Shown here piece by piece: positions 1 to 46,850 of a stretch of 46,850 nt of DNA. The notes beneath the pieces were generated by a model. That model worked only from the letters and a program-made list of their open reading frames with translations. It ran no database searches and was not told where the DNA came from. A program made the position numbers and the translations under genes. Within the stretch, counting starts at the first letter, position 1, and every line of letters begins with the position of its first letter. This DNA comes from Methylococcales bacterium (GTDB lineage: Bacteria > Pseudomonadota > Gammaproteobacteria > Methylococcales > Methylomonadaceae): assembly GCA_028707085.1 (NCBI GenBank), contig JAQTUW010000023.1, positions 1-46,850 of the forward strand, read 5' to 3'.

Positions 1-126
1 GTTTCCTGATCTATTTTCATGGTTGATGGCTGAAATGGGCGATCTTCCGCTGCCCAGAAAAGGCAGAGAGCGCGTTGCTCGTAACCCGTTGTTTTTAAAA
101 TCCGTCCCGGCTTAAGTTGGAAGCCC
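1..126 (+). repeat. 126-bp repeat, copy 1 (DUF6399 3' end)
   Basis: Bases 1-126 align without any gap to 1745-1870, from the shared gtttcctgat to the shared ttggaagccc eleven bases past the stop codon. Similarity is roughly 80 percent by eye and is lost immediately after ttggaagccc. The common endpoint suggests this is the right end of a mobile unit. No terminal inverted repeat can be assigned because neither left end is recognisable. Confidence 0.6.
2..115 (+). pseudogene. DUF6399-type protein, C-terminal end (runs in from left edge)
   Basis: Only the last 37 codons and a TAA stop are inside the window; the rest, if it exists, lies to the left. The translation (F-P-D-L-F-S-W-L at the start, N-P-L-F-L-K at the end) matches, position for position, the tail of the related reading frame ending at 1859. 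That frame carries the S-A-V-E-G-R-N-G-Y-L-S-Q-M block I associate with DUF6399, a transposase-like family. Its end falls inside the antisense yhaV toxin gene. Whether the gene is intact cannot be told from this window. Confidence 0.6.
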
Positions 127-421
127 AATTTTGCTTTAGAGTCATACCGAAAAAACAATCTGAATCGCCGACCGATTTTTGCGCGCCGCCAATGGCGGTA
201 ATTGGCGCCCATTGTATTCCCTTGGCGATATTCCTCCCGCGCCGGATCGCTTGGTATGGTTTCTAAAATAAGCTGGCTTAAAGCTCGAAACAGCTTGACG
301 TTGGCATTACTTTCAAAACCTTCAGGATCAGATTCGATAGCCCGATTAGCGGCAGCATTCAGTTTTTGTAGTTGCTCGATCAAACAAGCGTGAAACAGCA
401 GTGTCCAACCCTGTTTTTGCA

Positions 422-742
422 TTATAGTTCGATATCGCCCAAAATTTCCTCATCAAGATCGATACTGTAATCTTGATGACTAAGCATCGCTAATTTTAAA
501 TCATCCGGTAGAGAGCTTAAGTGACTTCCTGATTGAATGTCTTGTTCTAGCAAAGACAAAAAAGCCATGATGGCAGGGTCAATATGTTCGGATTCTTCTG
601 CTTTACTTACGATGACCTCAGTTCCTCTTAAGTCAAACACAATCCTTTCGCCGACTGAAATACCAAGAGCTTGCCGGATAGGTTTGGGCAGGGTGATCTG
701 GCCTTTTGATGTGACAGTAGCGGTTTCATGAATGTGCGGCAT
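422..742 (-). CDS. prlF: PrlF-type AbrB-fold antitoxin
   Basis: A 106-residue protein. Residues 7-50 are a SpoVT/AbrB swapped-hairpin DNA-binding domain (T-S-K-G-Q-I-T-L-P-K-P-I-R), followed by an acidic tail with A-F-L-S-L-L-E-Q-D-I-Q, which matches the PrlF (SohA) family. Family members bind and neutralise the YhaV RNase and repress their own operon. The start is supported by GGGAG eight bases upstream and by a consensus-like promoter. The stop overlaps the toxin start. The antitoxin is intact while its toxin is truncated, so it may survive as an orphan regulator or anti-addiction relic. Confidence 0.85.
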   Translation of the reverse strand: MPHIHETATVTSKGQITLPKPIRQALGISVGERIVFDLRGTEVIVSKAEESEHIDPAIMAFLSLLEQDIQSGSHLSSLPDDLKLAMLSHQDYSIDLDEEILGDIEL

Positions 743-771
743 CTTTGTGCTCCCATAAAATGTAGATTGTT

Positions 772-800
772 AATGTAAGGAAAAATTCTTACCTTGTCAA
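772..800 (-). promoter_or_regulatory. Sigma-70 promoter and possible operator of prlF-yhaV
   Basis: On the minus strand TTGACA (795-800) and TACATT (772-777) are separated by 17 bases, about 30 bases upstream of the prlF ATG. An inverted repeat GTAAG-N8-CTTAC (775-792) overlaps the spacer. A palindrome there fits autorepression by an AbrB-type antitoxin, but the binding site is inference. Confidence 0.6.
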
Positions 801-1228
801 TCTAATTGCACTATTCCTAAGCGTAGATCTTAGGATGCTATTCAAGAACGTCTTTAGGAATTGAACCGGCTCGATAAATAATGCTGAGTGTTGGCAGTCA
901 AATAATTGCTGTCGTTCATGTCAAAATTGCAGCAATGATGATTTTTTAATTGCATCAATACTTATATAACTATATGAAAGTAAAAGATTGTTAAAATCCG
1001 GCCATCGGCGCCAATTTAAAAAAATCTATATAAATCAATATATTATGCCATTAATTCAAGTCTTGGCATGTGATGTTGATATTGAGAGTGATAGTGTAAT
1101 ATTAAAGCCTGTTTTTACAGGCTTTTTTGTTTTGCAGGGTGATTTGTTTTTTATAAAATTGCATCATGTTTCAGTCAGGATGATTGCCATTCCGGATAAC
1201 GGCATTAACTTTTTTCAATGAAGCATGA
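801..1228. other. Intergenic stretch without a credible gene
   Basis: AT-rich spacer between the prlF promoter and the integrase fragment. A 77-codon plus-strand frame (988-1221) crosses a strong terminator hairpin, has no ribosome binding site and resembles nothing known to me, so I do not call it. The stretch from about 960 up to the terminator could encode a small transcript, but I see no convincing promoter. Confidence 0.5.
1104..1128 (+). terminator. Rho-independent terminator
   Basis: The 8-bp stem AAAGCCTG / CAGGCTTT encloses a loop of T-rich bases and is followed by a run of six T and then GTTTT. Its orientation is plus strand. No annotated plus-strand gene precedes it, so it may end a small RNA or be left from a lost gene. 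Confidence 0.75.
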
Positions 1229-1430
1229 AGGGGTTCAGACGCGATTGAGAAGCAATTACCTCATGCGTCAAGGGGTCAGGTAAAAGCTGATTCTAATCGT
1301 GCTCAGTATTTGGAAGAGCATCCGCGCGATGCAGTCTTGGGCGGATTATCTAGATGAGTTGGAATCTGGGGTGTTGGATACCTGGATAATAAGTGAATAT
1401 TCAACATTAGGAGTCATCTTCAATCTTTAG
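1229..1430 (+). pseudogene. Tyrosine-recombinase (prophage integrase) C-terminal fragment, frameshifted
   Basis: One frame from about 1238 reads D-A-I-E-K-Q-L-P-H, then Q-V-K-A-D-S-N-R-A-Q-Y-L-E-E. A second frame from 1320 reads A-M-Q-S-W-A-D-Y-L-D-E-L-E-S. Together these match the end of phage and island integrases (A-x-Y-N-R-A-E-Y-L-E-x-R-R-x-M-M-Q-x-W-A-D-Y-L), with a frameshift at about 1317. A stop at 1226-1228 closes the frame upstream, and no catalytic domain precedes it. The piece carries the region after the catalytic Tyr and is a remnant of a mobile island. Confidence 0.65.
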
Positions 1431-1517
1431 ATCCTTTGGTAACAACCACCAACTTCCCTTGTGTTTCGGAACCATGCGCTGAATAGCCATTTGATCCAAA
1501 TCGATATCGTCATTCAT
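1407..1517 (-). pseudogene. Unidentified short coding-like fragment
   Basis: A 36-codon minus-strand frame begins M-N-D-D-I-D-L-D-Q-M and ends P-K-D-L-K-I-E-D-D-S before a TAA. It includes the protein-like stretch K-G-S-W-W-L-L-P-K. It lies exactly between the integrase fragment and the start of DUF6399 homology, so it may be the tail of a third gene truncated by that element. No family is recognised and there is no ribosome binding site. Confidence 0.25.
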
Positions 1518-1859
1518 TACAGCGCGGGTGTTTATAGTTGGTACCTGGAATGGGCTGAGTGGATGGCGAGGCAATTCCATCGTAGCTCTTCCGCCGTTGA
1601 GGGGCGCAATGGTTATCTGTCGCAGATGTATCACAATGGCCGTGGCCTGATCGAAAAACGCCTGAGGGCATTGACGGTGATTCATAACTACGAACTCAAA
1701 CGGGCTGACGGAACAACAGCGGCAATGCGCTTGTTTGGACAAACGTTTCCTGATTTGTTCTCATGGTTGGTGGCTGAAATGGGTGTACTTCCACTACCCA
1801 GAAGAGGCAGAAAACGGGTAACTCGTAACCCATTGTTTTTAAAAACTGTCCCGGCTTAA
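1461..1859 (+). pseudogene. DUF6399-type protein, truncated
   Basis: The open frame has the block S-S-S-A-V-E-G-R-N-G-Y-L-S-Q-M-Y-H-N, then L-R-A-L-T-V-I-H-N-Y and D-G-T-T-A-A-M-R-L-F, which I recognise as the C-terminal part of DUF6399 proteins (transposase-like, several hundred residues when complete). Similarity starts only at about 1530. The 5' part is absent and the only start available is an unconvincing GTG, so this is a remnant. It ends at the same ttggaagccc as the copy at the left edge. Confidence 0.6.
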
Positions 1860-1870
1860 ATTGGAAGCCC
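1745..1870 (+). repeat. 126-bp repeat, copy 2 (DUF6399 3' end)
   Basis: Gapless partner of 1-126, ending at the same ttggaagccc. The two copies differ at many third codon positions, so they look like old paralogous insertions rather than a recent duplication. Confidence 0.6.
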
Positions 1871-1931
1871 TTTTTTGTTAAACACTCTTCAATATTGACT
1901 GTATGGAATCTAGAAAAGCCTGGTCTCAGTG

Positions 1932-2002
1932 CTTCGACAGACTCAGTTTGAGTTATAAGCTATTGATTTAAAAAGCCTTCAGTCGCACTGAGCTAGTCGA
2001 AG
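1932..2002. repeat. REP-like imperfect inverted repeat
   Basis: Arms CTTCGACAGACTCAGT (1932-1947) and ACTGAGCTAGTCGAAG (1987-2002) pair except for three central positions, with a 39-base AT-rich loop. The CTTCGAC...CTCAG type is a widespread bacterial intergenic repeat. A related half-site occurs at 16835-16848. Confidence 0.6.
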
Positions 2003-2016
2003 TGTGGTTTTTTTGA

Positions 2017-2044
2017 TTAGGCGATTATGAGAAGAATCGCCTAA
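2017..2044. terminator. 10-bp perfect hairpin at the ahcY stop
   Basis: TTAGGCGATT (2017-2026) and AATCGCCTAA (2035-2044) form a perfect 10-bp stem with an 8-base loop. It includes the ahcY stop codon. On the minus strand the stem is followed by ATC and a run of A rather than U, so it is not a classical intrinsic terminator. It could protect the ahcY mRNA 3' end. Confidence 0.45.
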
Positions 2045-3333
2045 TAACGATAATGATCCGGCTTGTAAGGACCCTCGACCGAGACATTGATATAGCTAGC
2101 CTGTTCTGTCGTCAATCGGGTCAGCTTGACGCCGAGTTGCGCCAGATGTAACTGGGCAACTTTTTCGTCCAGTTTTTTGGGCAGAATGTAGACTTCGTTT
2201 TTATAACTTGCCGCATTGTTCCACAGCTCGATTTGCGCCAGAACCTGATTGCAGAAAGAATTGGACATCACGAAGCTGGGATGGCCGGTCGCGCAGCCTA
2301 GATTGACCAGTCGGCCTTCGGCAAGCACGATGATGCGTTTGCCGTCCGGGAAGATGACATGGTCAACTTGGGGTTTGATGTTTTCCCAAGTATATTGACG
2401 CAATGAGGCAATTTCGATTTCGGCATCGAAGTGACCGATATTGCAGACAATGGCCTGATTGCGCATGGCCTTCATGTGATCATGGGTAATGATGCTGAAG
2501 TTGCCGGTGGCGGTGACAAATATGTTCGCAATCGGTGCGGCTTCTTCCATGGTGACAACGCGATAACCTTCCATTGCCGCCTGTAAGGCGCAAATCGGGT
2601 CAATTTCGGTAATCCATACTGTAGCACCCAGGCCGCGTAGAGATTGTGCACAGCCCTTGCCGACATCGCCATAACCGCAGACCACCGCGATTTTACCGGC
2701 AACCATCACGTCGGTAGCGCGTTTGATGCCGTCCACTAGTGATTCGCGGCAGCCGTAGAGATTGTCGAACTTGGATTTGGTGACCGAGTCATTGACATTG
2801 AAAGCAGGCACTTTCAATGTGCCTTTTTTAACCATGTCGTACAGGCGCAGTACGCCAGTTGTGGTTTCTTCCGACAGGCCTTTTACGCCGTCCATCAATT
2901 CAGGAAACTTCTGATGCATCATCAGGGTCAGGTCGCCGCCATCGTCCAAGATCATGTTAGGACGCCAGCCGTTAGGGCCGATAATGGTTTGTTCGATACA
3001 CCACTCGGCTTCGGCTTCGGTTTCGCCCTTCCAGGCAAACACGGCAATGTCGGCAGCGGCAATCGCTGCGGCGGCGTGATCCTGGGTCGAAAAGATGTTG
3101 CAGGATGACCAGCGGACTTCAGCGCCTAGGGCGATAAGTGTTTCGATCAGCACGGCGGTTTGAATGGTCATGTGCAAACAACCGGCAATCCGTGCGCCTT
3201 TCAATGGCTGATCCGTCCCGAATTCGCTACGCAAAGCCATTAGGCCCGGCATTTCAGTCTCGGCAATATTGATTTCCTTGCGGCCCCAGGCCGCGAGGGA
3301 TAAATCCGCAATTTTATAGTCTGCTTGGCTCAT
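2041..3333 (-). CDS. ahcY: Adenosylhomocysteinase
   Basis: This 430-residue protein hydrolyses S-adenosylhomocysteine to adenosine and homocysteine, completing the SAM methyl cycle in the cytoplasm. Visible family signatures are [10 protein letters not shown] near residue 50, [16 protein letters not shown], the NAD-binding loop [10 protein letters not shown] near 220, G-H-F-D-A-E-I and the C-terminal K-P-D-H-Y-R-Y that closes over the NAD of the neighbouring subunit. Length is as expected for the short bacterial form. It starts 25 bases after metK on the same strand, so the two are very likely co-transcribed. The start ATG (3333) gives the normal N-terminus. Confidence 0.97.
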
Positions 3334-3358
3334 GATATTTCCGAAAATCCTGGTTAAA

Positions 3359-4519
3359 TTAAAGGCCGGCCGCGTCTTTCAATGCTTCGGCTTTGTCGGT
3401 TTTTTCCCAGCTAAAGCTGGATTCATTGCGGCCGAAGTGGCCATATGAAGCAGTTGGCCGATAGATCGGTTTCAACAGATCAAGTTGCGCAATTAGGCCC
3501 TTAGGTCTCAGATCGAAGTGTTCTCGAACAATTTTGACCAGCGCTTCTTCCTCGATTTTGCCCGTGCCGAAAGTTTCGATGCTAATGGAGGTCGGCTCGG
3601 CGACGCCAATGGCGTAAGAAATCTGGATTTCACAACGTTCCGCAAGGCCTGCGGCAACGATGTTTTTTGCGACATACCGTCCCATATAGGCGGCCGATCT
3701 GTCAACCTTGGATGGGTCTTTGCCGGAAAATGCGCCGCCGCCATGCCGGGCCATGCCGCCATAGGTGTCGACGATGATTTTACGGCCTGTCAGGCCGCAA
3801 TCGCCAACCGGGCCGCCGATGATGAATTGTCCGGTAGGGTTGATGAAAAATCTGGTGTCTTTATGCAGCCATTCCTTTGGCAGGGTAGGCAGGATGATTT
3901 CATCCATGACCGCTTCCTCCAGCAGTTTGCCGCCGATTTCAGGCGAATGCTGGGTGGATAGCACCACGGCGTCAATGGCGACCGGTTTGCTGTTTTCGTA
4001 GCGGAAAGTGATTTGGCTTTTTGCGTCCGGGCGTAACCAGGGCAGGGTTTTGTTTTTACGGACTTGCGCCTGTCTTTTTACCAGCAGATGCGCATAGGTG
4101 ATGGGCGCAGGCATCAGTACATCGGTTTCGTTACTGGCGTAACCGAACATTAAACCCTGGTCGCCGGCGCCCTGTTCGTGATTTTCCGATTCATTCACGC
4201 CCATGGCGATGTCGGCAGACTGTTTGCCGATGGCGTTTAAAACGGCGCAGGAATTGCCGTCAAATCCGATGTCGCCGTGATCATAGCCGATTTCGCAGAC
4301 TACTTTTCTGACCAGTTCTTCAGTGTCTACCCAGGCGTTGGTGGTGATTTCGCCGGCCAGTATCACCATGCCGGTTTTGACCAGGGTTTCACAGGCGACT
4401 CTGGAACGTGGATCCTGAGCCAGCAGCGCATCGACAATGGCGTCGGAAATTTGATCCGCTACCTTGTCGGGATGGCCTTCGGATACGGATTCGGAAGTAA
4501 AAAGGTAGTTTTTATTCAC
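3359..4519 (-). CDS. metK: S-adenosylmethionine synthetase
   Basis: This 386-residue protein makes SAM from methionine and ATP. Motifs include [15 protein letters not shown] near the N-terminus, [12 protein letters not shown] (adenosine binding) and the P-loop-like [19 protein letters not shown]. The start codon is GTG at 4519, chosen because GAGGA lies eight bases upstream and the next residues ([10 protein letters not shown]) are the normal N-terminus. It is separated from the upstream tRNA by an intrinsic terminator and followed by ahcY. The pair gives synthesis of SAM and disposal of its by-product in one unit. Confidence 0.97.
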
Positions 4520-4558
4520 GTGCTTGTCCTCATTCCAAAAGAAAAAAATGTTCAGATA

Positions 4559-4584
4559 TAAAAAAGGCCGCGTTGCGGCGGCCT
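4559..4584 (-). terminator. Intrinsic terminator of the tRNA transcript
   Basis: On the minus strand AGGCCGC, a six-base loop and GCGGCCT are followed by TTTTT. The hairpin sits just after the tRNA 3' CCA and about 40 bases before the metK GTG, so metK must have its own promoter in this short space or depend on readthrough. Confidence 0.85.
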
Positions 4585-4592
4585 GTTAACAG

Positions 4593-4669
4593 TGGTGGGC
4601 CCTGTAGGACTTGAACCTACGACCTGCCGATTATGAGTCGGAAGCTCTAACCAACTGAGCTAAGGGCCC
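4593..4669 (-). tRNA. tRNA-Ile2 (anticodon CAT, lysidine type)
   Basis: A 77-nt cloverleaf with encoded CCA: acceptor GGGCCCU/AGGGCCC, D-arm GCUC...GAGC, anticodon loop CUCAUAA, variable loop AGGUC, and T-arm GUAGG-UUCAAGU-CCUAC. The CAU anticodon fits Met or lysidine-modified Ile2. The G/C acceptor, the AGGUC variable loop and the UUCAAGU T-loop resemble E. coli ileX. E. coli ileX also lies near rpoD, which supports Ile2 over elongator Met. The first anticodon-stem pair is a U27-C43 mismatch. Confidence 0.88.
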
Positions 4670-4710
4670 TGTATTTGTTATTATTTTATTGCCTTACTCA
4701 TGCTGGTGAT

Positions 4711-6522
4711 TTATTCACCATCAAGAAAGCATCTTAATTGCTCTGATCTGGATGGGTGTCTCAATTTTCTGAGCGCTTTTGCTTCAATTTGACGAATCCT
4801 TTCGCGGGTCACGTCGAATTGTTTGCCCACTTCTTCCAGTGTATGGTCGGTATTCATGTTGATGCCGAAACGCATGCGTAACACTTTTGCTTCCCGCGCG
4901 GTCAATCCTGCCAGTACATTTTGCGTAGATTCGCGAAGTCCGGCAATTGTAGCAGATTCCACGGGCGATAGCATCTTGGAATCTTCGATAAAATCTCCAA
5001 GATGCGAATCTTCATCATCGCCTATCGGCGTTTCCATGGAAATAGGTTCCTTGGCGATTTTCAATACCTTGCGGATTTTGTCCTCGGGCATTTCCATGCG
5101 CTCGGCCAGTTCTTCGGGCGTGGCTTCGCGGCCCAGTTCCTGAAGAATTTGCCGGGAGACGCGATTGAGCTTGTTGATGGTCTCGATCATGTGTACCGGA
5201 ATACGGATGGTTCTGGCCTGATCGGCAATGGAGCGGGTGATCGCCTGACGTATCCACCAGGTTGCGTAGGTCGAAAACTTGTAGCCGCGGCGATACTCGA
5301 ATTTGTCCACAGCTTTCATCAGGCCGATATTGCCTTCCTGAATCAGATCCAGAAACTGCAGACCGCGGTTGGTATATTTTTTTGCAATTGAAATCACCAG
5401 TCGCAAATTGGCTTCGATCATTTCTTTTTTGGCGCGTCTGGCTTTGGATTCGCCTAAGGAAATGCTGCGGCAGATGTTTTTCAGGATGGCGATTTTCAAG
5501 CCATGCCGGTTTTCAATTTCAGCCAGTTTTTGCTGGGCGATCCTGACTTTTTCCTGATAAGGCAGCAGCAGTCCGGTCTGATGCGGATGGCTTTCCAGAT
5601 AGGCGGCAAACCATGCGCTGTTGGCTTCGTTTTCGGCATAGGCGCTAATAAAATCCTTGCGGGGGATTTTGGCTTTTTTGACAAAAATATCCAGCACGGT
5701 TCTTTCCTGATCGCGGATGATGGCGATCAGTTCGTCGGAAATGGTCACCATTTTTTTCAGATAGAGTGGCGTCCATTTGATTTCTGAAAAAATTTCCGAC
5801 AGGGAATCGAAGGCTTTTTCCGTTTTGTCGTGGCCGTAACCGTGTTTCTTCAGGGCAGAGGTAACGGTTTTCAGTTGTTTCCTGATCAGATCGACTTTCT
5901 GTTTGACTTCTTCGTAATCGATGCTTCTGGATTCTTCTTCCTCGGTTTCTTCGGCGGGCGCATCTTCCAGTTCATCGGCCACTTCAATATCGGTCTCGGT
6001 CAGATCGACAAAGCCCAGCACCAGATCATTCAGGCGGAGACCTGTTTCCTCCTTCTGCAGTGAGTCGAAGGTTTCAATGAAGGATTCGACAATAAATCCG
6101 GAGCGGGCAATGGCGTCGACAACCTGACGCTGGCCTTCTTCGATGCGTTTGGCGATTTTTAGTTCTTCATCGCGGGTCAGCAGTTCTACCGAGCCCATTT
6201 CCCGCATGTACAGACGTACGGGGTCGGTCGTGCGGCCAAACTCGCTATCAACGGAGGCCAGCGCGGCAACTTCGGCAACTTCTTCGTCATCGTCCGCCGT
6301 GACTACGGTGTCGGAAGTGATCAGCGAGTCATCGTCGTCAGGAGCAACTTCATAAACCTGAATCCCCATGTCATTGATCATGCTGATAATGTCATCGATT
6401 TGTTCAGGATCGATAATATCGCTGGGCAGGTGATCATTGACTTCCGCATAGGTCAGATAACCCTGAGCCTTGCCTTTTGCGATCAGTTGTTTAAGTTGGG
6501 ATTGCTGTTGCTCTTGATTCAT
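4711..6522 (-). CDS. rpoD: RNA polymerase sigma-70 factor RpoD
   Basis: The 603-residue primary sigma factor directs RNA polymerase to housekeeping promoters. Region 1.1 is N-terminal, followed by region 1.2 ([11 protein letters not shown]) and an acidic non-conserved insert (many E residues near 200). Region 2 has [13 protein letters not shown] and [15 protein letters not shown], and region 4 has the [17 protein letters not shown] helix-turn-helix. It is the last gene of the rpsU-yqeY-dnaG-rpoD operon, 81 bases after dnaG, matching the classical macromolecular synthesis operon order. Confidence 0.98.
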
Positions 6523-6603
6523 TCTTTACTCACAATACGTTTCAGCACCAAGCTCGGCATAACAGAGCATTATAAATATTTTTCTAAAAAATGTCATTCT
6601 GAA

Positions 6604-8319
6604 TTATAGCTTGCCGCCGGTTTTATATTCCGCCGTTTCATCTGCGCTTAAGGGTTCTCCCCGGCTTACCTTGTCTATCAGCGCGCTCATCCGCTTTTCT
6701 CTCTCCTGTTTGAGCAGTTGGTTGAGCGCGCCCCGGAATTCATTTTCCTCTCCGCCTTCAGGTATATCAAGTACCAGATTCGATAAAGCGGTTACAGCTT
6801 TTGCATGTGCCGAATCGCGGTAGGATTCCAGTAAAACGGCGCTGTTCTCCGGCTTGGCGCCGGCAATGACCGTCAGCACGTCGCGCAGCAATTCCGTGCC
6901 GGGCATATCGAGCGCGGCTACAAAGCCGGCATGCTGTTCGATATGCCTGGCCAGATGCGGGAATTGCAGCAATAACGCCACTATCCTGCGCATCAGATTC
7001 GATTTTTGCAGCACTATAGGTCGCTTGATGCTCTGCGCAGGCGTTTTGGGCCTGTCCGCTTTCAAAAAACGGATTCCGGATAGCTCTTCCAGACGCGCCA
7101 GCATCATATCCCGGAAAAAGCCGCCCGGCATTTTTTCCAGTTGCGGTTTTGCCGCCGCCAGTAATTGCGAGCGGCCTTCTACGGTATTCAGGTTTAACGA
7201 GCTGCTGCTTTGCTCGAAAAAATAATCCGATAGGACATGCGCGTTTACAATTCGTTCCTTGAATGCCGTGATGCCTTCCGCCCGAATCAGCGTGTCAGGA
7301 TCCTGGGTTTGCGGCAGCAGCATGATTTTGATCTGCCGGCCGTCGCGCAGGCAGGGCAGGGCGGTTTCCGTGGCTTTCCAGGCGGCCTGGCGGCCGGCGC
7401 TATCGCCGTCGAAACAGAACACCAGTTCCGGAGCAAAGCGAAACAACAAATCCAGGTGCGCCTTGGAAGTGGCCGTACCCAGAGCGGCCACTGCATTGTC
7501 CACGCCGAATTGCGCCAGGGCGATGACATCCATATAGCCTTCCACAATCAGAATTTGCGCGGGTCTGGAATGGTTTTCCAGTAATTCGCACAGGCCATAG
7601 AGTTCCTTGCCTTTGGAAAAGGCGGCGGTTTCCGGCGAGTTCAAATATTTTGGCAGGGAGTCGTCCAGCACTCGTCCGCCAAAGCCGATTACCCGTTTGC
7701 GTTTGTCGCGGATCGGAAACATCAGACGGTTCCGAAAGCGGTCGTAGGTTTTGCCGTCGTCTCTGCTGACCAGCAGGCCGGCTTCCAGCAAGGTTTTCTG
7801 ATCGTAACGGTTCAGCAGTGCGTCCCATTTGTCGGGTGCGTACCCCAGGCTGTATCTCCGGGCAATTTCGGCGCTGACGCCACGTCTTTTCAGATATTCA
7901 ACGGCTTTTTTGCCTTCCGGGCTGCGCAATTGCGCGGTATAAAATGCGCTGGCGTCTTCCAGTGCCTGGTAAATGTGGCTGTTATCCTGTTTTGATGCGT
8001 AATCCGCCTTGTCCGTCGCGGCTTTTGGCACTTCCACGCCGACGAATGCCGCTAGATCTTCGACCGCCTCGACAAAATCGAGATGGCTGAAATCCATTAA
8101 AAAGCTGATGGCGTTGCCGCTGGCTCCGCAGCCGAAGCAGTGAAAAATTTGCCGGTTGCGGTTTACATTGAAGCTTGGAGTCTTTTCGGTATGAAACGGG
8201 CAACGGGCCACAAAATTGCCGCCCGTTTTTTTTAGCGGCAGATGCGAGTCAATCAGATCGACGATATCGACCCGCAGCAGAAGGTCGTCTATAAACTGTT
8301 TGGGGATTCTGCCGGACAT
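6604..8319 (-). CDS. dnaG: DNA primase
   Basis: This 571-residue primase synthesises RNA primers at the replication fork. The N-terminal CHC2 zinc ribbon is complete (C40, H43, C61, C64). The catalytic TOPRIM core shows I-V-E-G-Y-M-D-V-I-A-L and F-C-F-D-G-D-S-A-G-R-Q-A. The C-terminal region, more divergent, would be the DnaB-interacting domain. It starts 17 bases after yqeY and precedes rpoD. Length and motifs are normal for the family. Confidence 0.97.
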   Translation of the reverse strand: MSGRIPKQFIDDLLLRVDIVDLIDSHLPLKKTGGNFVARCPFHTEKTPSFNVNRNRQIFHCFGCGASGNAISFLMDFSHLDFVEAVEDLAAFVGVEVPKAATDKADYASKQDNSHIYQALEDASAFYTAQLRSPEGKKAVEYLKRRGVSAEIARRYSLGYAPDKWDALLNRYDQKTLLEAGLLVSRDDGKTYDRFRNRLMFPIRDKRKRVIGFGGRVLDDSLPKYLNSPETAAFSKGKELYGLCELLENHSRPAQILIVEGYMDVIALAQFGVDNAVAALGTATSKAHLDLLFRFAPELVFCFDGDSAGRQAAWKATETALPCLRDGRQIKIMLLPQTQDPDTLIRAEGITAFKERIVNAHVLSDYFFEQSSSSLNLNTVEGRSQLLAAAKPQLEKMPGGFFRDMMLARLEELSGIRFLKADRPKTPAQSIKRPIVLQKSNLMRRIVALLLQFPHLARHIEQHAGFVAALDMPGTELLRDVLTVIAGAKPENSAVLLESYRDSAHAKAVTALSNLVLDIPEGGEENEFRGALNQLLKQEREKRMSALIDKVSRGEPLSADETAEYKTGGKL

Positions 8320-8336
8320 ATTACCGACAAGGCGTC

Positions 8337-8786
8337 TTAAGCTGAAAGGCCAGCCTTGATTCTTGTGCTGACAACCGCCATGTCGGCCCGTCCCTGCATT
8401 TGCGGTTTGAGGATGGCCATGACATTACCCATGTCCTTGACCGAGCTGGCCCCGGTTTCGGCGATGGCCTTGCTGACCATGTCGTCAATTTCGGCATCGC
8501 TCAATGCCTGCGGCAGGAAATCCTGAATTACCAGGATTTCGGCTTCTTCGATCTCCGCCAGATCAATACGGCCGGCGTCACGAAACTGCTTGATGGATTC
8601 GCGGCGCTGTTTGAGCATTTTGTCCATTACAACGATTGTTCTGGCATCGTCCAGTTCAATGCGTTCATCGACCTCAATCTGCTTGATTGCAGCCAGAATC
8701 ATGCGGATAACGCCTAGTCTGGCCTTATCTCCACTCTTCATGGAGGCTTTCATATCTTCCGTGATACGACTTTTAAGTAAACTCAT
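8337..8786 (-). CDS. yqeY: GatB/YqeY-domain protein
   Basis: A 149-residue protein made almost entirely of a YqeY domain, related to the C-terminal tRNA-binding part of the GatB amidotransferase subunit. Typical features are D-M-K-A-S-M-K-S-G-D-K at the start and A-E-I-L-V-I-Q-D-F-L-P-Q-A-L-S in the middle. I chose the ATG at 8786 (M-S-L-L-K-S) rather than an in-frame TTG five codons upstream, which would overlap rpsU. It sits between rpsU and dnaG, as in many gammaproteobacteria. Its biochemical function is not settled. Confidence 0.92.
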   Translation of the reverse strand: MSLLKSRITEDMKASMKSGDKARLGVIRMILAAIKQIEVDERIELDDARTIVVMDKMLKQRRESIKQFRDAGRIDLAEIEEAEILVIQDFLPQALSDAEIDDMVSKAIAETGASSVKDMGNVMAILKPQMQGRADMAVVSTRIKAGLSA

Positions 8787-8797
8787 GGGTCTGGGTC

Positions 8798-9031
8798 TCA
8801 AATTTGTGGACGACCGCGACGCAGGTTTTTCAGAGCGTAGCGTTCGCGCGCCAGCTTTTTCAGGTGGCGTTTAACGGCTGCGGCGCCTTTGCGTTTGCGT
8901 TCGGTTGTCGGTTTTTCATAAAATTCGCGGCGGCGAACTTCCGCCAGCACACCGGCCTTTTCACACGCGCGTTTGAAACGGCGAATAGCTACGTCAAAAT
9001 GTTCGTTCTCTTTAACTTTTATTGATGGCAT
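8798..9031 (-). CDS. rpsU: 30S ribosomal protein S21
   Basis: A 77-residue, very basic protein ([10 protein letters not shown] at the start, F-K-R-A-C-E-K-A-G in the middle, L-R-R-G-R-P-Q-I at the end). S21 joins the small subunit near the anti-Shine-Dalgarno region and assists initiation. I start at the ATG at 9031; a TTG two codons earlier is in frame but unlikely. First gene of the macromolecular synthesis operon, read from the promoter at 9100-9127. Confidence 0.97.
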
Positions 9032-9099
9032 TATCAATGATCCGATTTATGTTAGTATTTTGTCGATCCATCAGGCAATACGGCCCGTTGAAACTGTCA

Positions 9100-9127
9100 A
9101 TTATACCCGCAATTTTTTTTTATTCAA
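9100..9127 (-). promoter_or_regulatory. Promoter of rpsU-yqeY-dnaG-rpoD
   Basis: On the minus strand TTGAAT (9122-9127), a 16-base A-rich spacer and a perfect TATAAT (9100-9105) lie about 70 bases upstream of the rpsU ATG, inside the divergent spacer with tsaD. Confidence 0.75.
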
Positions 9128-9134
9128 AAACTTA

Positions 9135-10157
9135 ATGTACGTTTTAGGCATAGAAACCTCCTGCGATGAGACAGCAGTCGCGATTTACCATGCCGAAAAA
9201 GGCCTGATCAGCCATATTTTATATAGTCAGGCGAGTGCTCATAGCGAATATGGCGGCGTCGTTCCGGAGCTGGCCTCACGGGATCATATTCGCAAACTGA
9301 CGCCTCTGATCCGGCAGACCATGCAGGATAGCGGTGTTAAGGCAAAGGATATTGGCGGAATTGCCTACACTGCCGGCCCCGGGTTGATGGGCGCCTTGCT
9401 GGTTGGCGCAGCTACGGCCCGCAGTCTGGCATGGGCCTGGCGAATACCGGCCGTCGCCGTCCATCATATGGAAGGGCATCTGCTGGCGCCGATGCTGGAA
9501 GAGGATTCTCCGGAATTTCCGTTCGTGGCTTTATTGATTTCCGGCGGGCATACTCTGCTGATAGAGGTCGGCGGCATAGGCCAATACCGTTTGTTGGGCG
9601 AATCGCTGGATGACGCGGCTGGAGAAGCTTTTGATAAAACCGCCAAGTTGCTGGGGCTGGCGTATCCCGGCGGGCCGGAGCTGGCCAGGCTGGCAGGGCA
9701 GGGCAGGGAAGGCCGGTTTCATTTCCCAAGACCCATGACCGACAGGCCAGGGCTTGATTTCAGCTTTAGCGGACTAAAAACCTTCGCCCTGAATACCATT
9801 CAGCAGCATGTCGTCTGTGATCAGGACAGGGCCGATGTCGCCATTGCCTTTCAGCGGGCAATGGCCGATACTTTAAGCATCAAATGCAAACGCGCTTTGC
9901 AGCAGACCGGGCTTAAAACCCTGGTTGTCGCCGGCGGCGTCAGCGCCAACCAGATGATTCGAAGCAAGTTGCTGGAAATGTCCGCCGAGCAGGGCGCTCA
10001 GGTTTTTTTTCCGCGCCCCGAGTTTTGTACGGACAATGGCGCGATGATTGCCTATGCGGGATGTCAGCGGTTGCTGGCCGGGCAAACCCAGAATCTGGAA
10101 ATATTTGCCCGGCCGCGGTGGCCTATCGATGAACTGGTGGGAACTGAAATAGCCTGA
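9135..10157 (+). CDS. tsaD: tRNA N6-threonylcarbamoyladenosine transferase TsaD
   Basis: A 340-residue ASKHA-fold enzyme that transfers threonylcarbamoyl to A37 of ANN-decoding tRNAs, together with TsaB and TsaE. Diagnostic motifs are [13 protein letters not shown], the metal-binding H-H-M-E-G-H (H111, H115), S-G-G-H-T-L-L and [10 protein letters not shown] near the C-terminus. I start at the ATG at 9135 because the family N-terminus begins exactly there; the frame is open further upstream but contains no family sequence. It is divergent from rpsU, the common gammaproteobacterial arrangement. Confidence 0.97.
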
Positions 10158-10338
10158 ATGTTCGGCACCAACGCATCGGTTGCGTGCTGTAAACCGCCTA
10201 ACCGCATCGATGCCCCGGCCAATATTGAGACAGACGGCGCGCTGTTCCGGCAACGCATGCCGCGCCGCTGCAATTCCGAGGTATCCGTAATACGGTAGTG
10301 TTTTAGTCATCGCGCTTTCAAATCAGGTAGTGAAAATT
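10158..10338. other. Spacer between tsaD and the GT39-like gene
   Basis: About 180 bases with no convincing gene. A minus-strand frame (ATG at 10310) runs from here into antisense tsaD and has no family resemblance, so it is not called. No clear terminator for tsaD is visible. Confidence 0.5.
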
Positions 10339-11889
10339 ATGCAGAAGTCCTATTTAAGGCACGCCACGCTGCTGTCCGGGCTGGTCTATCTTGTGCTGCT
10401 TGTCCTTTATTTTTTTTCGGATCTGGCTATCCGGCCAATCTGGACAGACGAAACCCTCTCCTATTTCCAAGTCAGTGACAGAAGCTTTGCCGGGTTTTTG
10501 GACTCGTTGCGGGCGGGCGTCAATGTCATACCCTATTTTTATTTCATCCTGTTATGGTGCCTGGATCAGTTGTTCGGGCTTGGGCCGGGGCTGTTAAGGC
10601 TGCCTAGCCTGGTTTTTTCCGTTGCGGCGGTGCTTCTGCTGCATAGGCTGTTAAAGACGCGCTACGGACACGGTATTGCTTTTATGGCCTGTATTTCCGC
10701 GCTGCTGCTGTCAAAGGAGTTCATCCTTTTTTCACATGAGGCGCGGCCCTATTCGCTCTATATCCTGGCTGCGGTTTTCTGCCTGTATTCTTCATCCGCT
10801 TTTTTCAGGCAGTCCGAATTGTCCGGAAGAACCGTTTTTTTTAACGGAATGACTGCATTTTTTCTACCCTCCGTACATTATTTCGGCATTTTTTATAGTT
10901 TTTTTACGGCATTGGCGGTTCTTTTGCTGGGGCGGGGTAAGGGACGGAAATTTTTACTCCTGGCCAGTGGCAGTTTTTTGTGCGGCTGGTTGCTGTTTGC
11001 GGCCCTGCATTTTTCACAGATCATGATTTTTGCCGAAAACAAAGGCGCGATCAATCCGGCCTGGATTCCAAAACCGGATATCAGTCAGGTTTATGAGGTT
11101 TTTCTGAAAACATTCGCGCTACCGCCGATCGCCGCCATGATTCTGGTCGCCTACGGCGGGTATTATCTGTTCGCTGCAAAGACAGGTCGTCCGGGCCGGT
11201 TACAGGCCGGAGAAATCCGGGAAACAGACCGGTTTTTATTTGTCCTGGCGCTGTTCTGGCTGCTTCCGGCCACGATTTTCAACCTGTTCGGCGCAGTGGG
11301 CTTGCCAAACCTGACGCTGTCTAGATATTTTGCACCTTCCCTCGTTGCGCTCGCCGTTATCGTGGCGCTGTTATTTGCAAACTTTCTGCCGAAACGGCTT
11401 GATGGGCGGAATGCCGCCTGGCCGGCCTGGGGCGGTAACGGCATGGGGATTTGCATCGCCTTGATTTTTTCGATCTATCCGCTATTGACTTCCAGTGCGC
11501 ATATCGTCCTGGCTTATTCAGGATTGGCGAAAGAATCTGCAAGGGATGCTTTTAAATACATAACAGAATCGCCGCTGCCTGCTGTTACGAATAATAAGCA
11601 TATCTTTTTTGAATATACCTTTAACGAACCCGGCGGGCCGCCTCTGTATCTGTTAATCAGGACAGCGGCTGAAGCCGACAGCTTTCAGCTTTTCGATAGC
11701 CGCCTGTCGGTGCTGACCGAAGATAAATTGGTCGAACTGCCGGCATTCCGGTTTATTTACCAGAAAGGCACGGTCAATTCATTTTCCGATTTTGATATTG
11801 ATGCCTGGGGCGAAAAGCATGGTTTCGATGTGCAAGCCGACAGAACGCATGATGATCAGCAAATCTACACAGTCAGAAAAAAGCAGTAG
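10339..11889 (+). CDS. Glycosyltransferase family 39-like membrane protein
   Basis: A roughly 516-residue polytopic protein with about ten hydrophobic segments. After the first segment comes P-I-W-T-D-E-T-L-S-Y, the acidic D-E motif in the first periplasmic loop of GT39/ArnT-type transferases, and later S-H-E-A-R-P-Y-S-L-Y-I-L, the family's second-loop signature. Such enzymes use polyprenyl-phosphate sugars to modify lipids or proteins on the periplasmic side; the acceptor cannot be predicted. A GTG at 10330 is an alternative start; the ATG at 10339 has AGG spaced better. It is a single gene, with no sugar-pathway neighbours. Confidence 0.75.
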   Translation: MQKSYLRHATLLSGLVYLVLLVLYFFSDLAIRPIWTDETLSYFQVSDRSFAGFLDSLRAGVNVIPYFYFILLWCLDQLFGLGPGLLRLPSLVFSVAAVLLLHRLLKTRYGHGIAFMACISALLLSKEFILFSHEARPYSLYILAAVFCLYSSSAFFRQSELSGRTVFFNGMTAFFLPSVHYFGIFYSFFTALAVLLLGRGKGRKFLLLASGSFLCGWLLFAALHFSQIMIFAENKGAINPAWIPKPDISQVYEVFLKTFALPPIAAMILVAYGGYYLFAAKTGRPGRLQAGEIRETDRFLFVLALFWLLPATIFNLFGAVGLPNLTLSRYFAPSLVALAVIVALLFANFLPKRLDGRNAAWPAWGGNGMGICIALIFSIYPLLTSSAHIVLAYSGLAKESARDAFKYITESPLPAVTNNKHIFFEYTFNEPGGPPLYLLIRTAAEADSFQLFDSRLSVLTEDKLVELPAFRFIYQKGTVNSFSDFDIDAWGEKHGFDVQADRTHDDQQIYTVRKKQ

Positions 11890-12011
11890 AAAATCTCGAA
11901 AACCGCCTGTCGGCACGGCTTTCCAGGGCTGTGCCCACGGGTTCGGCCTTTGTTGGGTCAGCCCGCCATCTCCTGAGTTTGTGGCGGTGGTCAAAGCATT
12001 AAAGCCCGCTT
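11890..12011. other. Convergent spacer
   Basis: Between the GT39-like gene and plsY, read towards each other. No gene and no strong terminator hairpin seen. Confidence 0.4.
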
Positions 12012-12584
12012 TCAAGTCTCCTGTCTTGCCAGCAGCCGCTGGATATTGCCTTTATGCCGCCACAATAAAATGGCCGAGATCAGTATGAATGTGATCAATA
12101 TATCTACGTCGCCGACAATCAGCCAGACGTATAACGGGGTCAGCAGGGCGGCTACCAGCGCGGCAAGCGATGAAATTTTGCCGATTTTATAAACTGCAAG
12201 CCAGGTTGCCAATACCGTGGCCCCCAGCAGCCAGTCTACGCCCAGTGTGACCCCGAATGAAGTCGCCACGCCCTTGCCACCCTTGAATGCGAAAAACAGC
12301 GGATATAAATGCCCTAAAAATGCGGCAAATATCACCAGTGATAATAGCAGGCTGTCCGCGCCTAGCGCCTTGGCCAATAATACCGGCAGCAGACCTTTCA
12401 TGGCGTCGCCGAATAAAGTGATTGCCGCCGCCTTTTTGCCGCCGATGCGCATAACGTTGGTGGCGCCTGGGTTGCCGGAACCGTTTTCCCTGGGATCGGC
12501 AAGCCCCATGATCTTGCAGACTATGATTGCGCTCGACACCGAGCCGGTTAAATAAGCCAAAGGCGCCAGCAGCCATTCCATCAT
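12012..12584 (-). CDS. plsY: Glycerol-3-phosphate acyltransferase PlsY
   Basis: A 190-residue integral membrane enzyme that moves acyl groups from acyl-phosphate to glycerol 3-phosphate, the first step of phospholipid synthesis. The three cytoplasmic signatures are visible: G-S-G-N-P-G-A-T-N-V-M-R, G-H-L-Y-P-L-F-F and F-K-G-G-K-G-V-A-T-S-F-G, with about five membrane helices. GAGGG lies upstream of the ATG at 12584; a second ATG follows directly. It is divergent from folB, as in many proteobacteria. Confidence 0.95.
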   Translation of the reverse strand: MMEWLLAPLAYLTGSVSSAIIVCKIMGLADPRENGSGNPGATNVMRIGGKKAAAITLFGDAMKGLLPVLLAKALGADSLLLSLVIFAAFLGHLYPLFFAFKGGKGVATSFGVTLGVDWLLGATVLATWLAVYKIGKISSLAALVAALLTPLYVWLIVGDVDILITFILISAILLWRHKGNIQRLLARQET

Positions 12585-12660
12585 TCGGAAACCCTCTCAA
12601 CAAAACTTGAATAGACGAGCCATATGCTCGATACTAATTAATTATACTTGGCACAGGCCA

Positions 12661-12727
12661 AATTTTGGCGCCTCTGTTTCCTTTGCCGTCGGCAGGCGGC
12701 CGGGGTTGATGAGGAGAGGCCAAAATT
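12661..12727. repeat. Long imperfect hairpin in the plsY-folB spacer
   Basis: AATTTTGGCGCCTC (12661-12674) pairs with GAGAGGCCAAAATT (12714-12727) apart from a two-base bulge. The loop contains a second GC-rich foldback (gccgtcggcaggcggc). Placed in a divergent promoter region, it could be a regulatory structure or a small inverted-repeat element. Confidence 0.4.
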
Positions 12728-12770
12728 GGACGCGTGAACACTAACTAATAATAATAACCGGAAAACAACG

Positions 12771-13130
12771 ATGGATATCATCTTTTTAGGCGGGCTTGAA
12801 ATCGATACCGTCATCGGTATTTACGACTGGGAACGGAAGGTCAAACAACGGATAGTGCTTGATATTGAAATGGGCGGCATCGATATCAGAAAAGCCGCTG
12901 AAACCGACAATATTGTTTATGCTCTTGATTACAAGGCTGTTTCAGACAGGATAGTCAGTTTTGTGGAGCAAAGTGATTTTTTTCTGGTGGAGTCGCTGAT
13001 AGACAAAATTGCCGATATTTTACTTAGGGAATTTGCGATTCCATGGGTAAAAATCAAGCTCAACAAAAAAGGCGCGGTCAGCAAGGCGCAGGATGTGGGA
13101 ATTATCATTGAACGTGGCAAGCGGTTATGA
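12771..13130 (+). CDS. folB: Dihydroneopterin aldolase
   Basis: A 119-residue enzyme of tetrahydrofolate synthesis that cleaves 7,8-dihydroneopterin to 6-hydroxymethyl-dihydropterin and glycolaldehyde. The N-terminus M-D-I-I-F-L-G-G-L-E-I-D-T-V-I-G-I-Y-D-W-E is typical, as are the catalytic-loop E (V-E-S-L-I-D-K-I-A) and a conserved lysine near the C-terminus (K-L-N-K-K-G-A). The stop overlaps the folK start by four bases, so translation is coupled with the next pathway step. Confidence 0.95.
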   Translation: MDIIFLGGLEIDTVIGIYDWERKVKQRIVLDIEMGGIDIRKAAETDNIVYALDYKAVSDRIVSFVEQSDFFLVESLIDKIADILLREFAIPWVKIKLNKKGAVSKAQDVGIIIERGKRL

Positions 13131-13651
13131 CTACCGGTTATATCAGCGTCGGCAGCAATATCGACAAGGAAACACACATTCCGTCCAGTCTTGCCGCCCT
13201 GCGCCGGCAACTGGGCCGGCTGCGGGTTTCCAGTATCTATGAAACCGAAGCGGTGGGCTTTGTCGGTGCGAAATTTCATAACCTGATTGTTGCGTTTGAT
13301 TCCGAACTCAGCGCCAAGGAGGTGGCGAAATTACTCAGGCAAATCGAACTGGATCATGGCCGCCTGCGCGATGCGCCCAAATTTTCTCCCAGAACCCTGG
13401 ATCTGGATTTGGTTCTGTATGGCGATCAGGTGATCAGCGATGGACGGTTGCGCATACCCAGGGATGAAATCGAGCGTTATGCTTTCGTGCTGGAGCCTTT
13501 GGCGGAAATTGCCCCGGATGCACTGCATCCTATCAGCCGGCAATCCTACGCACAGCTTTGGGCCCTATTCGACAAACGCGGCCTGCAACAGCACAAGGTC
13601 TTTCCCGACTGGTTATCAAACCCGGAGATGGCGGCCGCCATCGACGGTTAA
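13127..13651 (+). CDS. folK: HPPK (6-hydroxymethyl-7,8-dihydropterin pyrophosphokinase)
   Basis: A 174-residue kinase that pyrophosphorylates the folB product. Signatures are Y-I-S-V-G-S-N-I-D-K-E at the start, F-H-N-L-I-V-A-F in the middle, and F-S-P-R-T-L-D-L-D-L-V-L-Y-G with the Mg-binding aspartates. The C-terminus shows the usual I-P-R-D-E-I-E-R-Y-A-F-V-L-x-P-L. It overlaps folB at its start, and its last 36 bases overlap the 3' end of the opposing SDR gene. Confidence 0.95.
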   Translation: MTTGYISVGSNIDKETHIPSSLAALRRQLGRLRVSSIYETEAVGFVGAKFHNLIVAFDSELSAKEVAKLLRQIELDHGRLRDAPKFSPRTLDLDLVLYGDQVISDGRLRIPRDEIERYAFVLEPLAEIAPDALHPISRQSYAQLWALFDKRGLQQHKVFPDWLSNPEMAAAIDG

Positions 13652-14347
13652 TATCTGGCCGGTAATATAATCGGCGTCGCAAATTAAAAATTGCACCGCT
13701 TTGGCGATATCCGCCACGCTGCCGCAACGTTGCAAGGCGACTTTTTGTAATATTTCCGCCTTTTGCGCCTCGTTCATCCCGGTTTCCGGCCATAAAATGG
13801 CGCCGGGGGCTACGGCGTTGACGCGTATGGCGGGGGCGAGCTCCTTGGCAAGGCAGCGGGTCATGCCGGTCAGACCTGCTTTCGAGATGCTGTAAACCGG
13901 ATAGCCGGCCAGACCGTTTTCGGCATGAATATCGACCAGATTCACGATGCAGCCGTTACGGGCCGTCAGTGCCGGCGCAAGCAACTGGGAAAGGAAAAAC
14001 GGCGCTTTAAGATTGCTGTTTATCGATTGCTCCCAATCCGTTTCCGAAATCCGGCCGAGCTGCCCCGGTTGAAACTGCGAGGCGTTATTCACCAGCGCAT
14101 CAAGCCCGTTCCAGGTCTGGCAGGCCAGACTGGCCAGATCGGTCAGTTCGGCCATATTCAGTAAATCGGCCTTGATTGCCGTTGCCGAATTTTTCCGGAT
14201 GGCGTTCAGTTCGTCCCTAAGCTGTATGGCCTGTTCCACAGAGGAATGGTAATGCAGAATTACCCGCCAGCCCGAACTGTGCAGCAGCCGGGCGCAACCG
14301 GCGCCAATACGGCGGGCTGCGCCGGTAATCAGCACATTTTTCTGCAT
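13616..14347 (-). CDS. Pteridine reductase-like short-chain dehydrogenase
   Basis: A 243-residue SDR. Its cofactor motif is T-G-A-A-R-R-I-G with the double arginine typical of pteridine reductases (PTR1/FolM), which prefer NADPH. It also has N-N-A-S near residue 90, the catalytic Y-P-V-Y-S-I-S-K (Tyr-x-x-x-Lys) and a C-terminal D-Y-I-T-G-Q-I-L-T-V-D-G-G-R. Its position facing folB-folK supports a role in reducing dihydropteridines or dihydrofolate, but substrate is inferred. The 3' ends of the two units overlap by 36 bases. Confidence 0.85.
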   Translation of the reverse strand: MQKNVLITGAARRIGAGCARLLHSSGWRVILHYHSSVEQAIQLRDELNAIRKNSATAIKADLLNMAELTDLASLACQTWNGLDALVNNASQFQPGQLGRISETDWEQSINSNLKAPFFLSQLLAPALTARNGCIVNLVDIHAENGLAGYPVYSISKAGLTGMTRCLAKELAPAIRVNAVAPGAILWPETGMNEAQKAEILQKVALQRCGSVADIAKAVQFLICDADYITGQILTVDGGRHLRV

Positions 14348-14359
14348 CCGGATGGTTGC

Positions 14360-14644
14360 TTACTGACCGGCGGCCAGGCTGGCGATCAGTTTTTTTCGAA
14401 TAAAGAAGCATGCGCAGACAGCGCAGGCGACAGGCGACTGGGTCAGCAAAAACTCTATTACCGAATGCTGGGGAACCACGCCGGCCAGCGGCGTCACAAT
14501 CAGGAATTTTGATAGCCACCAGGTTAGCCAATAGCCGATCACTCCGATAATCGACCAGTTAAGCCAGGGGCCGCCATGGTTTTTGGCAGCCATATAAAAC
14601 CAGATCAGGGTTAAAATGCCGAACAGTTTAGCCAGAAATAACAT
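14360..14644 (-). CDS. Small membrane protein, unknown
   Basis: A 94-residue protein with about three hydrophobic segments (M-L-F-L-A-K-L-F-G-I-L-T-L-I-W-F at the start). The ATG at 14644 is chosen because GGAGAGG precedes it; the longer in-frame extension has no ribosome binding site. It lies just upstream of the SDR on the same strand (12-base gap) and is probably co-transcribed. No family or function recognised. Confidence 0.65.
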   Translation of the reverse strand: MLFLAKLFGILTLIWFYMAAKNHGGPWLNWSIIGVIGYWLTWWLSKFLIVTPLAGVVPQHSVIEFLLTQSPVACAVCACFFIRKKLIASLAAGQ

Positions 14645-14986
14645 AATCCTCTCCTTCTTATTCTTATTGGGGGCATCGAAACGCCATTGCGGAAAGCCAG
14701 GGCGCAGACAGGCGAAACTTTGCATTCGCGAGGTTTTTCAGGTCTTGTTTTGGCGGAATGACCCGTCTGTTTCGATGTCCATTATCGTTCTGAAACCGGT
14801 GGACAGCCACCGTAGGCGCACTGTAATCAAAAATGCTTTAAACATCAACAATGCGTTGAATATCGGCCGCTTCATTTTGGTCAACGGCCGACTGCCCCGG
14901 ATTGGCGGCCAAGGCATTTAAACCATGCCCCTGCGGCGCGGAACGCATTGTTGTTTACAGTCTGACGCCAAACCGGCGTCGCAGGG
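14645..14986. other. Intergenic stretch without a credible gene
   Basis: About 340 bases. A plus-strand frame of about 100 codons (14616-14921) has no ribosome binding site and no recognisable domain; I do not call it. Confidence 0.45.
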
Positions 14987-15673
14987 CTATCCGGTCGGAT
15001 CAACCGTACGGGCCGAGAGCCGATAAACCTTGCAGGCAGTACGTTCCGGAGCCAGCTCCGGATGGTTGTGATTGATCTCGAATCCACTTTCGGCATGGGT
15101 TAGGTCGATGTCGAAATCCGTTGAAAACAAGGTGTTAATCTCGGCGTCAACGCAAAAACCACTATCCGGGGCGGCGGATTGTTCGGCGTCTTCAGTTGTC
15201 AGCAAAAACACGCTGGCGTTCACCGGCACCAGTCGGCGCAAATGCTCGACATAGGATCCGCGTATATCTTCCGGCAGAGCTGTCAGAGCCGCCCGGTCAT
15301 ACACCAGATCGATGGTTCCCAGATCGCTCTTATTCAAGGCAAAAAAATCGCCGCACAGGATGCGGATGTTTTGATGCTGCCAGAGTACGAATTTTCCCAC
15401 CCGGCGGCGGGTGGCCTTTAGATGGTTTTCGCTGAAAAAAGCCTTGACAGCCACCGGGCTTAATTCCACGCCGATTACCTGATGGCCTTGCCGGGCCAGC
15501 CAGAGCATGTCCAGACTTTTTCCGCAAAGCGGCACAAACACCCGACGGTTGGGGAGCGGATCGAGGCTGAGCCAGAATTTTATGAGCAGTTGATTGACGG
15601 TTTTCTGATGAAAATCAGAACGTTTGTCACGCCAGAATTGCAGCCAGAGGCTGTTGTCGCGGCTGGTGATCAT
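14987..15673 (-). CDS. tpm: Thiopurine S-methyltransferase family protein
   Basis: A 228-residue SAM-dependent methyltransferase. It has the TPMT entry W-L-Q-F-W-R-D-K-R-S-D-F-H, the SAM-binding V-P-L-C-G-K-S-L-D-M-L-W-L and G-V-E-L-S-P-V-A-V, and D-L-V-Y-D-R-A-A-L-T-A-L-P. Bacterial members methylate thiopurines and, in some species, selenium or tellurium compounds; the natural substrate here is unknown. Its ATG overlaps the stop of a 38-codon upstream frame (ATGA), suggesting coupled translation. Confidence 0.92.
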   Translation of the reverse strand: MITSRDNSLWLQFWRDKRSDFHQKTVNQLLIKFWLSLDPLPNRRVFVPLCGKSLDMLWLARQGHQVIGVELSPVAVKAFFSENHLKATRRRVGKFVLWQHQNIRILCGDFFALNKSDLGTIDLVYDRAALTALPEDIRGSYVEHLRRLVPVNASVFLLTTEDAEQSAAPDSGFCVDAEINTLFSTDFDIDLTHAESGFEINHNHPELAPERTACKVYRLSARTVDPTG

Positions 15674-15786
15674 GCTGCTTTGGCCCGTTGAGAGCCGGAA
15701 TGTTGTGGATGGACAAACAGTGAACAGGGCGTTTCCCCCGTGCCGGCGACGGGTAGGGTATCCGGCTTGATTCGACAGGTGGGCAT
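15670..15786 (-). CDS. Candidate 38-residue peptide translationally coupled to tpm
   Basis: An ATG at 15786 opens a 38-codon frame (begins M-P-T-C-R-I-K-P-D-T, with C4 and C21, ends Q-R-A-K-A-A). Its TGA overlaps the tpm ATG by the classical ATGA. GAGAGAA lies upstream at a tolerable distance. The overlap and the pair of cysteines make it more interesting than chance, but nothing recognisable is encoded and it could be coincidence. Confidence 0.35.
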   Translation of the reverse strand: MPTCRIKPDTLPVAGTGETPCSLFVHPQHSGSQRAKAA

Positions 15787-15950
15787 GGGCGTTCTCTCAA
15801 AACGAAAAAAGGATCAGTTAAAATTCTGATCGATCAAGCACAACGCTTCGTCAAAAGGGGGATGCCGGGCCGAAAAGGCTGTTCAGGGTTATTGGTGGAT
15901 GCTTGTTGCTCCTGCTAATGGACAGGGTAGCATTTTGGCCGATAAATTAC
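15787..15950. other. Spacer between DUF445 gene and tpm unit
   Basis: About 160 bases downstream of the DUF445 gene. No gene or clear terminator recognised. Confidence 0.4.
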
Positions 15951-16685
15951 TTAAAAAATACCGGAAACAGTCCCGATCAGGCCGCCGCCGACGCCGCCCC
16001 AGACCACCAGCCAGCCCATATGCTGTTTGATAATGGCTTGCACCATTTCCTTGACCATTTGCGGCGTCAATTCGGCAAGGCGTAAATCGATGACGATTTC
16101 AATTTTCGACGTCAAGTCCTCACTAATTTTGTGTGCGTCAAGGCCATGCTGCAAAGCCTGTTTAAAACGATGCGACTCCGTCATATCCTGTAGGGTTTGC
16201 CGCATTTTCGTGGTAAAAGGCGCTTTTAGCGGCGTCAGAGAGGCTTCGCCGCCCATCATCGCCAACATGCCGCCAAATTGCGAAGCCATGATGGATGAAA
16301 CCAGATCATCATAGATTCCGTCATAATCCACTGCATCCAGTAATGGCTGTAAATTCAATACGTTATCGCCCTGTTCTTCTTTTTCAATGAATTGCTCGAT
16401 ATTTCCAGTGGTAAAAAACTGCTGCATCATCAAGTTCTTGATGGATGTTTTAAATTCCTCGAAACGTTCCGGAATTACGCCGGAGCCGTATAGAAACGGC
16501 ACTTTTTCAAAAAGCATGTAAATTGCCAGCCAGTTGGTGATTGCCCCGGAAAAGGCAAAAAAACCGATGGCTTTCAATGTTTCGGGAAAAACCGGACTGA
16601 TGTAGCCCAGCAGAATAATGCAGATGGCGATGATATTAGTTAGTGCGCTCTTGTCAAATAATTGTTTTATAGTAACTTTTTTCAT
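15951..16685 (-). CDS. DUF445 family membrane protein
   Basis: A 244-residue protein with two N-terminal membrane helices (I-I-A-I-C-I-I-L-L-G-Y and F-F-A-F-S-G-A-I-T-N-W-L-A-I-Y-M-L-F). The second contains the G-A-x-T-N-W-L-A-x-x-M-L-F-x-x-x-P motif of DUF445 (YheB/YjiN relatives). A soluble helical middle follows, then a glycine-rich C-terminal helix (W-G-G-V-G-G-G-L-I-G). The role of the family is unknown. It stands alone on the minus strand. Confidence 0.85.
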   Translation of the reverse strand: MKKVTIKQLFDKSALTNIIAICIILLGYISPVFPETLKAIGFFAFSGAITNWLAIYMLFEKVPFLYGSGVIPERFEEFKTSIKNLMMQQFFTTGNIEQFIEKEEQGDNVLNLQPLLDAVDYDGIYDDLVSSIMASQFGGMLAMMGGEASLTPLKAPFTTKMRQTLQDMTESHRFKQALQHGLDAHKISEDLTSKIEIVIDLRLAELTPQMVKEMVQAIIKQHMGWLVVWGGVGGGLIGTVSGIF

Positions 16686-16931
16686 GTTTTCAAGGTTGGG
16701 CTAGCGGAAGGTCGGCGCCCGGTGTTCCGGGGGATAATGGAGTGGTTTTCCGGCAGGCCGCTATCGCTGCCGGAGCGTTAAATGTTAAAATATCGGCCAA
16801 TATTCGGTGTGTCGCGAAAAACCGGGGTTTGGTGCTTCGACAGGCTAGCCGCCAACCGGCAAGTTATATTGAGTTACCAACAAGCAGCGTTCGTATTGGA
16901 TGTGTCGATGTGCGGCTTTTCGAGGTTTTCT
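16686..16931. other. Intergenic stretch with a REP half-site
   Basis: No gene seen. CTTCGACAGGCTAG at 16835-16848 resembles one arm of the inverted repeat at 1932-2002; no matching second arm is nearby. Confidence 0.4.
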
Positions 16932-17357
16932 TTAAATCTCGGCCATGTCCACCCAAAGGTCGTGTTTGTTGCACATGCTTAATGCATAAACCTTGCCGGT
17001 GTAGTTTTTTAGCAAAAAGTTTGAGATGGCCACACTATCTTTTGTAGGGTCGAACATGTGTTCATCAATGAATTTATAGTTTTTATCCAGCAGCACATGC
17101 TTGACAATGTAATGCTCATAGCCTTTCATTTCATGGGGTGTGGTTATTTTTAGACTGGCGGAATCCCCGGTTTTGCTGATTTCGATGACTGGTACATGGG
17201 TTGCCGATTTTCCAGCCCAGTGGCCAGGCGCATCTTTTGTAAAATAAATATCCGCACCCGCAGGAAGCTGTTTTTCGGCCTGAGCCAGGGCGGCGGGGGA
17301 AATCAGGCCAAGCCCGGTGCTTGCAACGCTTAAGCGGATAAAGTCACGACGTTTCAT
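16932..17357 (-). CDS. Tat-exported superoxide reductase-like (desulfoferrodoxin-type) protein
   Basis: A 141-residue protein with a twin-arginine signal (M-K-R-R-D-F-I-R-L-S, then V-A-S-T-G-L-G-L-I-S and A-L-A-Q). The mature part carries every ligand of the SOR iron centre: H54 (T-H-V-P-V-I-E), H75 and H82 (P-H-E-M...E-H-Y-I), and C129/H132 (C-N-K-H-D-L-W). The usual Glu-Lys pair before the first histidine is replaced by Ala-Thr, so turnover may differ. Superoxide reductases reduce superoxide to peroxide; export places this one in the periplasm. There is no desulforedoxin zinc or iron domain. Single gene; function by motif only. Confidence 0.75.
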   Translation of the reverse strand: MKRRDFIRLSVASTGLGLISPAALAQAEKQLPAGADIYFTKDAPGHWAGKSATHVPVIEISKTGDSASLKITTPHEMKGYEHYIVKHVLLDKNYKFIDEHMFDPTKDSVAISNFLLKNYTGKVYALSMCNKHDLWVDMAEI

Positions 17358-17562
17358 GGTAAGTCCTTAAAATTAGTATGTGATTGATTTTCGTGTTTAT
17401 TTTTCTATCTACCTGCATAAGCTTCATGATAAGGGATAAAATAAATGCAGTAAAACCCAAATTTTTAAAGGAAAATAAAGATTGTTTTCTATGCCGGATA
17501 ATTTGGCCTCGCCCACCGGACATCTTCCACAACATTTATAAACAAGGCAGTCGTTTTACGCA

Positions 17563-18186
17563 ATGAATATCCAACATAAAGCTCATCCCTGGCACGGCAT
17601 CCATCCGGGTGACGCTGCGCCGTCCATCGTTACGGCATTTATCGAAATTGTGCCGTCCGATACCGTGAAATACGAAATCGATAAGGCTACAGGCTATCTG
17701 AAAATCGATAGACCGCAAAAATTCTCCAATATGATTCCGACGCTGTACGGTTTTATCCCCCGCACCTACTGCGCGGAAAGAATTGCCGAATATGCTACCC
17801 TGAAATCGGGCAAGGCTGTGCATAAAGGCGATGGCGATCCGCTGGACATCTGTGTATTAAGCGAACGTAGCGTCACCCATGGCGATATTTTGCTGCAAGC
17901 CATTCCCATCGGCGGTTTTCGGTTGCTGGATGGCGGCGAGGCGGACGATAAAATCATTGCCGTGATGAAAGGCGACGAATTTTACCGGCAATGGCGCGAT
18001 GTTTCCGATTGCCCGGAATCCTATATCAACCGGTTGAAGCATTATTTTCTGACCTACAAGCATTTGCCGCACGAAGAGAACGTGTGCGAAATTACCGATG
18101 TCTATGGCCGTGAAGAGGCGCATGAAGTGATACTTAGAGCTATGGCCGACTACCGTTATCATTTTGGTTGTCAGGATGTTGAGTGA
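17563..18186 (+). CDS. ppa: Inorganic pyrophosphatase (family I)
   Basis: A 207-residue enzyme hydrolysing pyrophosphate. Motifs are V-K-Y-E-I-D-K near residue 38, Y-G-F-I-P-R-T-Y-C and the metal-binding signature G-D-G-D-P-L-D-I-C-V-L, then D-D-K-I-I-A-V and F-L-T-Y-K-H-L-P. It is slightly longer than the E. coli enzyme (176 residues) by an N-terminal extension. Single gene with no visible operon partner; the region downstream is degenerate accessory DNA. Confidence 0.93.
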   Translation: MNIQHKAHPWHGIHPGDAAPSIVTAFIEIVPSDTVKYEIDKATGYLKIDRPQKFSNMIPTLYGFIPRTYCAERIAEYATLKSGKAVHKGDGDPLDICVLSERSVTHGDILLQAIPIGGFRLLDGGEADDKIIAVMKGDEFYRQWRDVSDCPESYINRLKHYFLTYKHLPHEENVCEITDVYGREEAHEVILRAMADYRYHFGCQDVE

Positions 18187-18192
18187 TAGTGG

Positions 18193-18294
18193 TTAAGGCA
18201 GGGCTTTAAACGCTTCGAATGCGCGAACGGCGTTTATAAAGGGCTTTGTTTTGAATGCCATGACGGCCATGCGTATGTGATCGATTACGAGCAT
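18193..18294 (-). other. Short coding-like frame downstream of ppa, unidentified
   Basis: A 33-codon minus-strand frame (M-L-V-I-D-H-I-R-M-A, ending E-A-F-K-A-L-P) opposes ppa. The frame stays open and protein-like upstream (F-Y-D-F-Y-P-E-L-D-D). It could be the tail of a decayed gene, since the next features on this strand are also broken. No family recognised and no ribosome binding site. Confidence 0.25.
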
Positions 18295-18369
18295 ATCATC
18301 CAATTCCGGATAAAAATCGTAAAAGGTTGGCCAACACCCGCCGATAGGGCGAAGCCTTCCAGCTTGCTT

Positions 18370-18676
18370 TTATGGTGCTGGGTGTGGGTGTGTTGGTTGA
18401 ACGACAAGCCGAACGCCTAAGGCGGAACAAACGCGGTTCACTGTATCAAAGCGCGGTTCACTGTCGGGGCGTAGTGCCTTGTAAAGGGCTTCTCGGGTAA
18501 TGCCTGCCAATTTTGAAATTTCGGTCATACCGCGAGCGCGGGCAATGTCGCCAAGGGAGGCGGCTAAAAGCCCCGCGGCATTGGCTTCTAAAATATCGGT
18601 AAGATAAGCCGCTACCGCTCAAGTAAGGGGCGGCGTCAGATTCGGGTAAATCGTCAATTTTGATACGTTTAATCAT
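18370..18676 (-). pseudogene. HigA-like addiction-module antidote, frameshifted
   Basis: The ATG at 18676 begins [19 protein letters not shown], the N-terminus of the putative addiction-module antidote family. After a frameshift at about 18615 the rest continues in another frame: [12 protein letters not shown], then [13 protein letters not shown] (helix-turn-helix), A-L-Y-K-A-L-R-P-D and V-N-R-V-C-S-A-L-G-V-R-L, to TAA at 18370. Toxin-first order with the next feature is that of HigBA-type modules. Inactive unless sequencing error explains the shift. Confidence 0.75.
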
Positions 18677-18689
18677 GGTTTCTATCCTC

Positions 18690-18950
18690 TCAATCCAACA
18701 GGATGGCAAGCCTTTTGGCGCGTTTGATGTCGTTTTCCGGGTGCTCTTGGAACCACCAGCAAGCAAAATAATCAGTCGTTCGCCACGTTTCGTGAAATAC
18801 ACTCGCCAACCTGAGCCGAAATGAATGCGCAATTCTGAAACGCCTTCCCCCACGGGTTCAACGTCTCCCATTAATCCGTGTTCTAAGCGTTTGATACGGC
18901 GGAAATGATACCGCGTGTTTTTTCGTCGGCTAGATTGTCAAGTTAAAAAG
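18690..18950 (-). pseudogene. HigB/RelE-type toxin, multiple frameshifts
   Basis: Three frames together spell the toxin partner of the previous gene: [15 protein letters not shown] (from about 18945), then [31 protein letters not shown] and [12 protein letters not shown]. After another shift comes [14 protein letters not shown], ending with TGA at 18690. Single-base losses near 18892 and 18735 account for the shifts. The 5' end is uncertain. The ORF ends 14 bases before the antidote ATG. Confidence 0.72.
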
Positions 18951-18972
18951 CCAAATCACTACTACCCCACTT

Positions 18973-19110
18973 TTAAGGTTTAAGCGCATCATTCCAAATC
19001 TTCCCCTTAGGCGACTTAGCGCGGCCTATATGTTCTTTGAGGGTAAAGCCCCGCCGCTGGCAACCGACCAGATGAGAGCAGAGAGTAAGTAGTTTGACTC
19101 GTACGTCATT
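18973..19110 (-). pseudogene. C-terminal fragment of an unidentified protein
   Basis: Just upstream of the toxin relic a frame reads S-H-L-V-G-C-Q-R-R-G-F-T-L-K-E-H-I-G-R-A and K-S-P-K-G-K-I-W-N-D-A-L-K-P before TAA. It looks coding but has no start codon in range and no family I can name. It is consistent with the general decay of this strip. Confidence 0.25.
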
Positions 19111-19207
19111 GATTCATATTGTTATTCTGTGGTGATGTCAGGTAATACCGGCACCAGTTTAGAGCATTGTATATTGTCTACAAATCTGATTGCCGGATGA
19201 CCGTCGA

Positions 19208-19840
19208 TTACTTCCCGCCCCAACCGTTGTACATCATTCGATAAATGGCCGCGTTAGCCAGACGCTTATCAAATTGCTGTGGATCAAAATTGCCACCCGC
19301 CCAATCTCGCATTTCCTGTGCTTCTTTCGAATCTGGATTGACTGTGATGACTTCTATAAAGTTCTGATATCCAGGAATGCCGCCGACATCCTCAGGCGGA
19401 GTGGCTTGGGCGCCATCCAATATATATGCGCCTCCATCCAAATCAGCCTCATCATCAGCAATAAAATCCTCAACCGTAATGATATGTTGCCAATCATCAC
19501 CAAAATCATAGATGTAAGTGAACACGTCATTTTTGGCCAGTAGACGATTTAAAAAAACTTTACGTTCGTCCTGAATTTCCCTGTCATCAAATTGATCTTC
19601 CGGACTGGGTAGGCTGTATGCCTTTCCATGTATTTGAAATTCATGCAGATGTGCATCAGACCAACCAAATGCCGCTTGAATAAAATGATGGAGTTTCGAC
19701 AAACTGATTCGACCATCGACTTCAAGGCGACGCCAGATGACAGGCTGAATTTCAGTGGGCCACAGCTCTATTTTTAGCGTATATAAGCTGAACGTGTTGA
19801 AGGTGATACGCTGCTTTTTTGATTTCGGTTGCTCAGCCAT
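19208..19840 (-). CDS. Plasmid pRiA4b ORF-3 family protein
   Basis: About 210 residues. The family pattern is clear: Y-T-L-K-I-E-L-W-P-T-E-I-Q-P-V-I-W-R-R, L-H-H-F-I-Q-A-A-F-G-W-S-D-A-H-L-H-E-F, then Y-I-Y-D-F-G-D-D-W-Q-H and P-P-E-D-V-G-G-I-P-G-Y. Members occur on plasmids and in mobile or accessory chromosomal DNA; their activity is unknown. I prefer the ATG at 19840 (M-A-E-Q-P-K) because GAGAG lies upstream; an ATG four codons earlier is possible. It is the only intact gene of the 18.2-20.4 kb strip. Confidence 0.88.
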   Translation of the reverse strand: MAEQPKSKKQRITFNTFSLYTLKIELWPTEIQPVIWRRLEVDGRISLSKLHHFIQAAFGWSDAHLHEFQIHGKAYSLPSPEDQFDDREIQDERKVFLNRLLAKNDVFTYIYDFGDDWQHIITVEDFIADDEADLDGGAYILDGAQATPPEDVGGIPGYQNFIEVITVNPDSKEAQEMRDWAGGNFDPQQFDKRLANAAIYRMMYNGWGGK

Positions 19841-19852
19841 GTCTGCTCTCAT

Positions 19853-20153
19853 TGTTAATAACCTGGCTGCATTTTAGCAATATTTGGTTCCCTAACATCA
19901 TTTAACTGGGTTTGCCTGTATGCATCCTGAATCATCATACCGTGGATTATTCAGGTAGTTGCTGACTGGTGTGGTGATCATGTCTTGGTAGGCGGTGTTA
20001 TTCAGTAGACTCTTTAAAATCCTCTGAATACCTTGTAAACGTTTTCATCTCTAATCTCAAATTTTATTTTCTTTAAAAATTTGAGACGACAACTATTCTG
20101 ACGCAGGGGGCATTGCAATGGGGATTGCGCCTTATGCGTTGCCCATGCTTTAG
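19853..20153. other. Intergenic stretch with a perfect 11-bp inverted repeat
   Basis: No gene seen. TCTCAAATTTT (20055-20065) and AAAATTTGAGA (20076-20086) form a perfect 11-bp inverted repeat around a 10-base AT-rich loop. It lies about 70 bases beyond the end of the integrase stub and lacks a T-tract on either side. Confidence 0.5.
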
Positions 20154-20360
20154 TCAGTACGAAACGCTTTTGCCGGGCGCCGACTGACGTGTATAACTGC
20201 CTATGGTATATTTTGTGCGATTTCCCTGAAATTCATACTCAACCTGCCATGTTTTGGTTCCATGTTGCCTGATGTGTAGAAACAAACCATCCCCTAACAG
20301 GCGGTCGTGCTTGAAATCGGGTTTTGCTGTCTCACAGCTTATGGTGGATAGCTTTCCCAT
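20154..20360 (-). pseudogene. Integrase N-terminal (arm-binding) stub
   Basis: From an ATG at 20360 the frame gives M-G-K-L-S-T-I-S-C-E-T-A-K-P, then R-L-L-G-D-G-L-F-L-H-I-R and G-T-K-T-W-Q-V-E-Y. That is the DUF4102 arm-type DNA-binding domain at the N-terminus of P4-like tyrosine integrases. A stop after 68 codons (V-S-Y) ends it and no catalytic domain follows. Together with the integrase tail near 1.3 kb it shows that mobile islands once occupied these strips. Confidence 0.65.
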
Positions 20361-20503
20361 GATTGAGCTTTTTGTGTGTGATTCATGGTGGGGATATGGG
20401 TGGGATTTTATAGGGCAACACCGGAACAATCAGGACAATGTATTTCTGATAAGTCTTGATAGTACAGGCACAACAGACAATTTAAGAACAGCATGGAGTA
20501 CCG

Positions 20504-20962
20504 ATGCAATACTGGTTAATGAAATCCGAACCGGAAGCCTTCAGCATAGACGATTTGCGTGACAGGCCGCAGCAAACCGAGCATTGGGACGGCGTTCGCA
20601 ACTATCAGGCCCGCAATATGATGCGCGACCAGATGAAAGTCGACGATCAGGTGTTTTTTTACCATTCCAATTGCGAGGAGCCCGGCATTGTCGGCATAGC
20701 CCGGGTGGTGAGGGAGAGCTATCCGGACTTTACCGCCTTCGATCCCGATGACAAGCATTTCGATCCCAAGAGCCATCCTGACAAGCCGGTGTGGTTTATG
20801 GTGGATATCGGCTTTGTCAGAAAGTTGTCTCGCACCATTAGTCTGCGCGAATTAAAGCTGCGGGATGAACTGGCCGATCTGGCTCTGGTGCGGCGCGGCA
20901 ACCGGCTTTCCATCATGCCGGTTAGTCCGCAGCAGTGGGCGTTTATTCTGCAATTGGAGTAA
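20504..20962 (+). CDS. EVE domain-containing protein
   Basis: A 152-residue single-domain protein. M-Q-Y-W-L-M-K-S-E-P-E-A-F-S-I-D-D-L at the start, W-D-G-V-R-N-Y-Q-A-R-N, F-F-Y-H-S-N-C and G-I-V-G-I-A-R-V define the EVE (thymocyte nuclear protein 1-like) fold. EVE domains are PUA/YTH relatives thought to bind modified bases in DNA or RNA. It converges on mscK with a six-base gap. The biological target is unknown. Confidence 0.93.
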   Translation: MQYWLMKSEPEAFSIDDLRDRPQQTEHWDGVRNYQARNMMRDQMKVDDQVFFYHSNCEEPGIVGIARVVRESYPDFTAFDPDDKHFDPKSHPDKPVWFMVDIGFVRKLSRTISLRELKLRDELADLALVRRGNRLSIMPVSPQQWAFILQLE

Positions 20963-20968
20963 GTTGGG

Positions 20969-23900
20969 CTATTTTTCCGGCGGCAGGTTGTGGATATGGA
21001 CATCCCGTTGCGGAAAGGGAATTTCGATATGGTTGGCCTGTAAAGCCTCATAGATGTTTTTATGCAGGCTATGTTTAACCGCTATCCTTTCAGTCAGTTC
21101 GTGGACGAAGATGTAAATATCAAAGTTCAGCGAACTGTCGCCGAAGCTGCTGAAGATCACATTGGGTTCGGGTTCGTGCAAAATCAGCGGCGTGTTCCTG
21201 ATTGCCTCTCGGATCACGGTTTCGACTTTATCAATTTCAGAACCATAGGCGACGCCGACGGACACCACGATCCGGGTCACGGTGTCCGACAGCGTCCAGT
21301 TTATCAATCGGTCGGTAATGAAAATTTTATTCGGCACCACCAGCTCTTTTCTGTCGTAATCAACAATATGCGTGGCGCGCATCTGGATACGGGTGACCCT
21401 GCCGGTGACGTCGCCGACGGTGACGGTATCGCCAACCCGTATGGGTCTTTCGAATAATAAAATAATGCCGGACACCATATTGGCGAATATTTCCTGAAGA
21501 CCGAAACCCAGGCCGACACTCAATGCGGCAACCAGCCATTGTACCTGCGCCCAACTGCCGCCCAGTTCGTTGGCGATGGACACGAAGGCAATCCCCATCA
21601 GTATGTAGCGCACCAGTTGTATCAGCGCGTAGCGGCTGCCGGGCGTCAATTCGTATTTTCCGACCGACAATAAATCCACCAATGCCGGGAAATTGCTGAC
21701 AAATATGAAAGTCAGACTGGCATAGATCAGACTGATGAACAGATTGACCACGGTAATGGGTTGCAGGACTTCCTTGCCGTCCACCATCTGAATATGCTGC
21801 CAGAGCACAAAACGGTCGAATACCGAGAAGGCGGATAGAATATCGCTCCAGATCATCCAGCAGCCGATCAGCAGCATCAGGGCGATGACGGTGGTCAGCA
21901 ATTTATTGCTTTGCTGGTTGATTTTGGAAATGTCCAGCAGTGTTTCTTCGGCCGGAATGCTGCCTTCTTGCGCCGTGGTTGCCGCCTGCTCCACCTGTTT
22001 ACGTTTTTGTTTGGCGTTACGCAGAATCAACTGGCGCTTGGTGACCATCAGCCAGCGTTGCGCCAGTTCATGAAACAGTACGGTAATGAAAACCAGGCGC
22101 AAGGTATAGACCAGTTTTTGCTGGAGTTCCAGTGCGCTTTGAAAGTAACCGGCCACGGCGAAACCGATAATAATCAGCGGCAACGATACGGAAATGGCAT
22201 ACCACAGGTAGCGGAACCATTTGATCCAGCCTTCCGAGAGCAGATAAAAGTTTTTTCCCACCCCGGAAACCGGATGGGTTAACCGATGGAAGATATAAGC
22301 TATGGCCAGCATCATGATGATTAGCGCTGCTCTGCCCAATGCATAACTGTTTTCTGAAAATACATCGCTCCCCGTCATCGCGGTAATGAAAATGCAGGGC
22401 ACGAGCACGAAGCGCGCCCATTTGAACTGGACAAATAGCAGATGGGTGGTGCGCGGCTGCCACTGAAACTGGGTTTCTGCAATGCCCTTGGCCTTGAACA
22501 GCCGAAAAAAGAATTGCAGAACGCCAAGCGATATGGCGGCGGAGAACAGGCCGACTGCCGTACCCCGGCTGAAAGCGTCGGAACTGTGGCTTAACACCAA
22601 CACCCCGCAAAGCCAAAACATCAGCAGGGAACCGGAAAGAGACAGCAGTAGCACATAGCCGAGGCTTTGCAGGGTGCTATTAAAACTATAATAATGCAGG
22701 TTGCCGATGCTGAGCTGCGGGGTGATTTCCAGCAGGCGGCGTTTAATGGCATCCTTGAAACGCCCGTGCAGGGCAATCAGCATCAGTCCGGCGACGACGG
22801 GTAGCGGGAAGGTTTCAATGCCTTGCTGAAAACTGAGCATGAGCTGCCGCCAGTTGTCGGGGCCGGCGAACCACAGCAGCGATTTTAGAATATCCTTGAG
22901 ATAATATTTGTCTATGACCGGGGCGCTGGGTATCCACAGCAGTCGTTCATCCAGAAAGTCTCTGAATTTGTCGGAAGCCGTCAGCATCTGGTGCAGGCTG
23001 AAATCCACATCGCCCAGCACCCGGGAATATTCGCTATAGGCCGTGGCCAGACGCAGTACCAGATCTTTCTGATCATTCAGCAGCATGCGTAATTCGGTGC
23101 GCAGGCGTAATTTGTCGGCCTCGCTCATGTCCGGCGGTAATTGTTGCGCCATGCGCGATAACAATGCCTGGCCTACATCGGACAGATTCTTCTTGGCCTC
23201 ATCCAGTTTGAAAGTCTCCAGGCTGGCGCGGGCGATTTCGTTCTGAATTTTGTCGTTAAGATCGTTGTATTGCTTGCGTTGCGGCAGATTACGGCGCTGT
23301 TCGCGCAACAGGTTGCCGAGCGCCGGACTCAAACCGGCCAGATTGATTTTTTGTTCGGCGCTTTGAAAATCCTTTTCCACTTCCTTGTAACGTTGTTCCA
23401 GGTCATTTTTCTGATTAGTGAACTGTTCTATGCTTTTGTTGATATCCTGCAGACTGCGGTTGTATTGAATATTTTCCTTGGTCGCGGCCTGAATCAGCGG
23501 CGGTTTGCCTTCGGCGTCCTTTTCGGCCTGTAACAATTCGGTCTGCTCCTTGTCTATTTCCTGCTGGCGTTTGTCCAGCAGGAAATTATCCAGATCGGCG
23601 ATCAGCATGTTGGTCTGCTCGCGTTGTACATTTAGCAGACGGATATGATCCTTGTTATTTTGTTGCAGGATGGGGTCGCTGAGATTTTCCAGTTCCAGGG
23701 TTTTCAGTGAGCTGTTTAACAATCTGATCCGAATATCGCGCTGAATTTGTTCGGCTTCCTTTTGGGTAATGTTGGCGGTGTTTCTGTTGTTAGGGCTTTG
23801 TTGTTCCTGCTGGGCCGCCGCCAGTTTGTTCTTGAGCTCGGAAATTTTTTCGCGTATCAGTTGCGGCCTGTTCAATTCATCGTTGACCTGGCTTTGCAGG

Positions 23901-24334
23901 CGGGTGATTTCGGCATCCAGATCGCTTAATGACGATTTTTCGATAATCAGCCGCTGTTCCAGTTCGTCGGTAGGGAAGATCGAAAATTTTTCCGGCTTGC
24001 GGTTCTTCAATTTGTTTTCGGCGTCGGTAATCTGCCGGTTGAGTCGCTTGGACTGGATAGGCAGGCTGTTCATGGCCTGTTTGAACGCTTCGCCCTGAGC
24101 GTCTTGGGTCTGGGTTTCCTTGAGGTTGTCCTGGCATTCGTTATAGATCGCCAGAATCCGGTTTTTTAAGTCCTCCGGCAAATTAGGCTTGTTTTTAATG
24201 GCCTGGATTTTTTGTTCAAGATCGGCCTGGGTGACCGGTTTGACGGTTTGGGTTTGATTTGCGGCATAAACCGGGTTTAAACTGCCAACAATCAGCAGAA
24301 CCAGCATCATGAAAACTGAGTGCATAGAAAACAT
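20969..24334 (-). CDS. mscK: MscK/KefA-type mechanosensitive channel
   Basis: A 1121-residue protein, the same size as E. coli MscK. A signal peptide (cleavage near A-V-Y-A-A-N) leads into a long periplasmic coiled-coil domain rich in Q, E and K (about 30-460). A block of roughly ten membrane helices follows. The MscS-like pore begins near 960 with L-S-V-G-L-G-F-G-L-Q-E-I-F-A-N and continues with the beta domain (R-V-G-D-T-V-T-V-G-D-V-T-G) and the carboxy-terminal cage. These channels release solutes on hypo-osmotic shock, and MscK is modulated by potassium. It is divergent from the aldolase gene with only 23 bases between the start codons. Confidence 0.93.
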   Translation of the reverse strand: MFSMHSVFMMLVLLIVGSLNPVYAANQTQTVKPVTQADLEQKIQAIKNKPNLPEDLKNRILAIYNECQDNLKETQTQDAQGEAFKQAMNSLPIQSKRLNRQITDAENKLKNRKPEKFSIFPTDELEQRLIIEKSSLSDLDAEITRLQSQVNDELNRPQLIREKISELKNKLAAAQQEQQSPNNRNTANITQKEAEQIQRDIRIRLLNSSLKTLELENLSDPILQQNNKDHIRLLNVQREQTNMLIADLDNFLLDKRQQEIDKEQTELLQAEKDAEGKPPLIQAATKENIQYNRSLQDINKSIEQFTNQKNDLEQRYKEVEKDFQSAEQKINLAGLSPALGNLLREQRRNLPQRKQYNDLNDKIQNEIARASLETFKLDEAKKNLSDVGQALLSRMAQQLPPDMSEADKLRLRTELRMLLNDQKDLVLRLATAYSEYSRVLGDVDFSLHQMLTASDKFRDFLDERLLWIPSAPVIDKYYLKDILKSLLWFAGPDNWRQLMLSFQQGIETFPLPVVAGLMLIALHGRFKDAIKRRLLEITPQLSIGNLHYYSFNSTLQSLGYVLLLSLSGSLLMFWLCGVLVLSHSSDAFSRGTAVGLFSAAISLGVLQFFFRLFKAKGIAETQFQWQPRTTHLLFVQFKWARFVLVPCIFITAMTGSDVFSENSYALGRAALIIMMLAIAYIFHRLTHPVSGVGKNFYLLSEGWIKWFRYLWYAISVSLPLIIIGFAVAGYFQSALELQQKLVYTLRLVFITVLFHELAQRWLMVTKRQLILRNAKQKRKQVEQAATTAQEGSIPAEETLLDISKINQQSNKLLTTVIALMLLIGCWMIWSDILSAFSVFDRFVLWQHIQMVDGKEVLQPITVVNLFISLIYASLTFIFVSNFPALVDLLSVGKYELTPGSRYALIQLVRYILMGIAFVSIANELGGSWAQVQWLVAALSVGLGFGLQEIFANMVSGIILLFERPIRVGDTVTVGDVTGRVTRIQMRATHIVDYDRKELVVPNKIFITDRLINWTLSDTVTRIVVSVGVAYGSEIDKVETVIREAIRNTPLILHEPEPNVIFSSFGDSSLNFDIYIFVHELTERIAVKHSLHKNIYEALQANHIEIPFPQRDVHIHNLPPEK

Positions 24335-24357
24335 TCGTAACAGACTTAAAAAATAGC

Positions 24358-24996
24358 ATGAGTGAAAGGGAAGGCGTCATCAAATATCGGCTTCGGCACC
24401 GGGATTGCGAATTTGACCCCGCGCTGGATATCCGTGAATTAAATGCCTGGCGAAACCTGTTGTACCGCCTGGGGCTCATCGGCTGTATCCCTGCGAAATA
24501 TGATGGCCTGGGCTATGGCAATATCAGTCGCCGTCTGGTTCCCGGCGGCGCAGAGTTTTTAATCTCCGGCACCCAGACCGGGCAGCTTGCCGAGCTGGAT
24601 AGGCGGCATTATGCACTGATTCACAGCGCTTTGCCGCAACAAAACACTATCGATTCCAGCGGCTTGACTCCGCCGTCTTCGGAGGCGCTGACCCATGCCG
24701 GCGTCTATCGGCAAAATCCCGGCATTCTGGCGGTTATCCATGTGCATAGCCCCGAGTTGTGGCGTAACACCCTGCGGTTGCAGATTCCGCATATTGCGGC
24801 CGATATTGCCTATGGTACGCCGGAAATGGCGCAGGCGGTGGGCGAGCTGTTTTTGTCCGGTCGGCTTGAGCGATCCGGTTTATTTAGCATGCTGGGCCAT
24901 GAGGATGGCATTGTCGCTTTTGGTTCGAGTTTGGAGGAGGCCGCCTGTTTGCTGATCGCCATGCTGGCTAGGGCTGTCGCCATGGAGCAGGGATAA
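24358..24996 (+). CDS. Class II aldolase/adducin family protein
   Basis: A 212-residue protein of the zinc-dependent class II aldolase fold. The substrate loop G-N-I-S-R-R, I-S-G-T-Q-T-G, P-P-S-S-E-A-L-T-H and the metal site H-V-H-S followed by a later G-H (M-L-G-H-E-D-G) are present. Relatives include fuculose-phosphate aldolase, ribulose-phosphate epimerase and methylthioribulose-phosphate dehydratase; I cannot choose a substrate. It heads a plus-strand run with glutaredoxin and a NifX-like gene, but the spacing (about 100 bases) makes co-transcription uncertain. Confidence 0.85.
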   Translation: MSEREGVIKYRLRHRDCEFDPALDIRELNAWRNLLYRLGLIGCIPAKYDGLGYGNISRRLVPGGAEFLISGTQTGQLAELDRRHYALIHSALPQQNTIDSSGLTPPSSEALTHAGVYRQNPGILAVIHVHSPELWRNTLRLQIPHIAADIAYGTPEMAQAVGELFLSGRLERSGLFSMLGHEDGIVAFGSSLEEAACLLIAMLARAVAMEQG

Positions 24997-25098
24997 ATTG
25001 CTTGCCCCTTTGGTTGCGATGATGTCCGCCAAGGTCTTGGTTGTATTCCTGCGTTGTGCCGGATAGAATATTAATATTTACTTATACAGGTTGCGATT

Positions 25099-25353
25099 AT
25101 GCCCGAAATTTTAATCTACACGACTACAATTTGTCCTTATTGCACCATGGCCAAAAAGCTGCTGGAGCGGAAAGGGGCCGGTTATACGGAAATCAATGTC
25201 GATTCCCGGCCCGGCTTGCGGCAGGAAATGGTGGAAAAAACCAGACGCCGCACCGTGCCGCAAATATACATCGGTGATCGACATATTGGCGGTTTCGACG
25301 ATTTGCATGCGCTGGATATGCAGCATGAGCTGGACGCCCTATTGCGGGATTGA
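25099..25353 (+). CDS. grxC: Glutaredoxin (GrxC type)
   Basis: An 84-residue dithiol glutaredoxin with the active site C12-P-Y-C15 (T-I-C-P-Y-C-T-M-A). It also has the glutathione-binding T-V-P-Q-I-Y-I near residue 54 and G-G-F-D-D-L near 66. It reduces protein and glutathione mixed disulfides using glutathione. The start ATG gives the normal N-terminus; an overlapping upstream start is not supported. Confidence 0.95.
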   Translation: MPEILIYTTTICPYCTMAKKLLERKGAGYTEINVDSRPGLRQEMVEKTRRRTVPQIYIGDRHIGGFDDLHALDMQHELDALLRD

Positions 25354-25433
25354 TGGTCGAGTGCCAAGCGCAAGATTTAGATGGTATAGGATTTGCTTGG
25401 TAAACTGTGACGCTACTCTTTAAATATCTCTCC

Positions 25434-25796
25434 ATGACCGAATTTCCAATCAGACTGGCGGTGGCCAGCAAAGACGGCATATCCATCAACGAACATTTTG
25501 GCCATGCCAAACAGTTTCGCATTTACCATGCCGCGGCGGATGGCTGTGAATTGCTGGAAACCCGCGAAGTGGCGAATTATTGTCTGGGTCAGCATGCCGA
25601 CCAGTCGGCGATGAGCGGCATACTGGCGGCGATCAGCGACTGCCATGCGGTATTCGTGGCCAGAATCGGCGATGGGCCGGCGGGCAAGGTTCACGGCATC
25701 GGCGTGCGCGCCGTTTCCGAATACGCCTATGCCGAAATACAGGAGTCCTTGCTGGATTATAGCCGCAGAACGGCTGCCGGGGAGGATGTCGGATGA
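25434..25796 (+). CDS. NifX/NafY-type FeMo-cofactor-domain protein
   Basis: A 120-residue protein with the dinitrogenase iron-molybdenum cofactor domain. R-L-A-V-A-S-K-D-G is followed by the characteristic I-N-E-H-F-G-H-A-K-Q-F and later A-V-F-V-A-R-I-G-D-G-P. Such proteins carry Fe-S or Mo cofactor precursors in nitrogenase assembly, and stand-alone members occur outside nif clusters. I start at the ATG at 25434 (M-T-E-F-P-I-R-L) rather than a GTG nine codons earlier. It overlaps the next gene by four bases. No nif structural genes are in view, so the cofactor target is unknown. Confidence 0.82.
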   Translation: MTEFPIRLAVASKDGISINEHFGHAKQFRIYHAAADGCELLETREVANYCLGQHADQSAMSGILAAISDCHAVFVARIGDGPAGKVHGIGVRAVSEYAYAEIQESLLDYSRRTAAGEDVG

Positions 25797-26218
25797 CGGC
25801 GGAACAGGTGGCGCTATGGCTGAAAATGCATCCGCTTTCGCCGATACACATCGATTGCGTAATCACAGTGATGCTGAAAATTCAGGACGGTAAATGCAAG
25901 ATGCGGCCGGCGGAAAAAATCGTGATGGCGCTGCTATACGATCAGGTCAGGCATCTGCACGGTCAGTTGTTGGACGCGGATCTGCATGCATTGATAACCG
26001 CGGCCCGGGATAATCCCGATGACGAAGACTTGAAAACCTTGATCTACGAAAAACGCCTGCTGGCGGAAACTACCCTTTCCCGGCCGGTCATGAAAGGCTT
26101 CAAGGCGTTGATTCGTGAGCAGGGGTTGCTGGCGGAGGTTGGCGGGGCTGCTTTGTTTTTCATAGCGGTCTGCGCTGTTGCTGATGCCGCCACGGCTACA
26201 GTCACGGCCTTTGCATAG
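25793..26218 (+). CDS. Small unknown protein coupled to the NifX-like gene
   Basis: A 141-residue protein whose ATG overlaps the stop of the NifX-like gene (ATGA). It is helical and charged, with a single C-terminal hydrophobic segment (A-A-L-F-F-I-A-V-C-A-V-A-D-A-A) that could anchor it in the membrane. I do not recognise a family; the coupling argues for a shared role with the cofactor-domain protein. An S-P-I-H-I-D-C-V-I stretch near residue 17 is the only conserved-looking block with a cysteine. Confidence 0.75.
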   Translation: MTAEQVALWLKMHPLSPIHIDCVITVMLKIQDGKCKMRPAEKIVMALLYDQVRHLHGQLLDADLHALITAARDNPDDEDLKTLIYEKRLLAETTLSRPVMKGFKALIREQGLLAEVGGAALFFIAVCAVADAATATVTAFA

Positions 26219-26238
26219 CAGAGGTTTGGGCATGATGG

Positions 26239-26254
26239 ATCCCGAATACGGGAT
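26239..26254. terminator. Small perfect hairpin between convergent genes
   Basis: ATCCCG-AATA-CGGGAT sits in the 54-base gap between the unknown gene and nudE. It lacks a U-tract in either direction, so a termination role is a weak guess. Confidence 0.3.
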
Positions 26255-26272
26255 ACGCGATTACCGTCCTGC

Positions 26273-26827
26273 CTAAACAAAATCCCGCAAATGCGCGGCC
26301 GCCATATACAAAGCGGCTATCGACCGGGCCTCGCTGCACTCGCCAGTCGCCAGCAAGGTGTCTATTCGATTAATGTCCCACGGCACCACTTCCAGTTCTT
26401 CCGGTTCGTCGCCTTCGAGTTTTTCCGGATACAGATCTTCGGCCAGGATAATGTCGATGGTATGTTCAAGATAGGCCGGGGCCAGCGATACGGTATGCAG
26501 ATGCTGTAATTTTTCGGCGCCGTAACCGACTTCCTCTTTCAGTTCACGGTTGGCGGCGGCGAAGGAATCCTCTCCGGCGTCTATTTTGCCTTTCGGCAGG
26601 CCCAGTTCATAGCGGTGCAAACCGGCCGCGTATTCCCTGACCAGCAGCACAGTGTTGCGGTTGAGCATGGGCACCACCAGCACAGCGCCCATCGTGGCGT
26701 TGCGGGTCAGGCGTTCGTATTGCCGGAGCTGGCCGCTCGCAAATTTAAGTTCCAGGGTTTCGATGCGGAACTGGCGGGTCTGGGCAATGACGGTTTTGCT
26801 GACAATGGTGGGCGGCTGTCTGGACAT
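26273..26827 (-). CDS. nudE: ADP-compounds hydrolase NudE (Nudix)
   Basis: About 184 residues. The Nudix box G-x5-E-x7-R-E-L-K-E-E-V-G is present as G-K-I-D-A-G-E-D-S-F-A-A-A-N-R-E-L-K-E-E. It is followed by the NudE-specific tail V-S-L-A-P-A-Y-L-E-H and E-D-L-Y-P-E-K-L-E-G-D-E-P-E. Family enzymes hydrolyse ADP-ribose, NADH and related dinucleotides. I start at M-S-R-Q-P-P (26827), where similarity to E. coli NudE begins; an ATG 17 codons upstream is also in frame. It is divergent from yrfG, as its E. coli counterpart neighbours yrfG. Confidence 0.93.
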   Translation of the reverse strand: MSRQPPTIVSKTVIAQTRQFRIETLELKFASGQLRQYERLTRNATMGAVLVVPMLNRNTVLLVREYAAGLHRYELGLPKGKIDAGEDSFAAANRELKEEVGYGAEKLQHLHTVSLAPAYLEHTIDIILAEDLYPEKLEGDEPEELEVVPWDINRIDTLLATGECSEARSIAALYMAAAHLRDFV

Positions 26828-26952
26828 GGGAGGGAATTGCAAATGATGACGTAAACCGAATCGTAACAGAGTCATCATGGTAACGCGTCAAGTTTTTAGT
26901 TAAGATTTGTTTCCGCTTGGCCTCCCAATCCCCTTTTTAAGGAAGATTCGCA

Positions 26953-27609
26953 ATGATAGTCTGGCATGAAATCGATACAGTCCTGCTCGATATGGACGGC
27001 ACTTTACTGGACTTGAATTTCGATAATCATTTCTGGCATGAATTTGTGCCCTTGCGTTTCGCGCAGCGACATAATCTGACCCTTGAGCAGGCCAGGCAGC
27101 AATTGATACCGCAATTCAGGGCCATGGAAGGCAGGCTGGAATGGTACTGCCTGGATTACTGGAGCGAGGCTTTGCAGTTGAATATTGCCGGCCTGAAACA
27201 GGAGTTGGCGGGGCTGATTGCGGTGCATCCGCATGTTACCGAGTTTCTCGATGCGGTGCGTGATAGCGGCAGGCGGTTGTTGCTGGTGACTAACGCCCAC
27301 CGCGACAGTTTAAAACTGAAGATGGAAAAAACCAGTCTGCATGTGTTTTTCGATGAAATCATCAGTTCGCACGACTTCGGCATGGCCAAGGAGCAGCCGG
27401 GCTTCTGGCAAGCCCTTCAGGATAGGCACATGTTTGAAAAGCGGCGCACCCTGCTGGTGGACGACAGTCTGGCGGTACTCCGTTCCGCGCGGAATTTCGG
27501 CATTGCCCATCTGGTTTCAATCTGCAAGCCGGACAGCCGGGTTGCCAAAAAGCAGATTACGGAGTTTGCGGGGATTGAGGACTTTCGTGCGCTGATGCCG
27601 AATCTGTAG
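26953..27609 (+). CDS. yrfG: GMP/IMP nucleotidase YrfG (HAD family)
   Basis: A 218-residue HAD-superfamily phosphatase with motif I D-T-V-L-L-D-M-D-G-T-L-L, motif II L-L-L-V-T-N-A-H and motif III/IV K-x-G...L-L-V-D-D-S-L-A-V-L. The E. coli homologue dephosphorylates GMP and IMP. The neighbourhood (nudE and yrfG side by side) is the conserved one. Its last 53 bases overlap the opposing 3' end of rhlB. Confidence 0.92.
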   Translation: MIVWHEIDTVLLDMDGTLLDLNFDNHFWHEFVPLRFAQRHNLTLEQARQQLIPQFRAMEGRLEWYCLDYWSEALQLNIAGLKQELAGLIAVHPHVTEFLDAVRDSGRRLLLVTNAHRDSLKLKMEKTSLHVFFDEIISSHDFGMAKEQPGFWQALQDRHMFEKRRTLLVDDSLAVLRSARNFGIAHLVSICKPDSRVAKKQITEFAGIEDFRALMPNL

Positions 27610-28885
27610 GCGAAGCTGTAGGTTTGCGCGCCGATTCGGGTCGGCGGCCGGATCGTGGCGGGTGTTTGCCGTGCGGGACAACCCGTTCGCGCGGTTCGTG
27701 ACGTTCCGGTTTGATGATATCTTCCGCCAGCAGTTCGGCCGTTATCGACTGTACCGGTATCTTTTCGCCGATATAGTCTTCAATATCCGGCATGGAGTAG
27801 GCGTAATCCTCACAGATAAAGCTGATGGCTTCGCCGCTGGCGCCGAAACGGGCGGTGCGGCCGATCCTGTGCACATAATCCTCGACATCCTGGGGCAGGT
27901 CGTAATTGATGACATGCGAGACATCCGGGATGTGCAGGCCGCGGGCCGCCACATCGGTGGCGATTAGCAGGTTTACCCGGTTTTCCTGAAAATCGCTCAG
28001 CAGTCGCTGGCGTTTTTCCTGCGGCACGTCGCCGCTCAGCAATGCGGTTTTGTGGCCGTTGGCTTGCAGATAGTCGTCCAGTTGCTCGCCGCAACGCTTG
28101 GTGTTGACGAACACAATGCTGCGCTGGGGCTGGTAATGCTTGAGCAGGCCAAGCAGCAAGGGAATTTTTTGTTCGTTCGCCGGGCAGAAGGCGGTCTGGT
28201 TGATGGCCTTGGAGGTGACTTCCTCCGATTCGATACGGATCAGCACAGGGTTGTTCATGTGTTCGTAAGCCAGTTCCGTGACCTTGTAGGACAGGGTTGC
28301 GGAAAACAGCATATTGAGGCGTTTTTCGGGCGGCGGCATGCGCCGCAACAAAAAGCGGATGTCCTTGATAAAGCCCAGATCGAACATTCGGTCGGCTTCG
28401 TCCATGACCGTGACCTGGATGTTGTCCAGCGTGAACGTACCCTGCCGGTAAAAATCGATAATACGTCCGGGCGTGCCGATGATCACGTCGATATTGCCCT
28501 TGATTTTGTCCAGTTGTTTCTGGTAATCCGTGCCGCCGTATATCAGCGCGAATTTCAAATCCAGGTATTTGCTCATCAACAGCGCGTCCTTGTGGATCTG
28601 GATGGCCAGTTCGCGGGTAGGAGCCAGGATCAGGGCACGGGGATTTTTGATTTTTTCGCTTTCGTCGTTGATCAGGTGCTGAAAGGTGGCCAGCAGAAAC
28701 GTGGCGGTTTTGCCGGTGCCGGTCTGCGCCTGTCCGGCAATATCCTTGCCCCTTAGCGACAGCGGCAGCGATTTGTCCTGAATCGGCGTACAGTGGATAA
28801 ATCCTGCTTCCTTCAGGCTTTTTATGATGGAGTCGGATAGCTCCAGATTGCTAAAACGCGTTTCTGTTAAATGTGTTTTTTTCAT
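27557..28885 (-). CDS. rhlB: ATP-dependent RNA helicase RhlB
   Basis: About 442 residues. DEAD-box motifs in order: Q-motif (C-T-P-I-Q), I A-Q-T-G-T-G-K-T, Ia P-T-R-E-L-A, II V-M-D-E-A-D-R-M-F, III S-A-T, IV I-V-F-V-N-T-K and VI H-R-I-G-R-T-A-R. The basic, proline-rich tail fits the degradosome helicase RhlB. I start at M-K-K-T-H-L (28885), the family N-terminus; the frame extends upstream without homology. It is divergent from trxA-rho exactly as in E. coli. Confidence 0.94.
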   Translation of the reverse strand: MKKTHLTETRFSNLELSDSIIKSLKEAGFIHCTPIQDKSLPLSLRGKDIAGQAQTGTGKTATFLLATFQHLINDESEKIKNPRALILAPTRELAIQIHKDALLMSKYLDLKFALIYGGTDYQKQLDKIKGNIDVIIGTPGRIIDFYRQGTFTLDNIQVTVMDEADRMFDLGFIKDIRFLLRRMPPPEKRLNMLFSATLSYKVTELAYEHMNNPVLIRIESEEVTSKAINQTAFCPANEQKIPLLLGLLKHYQPQRSIVFVNTKRCGEQLDDYLQANGHKTALLSGDVPQEKRQRLLSDFQENRVNLLIATDVAARGLHIPDVSHVINYDLPQDVEDYVHRIGRTARFGASGEAISFICEDYAYSMPDIEDYIGEKIPVQSITAELLAEDIIKPERHEPRERVVPHGKHPPRSGRRPESARKPTASPTDSASAHESPQSPQTP

Positions 28886-28926
28886 GCTGGATAGAATACC
28901 GTAAAAACGGCGATGGTTGAAATCGA

Positions 28927-28956
28927 TTGACAACAGGATTGTACCGAAACTATAGT
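28927..28956 (+). promoter_or_regulatory. Promoter of trxA
   Basis: TTGACA (28927-28932), an 18-base spacer and TATAGT (28951-28956) lie 30 bases upstream of the trxA ATG. Confidence 0.65.
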
Positions 28957-28986
28957 TTCCACTTCGAAAACTTAATGGAGAGTGGC

Positions 28987-29313
28987 ATGACTGACCTGGT
29001 TCTTCACGTGTCTGATGCTGATTTTGATGAAATCGTTCTTAAGGCTGATGCACCTGTCTTGGTTGATTATTGGGCGGAATGGTGCGGTCCTTGCAAAATG
29101 ATTGCGCCCGTTTTGAACGAAATTGCCGTAGAATACGCGGGTAAGCTGACCATTGCCAAGCTGAATATAGACGAAAGTCCTAAAACTCCGCAACTCTATG
29201 GCGTACGCGGCATTCCCACGCTGATGATTTTCAAGAATGGCGAAGTTGAAGCGACAAAAGTGGGTGCGTTGACCAAATCCCAGCTCGCGGCTTTTATCGA
29301 TAGCAGCATCTAA
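28987..29313 (+). CDS. trxA: Thioredoxin 1
   Basis: A 108-residue thioredoxin with [10 protein letters not shown] (C33 and C36), the buried aspartate near 27, and the cis-proline R-G-I-P-T-L near 76. It is the general cytoplasmic disulfide reductant, recharged by thioredoxin reductase. GGAG lies eight bases before the ATG at 28987, which I choose over a longer in-frame start. It precedes rho on the same strand. Confidence 0.97.
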
Positions 29314-29327
29314 AATCGAAACGAATT

Positions 29328-29361
29328 CCGGATTTATCATAAAACGTTTTGATAAGTCCGG
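29328..29361. repeat. Long hairpin between trxA and rho
   Basis: CCGGATTTATCA (29328-29339) pairs with TGATAAGTCCGG (29350-29361) with one mismatch, and the loop contains the palindrome AAAACGTTTT. It could slow transcription, protect the trxA 3' end or sit in the rho leader, which is autoregulated in enteric bacteria. No U-tract follows. Confidence 0.5.
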
Positions 29362-29484
29362 TAATTGCGCTAGAATTTCAAGCGCTAACATCTTTATCCT
29401 TGTCGTCCTTAGTTAATCCACGTCCACCTTCTGCTGTAATCGGCTTCCTGCCGCTTTGCGTTTTCTTCATTTCTCTTAAACAAC

Positions 29485-30741
29485 ATGAATCTTACCGAGT
29501 TAAAACTTAAACAAGTCAGTGAAATTATTACCATTGCAGAGGCATTAGGGCTGGAAAACATCGACAGGGCCAGAAAGCAGGAACTGATCTTCAGCATCCT
29601 GAAAAAACAGGCCAAAAGCGGTGAAGATATTTTTGGCGACGGCGTGCTGGAAATACTGCAGGATGGATTCGGTTTTTTACGCACGCCCGGTGCGTCCTAT
29701 CTGGCCGGTCCCGACGATATTTATGTTTCTCCCAGCCAGATTCGCCGTTTCGGTTTGCGCACCGGCGACACGGTAAGCGGCAAGATCAGACCGCCCAAAG
29801 AAGGCGAGCGCTATTTTGCGATGCTCAAGGTCGAAAGCATCAACTTCGAATCGCCGGAAAGCACTAAAAACAAGATTTCGTTTTCCAACCTGACGCCGCT
29901 GTTCGCCAATAAACGTTTCCGTCTGGAGCAGGGCAACGGCACCAGCGAAGATTTGACGGCCCGCATCATCGATCTGATTGCGCCTATCGGCAAAGGCCAG
30001 CGGGGATTAATCGTTTCACCGCCAAAAGCCGGTAAAACCATGATCATGCAAAGCATCGCCCACGCCATCGCTGAAAATAATCCGGAATGTTATCTGATCG
30101 TCCTATTGATCGACGAGCGTCCGGAAGAGGTGACGGAAATGGAGCGTTGCGTGCGTGGCGAAGTTGTGTCCAGCACCTTCGACGAACCCGCCACCCGCCA
30201 TGTGCAGGTGGCCGACATGGTGATAGAAAAAGCGCGCAGACTGGTCGAGCACAAGCACGATGTGGTCATTCTGTTAGACTCCATTACCCGGCTTGCCAGG
30301 GCGTACAATATGGTTGTTCCCTCTTCGGGCAAGCTGTTGTCCGGCGGCGTGGACGCCAATGCGCTTGAAAAACCCAAACGTTTTTTCGGCGCAGCCCGGA
30401 ATATCGAGGAAGGCGGCAGTTTGACCATTATTGCTACCGCGCTGGTGGAAACCGGTTCCAGAATGGACGAGGTGATTTTTGAAGAATTCAAAGGCACCGG
30501 CAATATGGAGCTGCATCTGGAGCGTAAAATTGCTGAAAAACGCATTTATCCGGCGATCAATATCAACCGTTCCGGTACCCGCCGCGAAGAATATCTGGTC
30601 GATCCTGATGAATTGCAAAAAACCTGGATACTGCGCAAAATCCTGCAGCCGATGGATGAACTGGCGGCTTCCGAGTTTCTGCTCGGCAAATTGAAGGATT
30701 TCAAAACCAATGCCGAGTTCTTCAGTTCGATGAAACGCTGA
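29485..30741 (+). CDS. rho: Transcription termination factor Rho
   Basis: A 418-residue hexameric RNA helicase that ends factor-dependent transcription. N-terminal RNA-binding region: M-N-L-T-E-L-K and G-F-G-F-L-R near residue 64. Walker A is S-P-P-K-A-G-K-T-M near 180; [12 protein letters not shown] is Walker B and secondary-site region. R-R-E-E and the C-terminal K-T-N-A-E-F-F complete the match. It is unusually free of insertions. It follows trxA with a 171-base leader, as in E. coli (minus rhoL). Confidence 0.97.
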
Positions 30742-30861
30742 GGACGCGGCTTCCGGTACAGCATGGCCGCCATTCGCCTCCCCGATCCTTATTATTTTCG
30801 ATAGTGGAAATATGTCCAAGTTTGATATATTGCACCACGATCTTTAACGGGGGGAAGGGCA

Positions 30862-32556
30862 TTGCGAAACTCAGGCAGATTTTTTATTCAGTTCATCCGG
30901 CTGGCCGGACCGTTCTGGCAATCTGAAAACAAAACCACAATACGCGGTTTATCCGTTGCACTGGTGGGATTGACCGTATTACAGATTGTCGTTTCCGTAG
31001 CCATTAACGAATGGAGCGCCAATTTGTTCGACGCGCTGGAACAGCGCTCCATGTCCAGGCTGTTTACCCAGATAGGCGTGATTATTCTGATTTTCATCGC
31101 CAATATGCTGATCACAGCCGCCCATTTGATGATCAAGCGCCGGTTGCAACTGGATTGGCGGGGCTGGCTGACGGACAAGCTGATTGCGCAATGGATGTAC
31201 GACGGCCGCCATTATCTGGTGACCCATATTCCGGGCCAGCACGATAATCCGGATGGCAGAATAGCCGAAGACATTCGCATCTCTACGGAATACGCCATCG
31301 ATTTGCTCCACACCCTGCTGTATTGCATTTTACTGTTCATCAGTTTTACCCAGATTCTGTGGGAGTTGTCGGGCACGGTCACGCTCGACCTGTTTCTGTT
31401 TGAATTGCCGATACATGGACATCTGGTGCTGCTGGCGCTGATCTATGCCGCCACCGCATCCACCATGGGCTGGTTGATAGGCCGACCGCTGACTACGGCG
31501 ACCAACGATCGGCAGACCGTGGAAGCCAATTTCCGTTTTGCCCTGGTAAAGGCGCGTGAAAATGCAATGGCTATCGCTCTGATACACGGCGAACGGCATG
31601 AAAAGCCGCATTTTCACCGTCTGTTCGGGGGGATTGTGGATGCCTGGGAACTGCAGACCAACGCCTGGGCGCGGATCACCATGTTCAGCGCCGGCTATTC
31701 GGTATTATCCATGGCCTTTCCGATTCTGGTGTCCGCGCCCCGATACATTTTAGGCGTCATCACCCTGGGTGGGCTGATGCAATCCGCCCAGGCTTTCCAG
31801 CAACTGGCGTCGTCCCTGTCCTGGCCGGTGGATAACATGGGCAAGGTGGCCGAATGGCGGGCTTCGGTCGAACGGGTGCTGGGGTTAAGCAAGGCGCTGG
31901 AACAACTGGAGCACGAAATAGCCAAGCCCAGTCTGCATCGTATCCGCCTGGAAAAGAATCAGGGCGCGGTGCTGCGTTTTCATGATTTGTGCATTTCCAG
32001 GCTGGACGGTATCGTTTGCGTTTCCTGTCTTAATCAGGAAATCCGCGCCGGCGAGAGGATACTCATAGACGGCGACGCCTTTGCCGGCAACAAACTGTTT
32101 AAAGCCATTGCCGGATTATGGCCGTGGGGCGAAGGCAGCATCGAATTGCCGGATGATGAAGTCCTGTTTTTCATGCCGCCACGGCCTTATCTGCCTACAG
32201 ATAGCCTGCGGGCGGCGATTTGTTATCCGGCCGAAGGGTCGGCATTTGATCCGGTCATGCTGGAAACCGCCTTTCATCTGGCCGGAGTGCAGGCCTTGCT
32301 TAGCCAGCTGGATGAGGTCAGCGATTGGGAAAAAAATCTGGAGCGCGAGCAGCAGCAGCGTCTGGGGCTGGTGCGGCTGTTATTGCAAAAGCCGAAATGG
32401 ATCCTGATGCAGGATGCTTTCGCCTCGCTGGATCCCAAGGCGCAGTTGGCCATGGTCAGTCTGATTCATGAAAAACTGCCGGACTCGGCGATCCTTACAA
32501 TTACCAATCAGCCTGCCATACAGGCTTTATATCAGCGTATTATTTCGGTTTGCTGA
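30862..32556 (+). CDS. ABC transporter half-protein with degenerate ATPase domain (YddA-like)
   Basis: A 564-residue fusion of an ABC_membrane_2-type membrane domain (about 1-340; five or six helices) with a C-terminal nucleotide-binding-like domain. In the latter the Walker A is G-D-A-F-A-G-N-K (no GKS/T) and the Q-loop is F-M-P-P-R-P-Y. The signature is L-E-R-E-Q-Q-Q-R (no LSGGQ), Walker B is W-I-L-M-Q-D-A, and the H-loop region lacks histidine. So it probably cannot hydrolyse ATP. The start is TTG at 30862, with GGGGGGAAGG just upstream; no better start exists. Relatives export or import hydrophobic compounds. A GH5 gene follows 10 bases downstream. Confidence 0.82.
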   Translation: MRNSGRFFIQFIRLAGPFWQSENKTTIRGLSVALVGLTVLQIVVSVAINEWSANLFDALEQRSMSRLFTQIGVIILIFIANMLITAAHLMIKRRLQLDWRGWLTDKLIAQWMYDGRHYLVTHIPGQHDNPDGRIAEDIRISTEYAIDLLHTLLYCILLFISFTQILWELSGTVTLDLFLFELPIHGHLVLLALIYAATASTMGWLIGRPLTTATNDRQTVEANFRFALVKARENAMAIALIHGERHEKPHFHRLFGGIVDAWELQTNAWARITMFSAGYSVLSMAFPILVSAPRYILGVITLGGLMQSAQAFQQLASSLSWPVDNMGKVAEWRASVERVLGLSKALEQLEHEIAKPSLHRIRLEKNQGAVLRFHDLCISRLDGIVCVSCLNQEIRAGERILIDGDAFAGNKLFKAIAGLWPWGEGSIELPDDEVLFFMPPRPYLPTDSLRAAICYPAEGSAFDPVMLETAFHLAGVQALLSQLDEVSDWEKNLEREQQQRLGLVRLLLQKPKWILMQDAFASLDPKAQLAMVSLIHEKLPDSAILTITNQPAIQALYQRIISVC

Positions 32557-32566
32557 TGGTCTGAAA

Positions 32567-33688
32567 ATGCAAGTGAAGGGCAATAATCGCGGCCAAAAAC
32601 TGCGCGGCGTCAATTTGGGCGGCTGGCTGGTGCTGGAAAAATGGATGACCCCCAGCCTGTTCGCCGGCCTCGGCGCGGAAGATGAAACAGCCTGGTGCCT
32701 GGAGATGGGGGCGCAGGCCGAACCGGTGTTGCGCCGGCACCGCGTGACTTTTATCGGCCGCGAGGATTTTGCCTGGCTGGCTTCGGTAGGGATTAATGCG
32801 GTGCGTATTCCGCTCGGACACTGGCTTTTTGCTGCGGATTATCCTTATCACCCCCGATATGGCGAAAACAGGCATCCGTATGTGCAAGGGGGCGATGCGG
32901 TGTTGGCGCAGGCTTTCGACTGGGCTGAAGAGTACGGATTGCAGGTGGTGCTGGATTTGCATGCTGCGCCCGGTTGTCAGAACGGCTTCGATAACGGCGG
33001 CATCAAGGATGTTTGCGACTGGCACAGCAAACCGGAATACCTTGAATACTCATTGACGGTGCTGGAAACGCTGGCTCGGCGTTTTCATGGTAGCCCGGCG
33101 CTGCATGGCATAGAGGTATTGAACGAGCCGCGCGGAGATATCGAAACCGGGCTATTGAAGCAATATACGGCGGAAGCTTATCGGCGCATCCGTAAATATT
33201 GCCGGGCTGGGGATGTCGCGGTCATCTTCCATGACGGCTTCCGTCCGTACCGGCAATATTCGGGTTTTTTGCAGGCCCCGGCATTCGATAATGTGATTTT
33301 CGACATTCATCGATACCAGTGTTTTGAGCAGAAAGATATCGATACCGATATATATGGTCATCTCATCAAGGCGGCTGGCGAATGGAGGCAGGAAGCGGAC
33401 GAACTGATCGCCCGCGCCGGTCGCTGTACTTATGTGGGCGAATGGAGCCTGGGATTGAATCCGCGCATACTGGACTTATGGCGGCAGGGATGGCTGGACT
33501 GTAGGCTGCAGCCCATGGACAGTTTTCAGCAAGGCGTCGCCTACCGGGGATATGCGGCGGCGCAACTGCTGAGTTTCGAAAAATATCTGGGCTGGTTCTT
33601 CTGGAGCTATAAAACCGAAACCATGCCGCAATGGAGTTTCAGGGATTGTGTCGTCAACGGTTGGCTACCTGCCGATTTTTCTGGGTGA
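32567..33688 (+). CDS. Glycoside hydrolase family 5 (exo-1,3-beta-glucanase-like)
   Basis: A 373-residue protein. L-R-G-V-N-L-G-G-W-L-V-L-E-K-W-M is the entry of fungal-type exo-beta-1,3-glucanases. E187 in E-V-L-N-E-P-R-G is the acid/base and E292 in C-T-Y-V-G-E-W-S is the nucleophile. No signal peptide is visible from the ATG at 32567, so it would act in the cytoplasm unless exported by other means. It starts ten bases after the ABC-like gene and is likely co-transcribed; a joint role in glucan handling is a guess. Confidence 0.85.
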   Translation: MQVKGNNRGQKLRGVNLGGWLVLEKWMTPSLFAGLGAEDETAWCLEMGAQAEPVLRRHRVTFIGREDFAWLASVGINAVRIPLGHWLFAADYPYHPRYGENRHPYVQGGDAVLAQAFDWAEEYGLQVVLDLHAAPGCQNGFDNGGIKDVCDWHSKPEYLEYSLTVLETLARRFHGSPALHGIEVLNEPRGDIETGLLKQYTAEAYRRIRKYCRAGDVAVIFHDGFRPYRQYSGFLQAPAFDNVIFDIHRYQCFEQKDIDTDIYGHLIKAAGEWRQEADELIARAGRCTYVGEWSLGLNPRILDLWRQGWLDCRLQPMDSFQQGVAYRGYAAAQLLSFEKYLGWFFWSYKTETMPQWSFRDCVVNGWLPADFSG

Positions 33689-33791
33689 ATGGACGCCTGA
33701 ATACGCAGCATCGATTCTCCCGGGAAAAGCGCGGCATACCGTAAATCAGTCTGACCAACTCAGCATCCACCTGGATTGATACGATAGCCAT

Positions 33792-34841
33792 TCAAGCTTC
33801 CAGCGTACTCATATCAATCACAAACCGGTATTTCACATCGCTTTTCAACATGCGGTCGTATGCCTGATTGATGGCCTGCATGGCGATCAATTCAATATCG
33901 GCGACGATATTGTGCTCGGCGCAAAAATCCAGCATTTCCTGGGTTTCCCGAATACCGCCAATCAAGGAACCCGCCACGGAACGGCGGCGGAAAATCAGAT
34001 TGCCCACGCTGGGCGAGGGATGCGAGTGATCGGGTACCCCGACCAGACACAAGCAACCGTCGCGTTTCAGCAGGGCCAGATACTGATCCAGATCGTGCGG
34101 GGCCGCCACGGTATCAAGAATGAAATTGCAGCTTTGCAAGTGCTTTTGCATGTCTTCCGGATTTTTGGAAATAACCACTTCATCGGCCCCCAGTCGCTTG
34201 CCATCCGCCACCTTGGCGGGCGAGGTGGTGAACAGCACCACTTCAGCGCCGAATGCATGGGCGAATTTTACCGCCATGTGGCCCAGTCCGCCCAGACCGA
34301 CGACGCCAACCTTGTCGCCCCTGCCAATGTTCCAGTGTCGCAACGGCGAATAGGTGGTAATGCCTGCGCACAACAGCGGGGCAACCGCGGCAGGATGGAG
34401 TTTGTCGGAAATGTGCAGCACAAAACGTTGATCGACAACGATTTGCCGGGCATAACCGCCATATGTGACCAGTCCGGTATGCTTGTCCGGGCTGTTATAG
34501 GTAAAAACGGTATGGTCGCAATATTGTTCCTGATCGCTCTGGCAGTCGGGGCAGACGCCGCAGGCATCCACCATGCAGCCCACTCCGGCCAGGTCGCCGG
34601 TTTTAAAGCGGTTGACCGCGCCGCCGGTTTCGATCACCCGGCCGATAATTTCATGCCCCGGTACGATGGGAAAGGTGGCGCCGCGCCATTCGTTACGAAC
34701 CTGATGCAGATCGCTATGGCAGACGCCGCAGTAAAGAATTTCAATCAGCACATCCTGTGCATTGATTTCCCGGCGCGGGAAATCAAAAGGCCGTAACGGC
34801 GTGTGCGCATCGTAAGCTGCGTATCCAAAGTTGTTGTTCAT
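33792..34841 (-). CDS. Zinc-dependent alcohol dehydrogenase (YahK/Ahr-like)
   Basis: A 349-residue medium-chain dehydrogenase of the cinnamyl-alcohol type. It has the catalytic zinc ligands C-G-V-C-H-S-D and G-H-E-I-I-G-R-V and the structural zinc site A-C-G-V-C-P-D-C...Q-Y-C. The cofactor motif is V-G-L-G-G-L-G-H-M-A-V-K, followed by T-T-S-P-A-K, which favours NADP. Homologues reduce a broad range of aldehydes. It is on the minus strand opposite GH5 and upstream of kdp, with no operon partner. Confidence 0.93.
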   Translation of the reverse strand: MNNNFGYAAYDAHTPLRPFDFPRREINAQDVLIEILYCGVCHSDLHQVRNEWRGATFPIVPGHEIIGRVIETGGAVNRFKTGDLAGVGCMVDACGVCPDCQSDQEQYCDHTVFTYNSPDKHTGLVTYGGYARQIVVDQRFVLHISDKLHPAAVAPLLCAGITTYSPLRHWNIGRGDKVGVVGLGGLGHMAVKFAHAFGAEVVLFTTSPAKVADGKRLGADEVVISKNPEDMQKHLQSCNFILDTVAAPHDLDQYLALLKRDGCLCLVGVPDHSHPSPSVGNLIFRRRSVAGSLIGGIRETQEMLDFCAEHNIVADIELIAMQAINQAYDRMLKSDVKYRFVIDMSTLEA

Positions 34842-35028
34842 ATTTTTGCCTCATCGTGTGACTAAAAAGTCGGCAAGCCAGCCGCTGGTTTCTTTATATT
34901 CTCTTTATGGATTATCCACAAATTCTTTACAGCATTTTTATCCTGCATTCGTTACATTATGCAAATGGTAATCCGGATTGATTGCCGAATATACAGTTTT
35001 TATTTTTTCCGTTTATGAGGTGAGGCAG
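34842..35028 (+). promoter_or_regulatory. kdp upstream region with a possible KdpE box
   Basis: An AT-rich spacer of about 190 bases holds TTTACAGCATTTTTATCC (34926-34943), which resembles the T-rich TTTACA/TTTATA pattern bound by KdpE in E. coli. No clear sigma-70 promoter pair is visible. The box is a tentative match; no kdpDE genes are in the window. Confidence 0.35.
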
Positions 35029-35121
35029 ATGGACATAAGCTATTTATTATTGACGGTGGCGTTTTTTGGCATAACAGGCTTACTGATTTTTGCCTGCGAA
35101 TCTTTAAGGGGTAAACCATGA
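35029..35121 (+). CDS. Small membrane peptide preceding kdpF
   Basis: A 30-residue peptide with one hydrophobic helix (L-L-L-T-V-A-F-F-G-I-T-G-L-L-I-F-A-C) and a basic tail (S-L-R-G-K-P). GAGGTGAGG lies upstream. Its TGA overlaps the kdpF ATG (ATGA), so it is part of the operon. Similar mini-proteins precede kdpF in various bacteria; function unknown. Confidence 0.72.
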   Translation: MDISYLLLTVAFFGITGLLIFACESLRGKP

Positions 35122-35207
35122 GCTGGATTTATTTATTAAGCGCCGTGATGGCTGCGGGGGTATTTGTTTATCTGCTGGCCGCTTTATTTTTTCCGGAGAA
35201 ATTCTAA
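35118..35207 (+). CDS. kdpF: KdpF, small subunit of the K+-ATPase
   Basis: A 29-residue single-helix peptide (W-I-Y-L-L-S-A-V at the start, A-L-F-F-P-E-K-F at the end) that stabilises the KdpABC complex. Its stop overlaps the kdpA start (TAATG). Position and the P-E-K-F ending are typical. Confidence 0.88.
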   Translation: MSWIYLLSAVMAAGVFVYLLAALFFPEKF

Positions 35208-37024
35208 TGACTTCTCAAGGCTTTTTGCAAATCGGTATTTATCTGACCGCGCTGCTGCTGCTGGTCAGGCCGCTCGGCGGCTATATGGCGCGGGTATATC
35301 AGGATGAGTCGGTGGGGCTGAATCGCTGGTTCGGCGGCGTCGAAAAACTTTTATACCGCCTGAGCGGGGTAAAAGTCGATCAGGAAATGCGCTGGACGCA
35401 ATACGCCATAGCTCTACTGGTTTTCAACTTTGTCAGCTTTCTGCTGGTTTATGGTCTGCAGCGTTTTCAGGACATGCTGCCGCTGAATCCCCAAGCCCTG
35501 TCTGCGGTTAGTGCGGATTCGGCATTCAACACCGCCGTCAGTTTTGTCACCAATACCAACTGGCAGGGTTATGGCGGTGAAACGACCATGAGCGATCTGA
35601 CTCAGATGCTGGGTTTGGCCGTACAAAACTTTTTATCCGCCGCTAGCGGCATGGCGGTTCTGGTGGCGCTGATACGCGGATTTGTCCGCCGGAATACCGG
35701 TGTCATCGGTAATTTCTGGGTGGATATGACCCGCAGCACCTTGTATATCCTGTTGCCTTTGTCGCTGATTCTGGCCCTGCTGCTGGTGGGGCAGGGCGTG
35801 GTGCAGACCTTTAATCCTTATCGGGCCGTCTCCCTGCTGGAGCCGGTCAGTTATCAGACGCCTCGGCTGGATACGGCCGGCAAGGCGGTAATCGATGCCG
35901 AAGGCAAGCCTGTGACGGAAACCGTACAGAGCGGTCAGCAAACGCTGGCTATGGGGCCGGCCGCCTCACAGATTGCCATCAAGCAACTGGGCACCAATGG
36001 CGGCGGCTTCTTCAATGTCAATTCCGCCCATCCTTATGAAAATCCGACACCGCTGAGCAATTTTCTGGAAATGCTGGCCATTGTGCTGATACCAGCCGCC
36101 CTATGCTATACCTTTGGGGTCATGATAGGCGATGTTCGCCAGGGCTGGGCGATGCTGGCGGCCATGACGCTGGTGTTTGTGTCGCTGGTATTCGTCGCCG
36201 TACCGGCGGAGCAGGCCGGCAACCCGGCCTTCACGAGCCTCGGCGTGAATCAGCAGGCGTCTGAACAACAGTCCGGCGGCAATATGGAAGGCAAGGACGT
36301 TCGGTTCGGCGTGGTCAATTCCGCCCTGTGGGCGGTGGCGACCACGGCCACATCCAATGGTTCGGTTAACGCCATGCACGATTCGTTTACGCCGATAGGC
36401 GGCATGGCACCGATGTGGCTGATAGAGCTTGGCGAGGTTATCTATGGCGGAGTCGGTTCCGGATTGTACGGCATGATAATTTATGCCCTGATTGCCGTGT
36501 TTCTGGCAGGTCTGATGATAGGCCGCACCCCGGAATACCTGGGTAAAAAAATCGAGGCCTTCGAGGTGAAAATGTCCGGTATCGCCATTCTGATTTCGCC
36601 ATTGATGGTGCTGGCGGGCACGGCAATTGCGGTTATGAGCGATGCCGGCAAGGCATCCGTTTTCAATTCCGGCGCGCACGGTTTTAGCGAGGTGCTGTAC
36701 GCCTTCTCCTCGGCGGGCAATAACAACGGCAGTGCATTTGCCGGGCTTTCCGCCAATGTGCCGTTCTACAACTTCATGCTGGGACTGGCCATGCTGTTTT
36801 CCAGGTATTGGGTGATGATTCCGGTGCTGGCGATTGCCGGTTCCATGGCGGCCAAAAAGACGGTGCCTGTCGGGCCGGGTACCTTGTCAACCCATACTCC
36901 GCTGTTCGTCATGCTGCTGATCGGTTGTGTGCTGATGGTCGGGGCGCTGACTTTTGTACCCGCGCTGGCTTTAGGGCCGATAGTCGAACATTTGCAAATG
37001 AGCAGTCACGCTGCAATGAGGTAA
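35207..37024 (+). CDS. kdpA: Potassium-transporting ATPase subunit A
   Basis: A 605-residue channel-like subunit with about ten membrane helices. The four selectivity-filter loops are visible, for example [10 protein letters not shown] and [11 protein letters not shown]. It takes up K+ through a filter and passes it to KdpB. Slightly longer than the E. coli protein (557) owing to loop extensions. It overlaps kdpF and is followed by kdpB after four bases. Confidence 0.97.
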
Positions 37025-37028
37025 TCCC

Positions 37029-39128
<2,100 letters not shown>

Positions 39129-39140
39129 AGGAGAATCAAA

Positions 39141-39722
39141 GTGTCTACATATTTAAAACCCGCAGCGATGCTGCTGCTTCTGTTTACGCTGTTGACCGGC
39201 GTTATCTATCCGGCGCTGGTCACCCTGTTGGCCCAGTTGCTGTTCAAGGATCAGGCAAACGGCAGTCTGATAATGGATCAGCACAACCAGCCAGTCGGTT
39301 CGGCGCTGATCGGCCAGGCCTTCAGCGGCCCTGGCTATTTCTGGAGCCGGCCATCGGCGACTTCGCCGTACAGTTATAACGCCGGCGCTTCCAGCGGCTC
39401 CAACCTTGGCCCTACCAATCCGGCGCTGATAGAGGCCGTCGCCGGCAGAATCGCCGCGCTGAAAGCGGCCGATCCGGACAGTACCGCCGCCGTGCCGGTG
39501 GATTTGATCACTGCTTCCGGCAGCGGCCTGGATCCGCATATCAGCGTGGCGGCGGCGGAATATCAGCTCAGGCGGGTCGCCCGGGTACGGAATCTGGCGG
39601 AACCGCAAGTACAGGCACTGCTGAAGGCCAATACCGAAAACCGGCAATGGCTGGTGTTCGGCGAGCCGAGAGTCAATGTTCTGAAGCTGAATCTGGCGCT
39701 GGATCAACTGGGCGGCCGGTAA
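39141..39722 (+). CDS. kdpC: Potassium-transporting ATPase subunit C
   Basis: A 193-residue subunit with one N-terminal membrane helix. The periplasmic domain has G-S-A-L-I-G-Q-A-F, F-W-S-R-P-S-A-T-S, D-L-I-T-A-S-G-S-G-L-D-P-H-I-S and V-N-V-L-K-L-N-L-A-L-D. The start is GTG at 39141 with AGGAG eight bases upstream. It assembles the KdpA-KdpB complex. The kdpDE sensor genes that often follow are absent here. Confidence 0.95.
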   Translation: MSTYLKPAAMLLLLFTLLTGVIYPALVTLLAQLLFKDQANGSLIMDQHNQPVGSALIGQAFSGPGYFWSRPSATSPYSYNAGASSGSNLGPTNPALIEAVAGRIAALKAADPDSTAAVPVDLITASGSGLDPHISVAAAEYQLRRVARVRNLAEPQVQALLKANTENRQWLVFGEPRVNVLKLNLALDQLGGR

Positions 39723-39744
39723 TACAGCGTAAAATAACCCGTAT

Positions 39745-39770
39745 GGCGGCTTTTGCCCGGCAGGGCCGCC
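39745..39770. terminator. Hairpin between convergent kdpC and PEP-CTERM gene
   Basis: GGCGGC (39745-39750) pairs with GCCGCC (39765-39770), and CTGTTT follows on the plus strand. It may end the kdp transcript; the U-tract is short. Confidence 0.45.
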
Positions 39771-39774
39771 CTGT

Positions 39775-40566
39775 TTAGCCGACTGGCTGACGGCAGGACG
39801 CCTTGAAAAACCGGTGTTTGATGCGCCGCCCGTTAATTCCTTTCATGCCCAGCAAACCGCTGCCGAAAATCCAGAATGCGCCGGGTATCGGCGCCGGGGT
39901 GGCGGTGCTGGTGGAATCCAGCGACGACTGAATGGCGATCTGTGCAATAAAGCTGTCGGTAGCGCCCGGCGACAGAGTAAATATCAGCTCGGCCGAACCG
40001 GGCTGGGATGCATTGTCGGTACTATAACCCGTATAGGAGCCGGCTCCGACATAATCCGATCCGGAGATGATGTTGCCGGTGTCCCAGTAGTCGAGAAAGA
40101 GGGCGCTGTTTGCATAGATTCCGTTAGCGGCTGCGTTCAGCACATAGTCCAGCGACACATCGATAGCATAGCTATCCGTCCCGGTATTGCTGAAGTTCAG
40201 GCTGAACACGCCGGTGTGCAGAGTATCGACAGTACCATATGAAACGCTATCCCCGCTAACAGAAAAGACGGCGTTAAAAGCGTTACCGGAAACCGGGGTT
40301 GAGGCAATGTCAGGCGTATCGTCCGTATAGATGCCATCGCCGCTGGCTGCGGCATAAAAATCATTACTGTCATACAGTTGTTGGAACGCACCCGAAACTG
40401 ACAGATTGGCCAGATCGCCCGGCGTGGCCGGGTTTGTATTGTAAATACTGTTAATTGTGTAGGTAATCGCCGCGGAATCGGCATAGTTCACATCGGCGCG
40501 GGCGGTTTGCATGGACGCCATCACTGCAGCCGCCAATAGCATGTGTCGATTAAAATTCGCTTTCAT
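39775..40566 (-). CDS. Secreted PEP-CTERM-type protein
   Basis: A 263-residue protein. A signal peptide (M-K-A-N-F-N-R-H-M, A-A-V-M-A-S-M, ending T-A-R-A) is followed by a serine/threonine-, asparagine- and glycine-rich body. The C-terminus is P-I-P-G-A-F-W-I-F-G-S-G-L-L-G-M with a basic tail, a variant of the VPLPA/PEP-CTERM sorting signal. Such proteins are processed by exosortase and surface-attached. The ATG at 40566 is preceded by AGGAT and gives the signal peptide; a longer frame exists. It is the last gene of a three-gene minus-strand cluster, 74 bases after the dihaem gene. Confidence 0.75.
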   Translation of the reverse strand: MKANFNRHMLLAAAVMASMQTARADVNYADSAAITYTINSIYNTNPATPGDLANLSVSGAFQQLYDSNDFYAAASGDGIYTDDTPDIASTPVSGNAFNAVFSVSGDSVSYGTVDTLHTGVFSLNFSNTGTDSYAIDVSLDYVLNAAANGIYANSALFLDYWDTGNIISGSDYVGAGSYTGYSTDNASQPGSAELIFTLSPGATDSFIAQIAIQSSLDSTSTATPAPIPGAFWIFGSGLLGMKGINGRRIKHRFFKASCRQPVG

Positions 40567-40640
40567 TGAGCTTATCCTGAAATTGATGAGTTGATGCCGG
40601 ACAGGTCTGTTCCGGCCAGACCTGTGCAATTTGTATGCGG

Positions 40641-42917
40641 TTATTGCGGCGCCGATAAAAATGCCGGTAGCGGCGTGGCTGAGCCACCGGCGCCTACCGC
40701 CGGAACGACCAGAAACTGATCCTGAGCCAGGTGGGCATTCAGCGGATTGCCGGCTGTCACTTGCAGTTCATTGCCGGTCTGGCCGTTCGGGACGATCAAC
40801 TGCGGATGATCGAACGGCGCTTGCTGGTATCTGACTCTTTCGTCAGTTAATGAAAGCAGGAAATTAGTCAGATCGGCTGTGTTTTGCGCCGAGCTCAGCA
40901 AAGATGAGATGGCCCCCAGATCGAAATGCAGCGTGTTGCTGGCGAAATTGCCATGTCTGGCATAGAACTGTATGACCTGCGCCAAGGTCGCCATGCCGCC
41001 GTTATGCATGTAGGGGCCGGTCAGTTCGACATTACGCAAGGTAGGCGCCTTGAAGGCCGCCTGAGTGGCGACCGCCATTTTCGGGCCTGACTGATTGGCT
41101 TGCGCCGCCGCGATGGTCGGAATATAGGCCATTGCCGGATTGGCGCAGTTCTGATTGCGCAGGACGCCTTCGCGGCTGCCATCCGGCATCAGTCCGTCGC
41201 TGGGCAGGAAGTAATTGGCGGTATTGAGTTGCACATCGTAAGCCAGACCGGTAATGAAATCGCAGGCGCGAATATTGCCGAGAGGCAGGTCGATGATGTC
41301 CGCCGAATTGCCCAGCAGATAACTGCTGTATTGCGCACTGTAGGACAAGGGATTGCCGAAGGCGTCTGCTCCGTTTACGCCCGGGTCGGCATTGGGATCG
41401 GTTACGCCGATATTGACATAGCCCAGATCCATCAGCTTTGGCAGCAGTTGGCTGTTGAAATCCCGGGTCACCGGATTGACATACGGGCTCATGCCCGCGA
41501 CGGAGGCGGCGGCATAGGGGCCGAACGCATCCGGCCCGTAGGCTATAGGCGTGTCCGGGGGGCCAAAGCGGCTGCCGGCAACCGGCGTCAGCAGAGCGGC
41601 GTTGGTGGCGACTGCCGCCAGACTCATGGCTGGCCCGGCATGGCAAAGATTGCAGTTGTTGCTGGTAAACAGATTGAAGCCGTTTTTTAGCGAAGCCACC
41701 AGCGTTGCGGTATCTGCCGGCGTGTTTGCAACGATATTGCTCCAGGTCGGTTTCATGTTGGCGTCAAGCGGGCTCAGATCGAAAGGTGACTGGTCGGACA
41801 CCAGGGTGGATTCATAAAGCTGTACGGCAAGGCCGAAAAACATGGAAAAATTAGCTTCCATCTGATTGTAAGGCGCTCCGCCGGCGGCGGGCGAGCCGAA
41901 TTTGCCGATACCGCCGTAGGCCCAGTATTTCTGGTTGAATGCCTGGGTGATCATGTTCCTGTAGAGTGTCTTCAAGCCTGGTTGCAGATTGCCGTTGCTG
42001 CTCAGGCTCAACGGGCCCAAGACGCTGTCCTGATTATGTACCTGCTGGTATTGCAAGGGCTGGCGCAGTAACAGCTTGCGGCCTATGTCCGGCCAGGTTC
42101 TTGATGCACAGCCCATTTCGACATTGTTAAAGACCGGCGGGGTAACCGCCTGAGAGGCCAGAGAAGAATTGATCAGATTCAGGCGCTGCTTGTTGACGGT
42201 GGCGGCGTTTATTTTTACCCAGACGCCGGCATCGGGATCGCGAAGCCCCCAGGGGCTGCTGCCGTTGAAGACATTGCTGGCCCTGCCATCCCAGAAATTG
42301 CGGTGGTTAAAAACCGCGTTGATGACGGTAGGCGCATTTCTGGGTTCAACTTTGCGCACGCCAATGCCGTATACATTAAAAATGGTGTCCGCGCTACGCG
42401 CGCACTGGTCGTTCGTGCCGCTAAACTGCGAGGCGCCGGCAAACTGGCCGCTGAAAGCGCCGGCCGAGCCCACCACATCGTCGGTGCTAAAAATGACCTG
42501 ACTGGTATTGCTGAGAGGATTGCTGAACTGCTGAAAAGGAAAATCTTCAGACGTCAGGACATGATTGGGGCCGCCGGTTCCGGAAGGCAGTGCGGAGAAA
42601 CTCTGGCCACTAGGGTAAATGCTGTTTTGTCCCGGATTGATCTGATTCTTGATGCGGCCATCCGCACCGGCGCTAAAATGGCAGGAAGCGCAGGCCTGTC
42701 CGTCGCTGCCGACATTGCTATCCCAAAACAGCGCCTTGCCCAGGGCAATCGCCATGTTTTTATTGATGACGATCGGATCGTCGCCATCCAGCAGGCCGGG
42801 TGTTGGCGGAATCGGCACGTTTTGCAAGGAAACCGGCACCGGGCCGTTCGCCAGTGCGGTCTGCATGCCGGGCAGGCCGGCGGCAAAAATGAATGTATAA
42901 AAATAAAAAGCGCGCAT
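40641..42917 (-). CDS. Dihaem MauG/cytochrome-c-peroxidase-like protein
   Basis: About 758 residues from the preferred ATG at 42917, with GGGGA upstream and a signal peptide (F-I-F-A-A-G-L-P-G-M). A second ATG eight codons earlier is in frame. Numbered from that first ATG, the two haem sites are C84-A-S-C-H88 and C430-N-L-C-H434. Also present are F-N-H-R-N-F-W-D-G-R-A and the second-haem Y-M-H-N-G-G-M-A-T-L. It is far larger than classical CcpA (about 330), with long insertions. Substrate unknown; such proteins in methanotrophs are reported as surface-associated, including copper-responsive forms. Periplasmic or outer-face. Confidence 0.85.
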   Translation of the reverse strand: MRAFYFYTFIFAAGLPGMQTALANGPVPVSLQNVPIPPTPGLLDGDDPIVINKNMAIALGKALFWDSNVGSDGQACASCHFSAGADGRIKNQINPGQNSIYPSGQSFSALPSGTGGPNHVLTSEDFPFQQFSNPLSNTSQVIFSTDDVVGSAGAFSGQFAGASQFSGTNDQCARSADTIFNVYGIGVRKVEPRNAPTVINAVFNHRNFWDGRASNVFNGSSPWGLRDPDAGVWVKINAATVNKQRLNLINSSLASQAVTPPVFNNVEMGCASRTWPDIGRKLLLRQPLQYQQVHNQDSVLGPLSLSSNGNLQPGLKTLYRNMITQAFNQKYWAYGGIGKFGSPAAGGAPYNQMEANFSMFFGLAVQLYESTLVSDQSPFDLSPLDANMKPTWSNIVANTPADTATLVASLKNGFNLFTSNNCNLCHAGPAMSLAAVATNAALLTPVAGSRFGPPDTPIAYGPDAFGPYAAASVAGMSPYVNPVTRDFNSQLLPKLMDLGYVNIGVTDPNADPGVNGADAFGNPLSYSAQYSSYLLGNSADIIDLPLGNIRACDFITGLAYDVQLNTANYFLPSDGLMPDGSREGVLRNQNCANPAMAYIPTIAAAQANQSGPKMAVATQAAFKAPTLRNVELTGPYMHNGGMATLAQVIQFYARHGNFASNTLHFDLGAISSLLSSAQNTADLTNFLLSLTDERVRYQQAPFDHPQLIVPNGQTGNELQVTAGNPLNAHLAQDQFLVVPAVGAGGSATPLPAFLSAPQ

Positions 42918-42960
42918 GTAATCCCCGTTGACAGAGGCCATCCCTGGCGATGAATCAAAT

Positions 42961-43998
42961 TTAGGCGGCTAAAATCGGGCTCAGGCGTTTGCGGAAATTA
43001 CCCAGGCCGATTGCAAACAGACCGCCAAACATCAAAACAGCCGACGCTGGAAGCGGCACGCTGGTAACGGCAACCACCGTCAGACTTTCCAGATTGGAAA
43101 CATAACGTCCGGCCTTGGCGTCTCCAGGCGCGACAATGCGGGCAAAACCGCTGCTGCCCAGCGAGGCCCCGGCGCCGGTGGCGTAGGCCACCAAATCGTT
43201 TTGATTGCCGTACAGGGGATTGAGCTCTTCAAGCGAAAAGATGGACTGATAGTTGTCGGAGCCGGTGGCGATGACATATTCGTTGGCAAGCGTGGCGGGG
43301 TCGGTCGAAAGGCCGTCCTGAACCAGCATGTCCCACAGCGATACGCCGGTAAACGATTGGCCGGTCACCGGCGGGGTACTCACGGTCAACACCTGGGTCG
43401 TCAGCGTGCCGGGCAAATCGCTGGCGGTGTAGGTTGTCGATGCGCTCAGATCGCCGTTCACGGTAAGCGTGGTGGAAACGCCGCCTGCGCCGGCGCCTGC
43501 ATAGCCGACATGCCCGACATCCAGGCTGCTTAGATTGGTAATGCTGGAACCATCAGCGGCAATCAGGCTTGCGCCGGTGAGCGTTCCGTTGCTATCACTG
43601 TAGGCGATGATGTCGTTCAGCGTGCCGAAGCCGCTGCCATTCAAACTGCCCAAGGCATAAACCGTGCTGGAGCCATCGCTGCCGGTGGCGACGGCATAGT
43701 CGCGTAAAATATCGTTTTTGGGCACCGTTGGATCGGTTGCTACATACGAATCAAGGTAACTAAATAAGGAAACGCCGGTGTAAACATCGCTGCCTACGGT
43801 CACGGTGGTAACGGCGGCAGGGTTGCTGGCTGCGAAGCTTTGCAGGCTGGCGAGATCAAAACTGCCCGGACTGCCGGCGTTCAAATATCCGCCAAGATTG
43901 ACCGCTGTATCGGAAAAGGCCGCTGTTGCCGAAGTCAATAAAATCAGCGCCGTTCCGAGGGCTAGGGCGTCGCGTTTGTAAGGTCTGGCTTTTAACAT
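42961..43998 (-). CDS. Secreted protein with two molybdopterin-oxidoreductase-like repeats and PEP-CTERM signal
   Basis: A 345-residue protein. The N-terminal basic-hydrophobic stretch is a signal peptide. Two similar repeats follow: repeat 1 has Y-T-G-V-S-L-F-S-Y-L...Y-A-V-A-T-G-S-D-G-S-S, repeat 2 has F-T-G-V-S-L-W-D-M-L...Y-V-I-A-T-G-S-D-N-Y-Q, then R-Y-V-S-N-L-E-S-L. These resemble the C-terminal half of oxidoreductase molybdopterin-binding proteins, but no cofactor-ligating cysteine is seen. The C-terminus is V-P-L-P-A-S-A-V-L-M-F-G-G, then a helix and basic tail, a VPLPA-type sorting signal. First gene of the cluster; 43 bases to the dihaem gene. Confidence 0.78.
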   Translation of the reverse strand: MLKARPYKRDALALGTALILLTSATAAFSDTAVNLGGYLNAGSPGSFDLASLQSFAASNPAAVTTVTVGSDVYTGVSLFSYLDSYVATDPTVPKNDILRDYAVATGSDGSSTVYALGSLNGSGFGTLNDIIAYSDSNGTLTGASLIAADGSSITNLSSLDVGHVGYAGAGAGGVSTTLTVNGDLSASTTYTASDLPGTLTTQVLTVSTPPVTGQSFTGVSLWDMLVQDGLSTDPATLANEYVIATGSDNYQSIFSLEELNPLYGNQNDLVAYATGAGASLGSSGFARIVAPGDAKAGRYVSNLESLTVVAVTSVPLPASAVLMFGGLFAIGLGNFRKRLSPILAA

Positions 43999-44662
43999 GT
44001 TTTATCCTTGATTGAGTAAAAAAACGCCGCGAGCGATGCTTGACCATTCTGCGGCTGGCGAGAGTTGCGCGTACCTGCGCTGTTCAGATTCACTGCCTCC
44101 GTTCCGTTTAACCTGAATGTTCCAACAGCATTTCTCTCCGTATGCAGGACAGCGGCCAAAGCCATTTCTCTTTTCGCCTGCCAGCAAGCAAGTCAGACAG
44201 AGAGGTTCCATTCAATCGGCGGTGTTAAAAGTTAAAGCGGCCAAAGGCCGGTCGCTAAACCCTAACGATATATACCAATGTACATAACGTTAAGCGGTTT
44301 TCTAAGTTGCGTCAATGAGGCCTTAAAGAATTTACTGTTTCTTTTTAGGAAACAATGCGGGCTGGCGGCGTGCAGTATGGATTTGTCGATGCCATGGTCT
44401 GGAATCTGGAAGGCTATGCCTGGATTTTCAGGAGGTCGTAATGATGGCCGTGGCTGTCAGTGTCGGATGCTCAGGAAAACCATGCTTCGGCATGGCTTTG
44501 CCAGGTTCATCATTGGCAGGTTAAACGGCAAGTCATTCCCGGAAGGCCGGGAGCAGGTCGGGGTGAACAGATAGGATAAACGCAATCTTTCCTTAATTTA
44601 ACAGTATTGTCTTTTTTCCGGGATCCCCCACCGTTCGGCTATACTCCCGACAGGCTTTCCTG
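43999..44662. other. Large intergenic stretch
   Basis: Contains the sigma-54-like site and a small hairpin CGGCC-AAA-GGCCG (44238-44250), followed on the minus strand by TTTAAC and TTTT. Plus-strand frame 44278-44574 has no ribosome binding site and no recognisable sequence. No gene is called. Confidence 0.5.
44142..44159 (-). promoter_or_regulatory. Sigma-54-like site upstream of the PEP-CTERM/dihaem cluster
   Basis: On the minus strand TTGGCCGCTGTCCTGCAT has GG and GC separated by ten bases, as in the -24/-12 consensus (TTGGCAC-N4-TTGCA). It lies about 145 bases upstream of the first gene. Some PEP-CTERM systems are sigma-54 controlled. A chance match is possible. Confidence 0.35.
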
Positions 44663-44669
44663 AGCATTT

Positions 44670-44828
44670 GTGCAAACCGATACAATAAAAACCGGAGTGT
44701 ATGCCGGCGCCACAAATACGCTGGCCAGCCAAGGAGTCAATTCCGGTCTGGTATCCATGTCATTATTGATAATTGCAGCCGACCCCATGAGGTCGGCTCC
44801 CTTTGCTATAAAGGGTACTCGGTATTAA
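44670..44828 (+). other. Short coding-like frame, unidentified
   Basis: A GTG at 44670 opens 52 codons reading K-T-G-V-Y-A-G-A-T-N-T-L-A-S-Q-G-V-N-S-G, which looks like protein, until it meets the hairpin at 44777 and the following fragment. It may be the start of a gene whose remainder was lost. No family recognised; no ribosome binding site seen. Confidence 0.25.
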
Positions 44829-44969
44829 ATCGACGCCCAAGTAAGGCTGCATTTTTTCGATACGCTTTTCGATGCTGCCGCCGGGATTTAGGTACGACCA
44901 TTCGTTGTGGAGCCACTCGGCGAGAGTCGGGATGCGGCATGGCTCGTCTTTAAGGTTCTGGATTTCCAT
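44763..44969 (-). pseudogene. GNAT acetyltransferase, N-terminal fragment
   Basis: From an ATG at 44969 the frame reads M-E-I-Q-N-L-K-D-E-P, then I-P-T-L-A-E-W-L-H-N-E-W-S-Y-L-N-P-G-G-S and K-R-I-E-K-M-Q-P-Y-L-G. That is the N-terminus of a GNAT-family N-acetyltransferase. After D-L-I-P-S-T-L the match stops and 15 unrelated codons lead to a TAA, so the catalytic acetyl-CoA site is missing. It joins the hairpin repeat at about 44810. Confidence 0.65.
44777..44798. repeat. 8-bp perfect hairpin at the GNAT break point
   Basis: AGCCGACC-CCATGA-GGTCGGCT. It lies within 15 bases of the place where GNAT homology ends and may be a small repeat element or old terminator linked to the truncation. Confidence 0.5.
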
Positions 44970-44994
44970 AGTAAAGGGCCACAAAGCAGTATTT

Positions 44995-45426
44995 TGTTTT
45001 TCGCATAGCGATAAAATTAACCGGCGAGTGATTTTTTTACCTGCGCAAAGTCCAATGGATTTTATTAATCTGATTGCAGTTTTCAATCTTATGCTGGACA
45101 TTTCCAGCTTTAATGGTTTTAACACCAGTCTTGAAGTGTTTGCGGCAGGCACGCCGGTTGTGACTTTGCCCGGCGAATTACAATGTACCCGGCATGGGCC
45201 AAGTCTGTACCTGAAAATGGGAATAACGGATTGCATAGCCAAAAATACAGCGGAATATATCGAAATTGCTTTAAAATTGGCGAATGATCCGGCTTTTCGC
45301 GGGGAAGTCAGCTCAAAAATTTTAGTCGCCAATCATTTGCTTTTTGAAGATCGAAATACAATTTCAGCATTTGCCGATTTTTTTGAAGAATGCGTTAAAA
45401 GGCATGATTTAGCCAAAACTTGTTAA
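44995..45426 (+). pseudogene. GT41/OGT-like glycosyltransferase, C-terminal fragment
   Basis: The frame reads R-R-V-I-F-L-P-A-Q-S, then F-N-L-M-L-D, G-F-N-T-S-L-E-V-F-A-A-G-T-P-V-V-T-L-P-G-E and A-L-K-L-A-N-D-P-A-F-R. That is the C-terminal nucleotide-sugar-binding end of TPR-OGT (SPINDLY-like, GT41) proteins. Only about 140 residues remain and there is no valid start. The TPR and the N-terminal catalytic half are missing. The TPR gene beginning at 46391 is the kind of N-terminus such a protein would have, so a paralogue or split copy is possible. Confidence 0.7.
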
Positions 45427-45439
45427 AGGCGTTGGCTCG

Positions 45440-46075
45440 TCATCCGGCCTGTTTCAAAACGCCGGCAATTGCCGCTATCATCAACTGTGCGGTTTTGGCG
45501 CCGGCGTCAATATGGCCTATGCTGCGCTCGCCCAGAAACGAGGCGCGGCCTTTGGTGGCCAGCATGTTCCGGGTGGCTTCCACGCCGGCTTCCGCCACTC
45601 GGCAAAGCCGATCGACAATCTCCGTGAGCGTCGCATCGGTTTCAGCGGCTTCCGTTAATGCATTCGCCACCGGTATCAGCACGTCCAGCATGGTTTTTTC
45701 CCCGGCATCGGCTTTGCCGCGCAGTTTTACGGCATCCACCGCCAAAGCCAGCGCGCAGGCAAAATTTCTTAAATCCAGCGGCTTGTCGTGGCTGTTTTTA
45801 CTGAGGCTGATGAACAGCGTCGCATAAAGGGAGCCGGATGCGCCGCCGACCGACGACATCAGGATCATGCCGATTTTTTGCCAGGCCGCTGGCCAGTCCA
45901 GTACGGCAATTTCGGCGCCGCCGTCCTGCAAGGCCTGAATGCCGCGTTGCAGATTAAAAACATGGTCGCCGTCGCCTATGGCCTGATCCAGTTCTGTGAT
46001 GGCCTCGGCATGGCTGGCGATGGCATCGGCAATGCTGTCGATTATTTGCGGAAATAAGGCAGGGCTCAGGGGCAT
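45440..46075 (-). CDS. dhaL: Dihydroxyacetone kinase subunit L (DhaL-like)
   Basis: A roughly 211-residue helical-barrel ADP/ATP-binding protein. I-T-E-L-D-Q-A-I-G-D-G-D-H is the metal-nucleotide loop and G-G-A-S-G-S-L-Y-A-T-L-F the phosphate-binding loop. G-E-K-T-M-L-D-V and R-A-S-F-L-G-E-R-S-I-G-H-I-D-A-G-A complete the match. After D-H the usual glycine is valine. The start is the ATG at 46075, with GGAG upstream. DhaL works with DhaK (binding dihydroxyacetone) and either DhaM or ATP; no partner is in this window. Confidence 0.9.
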   Translation of the reverse strand: MPLSPALFPQIIDSIADAIASHAEAITELDQAIGDGDHVFNLQRGIQALQDGGAEIAVLDWPAAWQKIGMILMSSVGGASGSLYATLFISLSKNSHDKPLDLRNFACALALAVDAVKLRGKADAGEKTMLDVLIPVANALTEAAETDATLTEIVDRLCRVAEAGVEATRNMLATKGRASFLGERSIGHIDAGAKTAQLMIAAIAGVLKQAG

Positions 46076-46390
46076 GACGGCTCCGGTAAGATAATGATCA
46101 ATAAACTGAGAATAGCCGCCATAGGCGGGGCTTGTCCAGTGTGAATTCACAAGGCAGCGCAAAAACGGTAAAGTTTCAGCATGATCTGGAGTCTACTGAA
46201 AAGATGTGTCCATTACCGCAATATATACCGGGATAAAGTTTTTGTCATATTGTAATATTATAATTGAGCCGACCATTCACCTGCTCGACACTATTTTTGC
46301 TATTTGTCTATATGGCAAAAGCCCGTCCGGAACGGATAGGGCATGGAGTCGTCGGCAGTGCATCGAGCGGACGACTTTTAACTGGATGTT
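46076..46390. other. Spacer before the TPR gene
   Basis: AT-rich, about 315 bases. No gene seen. TATAAT occurs near 46256, but the -35 region is weak, so no promoter is called. Confidence 0.4.
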
Positions 46391-46850
46391 ATGAAACAGC
46401 AGCAAAATTTGGCGAATCAGGACGGGTATTTTCAGCAGGCAGGTTTTCTGCATCGAAGCGGACGATTGGCGGAGGCGGAAAGCTGCTATAAAAAAATACT
46501 GAAAGTCCACCCTGGCCATCCCGGGGTTTTAACCGGTCTGGGGACGATCGCGCTGCAAACCGGTCATCCGCTCCAGGCTGTGCGACTGCTGGGCAAATCC
46601 CTGAAAGCCGATCCGAACCAGACCCACGCCCTGAATAATCGCGGCATAGCGCTGCTGCAACTGGATCGTCCGCTGGAAGCGGAAGCCTGTTTCCGGCAGG
46701 CGGTAGCGGTCGATCCGCAGCATGTCGAGGCTTATAAAAACCTGGGCAACGTGTTGCAGGACATGCAGCGCTGTGAAGAAGCCCTGGCGGCATTCGACCA
46801 GGCCATCGCCCTTAACCCGAATGCCGCGGACGCATATTGCTATCGCGGCA
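46391..46850 (+). CDS. Tetratricopeptide repeat protein, N-terminal part (runs off right edge)
   Basis: From an ATG at 46391 the frame stays open to the end of the window. Tandem 34-residue TPR units are visible (G-R-L-A-E-A-E-S-C-Y-K-K-I-L-K-V-H-P, then A-L-N-N-R-G-I-A-L-L-Q-L-D-R-P and A-Y-K-N-L-G-N-V-L-Q-D-M). TPRs mediate protein contacts; in this genome neighbourhood a C-terminal GT41 domain is plausible but cannot be confirmed. Confidence 0.82.
   Translation, partial: MKQQQNLANQDGYFQQAGFLHRSGRLAEAESCYKKILKVHPGHPGVLTGLGTIALQTGHPLQAVRLLGKSLKADPNQTHALNNRGIALLQLDRPLEAEACFRQAVAVDPQHVEAYKNLGNVLQDMQRCEEALAAFDQAIALNPNAADAYCYRG

Follow-up and report, generated by a model that had tools for sequence, protein, structure and literature searches.

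A large dihaem protein encoded between two putatively exported proteins with sorting-like tails raises the question of what such a cluster does in a bacterium of the Methylococcales, and how it relates to known surface systems. The window, by which we mean the whole stretch of 46,850 nt that was analyzed (contig JAQTUW010000023.1, assembly GCA_028707085.1), carries the three genes, here called P1, P2 and P3 from upstream to downstream, all on its minus strand (Table 1). The ORF coordinates bore out the single orientation and the intergenic gaps of 43 and 74 bases given in the original prediction, no terminator-like site was found between the three genes, and the predicted export features of the products agree with its description of a cluster of redox and tailed proteins.

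Table 1. Features of the P1-P2-P3 cluster, with positions in the window.
Feature	Position	Strand	Remarks
Weak sigma-54-like site, GG/GC core present	44143..44158	-	3 mismatches in 11 fixed positions; starts 160 nt before the P1 start
P1, 345 aa, two truncated Oxidored_molyb-like domains, VPLPA-type tail	42961..43998	-	signal peptide judged by eye
P1 repeat 1, approx. residues 36-166	43501..43893	-	
P1 repeat 2, approx. residues 175-311	43066..43476	-	best match: single-domain relatives and a Deinococcus protein annotated as molybdopterin-dependent oxidoreductase
P1 C-terminal sorting-like tail (VPLPASAVLMFGG...RKR)	42964..43059	-	20.0 bits to VPLPA-CTERM, cut-off 25.35
P2, 758-aa dihaem protein, SACCP/CorB family	40641..42917	-	internal ATG; longest ORF, from 42941, is 766 aa
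P2 first haem site CASCH	42678..42692	-	both Cys and His invariant in A11
P2 FWDGR motif	42282..42296	-	found in 117 of the 121 members of the family; alignment with solved dihaem enzymes
P2 second haem site CNLCH	41640..41654	-	both Cys and His invariant in A11
P3, 263 aa from its ATG, predicted beta-sandwich, PEP-CTERM-like tail	39775..40566	-	signal peptide judged by eye

The large dihaem protein P2

P2 contains exactly two CxxCH sites and a CCP_MauG domain (Pfam, 4e-17), and the Trp of its FWDGR motif presumably corresponds to the Trp positioned between the two haems of MauG-type enzymes. It is 42% identical, end to end (757 columns), to the dihaem protein of genome G054, whose gene overlaps the mopE gene (this MopE matched PDB 2vov at E 4.5e-213), and 41% identical over 754 columns to the CorB-type protein of Methylomicrobium sp. 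RS1 (L219), which is encoded directly after a PF18252 CorA gene (4e-89). P2 is collinear over its whole length with the proteins beside MopE and CorA, as expected of an SACCP/CorB protein (about 700-780 aa), and by its sequence it is a full-length member of that family. The view of P2 as an unknown giant had to be given up, since its size is normal for the family (median 750 aa, 121 members) and the pairing with a secreted or surface partner is already known.

Scores against the MbnH-family model (82.3 bits, cut-off 362.85) and the MauG model (61.8 bits, cut-off 443.85) fell below both cut-offs. The nearest solved structure by sequence profile was the Nitrosomonas dihaem peroxidase 1iqc (2e-24). 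The first 27 Foldseek matches by E-value were MauG and 6e1c chains; since TM-scores by target were slightly higher for 4aam and 1iqc (1iqc 0.62, MauG 0.57, 6e1c 0.55), the fold search is not decisive, and we rejected it as proof of MauG-type chemistry in P2.

The tailed proteins P1 and P3

The two halves of P1 are 35% identical over 108 columns (E = 2e-10), which confirms the internal duplication that had been proposed. The proposed resemblance to molybdopterin oxidoreductases proved to be real by way of small relatives and remote for P1 itself, as neither P1 nor its separate halves matched any Pfam model, PF00174 included. The P1 family aligned with the small single-domain relatives at 99.9% (hhalign), and PF00174 matched the Deinococcus relative at 6.4e-12 (model positions 13-145) and the relative from genome G060 at 0.0022 (18.0 bits, cut-off 24, model positions 62-160 of 169). 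The SoxC and SorA models gave a weak score for one of the two single-domain relatives scanned. When the P1 profile was compared with solved structures there was no match up to E 10. Cysteine is the usual molybdenum-ligating thiolate in molybdopterin oxidoreductases, and because P1 has no cysteine it cannot supply this ligand. The sole Trp of P1 lies in repeat 2 and is kept in nine of the ten aligned P1 sequences, among them that of the window; in G013, itself a member of the trio, the position is Tyr.

Gene neighborhoods of P1 relatives were varied. Among 14 genomes having a two-domain P1 the gene adjoined a dihaem gene in four, and eight had no dihaem gene next to P1. Single-domain relatives in 11 other Methylococcales genomes were in every case (11/11) immediately followed by a further dihaem gene, with a product of 448-484 residues, and none of eight small P1-domain relatives outside the Methylococcales was beside a CxxCH protein. 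In some genomes ModE/TOBE-type or ModA genes lay close to the small relatives; the window ORFs that were read included no mod genes. One P1 relative, from Deinococcus, was on a plasmid, and none was found in viral contigs. P1, P2 and P3 were contiguous in three genomes only (the window, G013 and G005), and possibly in G034, where P1 is at a contig end. The trio suggested as a unit is thus kept in some relatives and is not a conserved unit.

P3 was encoded after P2 in 29 of the 30 genus genomes having a large P2, at 30 of the 46 genus loci tabulated and at 46 of 125 loci overall, and a downstream P3 was seen in one clade of the P2 tree. The one widely conserved Trp of P3 is located in the sorting tail. 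Comparison of the P3 profile with solved structures gave nothing convincing, and the P3 fold search gave one match below 0.001, Bdellovibrio Bd1399 (E 3.7e-4, TM 0.36/0.54); CorA and MopE were absent from the best 50 of its 967 matches.

The PEP-CTERM-like tails originally assigned to both proteins remain plausible, with the pattern of Pro motif, transmembrane stretch and basic end present and conserved in the P1 and P3 alignments (25 rows for P3), but they fall below curated cut-offs or find no match: P3 did not match any of the sorting-signal models, and the genome's 18 PF07589 matches included neither protein. The search for exosortase genes proposed with this assignment was positive, with two PF09721 matches in the same genome (2.0e-75 and 8.1e-73). 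This genome also has pMMO and sMMO-type genes.

The upstream slot across the P2 family

Gene context was compiled for 121 P2 proteins in a tree and for 125 P2 loci in a table. At 75 of the 125 loci the upstream slot was occupied by CorA or by one of the tailed families A5, A8, A9 and A10, which are partly CorA-like, and 62 of the 125 upstream proteins contained W-x-H as in the CorA copper site. The motif was present in 33 of 56 upstream partners with a PEP tail, compared with 1 of 47 downstream partners and 38 of 150 of the remaining PEP-tailed ORFs. Family A5 matched the CorA profile with 95% probability, the copper-site W-x-H being aligned, and W-x-H was present in 14 of 28 A5 loci; the probabilities of a match to the CorA profile were 83.5% for A9 and, more weakly, 43% for A8. 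A10 was rejected as CorA-like, since it has a W-x-H near its C-terminus but gave a negative profile comparison. CorA-like partners with sorting tails were also observed beside the P2-family enzyme in ammonia oxidizers, an example being the A5-type pair of Nitrosomonas oligotropha Nm45 (L180), whose partner has a W-x-H. The A5 profile had 17 matches in the genome of the window, mostly to its C-terminal part (ORFs were read at two of eight loci).

The branch of the P2 tree that holds the window (11 leaves, support 1.0) had no upstream protein with W-x-H, its upstream slot being occupied by B5 or P1. Profile comparison ruled out B5 as a CorA and rejected P1 and P3 as diverged forms of CorA, to which neither was related, and the match of P1 to A5 spanned the tails only, so that P1 was also discarded as an A5 relative. 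W-x-H is absent from P1 and P3, and in the genome of the window PF18252 (CorA) had no match at E up to 1.

A sigma-54-like site had been noted upstream of P1. Such a site exists, but it is weak and no better than chance in the window, and we therefore rejected it as evidence for an operon there. Most of the nearest cassettes in the window's branch had a weak sigma-54-like site or none, whereas upstream of the wider P2 family such sites were enriched. The search for sigma-70-like promoters found none (3.3 expected).

Interpretation of the cluster

SACCP is reported to be located at the cell surface and repressed by copper (PMC4831470, PMC3912023), and the latter paper names Kyn62, His64 and His114 as the CorA copper ligands. 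A corB mutant of M. alcaliphilum is reported to grow more rapidly on methane, and copper binding by the partner may not require the enzyme (PMC3912023, PMC11784148). The cluster resembles MopE/SACCP of Methylococcus capsulatus in that P2 is related over its full length to the dihaem protein encoded by the gene overlapping mopE, and differs in having P1 upstream, an additional P3, sorting-like tails and a genome without PF18252. It shares with CorA/CorB of Methylomicrobium album BG8 and M. alcaliphilum 20Z the gene of a secreted partner immediately upstream of one for a CorB-type dihaem protein, but here the partner is unrelated to CorA and has no W-x-H. MbnH is a dihaem enzyme found beside a protein client. 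The dihaem fold of P2 is like that of MbnP/MbnH and MauG/methylamine dehydrogenase, although P2 is about twice as long as MbnH or MauG and has other partners. In SorAB and SoxCD a PF00174-type domain is next to a c-type haem protein, as P1 is next to P2; P1, however, is truncated, duplicated and free of cysteine. Among the matches listed from titles and abstract openings of open-licence PMC papers there was no mention of PEP-CTERM proteins partnering CorB/SACCP, nor of P1 together with a dihaem protein.

Because P1 is not CorA-like and the genome has no PF18252 match, we assign P2 to the enzyme family and treat the cluster as a variant rather than as a CorA/CorB pair. Specifically, it is probably (about 0.7) a modified form of MopE/SACCP (CorA/CorB), the surface system of methanotrophs that copper can repress, with the upstream partner swapped. 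In favor of this reading are the end-to-end alignments of P2, the proteins found in the upstream slot across the family, the retention of P3, the exosortase, pMMO and sMMO-type genes of the genome and the single-domain P1 relatives before dihaem genes. Counting against it are the absence of W-x-H from P1 and P3, the small number of two-domain P1 genes that adjoin a dihaem gene, the P1-domain relatives outside the Methylococcales with no CxxCH neighbor, the A5 loci that lack W-x-H, the poor sigma-54-like sites of the branch, the observations on M. alcaliphilum and the position of 1iqc as nearest solved structure by profile. P1, P2 and P3 would all be exported, an exosortase would process both sorting-like tails, holding P1 and P3 at the cell surface, and P2 would be kept close. 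With peroxide or oxygen P2 would form a high-valent dihaem state that oxidizes a partner protein. In CorA relatives such an oxidation is thought to convert Trp to kynurenine for the copper site; with the client exchanged in the window's branch, a different residue of P1 or P3 would have to be the target. That P2 oxidizes P1 or P3 is a tentative proposal, with the odds somewhat against it. Slightly more doubtful is the wider proposal that SACCP/CorB is a platform with a constant enzyme and a surface-anchored client that is swapped between CorA, tailed CorA-like proteins, other W-x-H proteins and the unrelated B5 or P1. P1 would then be a new class of client, recruited from a molybdopterin-domain protein already paired with a different dihaem enzyme in other methanotrophs, and its oxidation may create a surface cofactor or metal site.

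P2 could also be a surface or periplasmic peroxidase that removes peroxide, with P1 and P3 as surface proteins which merely share the operon. The CCP_MauG domain, the position of 1iqc as nearest solved relative by sequence, with a TM-score by target slightly above those of MauG and 6e1c, and the eight of 14 genomes in which no dihaem gene adjoins P1 are consistent with such a role. We consider it unlikely given the retention of P3 after large P2, the CorA or tailed A5, A8, A9 or A10 proteins at most upstream slots and the MauG and 6e1c chains that head the Foldseek matches, although the fold alone does not decide the matter.

A conserved copper function, in which P2 would make kynurenine from a Trp in P1 or P3 and so give a copper-binding product, would fit the ties of the P2 family to CorA and MopE and the conservation of the single P1 Trp, but the lack of W-x-H in P1 and P3 and the Tyr of the G013 trio mean that the CorA chemistry as known cannot be transferred without change. 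With the one widely conserved P3 Trp in the sorting tail and both profiles unrelated to CorA, this function is improbable. We give still less credence to P1 as a working molybdoenzyme subunit passing electrons to P2 in the manner of SorA-SorB or SoxC-SoxD. The small relatives that match PF00174, pair with dihaem proteins in the order, and in some cases lie near ModE/TOBE-type or ModA genes, together with the weak SoxC and SorA scores, point in that direction; set against them are the cysteine-free P1, the partial coverage of PF00174 by these relatives and the window ORFs read, which include no mod genes.

The swapped-partner variant that we favor bears on copper handling at the methanotroph cell surface and on the role of the large dihaem enzymes that accompany CorA and MopE. 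The same enzyme family with tailed CorA-like partners, with P3, and with partners lacking the copper motif offers natural comparisons. If a P2-type enzyme oxidizes its neighbor, the swapped-partner cases predict a different product, and P1 in the place of a copper-binding partner would be a testable case of partner exchange.

Gene cluster and host genome

The three open reading frames proposed as a trio in the original prediction were present as claimed; they lie on the minus strand, with intergenic gaps of 43 and 74 bases in which no terminator-like site was found on the same strand. They encode P1, a duplicated truncated Oxidored_molyb-like protein, the large dihaem protein P2, and P3, a PEP-CTERM-like protein. 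A short plus-strand gene matched glycosyltransferase family 41 across positions 424-528 of 543 only and is therefore, on its sequence, probably a truncated remnant. The host genome (3.02 Mb, 73 contigs, completeness 99.89) contained matches to PF02461 (pMMO) and PF02332 (sMMO-type), from which we infer a methanotroph, presumably of the genus Methylomonas.

Coordinates of the features in the window
Feature	Position	Strand	Remarks
P1 gene	42961-43998	minus	ORF
P2 gene (758 aa)	40641-42917	minus	ORF; longest-ORF start at 42941
P3 gene	39775-40566	minus	ORF
kdpA, kdpB, kdpC (presumed potassium-transport genes)	35207-39722	plus	converge on P3 gene
Probable glycosyltransferase family 41 remnant	44872-45426	plus	

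The dihaem protein P2 and its upstream partners

Sequence comparison placed P2 in a known family, the SACCP/CorB-type proteins. It carried a CCP_MauG domain (Pfam, 4e-17) and aligned end to end with a 773-aa dihaem protein of genome G054 (42% over 757 columns), whose ORF overlaps by 4 bases that of a 553-aa protein identified as MopE (PDB 2vov, E 4.5e-213). G054 was for this reason taken to be Methylococcus capsulatus or close kin, and its dihaem protein to be SACCP (names as used in excerpts of PMC3912023 and PMC4831470). P2 also matched, at 41%, the CorB-type protein of Methylomicrobium sp. RS1, encoded directly after a PF18252 CorA gene. At least two CxxCH sites were present in all 121 members of the P2 tree and FWDGR in 117 of them; since their median length was 750 aa, P2, at 758 residues and earlier described as giant, has an ordinary size for the family.

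The AlphaFold model of P2 (pLDDT 84.8) gave its best Foldseek E-values with MauG (4.6e-5) and then MbnH-type 6e1c (7.4e-5), with moderate TM-scores (query/target, 0.29/0.57 and 0.27/0.55), while the peroxidases 4aam and 1iqc, with poorer E-values, reached 0.60 and 0.62 in TM-score by target. Against solved structures, the P2 sequence profile was nearest to 1iqc (2e-24), with 6e1c third (9.4e-22). Because the E-values favour MauG and 6e1c but the TM-scores by target and the profile favour 1iqc, the modelled structure does not tell a peroxidase from a protein oxidase.

Gene context was annotated, using longest ORFs as gene calls, in 60 fetched stretches (genus and order) and in 79 loci from a broader contig scan, itself a sample comprising the best 80 of at least 560 relatives. 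Once near-identical P2 copies were dropped 125 P2 loci remained, and a FastTree tree was built from 120 P2 proteins of 600-900 aa together with that of the window. Upstream neighbours were counted if on the same strand and within 700 bases, and were labelled at 30 bits or more to a family profile, although shared tails could partly drive the labels. Leaving aside the window's own P1, the upstream slot held CorA in 14 loci, A5 in 28, A8 in 10, A9 in 9, A10 in 14, B5 in 5 and P1 in 2; it was unclassified in 19, empty or occupied on the opposite strand in 22 and at a contig edge in 2. The W-x-H motif of the CorA copper site was found in 62 of the 125 slots, including 14/14 in the CorA clades, and CorA/MopE lay downstream of P2 in two loci.

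The A5 family, carried by Nitrosomonas, Nitrosovibrio, Burkholderiales and a second group within Methylomonas, resembles CorA when profiles are compared (95%), and its W-x-H, kept in 14 of 28 loci, aligned with Kyn62-x-His64 of CorA (numbering from an excerpt of PMC3912023). Three of seven A5 proteins scanned reached PF18252, at 26.7, 23.4 and 21.2 bits, all below the cut-off of 27, and the same three had PEP-CTERM matches above cut-off. In ammonia oxidisers (L180, L181, L190 and other loci of Nitrosomonas and Burkholderiales), SACCP/CorB-type genes were immediately preceded by genes for CorA-like W-x-H proteins with PEP-CTERM tails. A third P2 clade had P3 downstream and the PEP-CTERM proteins A8, A9 or A10 upstream; A9 resembled CorA by profile (83.5%) and A8 more weakly (43%), and A10 did not resemble it in this comparison.

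When PEP-tailed ORFs in the fetched loci were counted, 33/56 upstream partners had W-x-H, as did 1/47 downstream partners and 38/150 others, the last set including unfiltered ORFs (Fisher, upstream vs others 1.3e-5, upstream vs downstream 9.9e-11, with independence overstated by related sequences). Other spacings in the 56 upstream proteins numbered 6 (WH), 4 (W..H) and 5 (W...H).

The window's branch, P1 and P3

The window clade contained 11 leaves (FastTree support 1.0), namely the window, L092, L093, L095, L097, L098, two genes each of L094 and L096 and one of L099; L097 (G005) and L098 (G034) were near-identical loci. W-x-H was absent from all 11 upstream proteins, which were P1 (window, G013, G005), B5 in five and A9/A10-labelled proteins in three. 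The window grouped with B5 carriers at weak support (0.48), and P1 may have been gained once or twice inside the clade. In loci L094-L098 (G013, G005, G034), SACCP-type cassettes with differing upstream partners formed arrays of two or three in one chromosomal region.

Upstream of 41 of 121 cassettes lay sigma-54-like sites that had a GG/GC core and no more than 2 mismatches, where random 350-base stretches of fetched loci would give 6.9, a rough contrast as these controls are largely coding; the enrichment across the family looks real. The site reported upstream of the trio is not good evidence, as the window's best GG/GC-core site had 3 mismatches and ~23% of random stretches were equal or better. 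Elsewhere in the branch, 2-mismatch sites were confined to L099_11505, L094_9128 had one with 3, and the other cassettes listed (L098 left out) had 4 or 5.

Two-domain P1 was found in 14 genomes, 12 of the genus (the window's included) plus G095 and G068 of another family, and a single-domain form in 11 further genomes (201 sampled from the order; weaker order matches, E above 1e-7 and mostly tails, are left out of these counts). The three genes were not generally kept together in relatives: two-domain P1 lay directly before large P2 in three of the 14 (window, G013, G005). It directly preceded a 385-aa dihaem gene in G018, lay at a contig end in G034 and was ~2.2 kb from large P2, on the opposite strand, in G095; no dihaem gene adjoined it in the other eight. 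Single-domain P1 was followed on the same strand by a 448-484-residue gene with two CxxCH sites in 11/11 genomes, G060 among them. In the phylum sample, small P1 relatives (E <=1e-12) occurred in 8 of the other 397 genomes, with no CxxCH protein within the surrounding 10 kb (0/8). A Deinococcus relative adjoins modA. Within the samples searched, the joining of P1 domain and dihaem gene is thus a feature of Methylococcales. P1 lacks Cys altogether, and the one Trp it contains is replaced by Tyr in G013.

Near P1 relatives, TOBE/HTH (ModE-type) genes were found in G204 and G067, an SBP_bac_11 (ModA-type) gene in G068 and, by eye, ModA- and ModE-like genes at L295 of the phylum sample. Loci L274-L283 and L142 contained a conserved Methylococcales two-gene unit, a small secreted Oxidored_molyb-like protein then a 448-484-aa dihaem protein, with ModE/TOBE-type genes close by in some genomes. 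At L137, L138-L141 and L134, two proteins were encoded near P1 homologues: one of ~542 aa that looks secreted and, by eye, substrate-binding-like, and one of about 265-285 aa with a PEP-CTERM tail. Proteins of ~555 aa similar to the first occurred near single-domain P1 in some genomes. The two proteins of this first kind that were scanned (from one of these loci and L283) gave no Pfam match.

Large P2 (E below 1e-240) was present in 30 of 37 genus genomes searched, the G030 match being truncated and more distant, and was followed by P3 in 29 of the 30 (27 tabulated, the window, and G025, dropped from the table as a duplicate of G036), the exception being G019. Counted by locus, P3 was present in 30 of 46 tabulated genus loci, and 11 of the 16 P3-less loci had an A5 partner. 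P3 is predicted to fold as a beta-sandwich (pLDDT 81); the fold search gave no convincing relatives, and in the family alignment no Trp is widely conserved except in the tail.

A conserved enzyme with a proposed exchange of partners

Excerpts of PMC3912023 suggest that CorB/SACCP proteins oxidise a partner Trp to kynurenine, aiding copper binding. An M. alcaliphilum corB mutant nonetheless showed faster growth on methane. In our preferred reading P2 would keep CorB/SACCP-type chemistry, its client protein would have been exchanged in the window's branch, and P3 would be a standing companion. We judge the cluster to be a variant of an already known system. What is surprising is the exchange of partners on a conserved dihaem enzyme, including CorA-like partners with sorting tails in ammonia oxidisers, together with the finding that dihaem genes in one order are repeatedly paired with a truncated molybdopterin-type domain.
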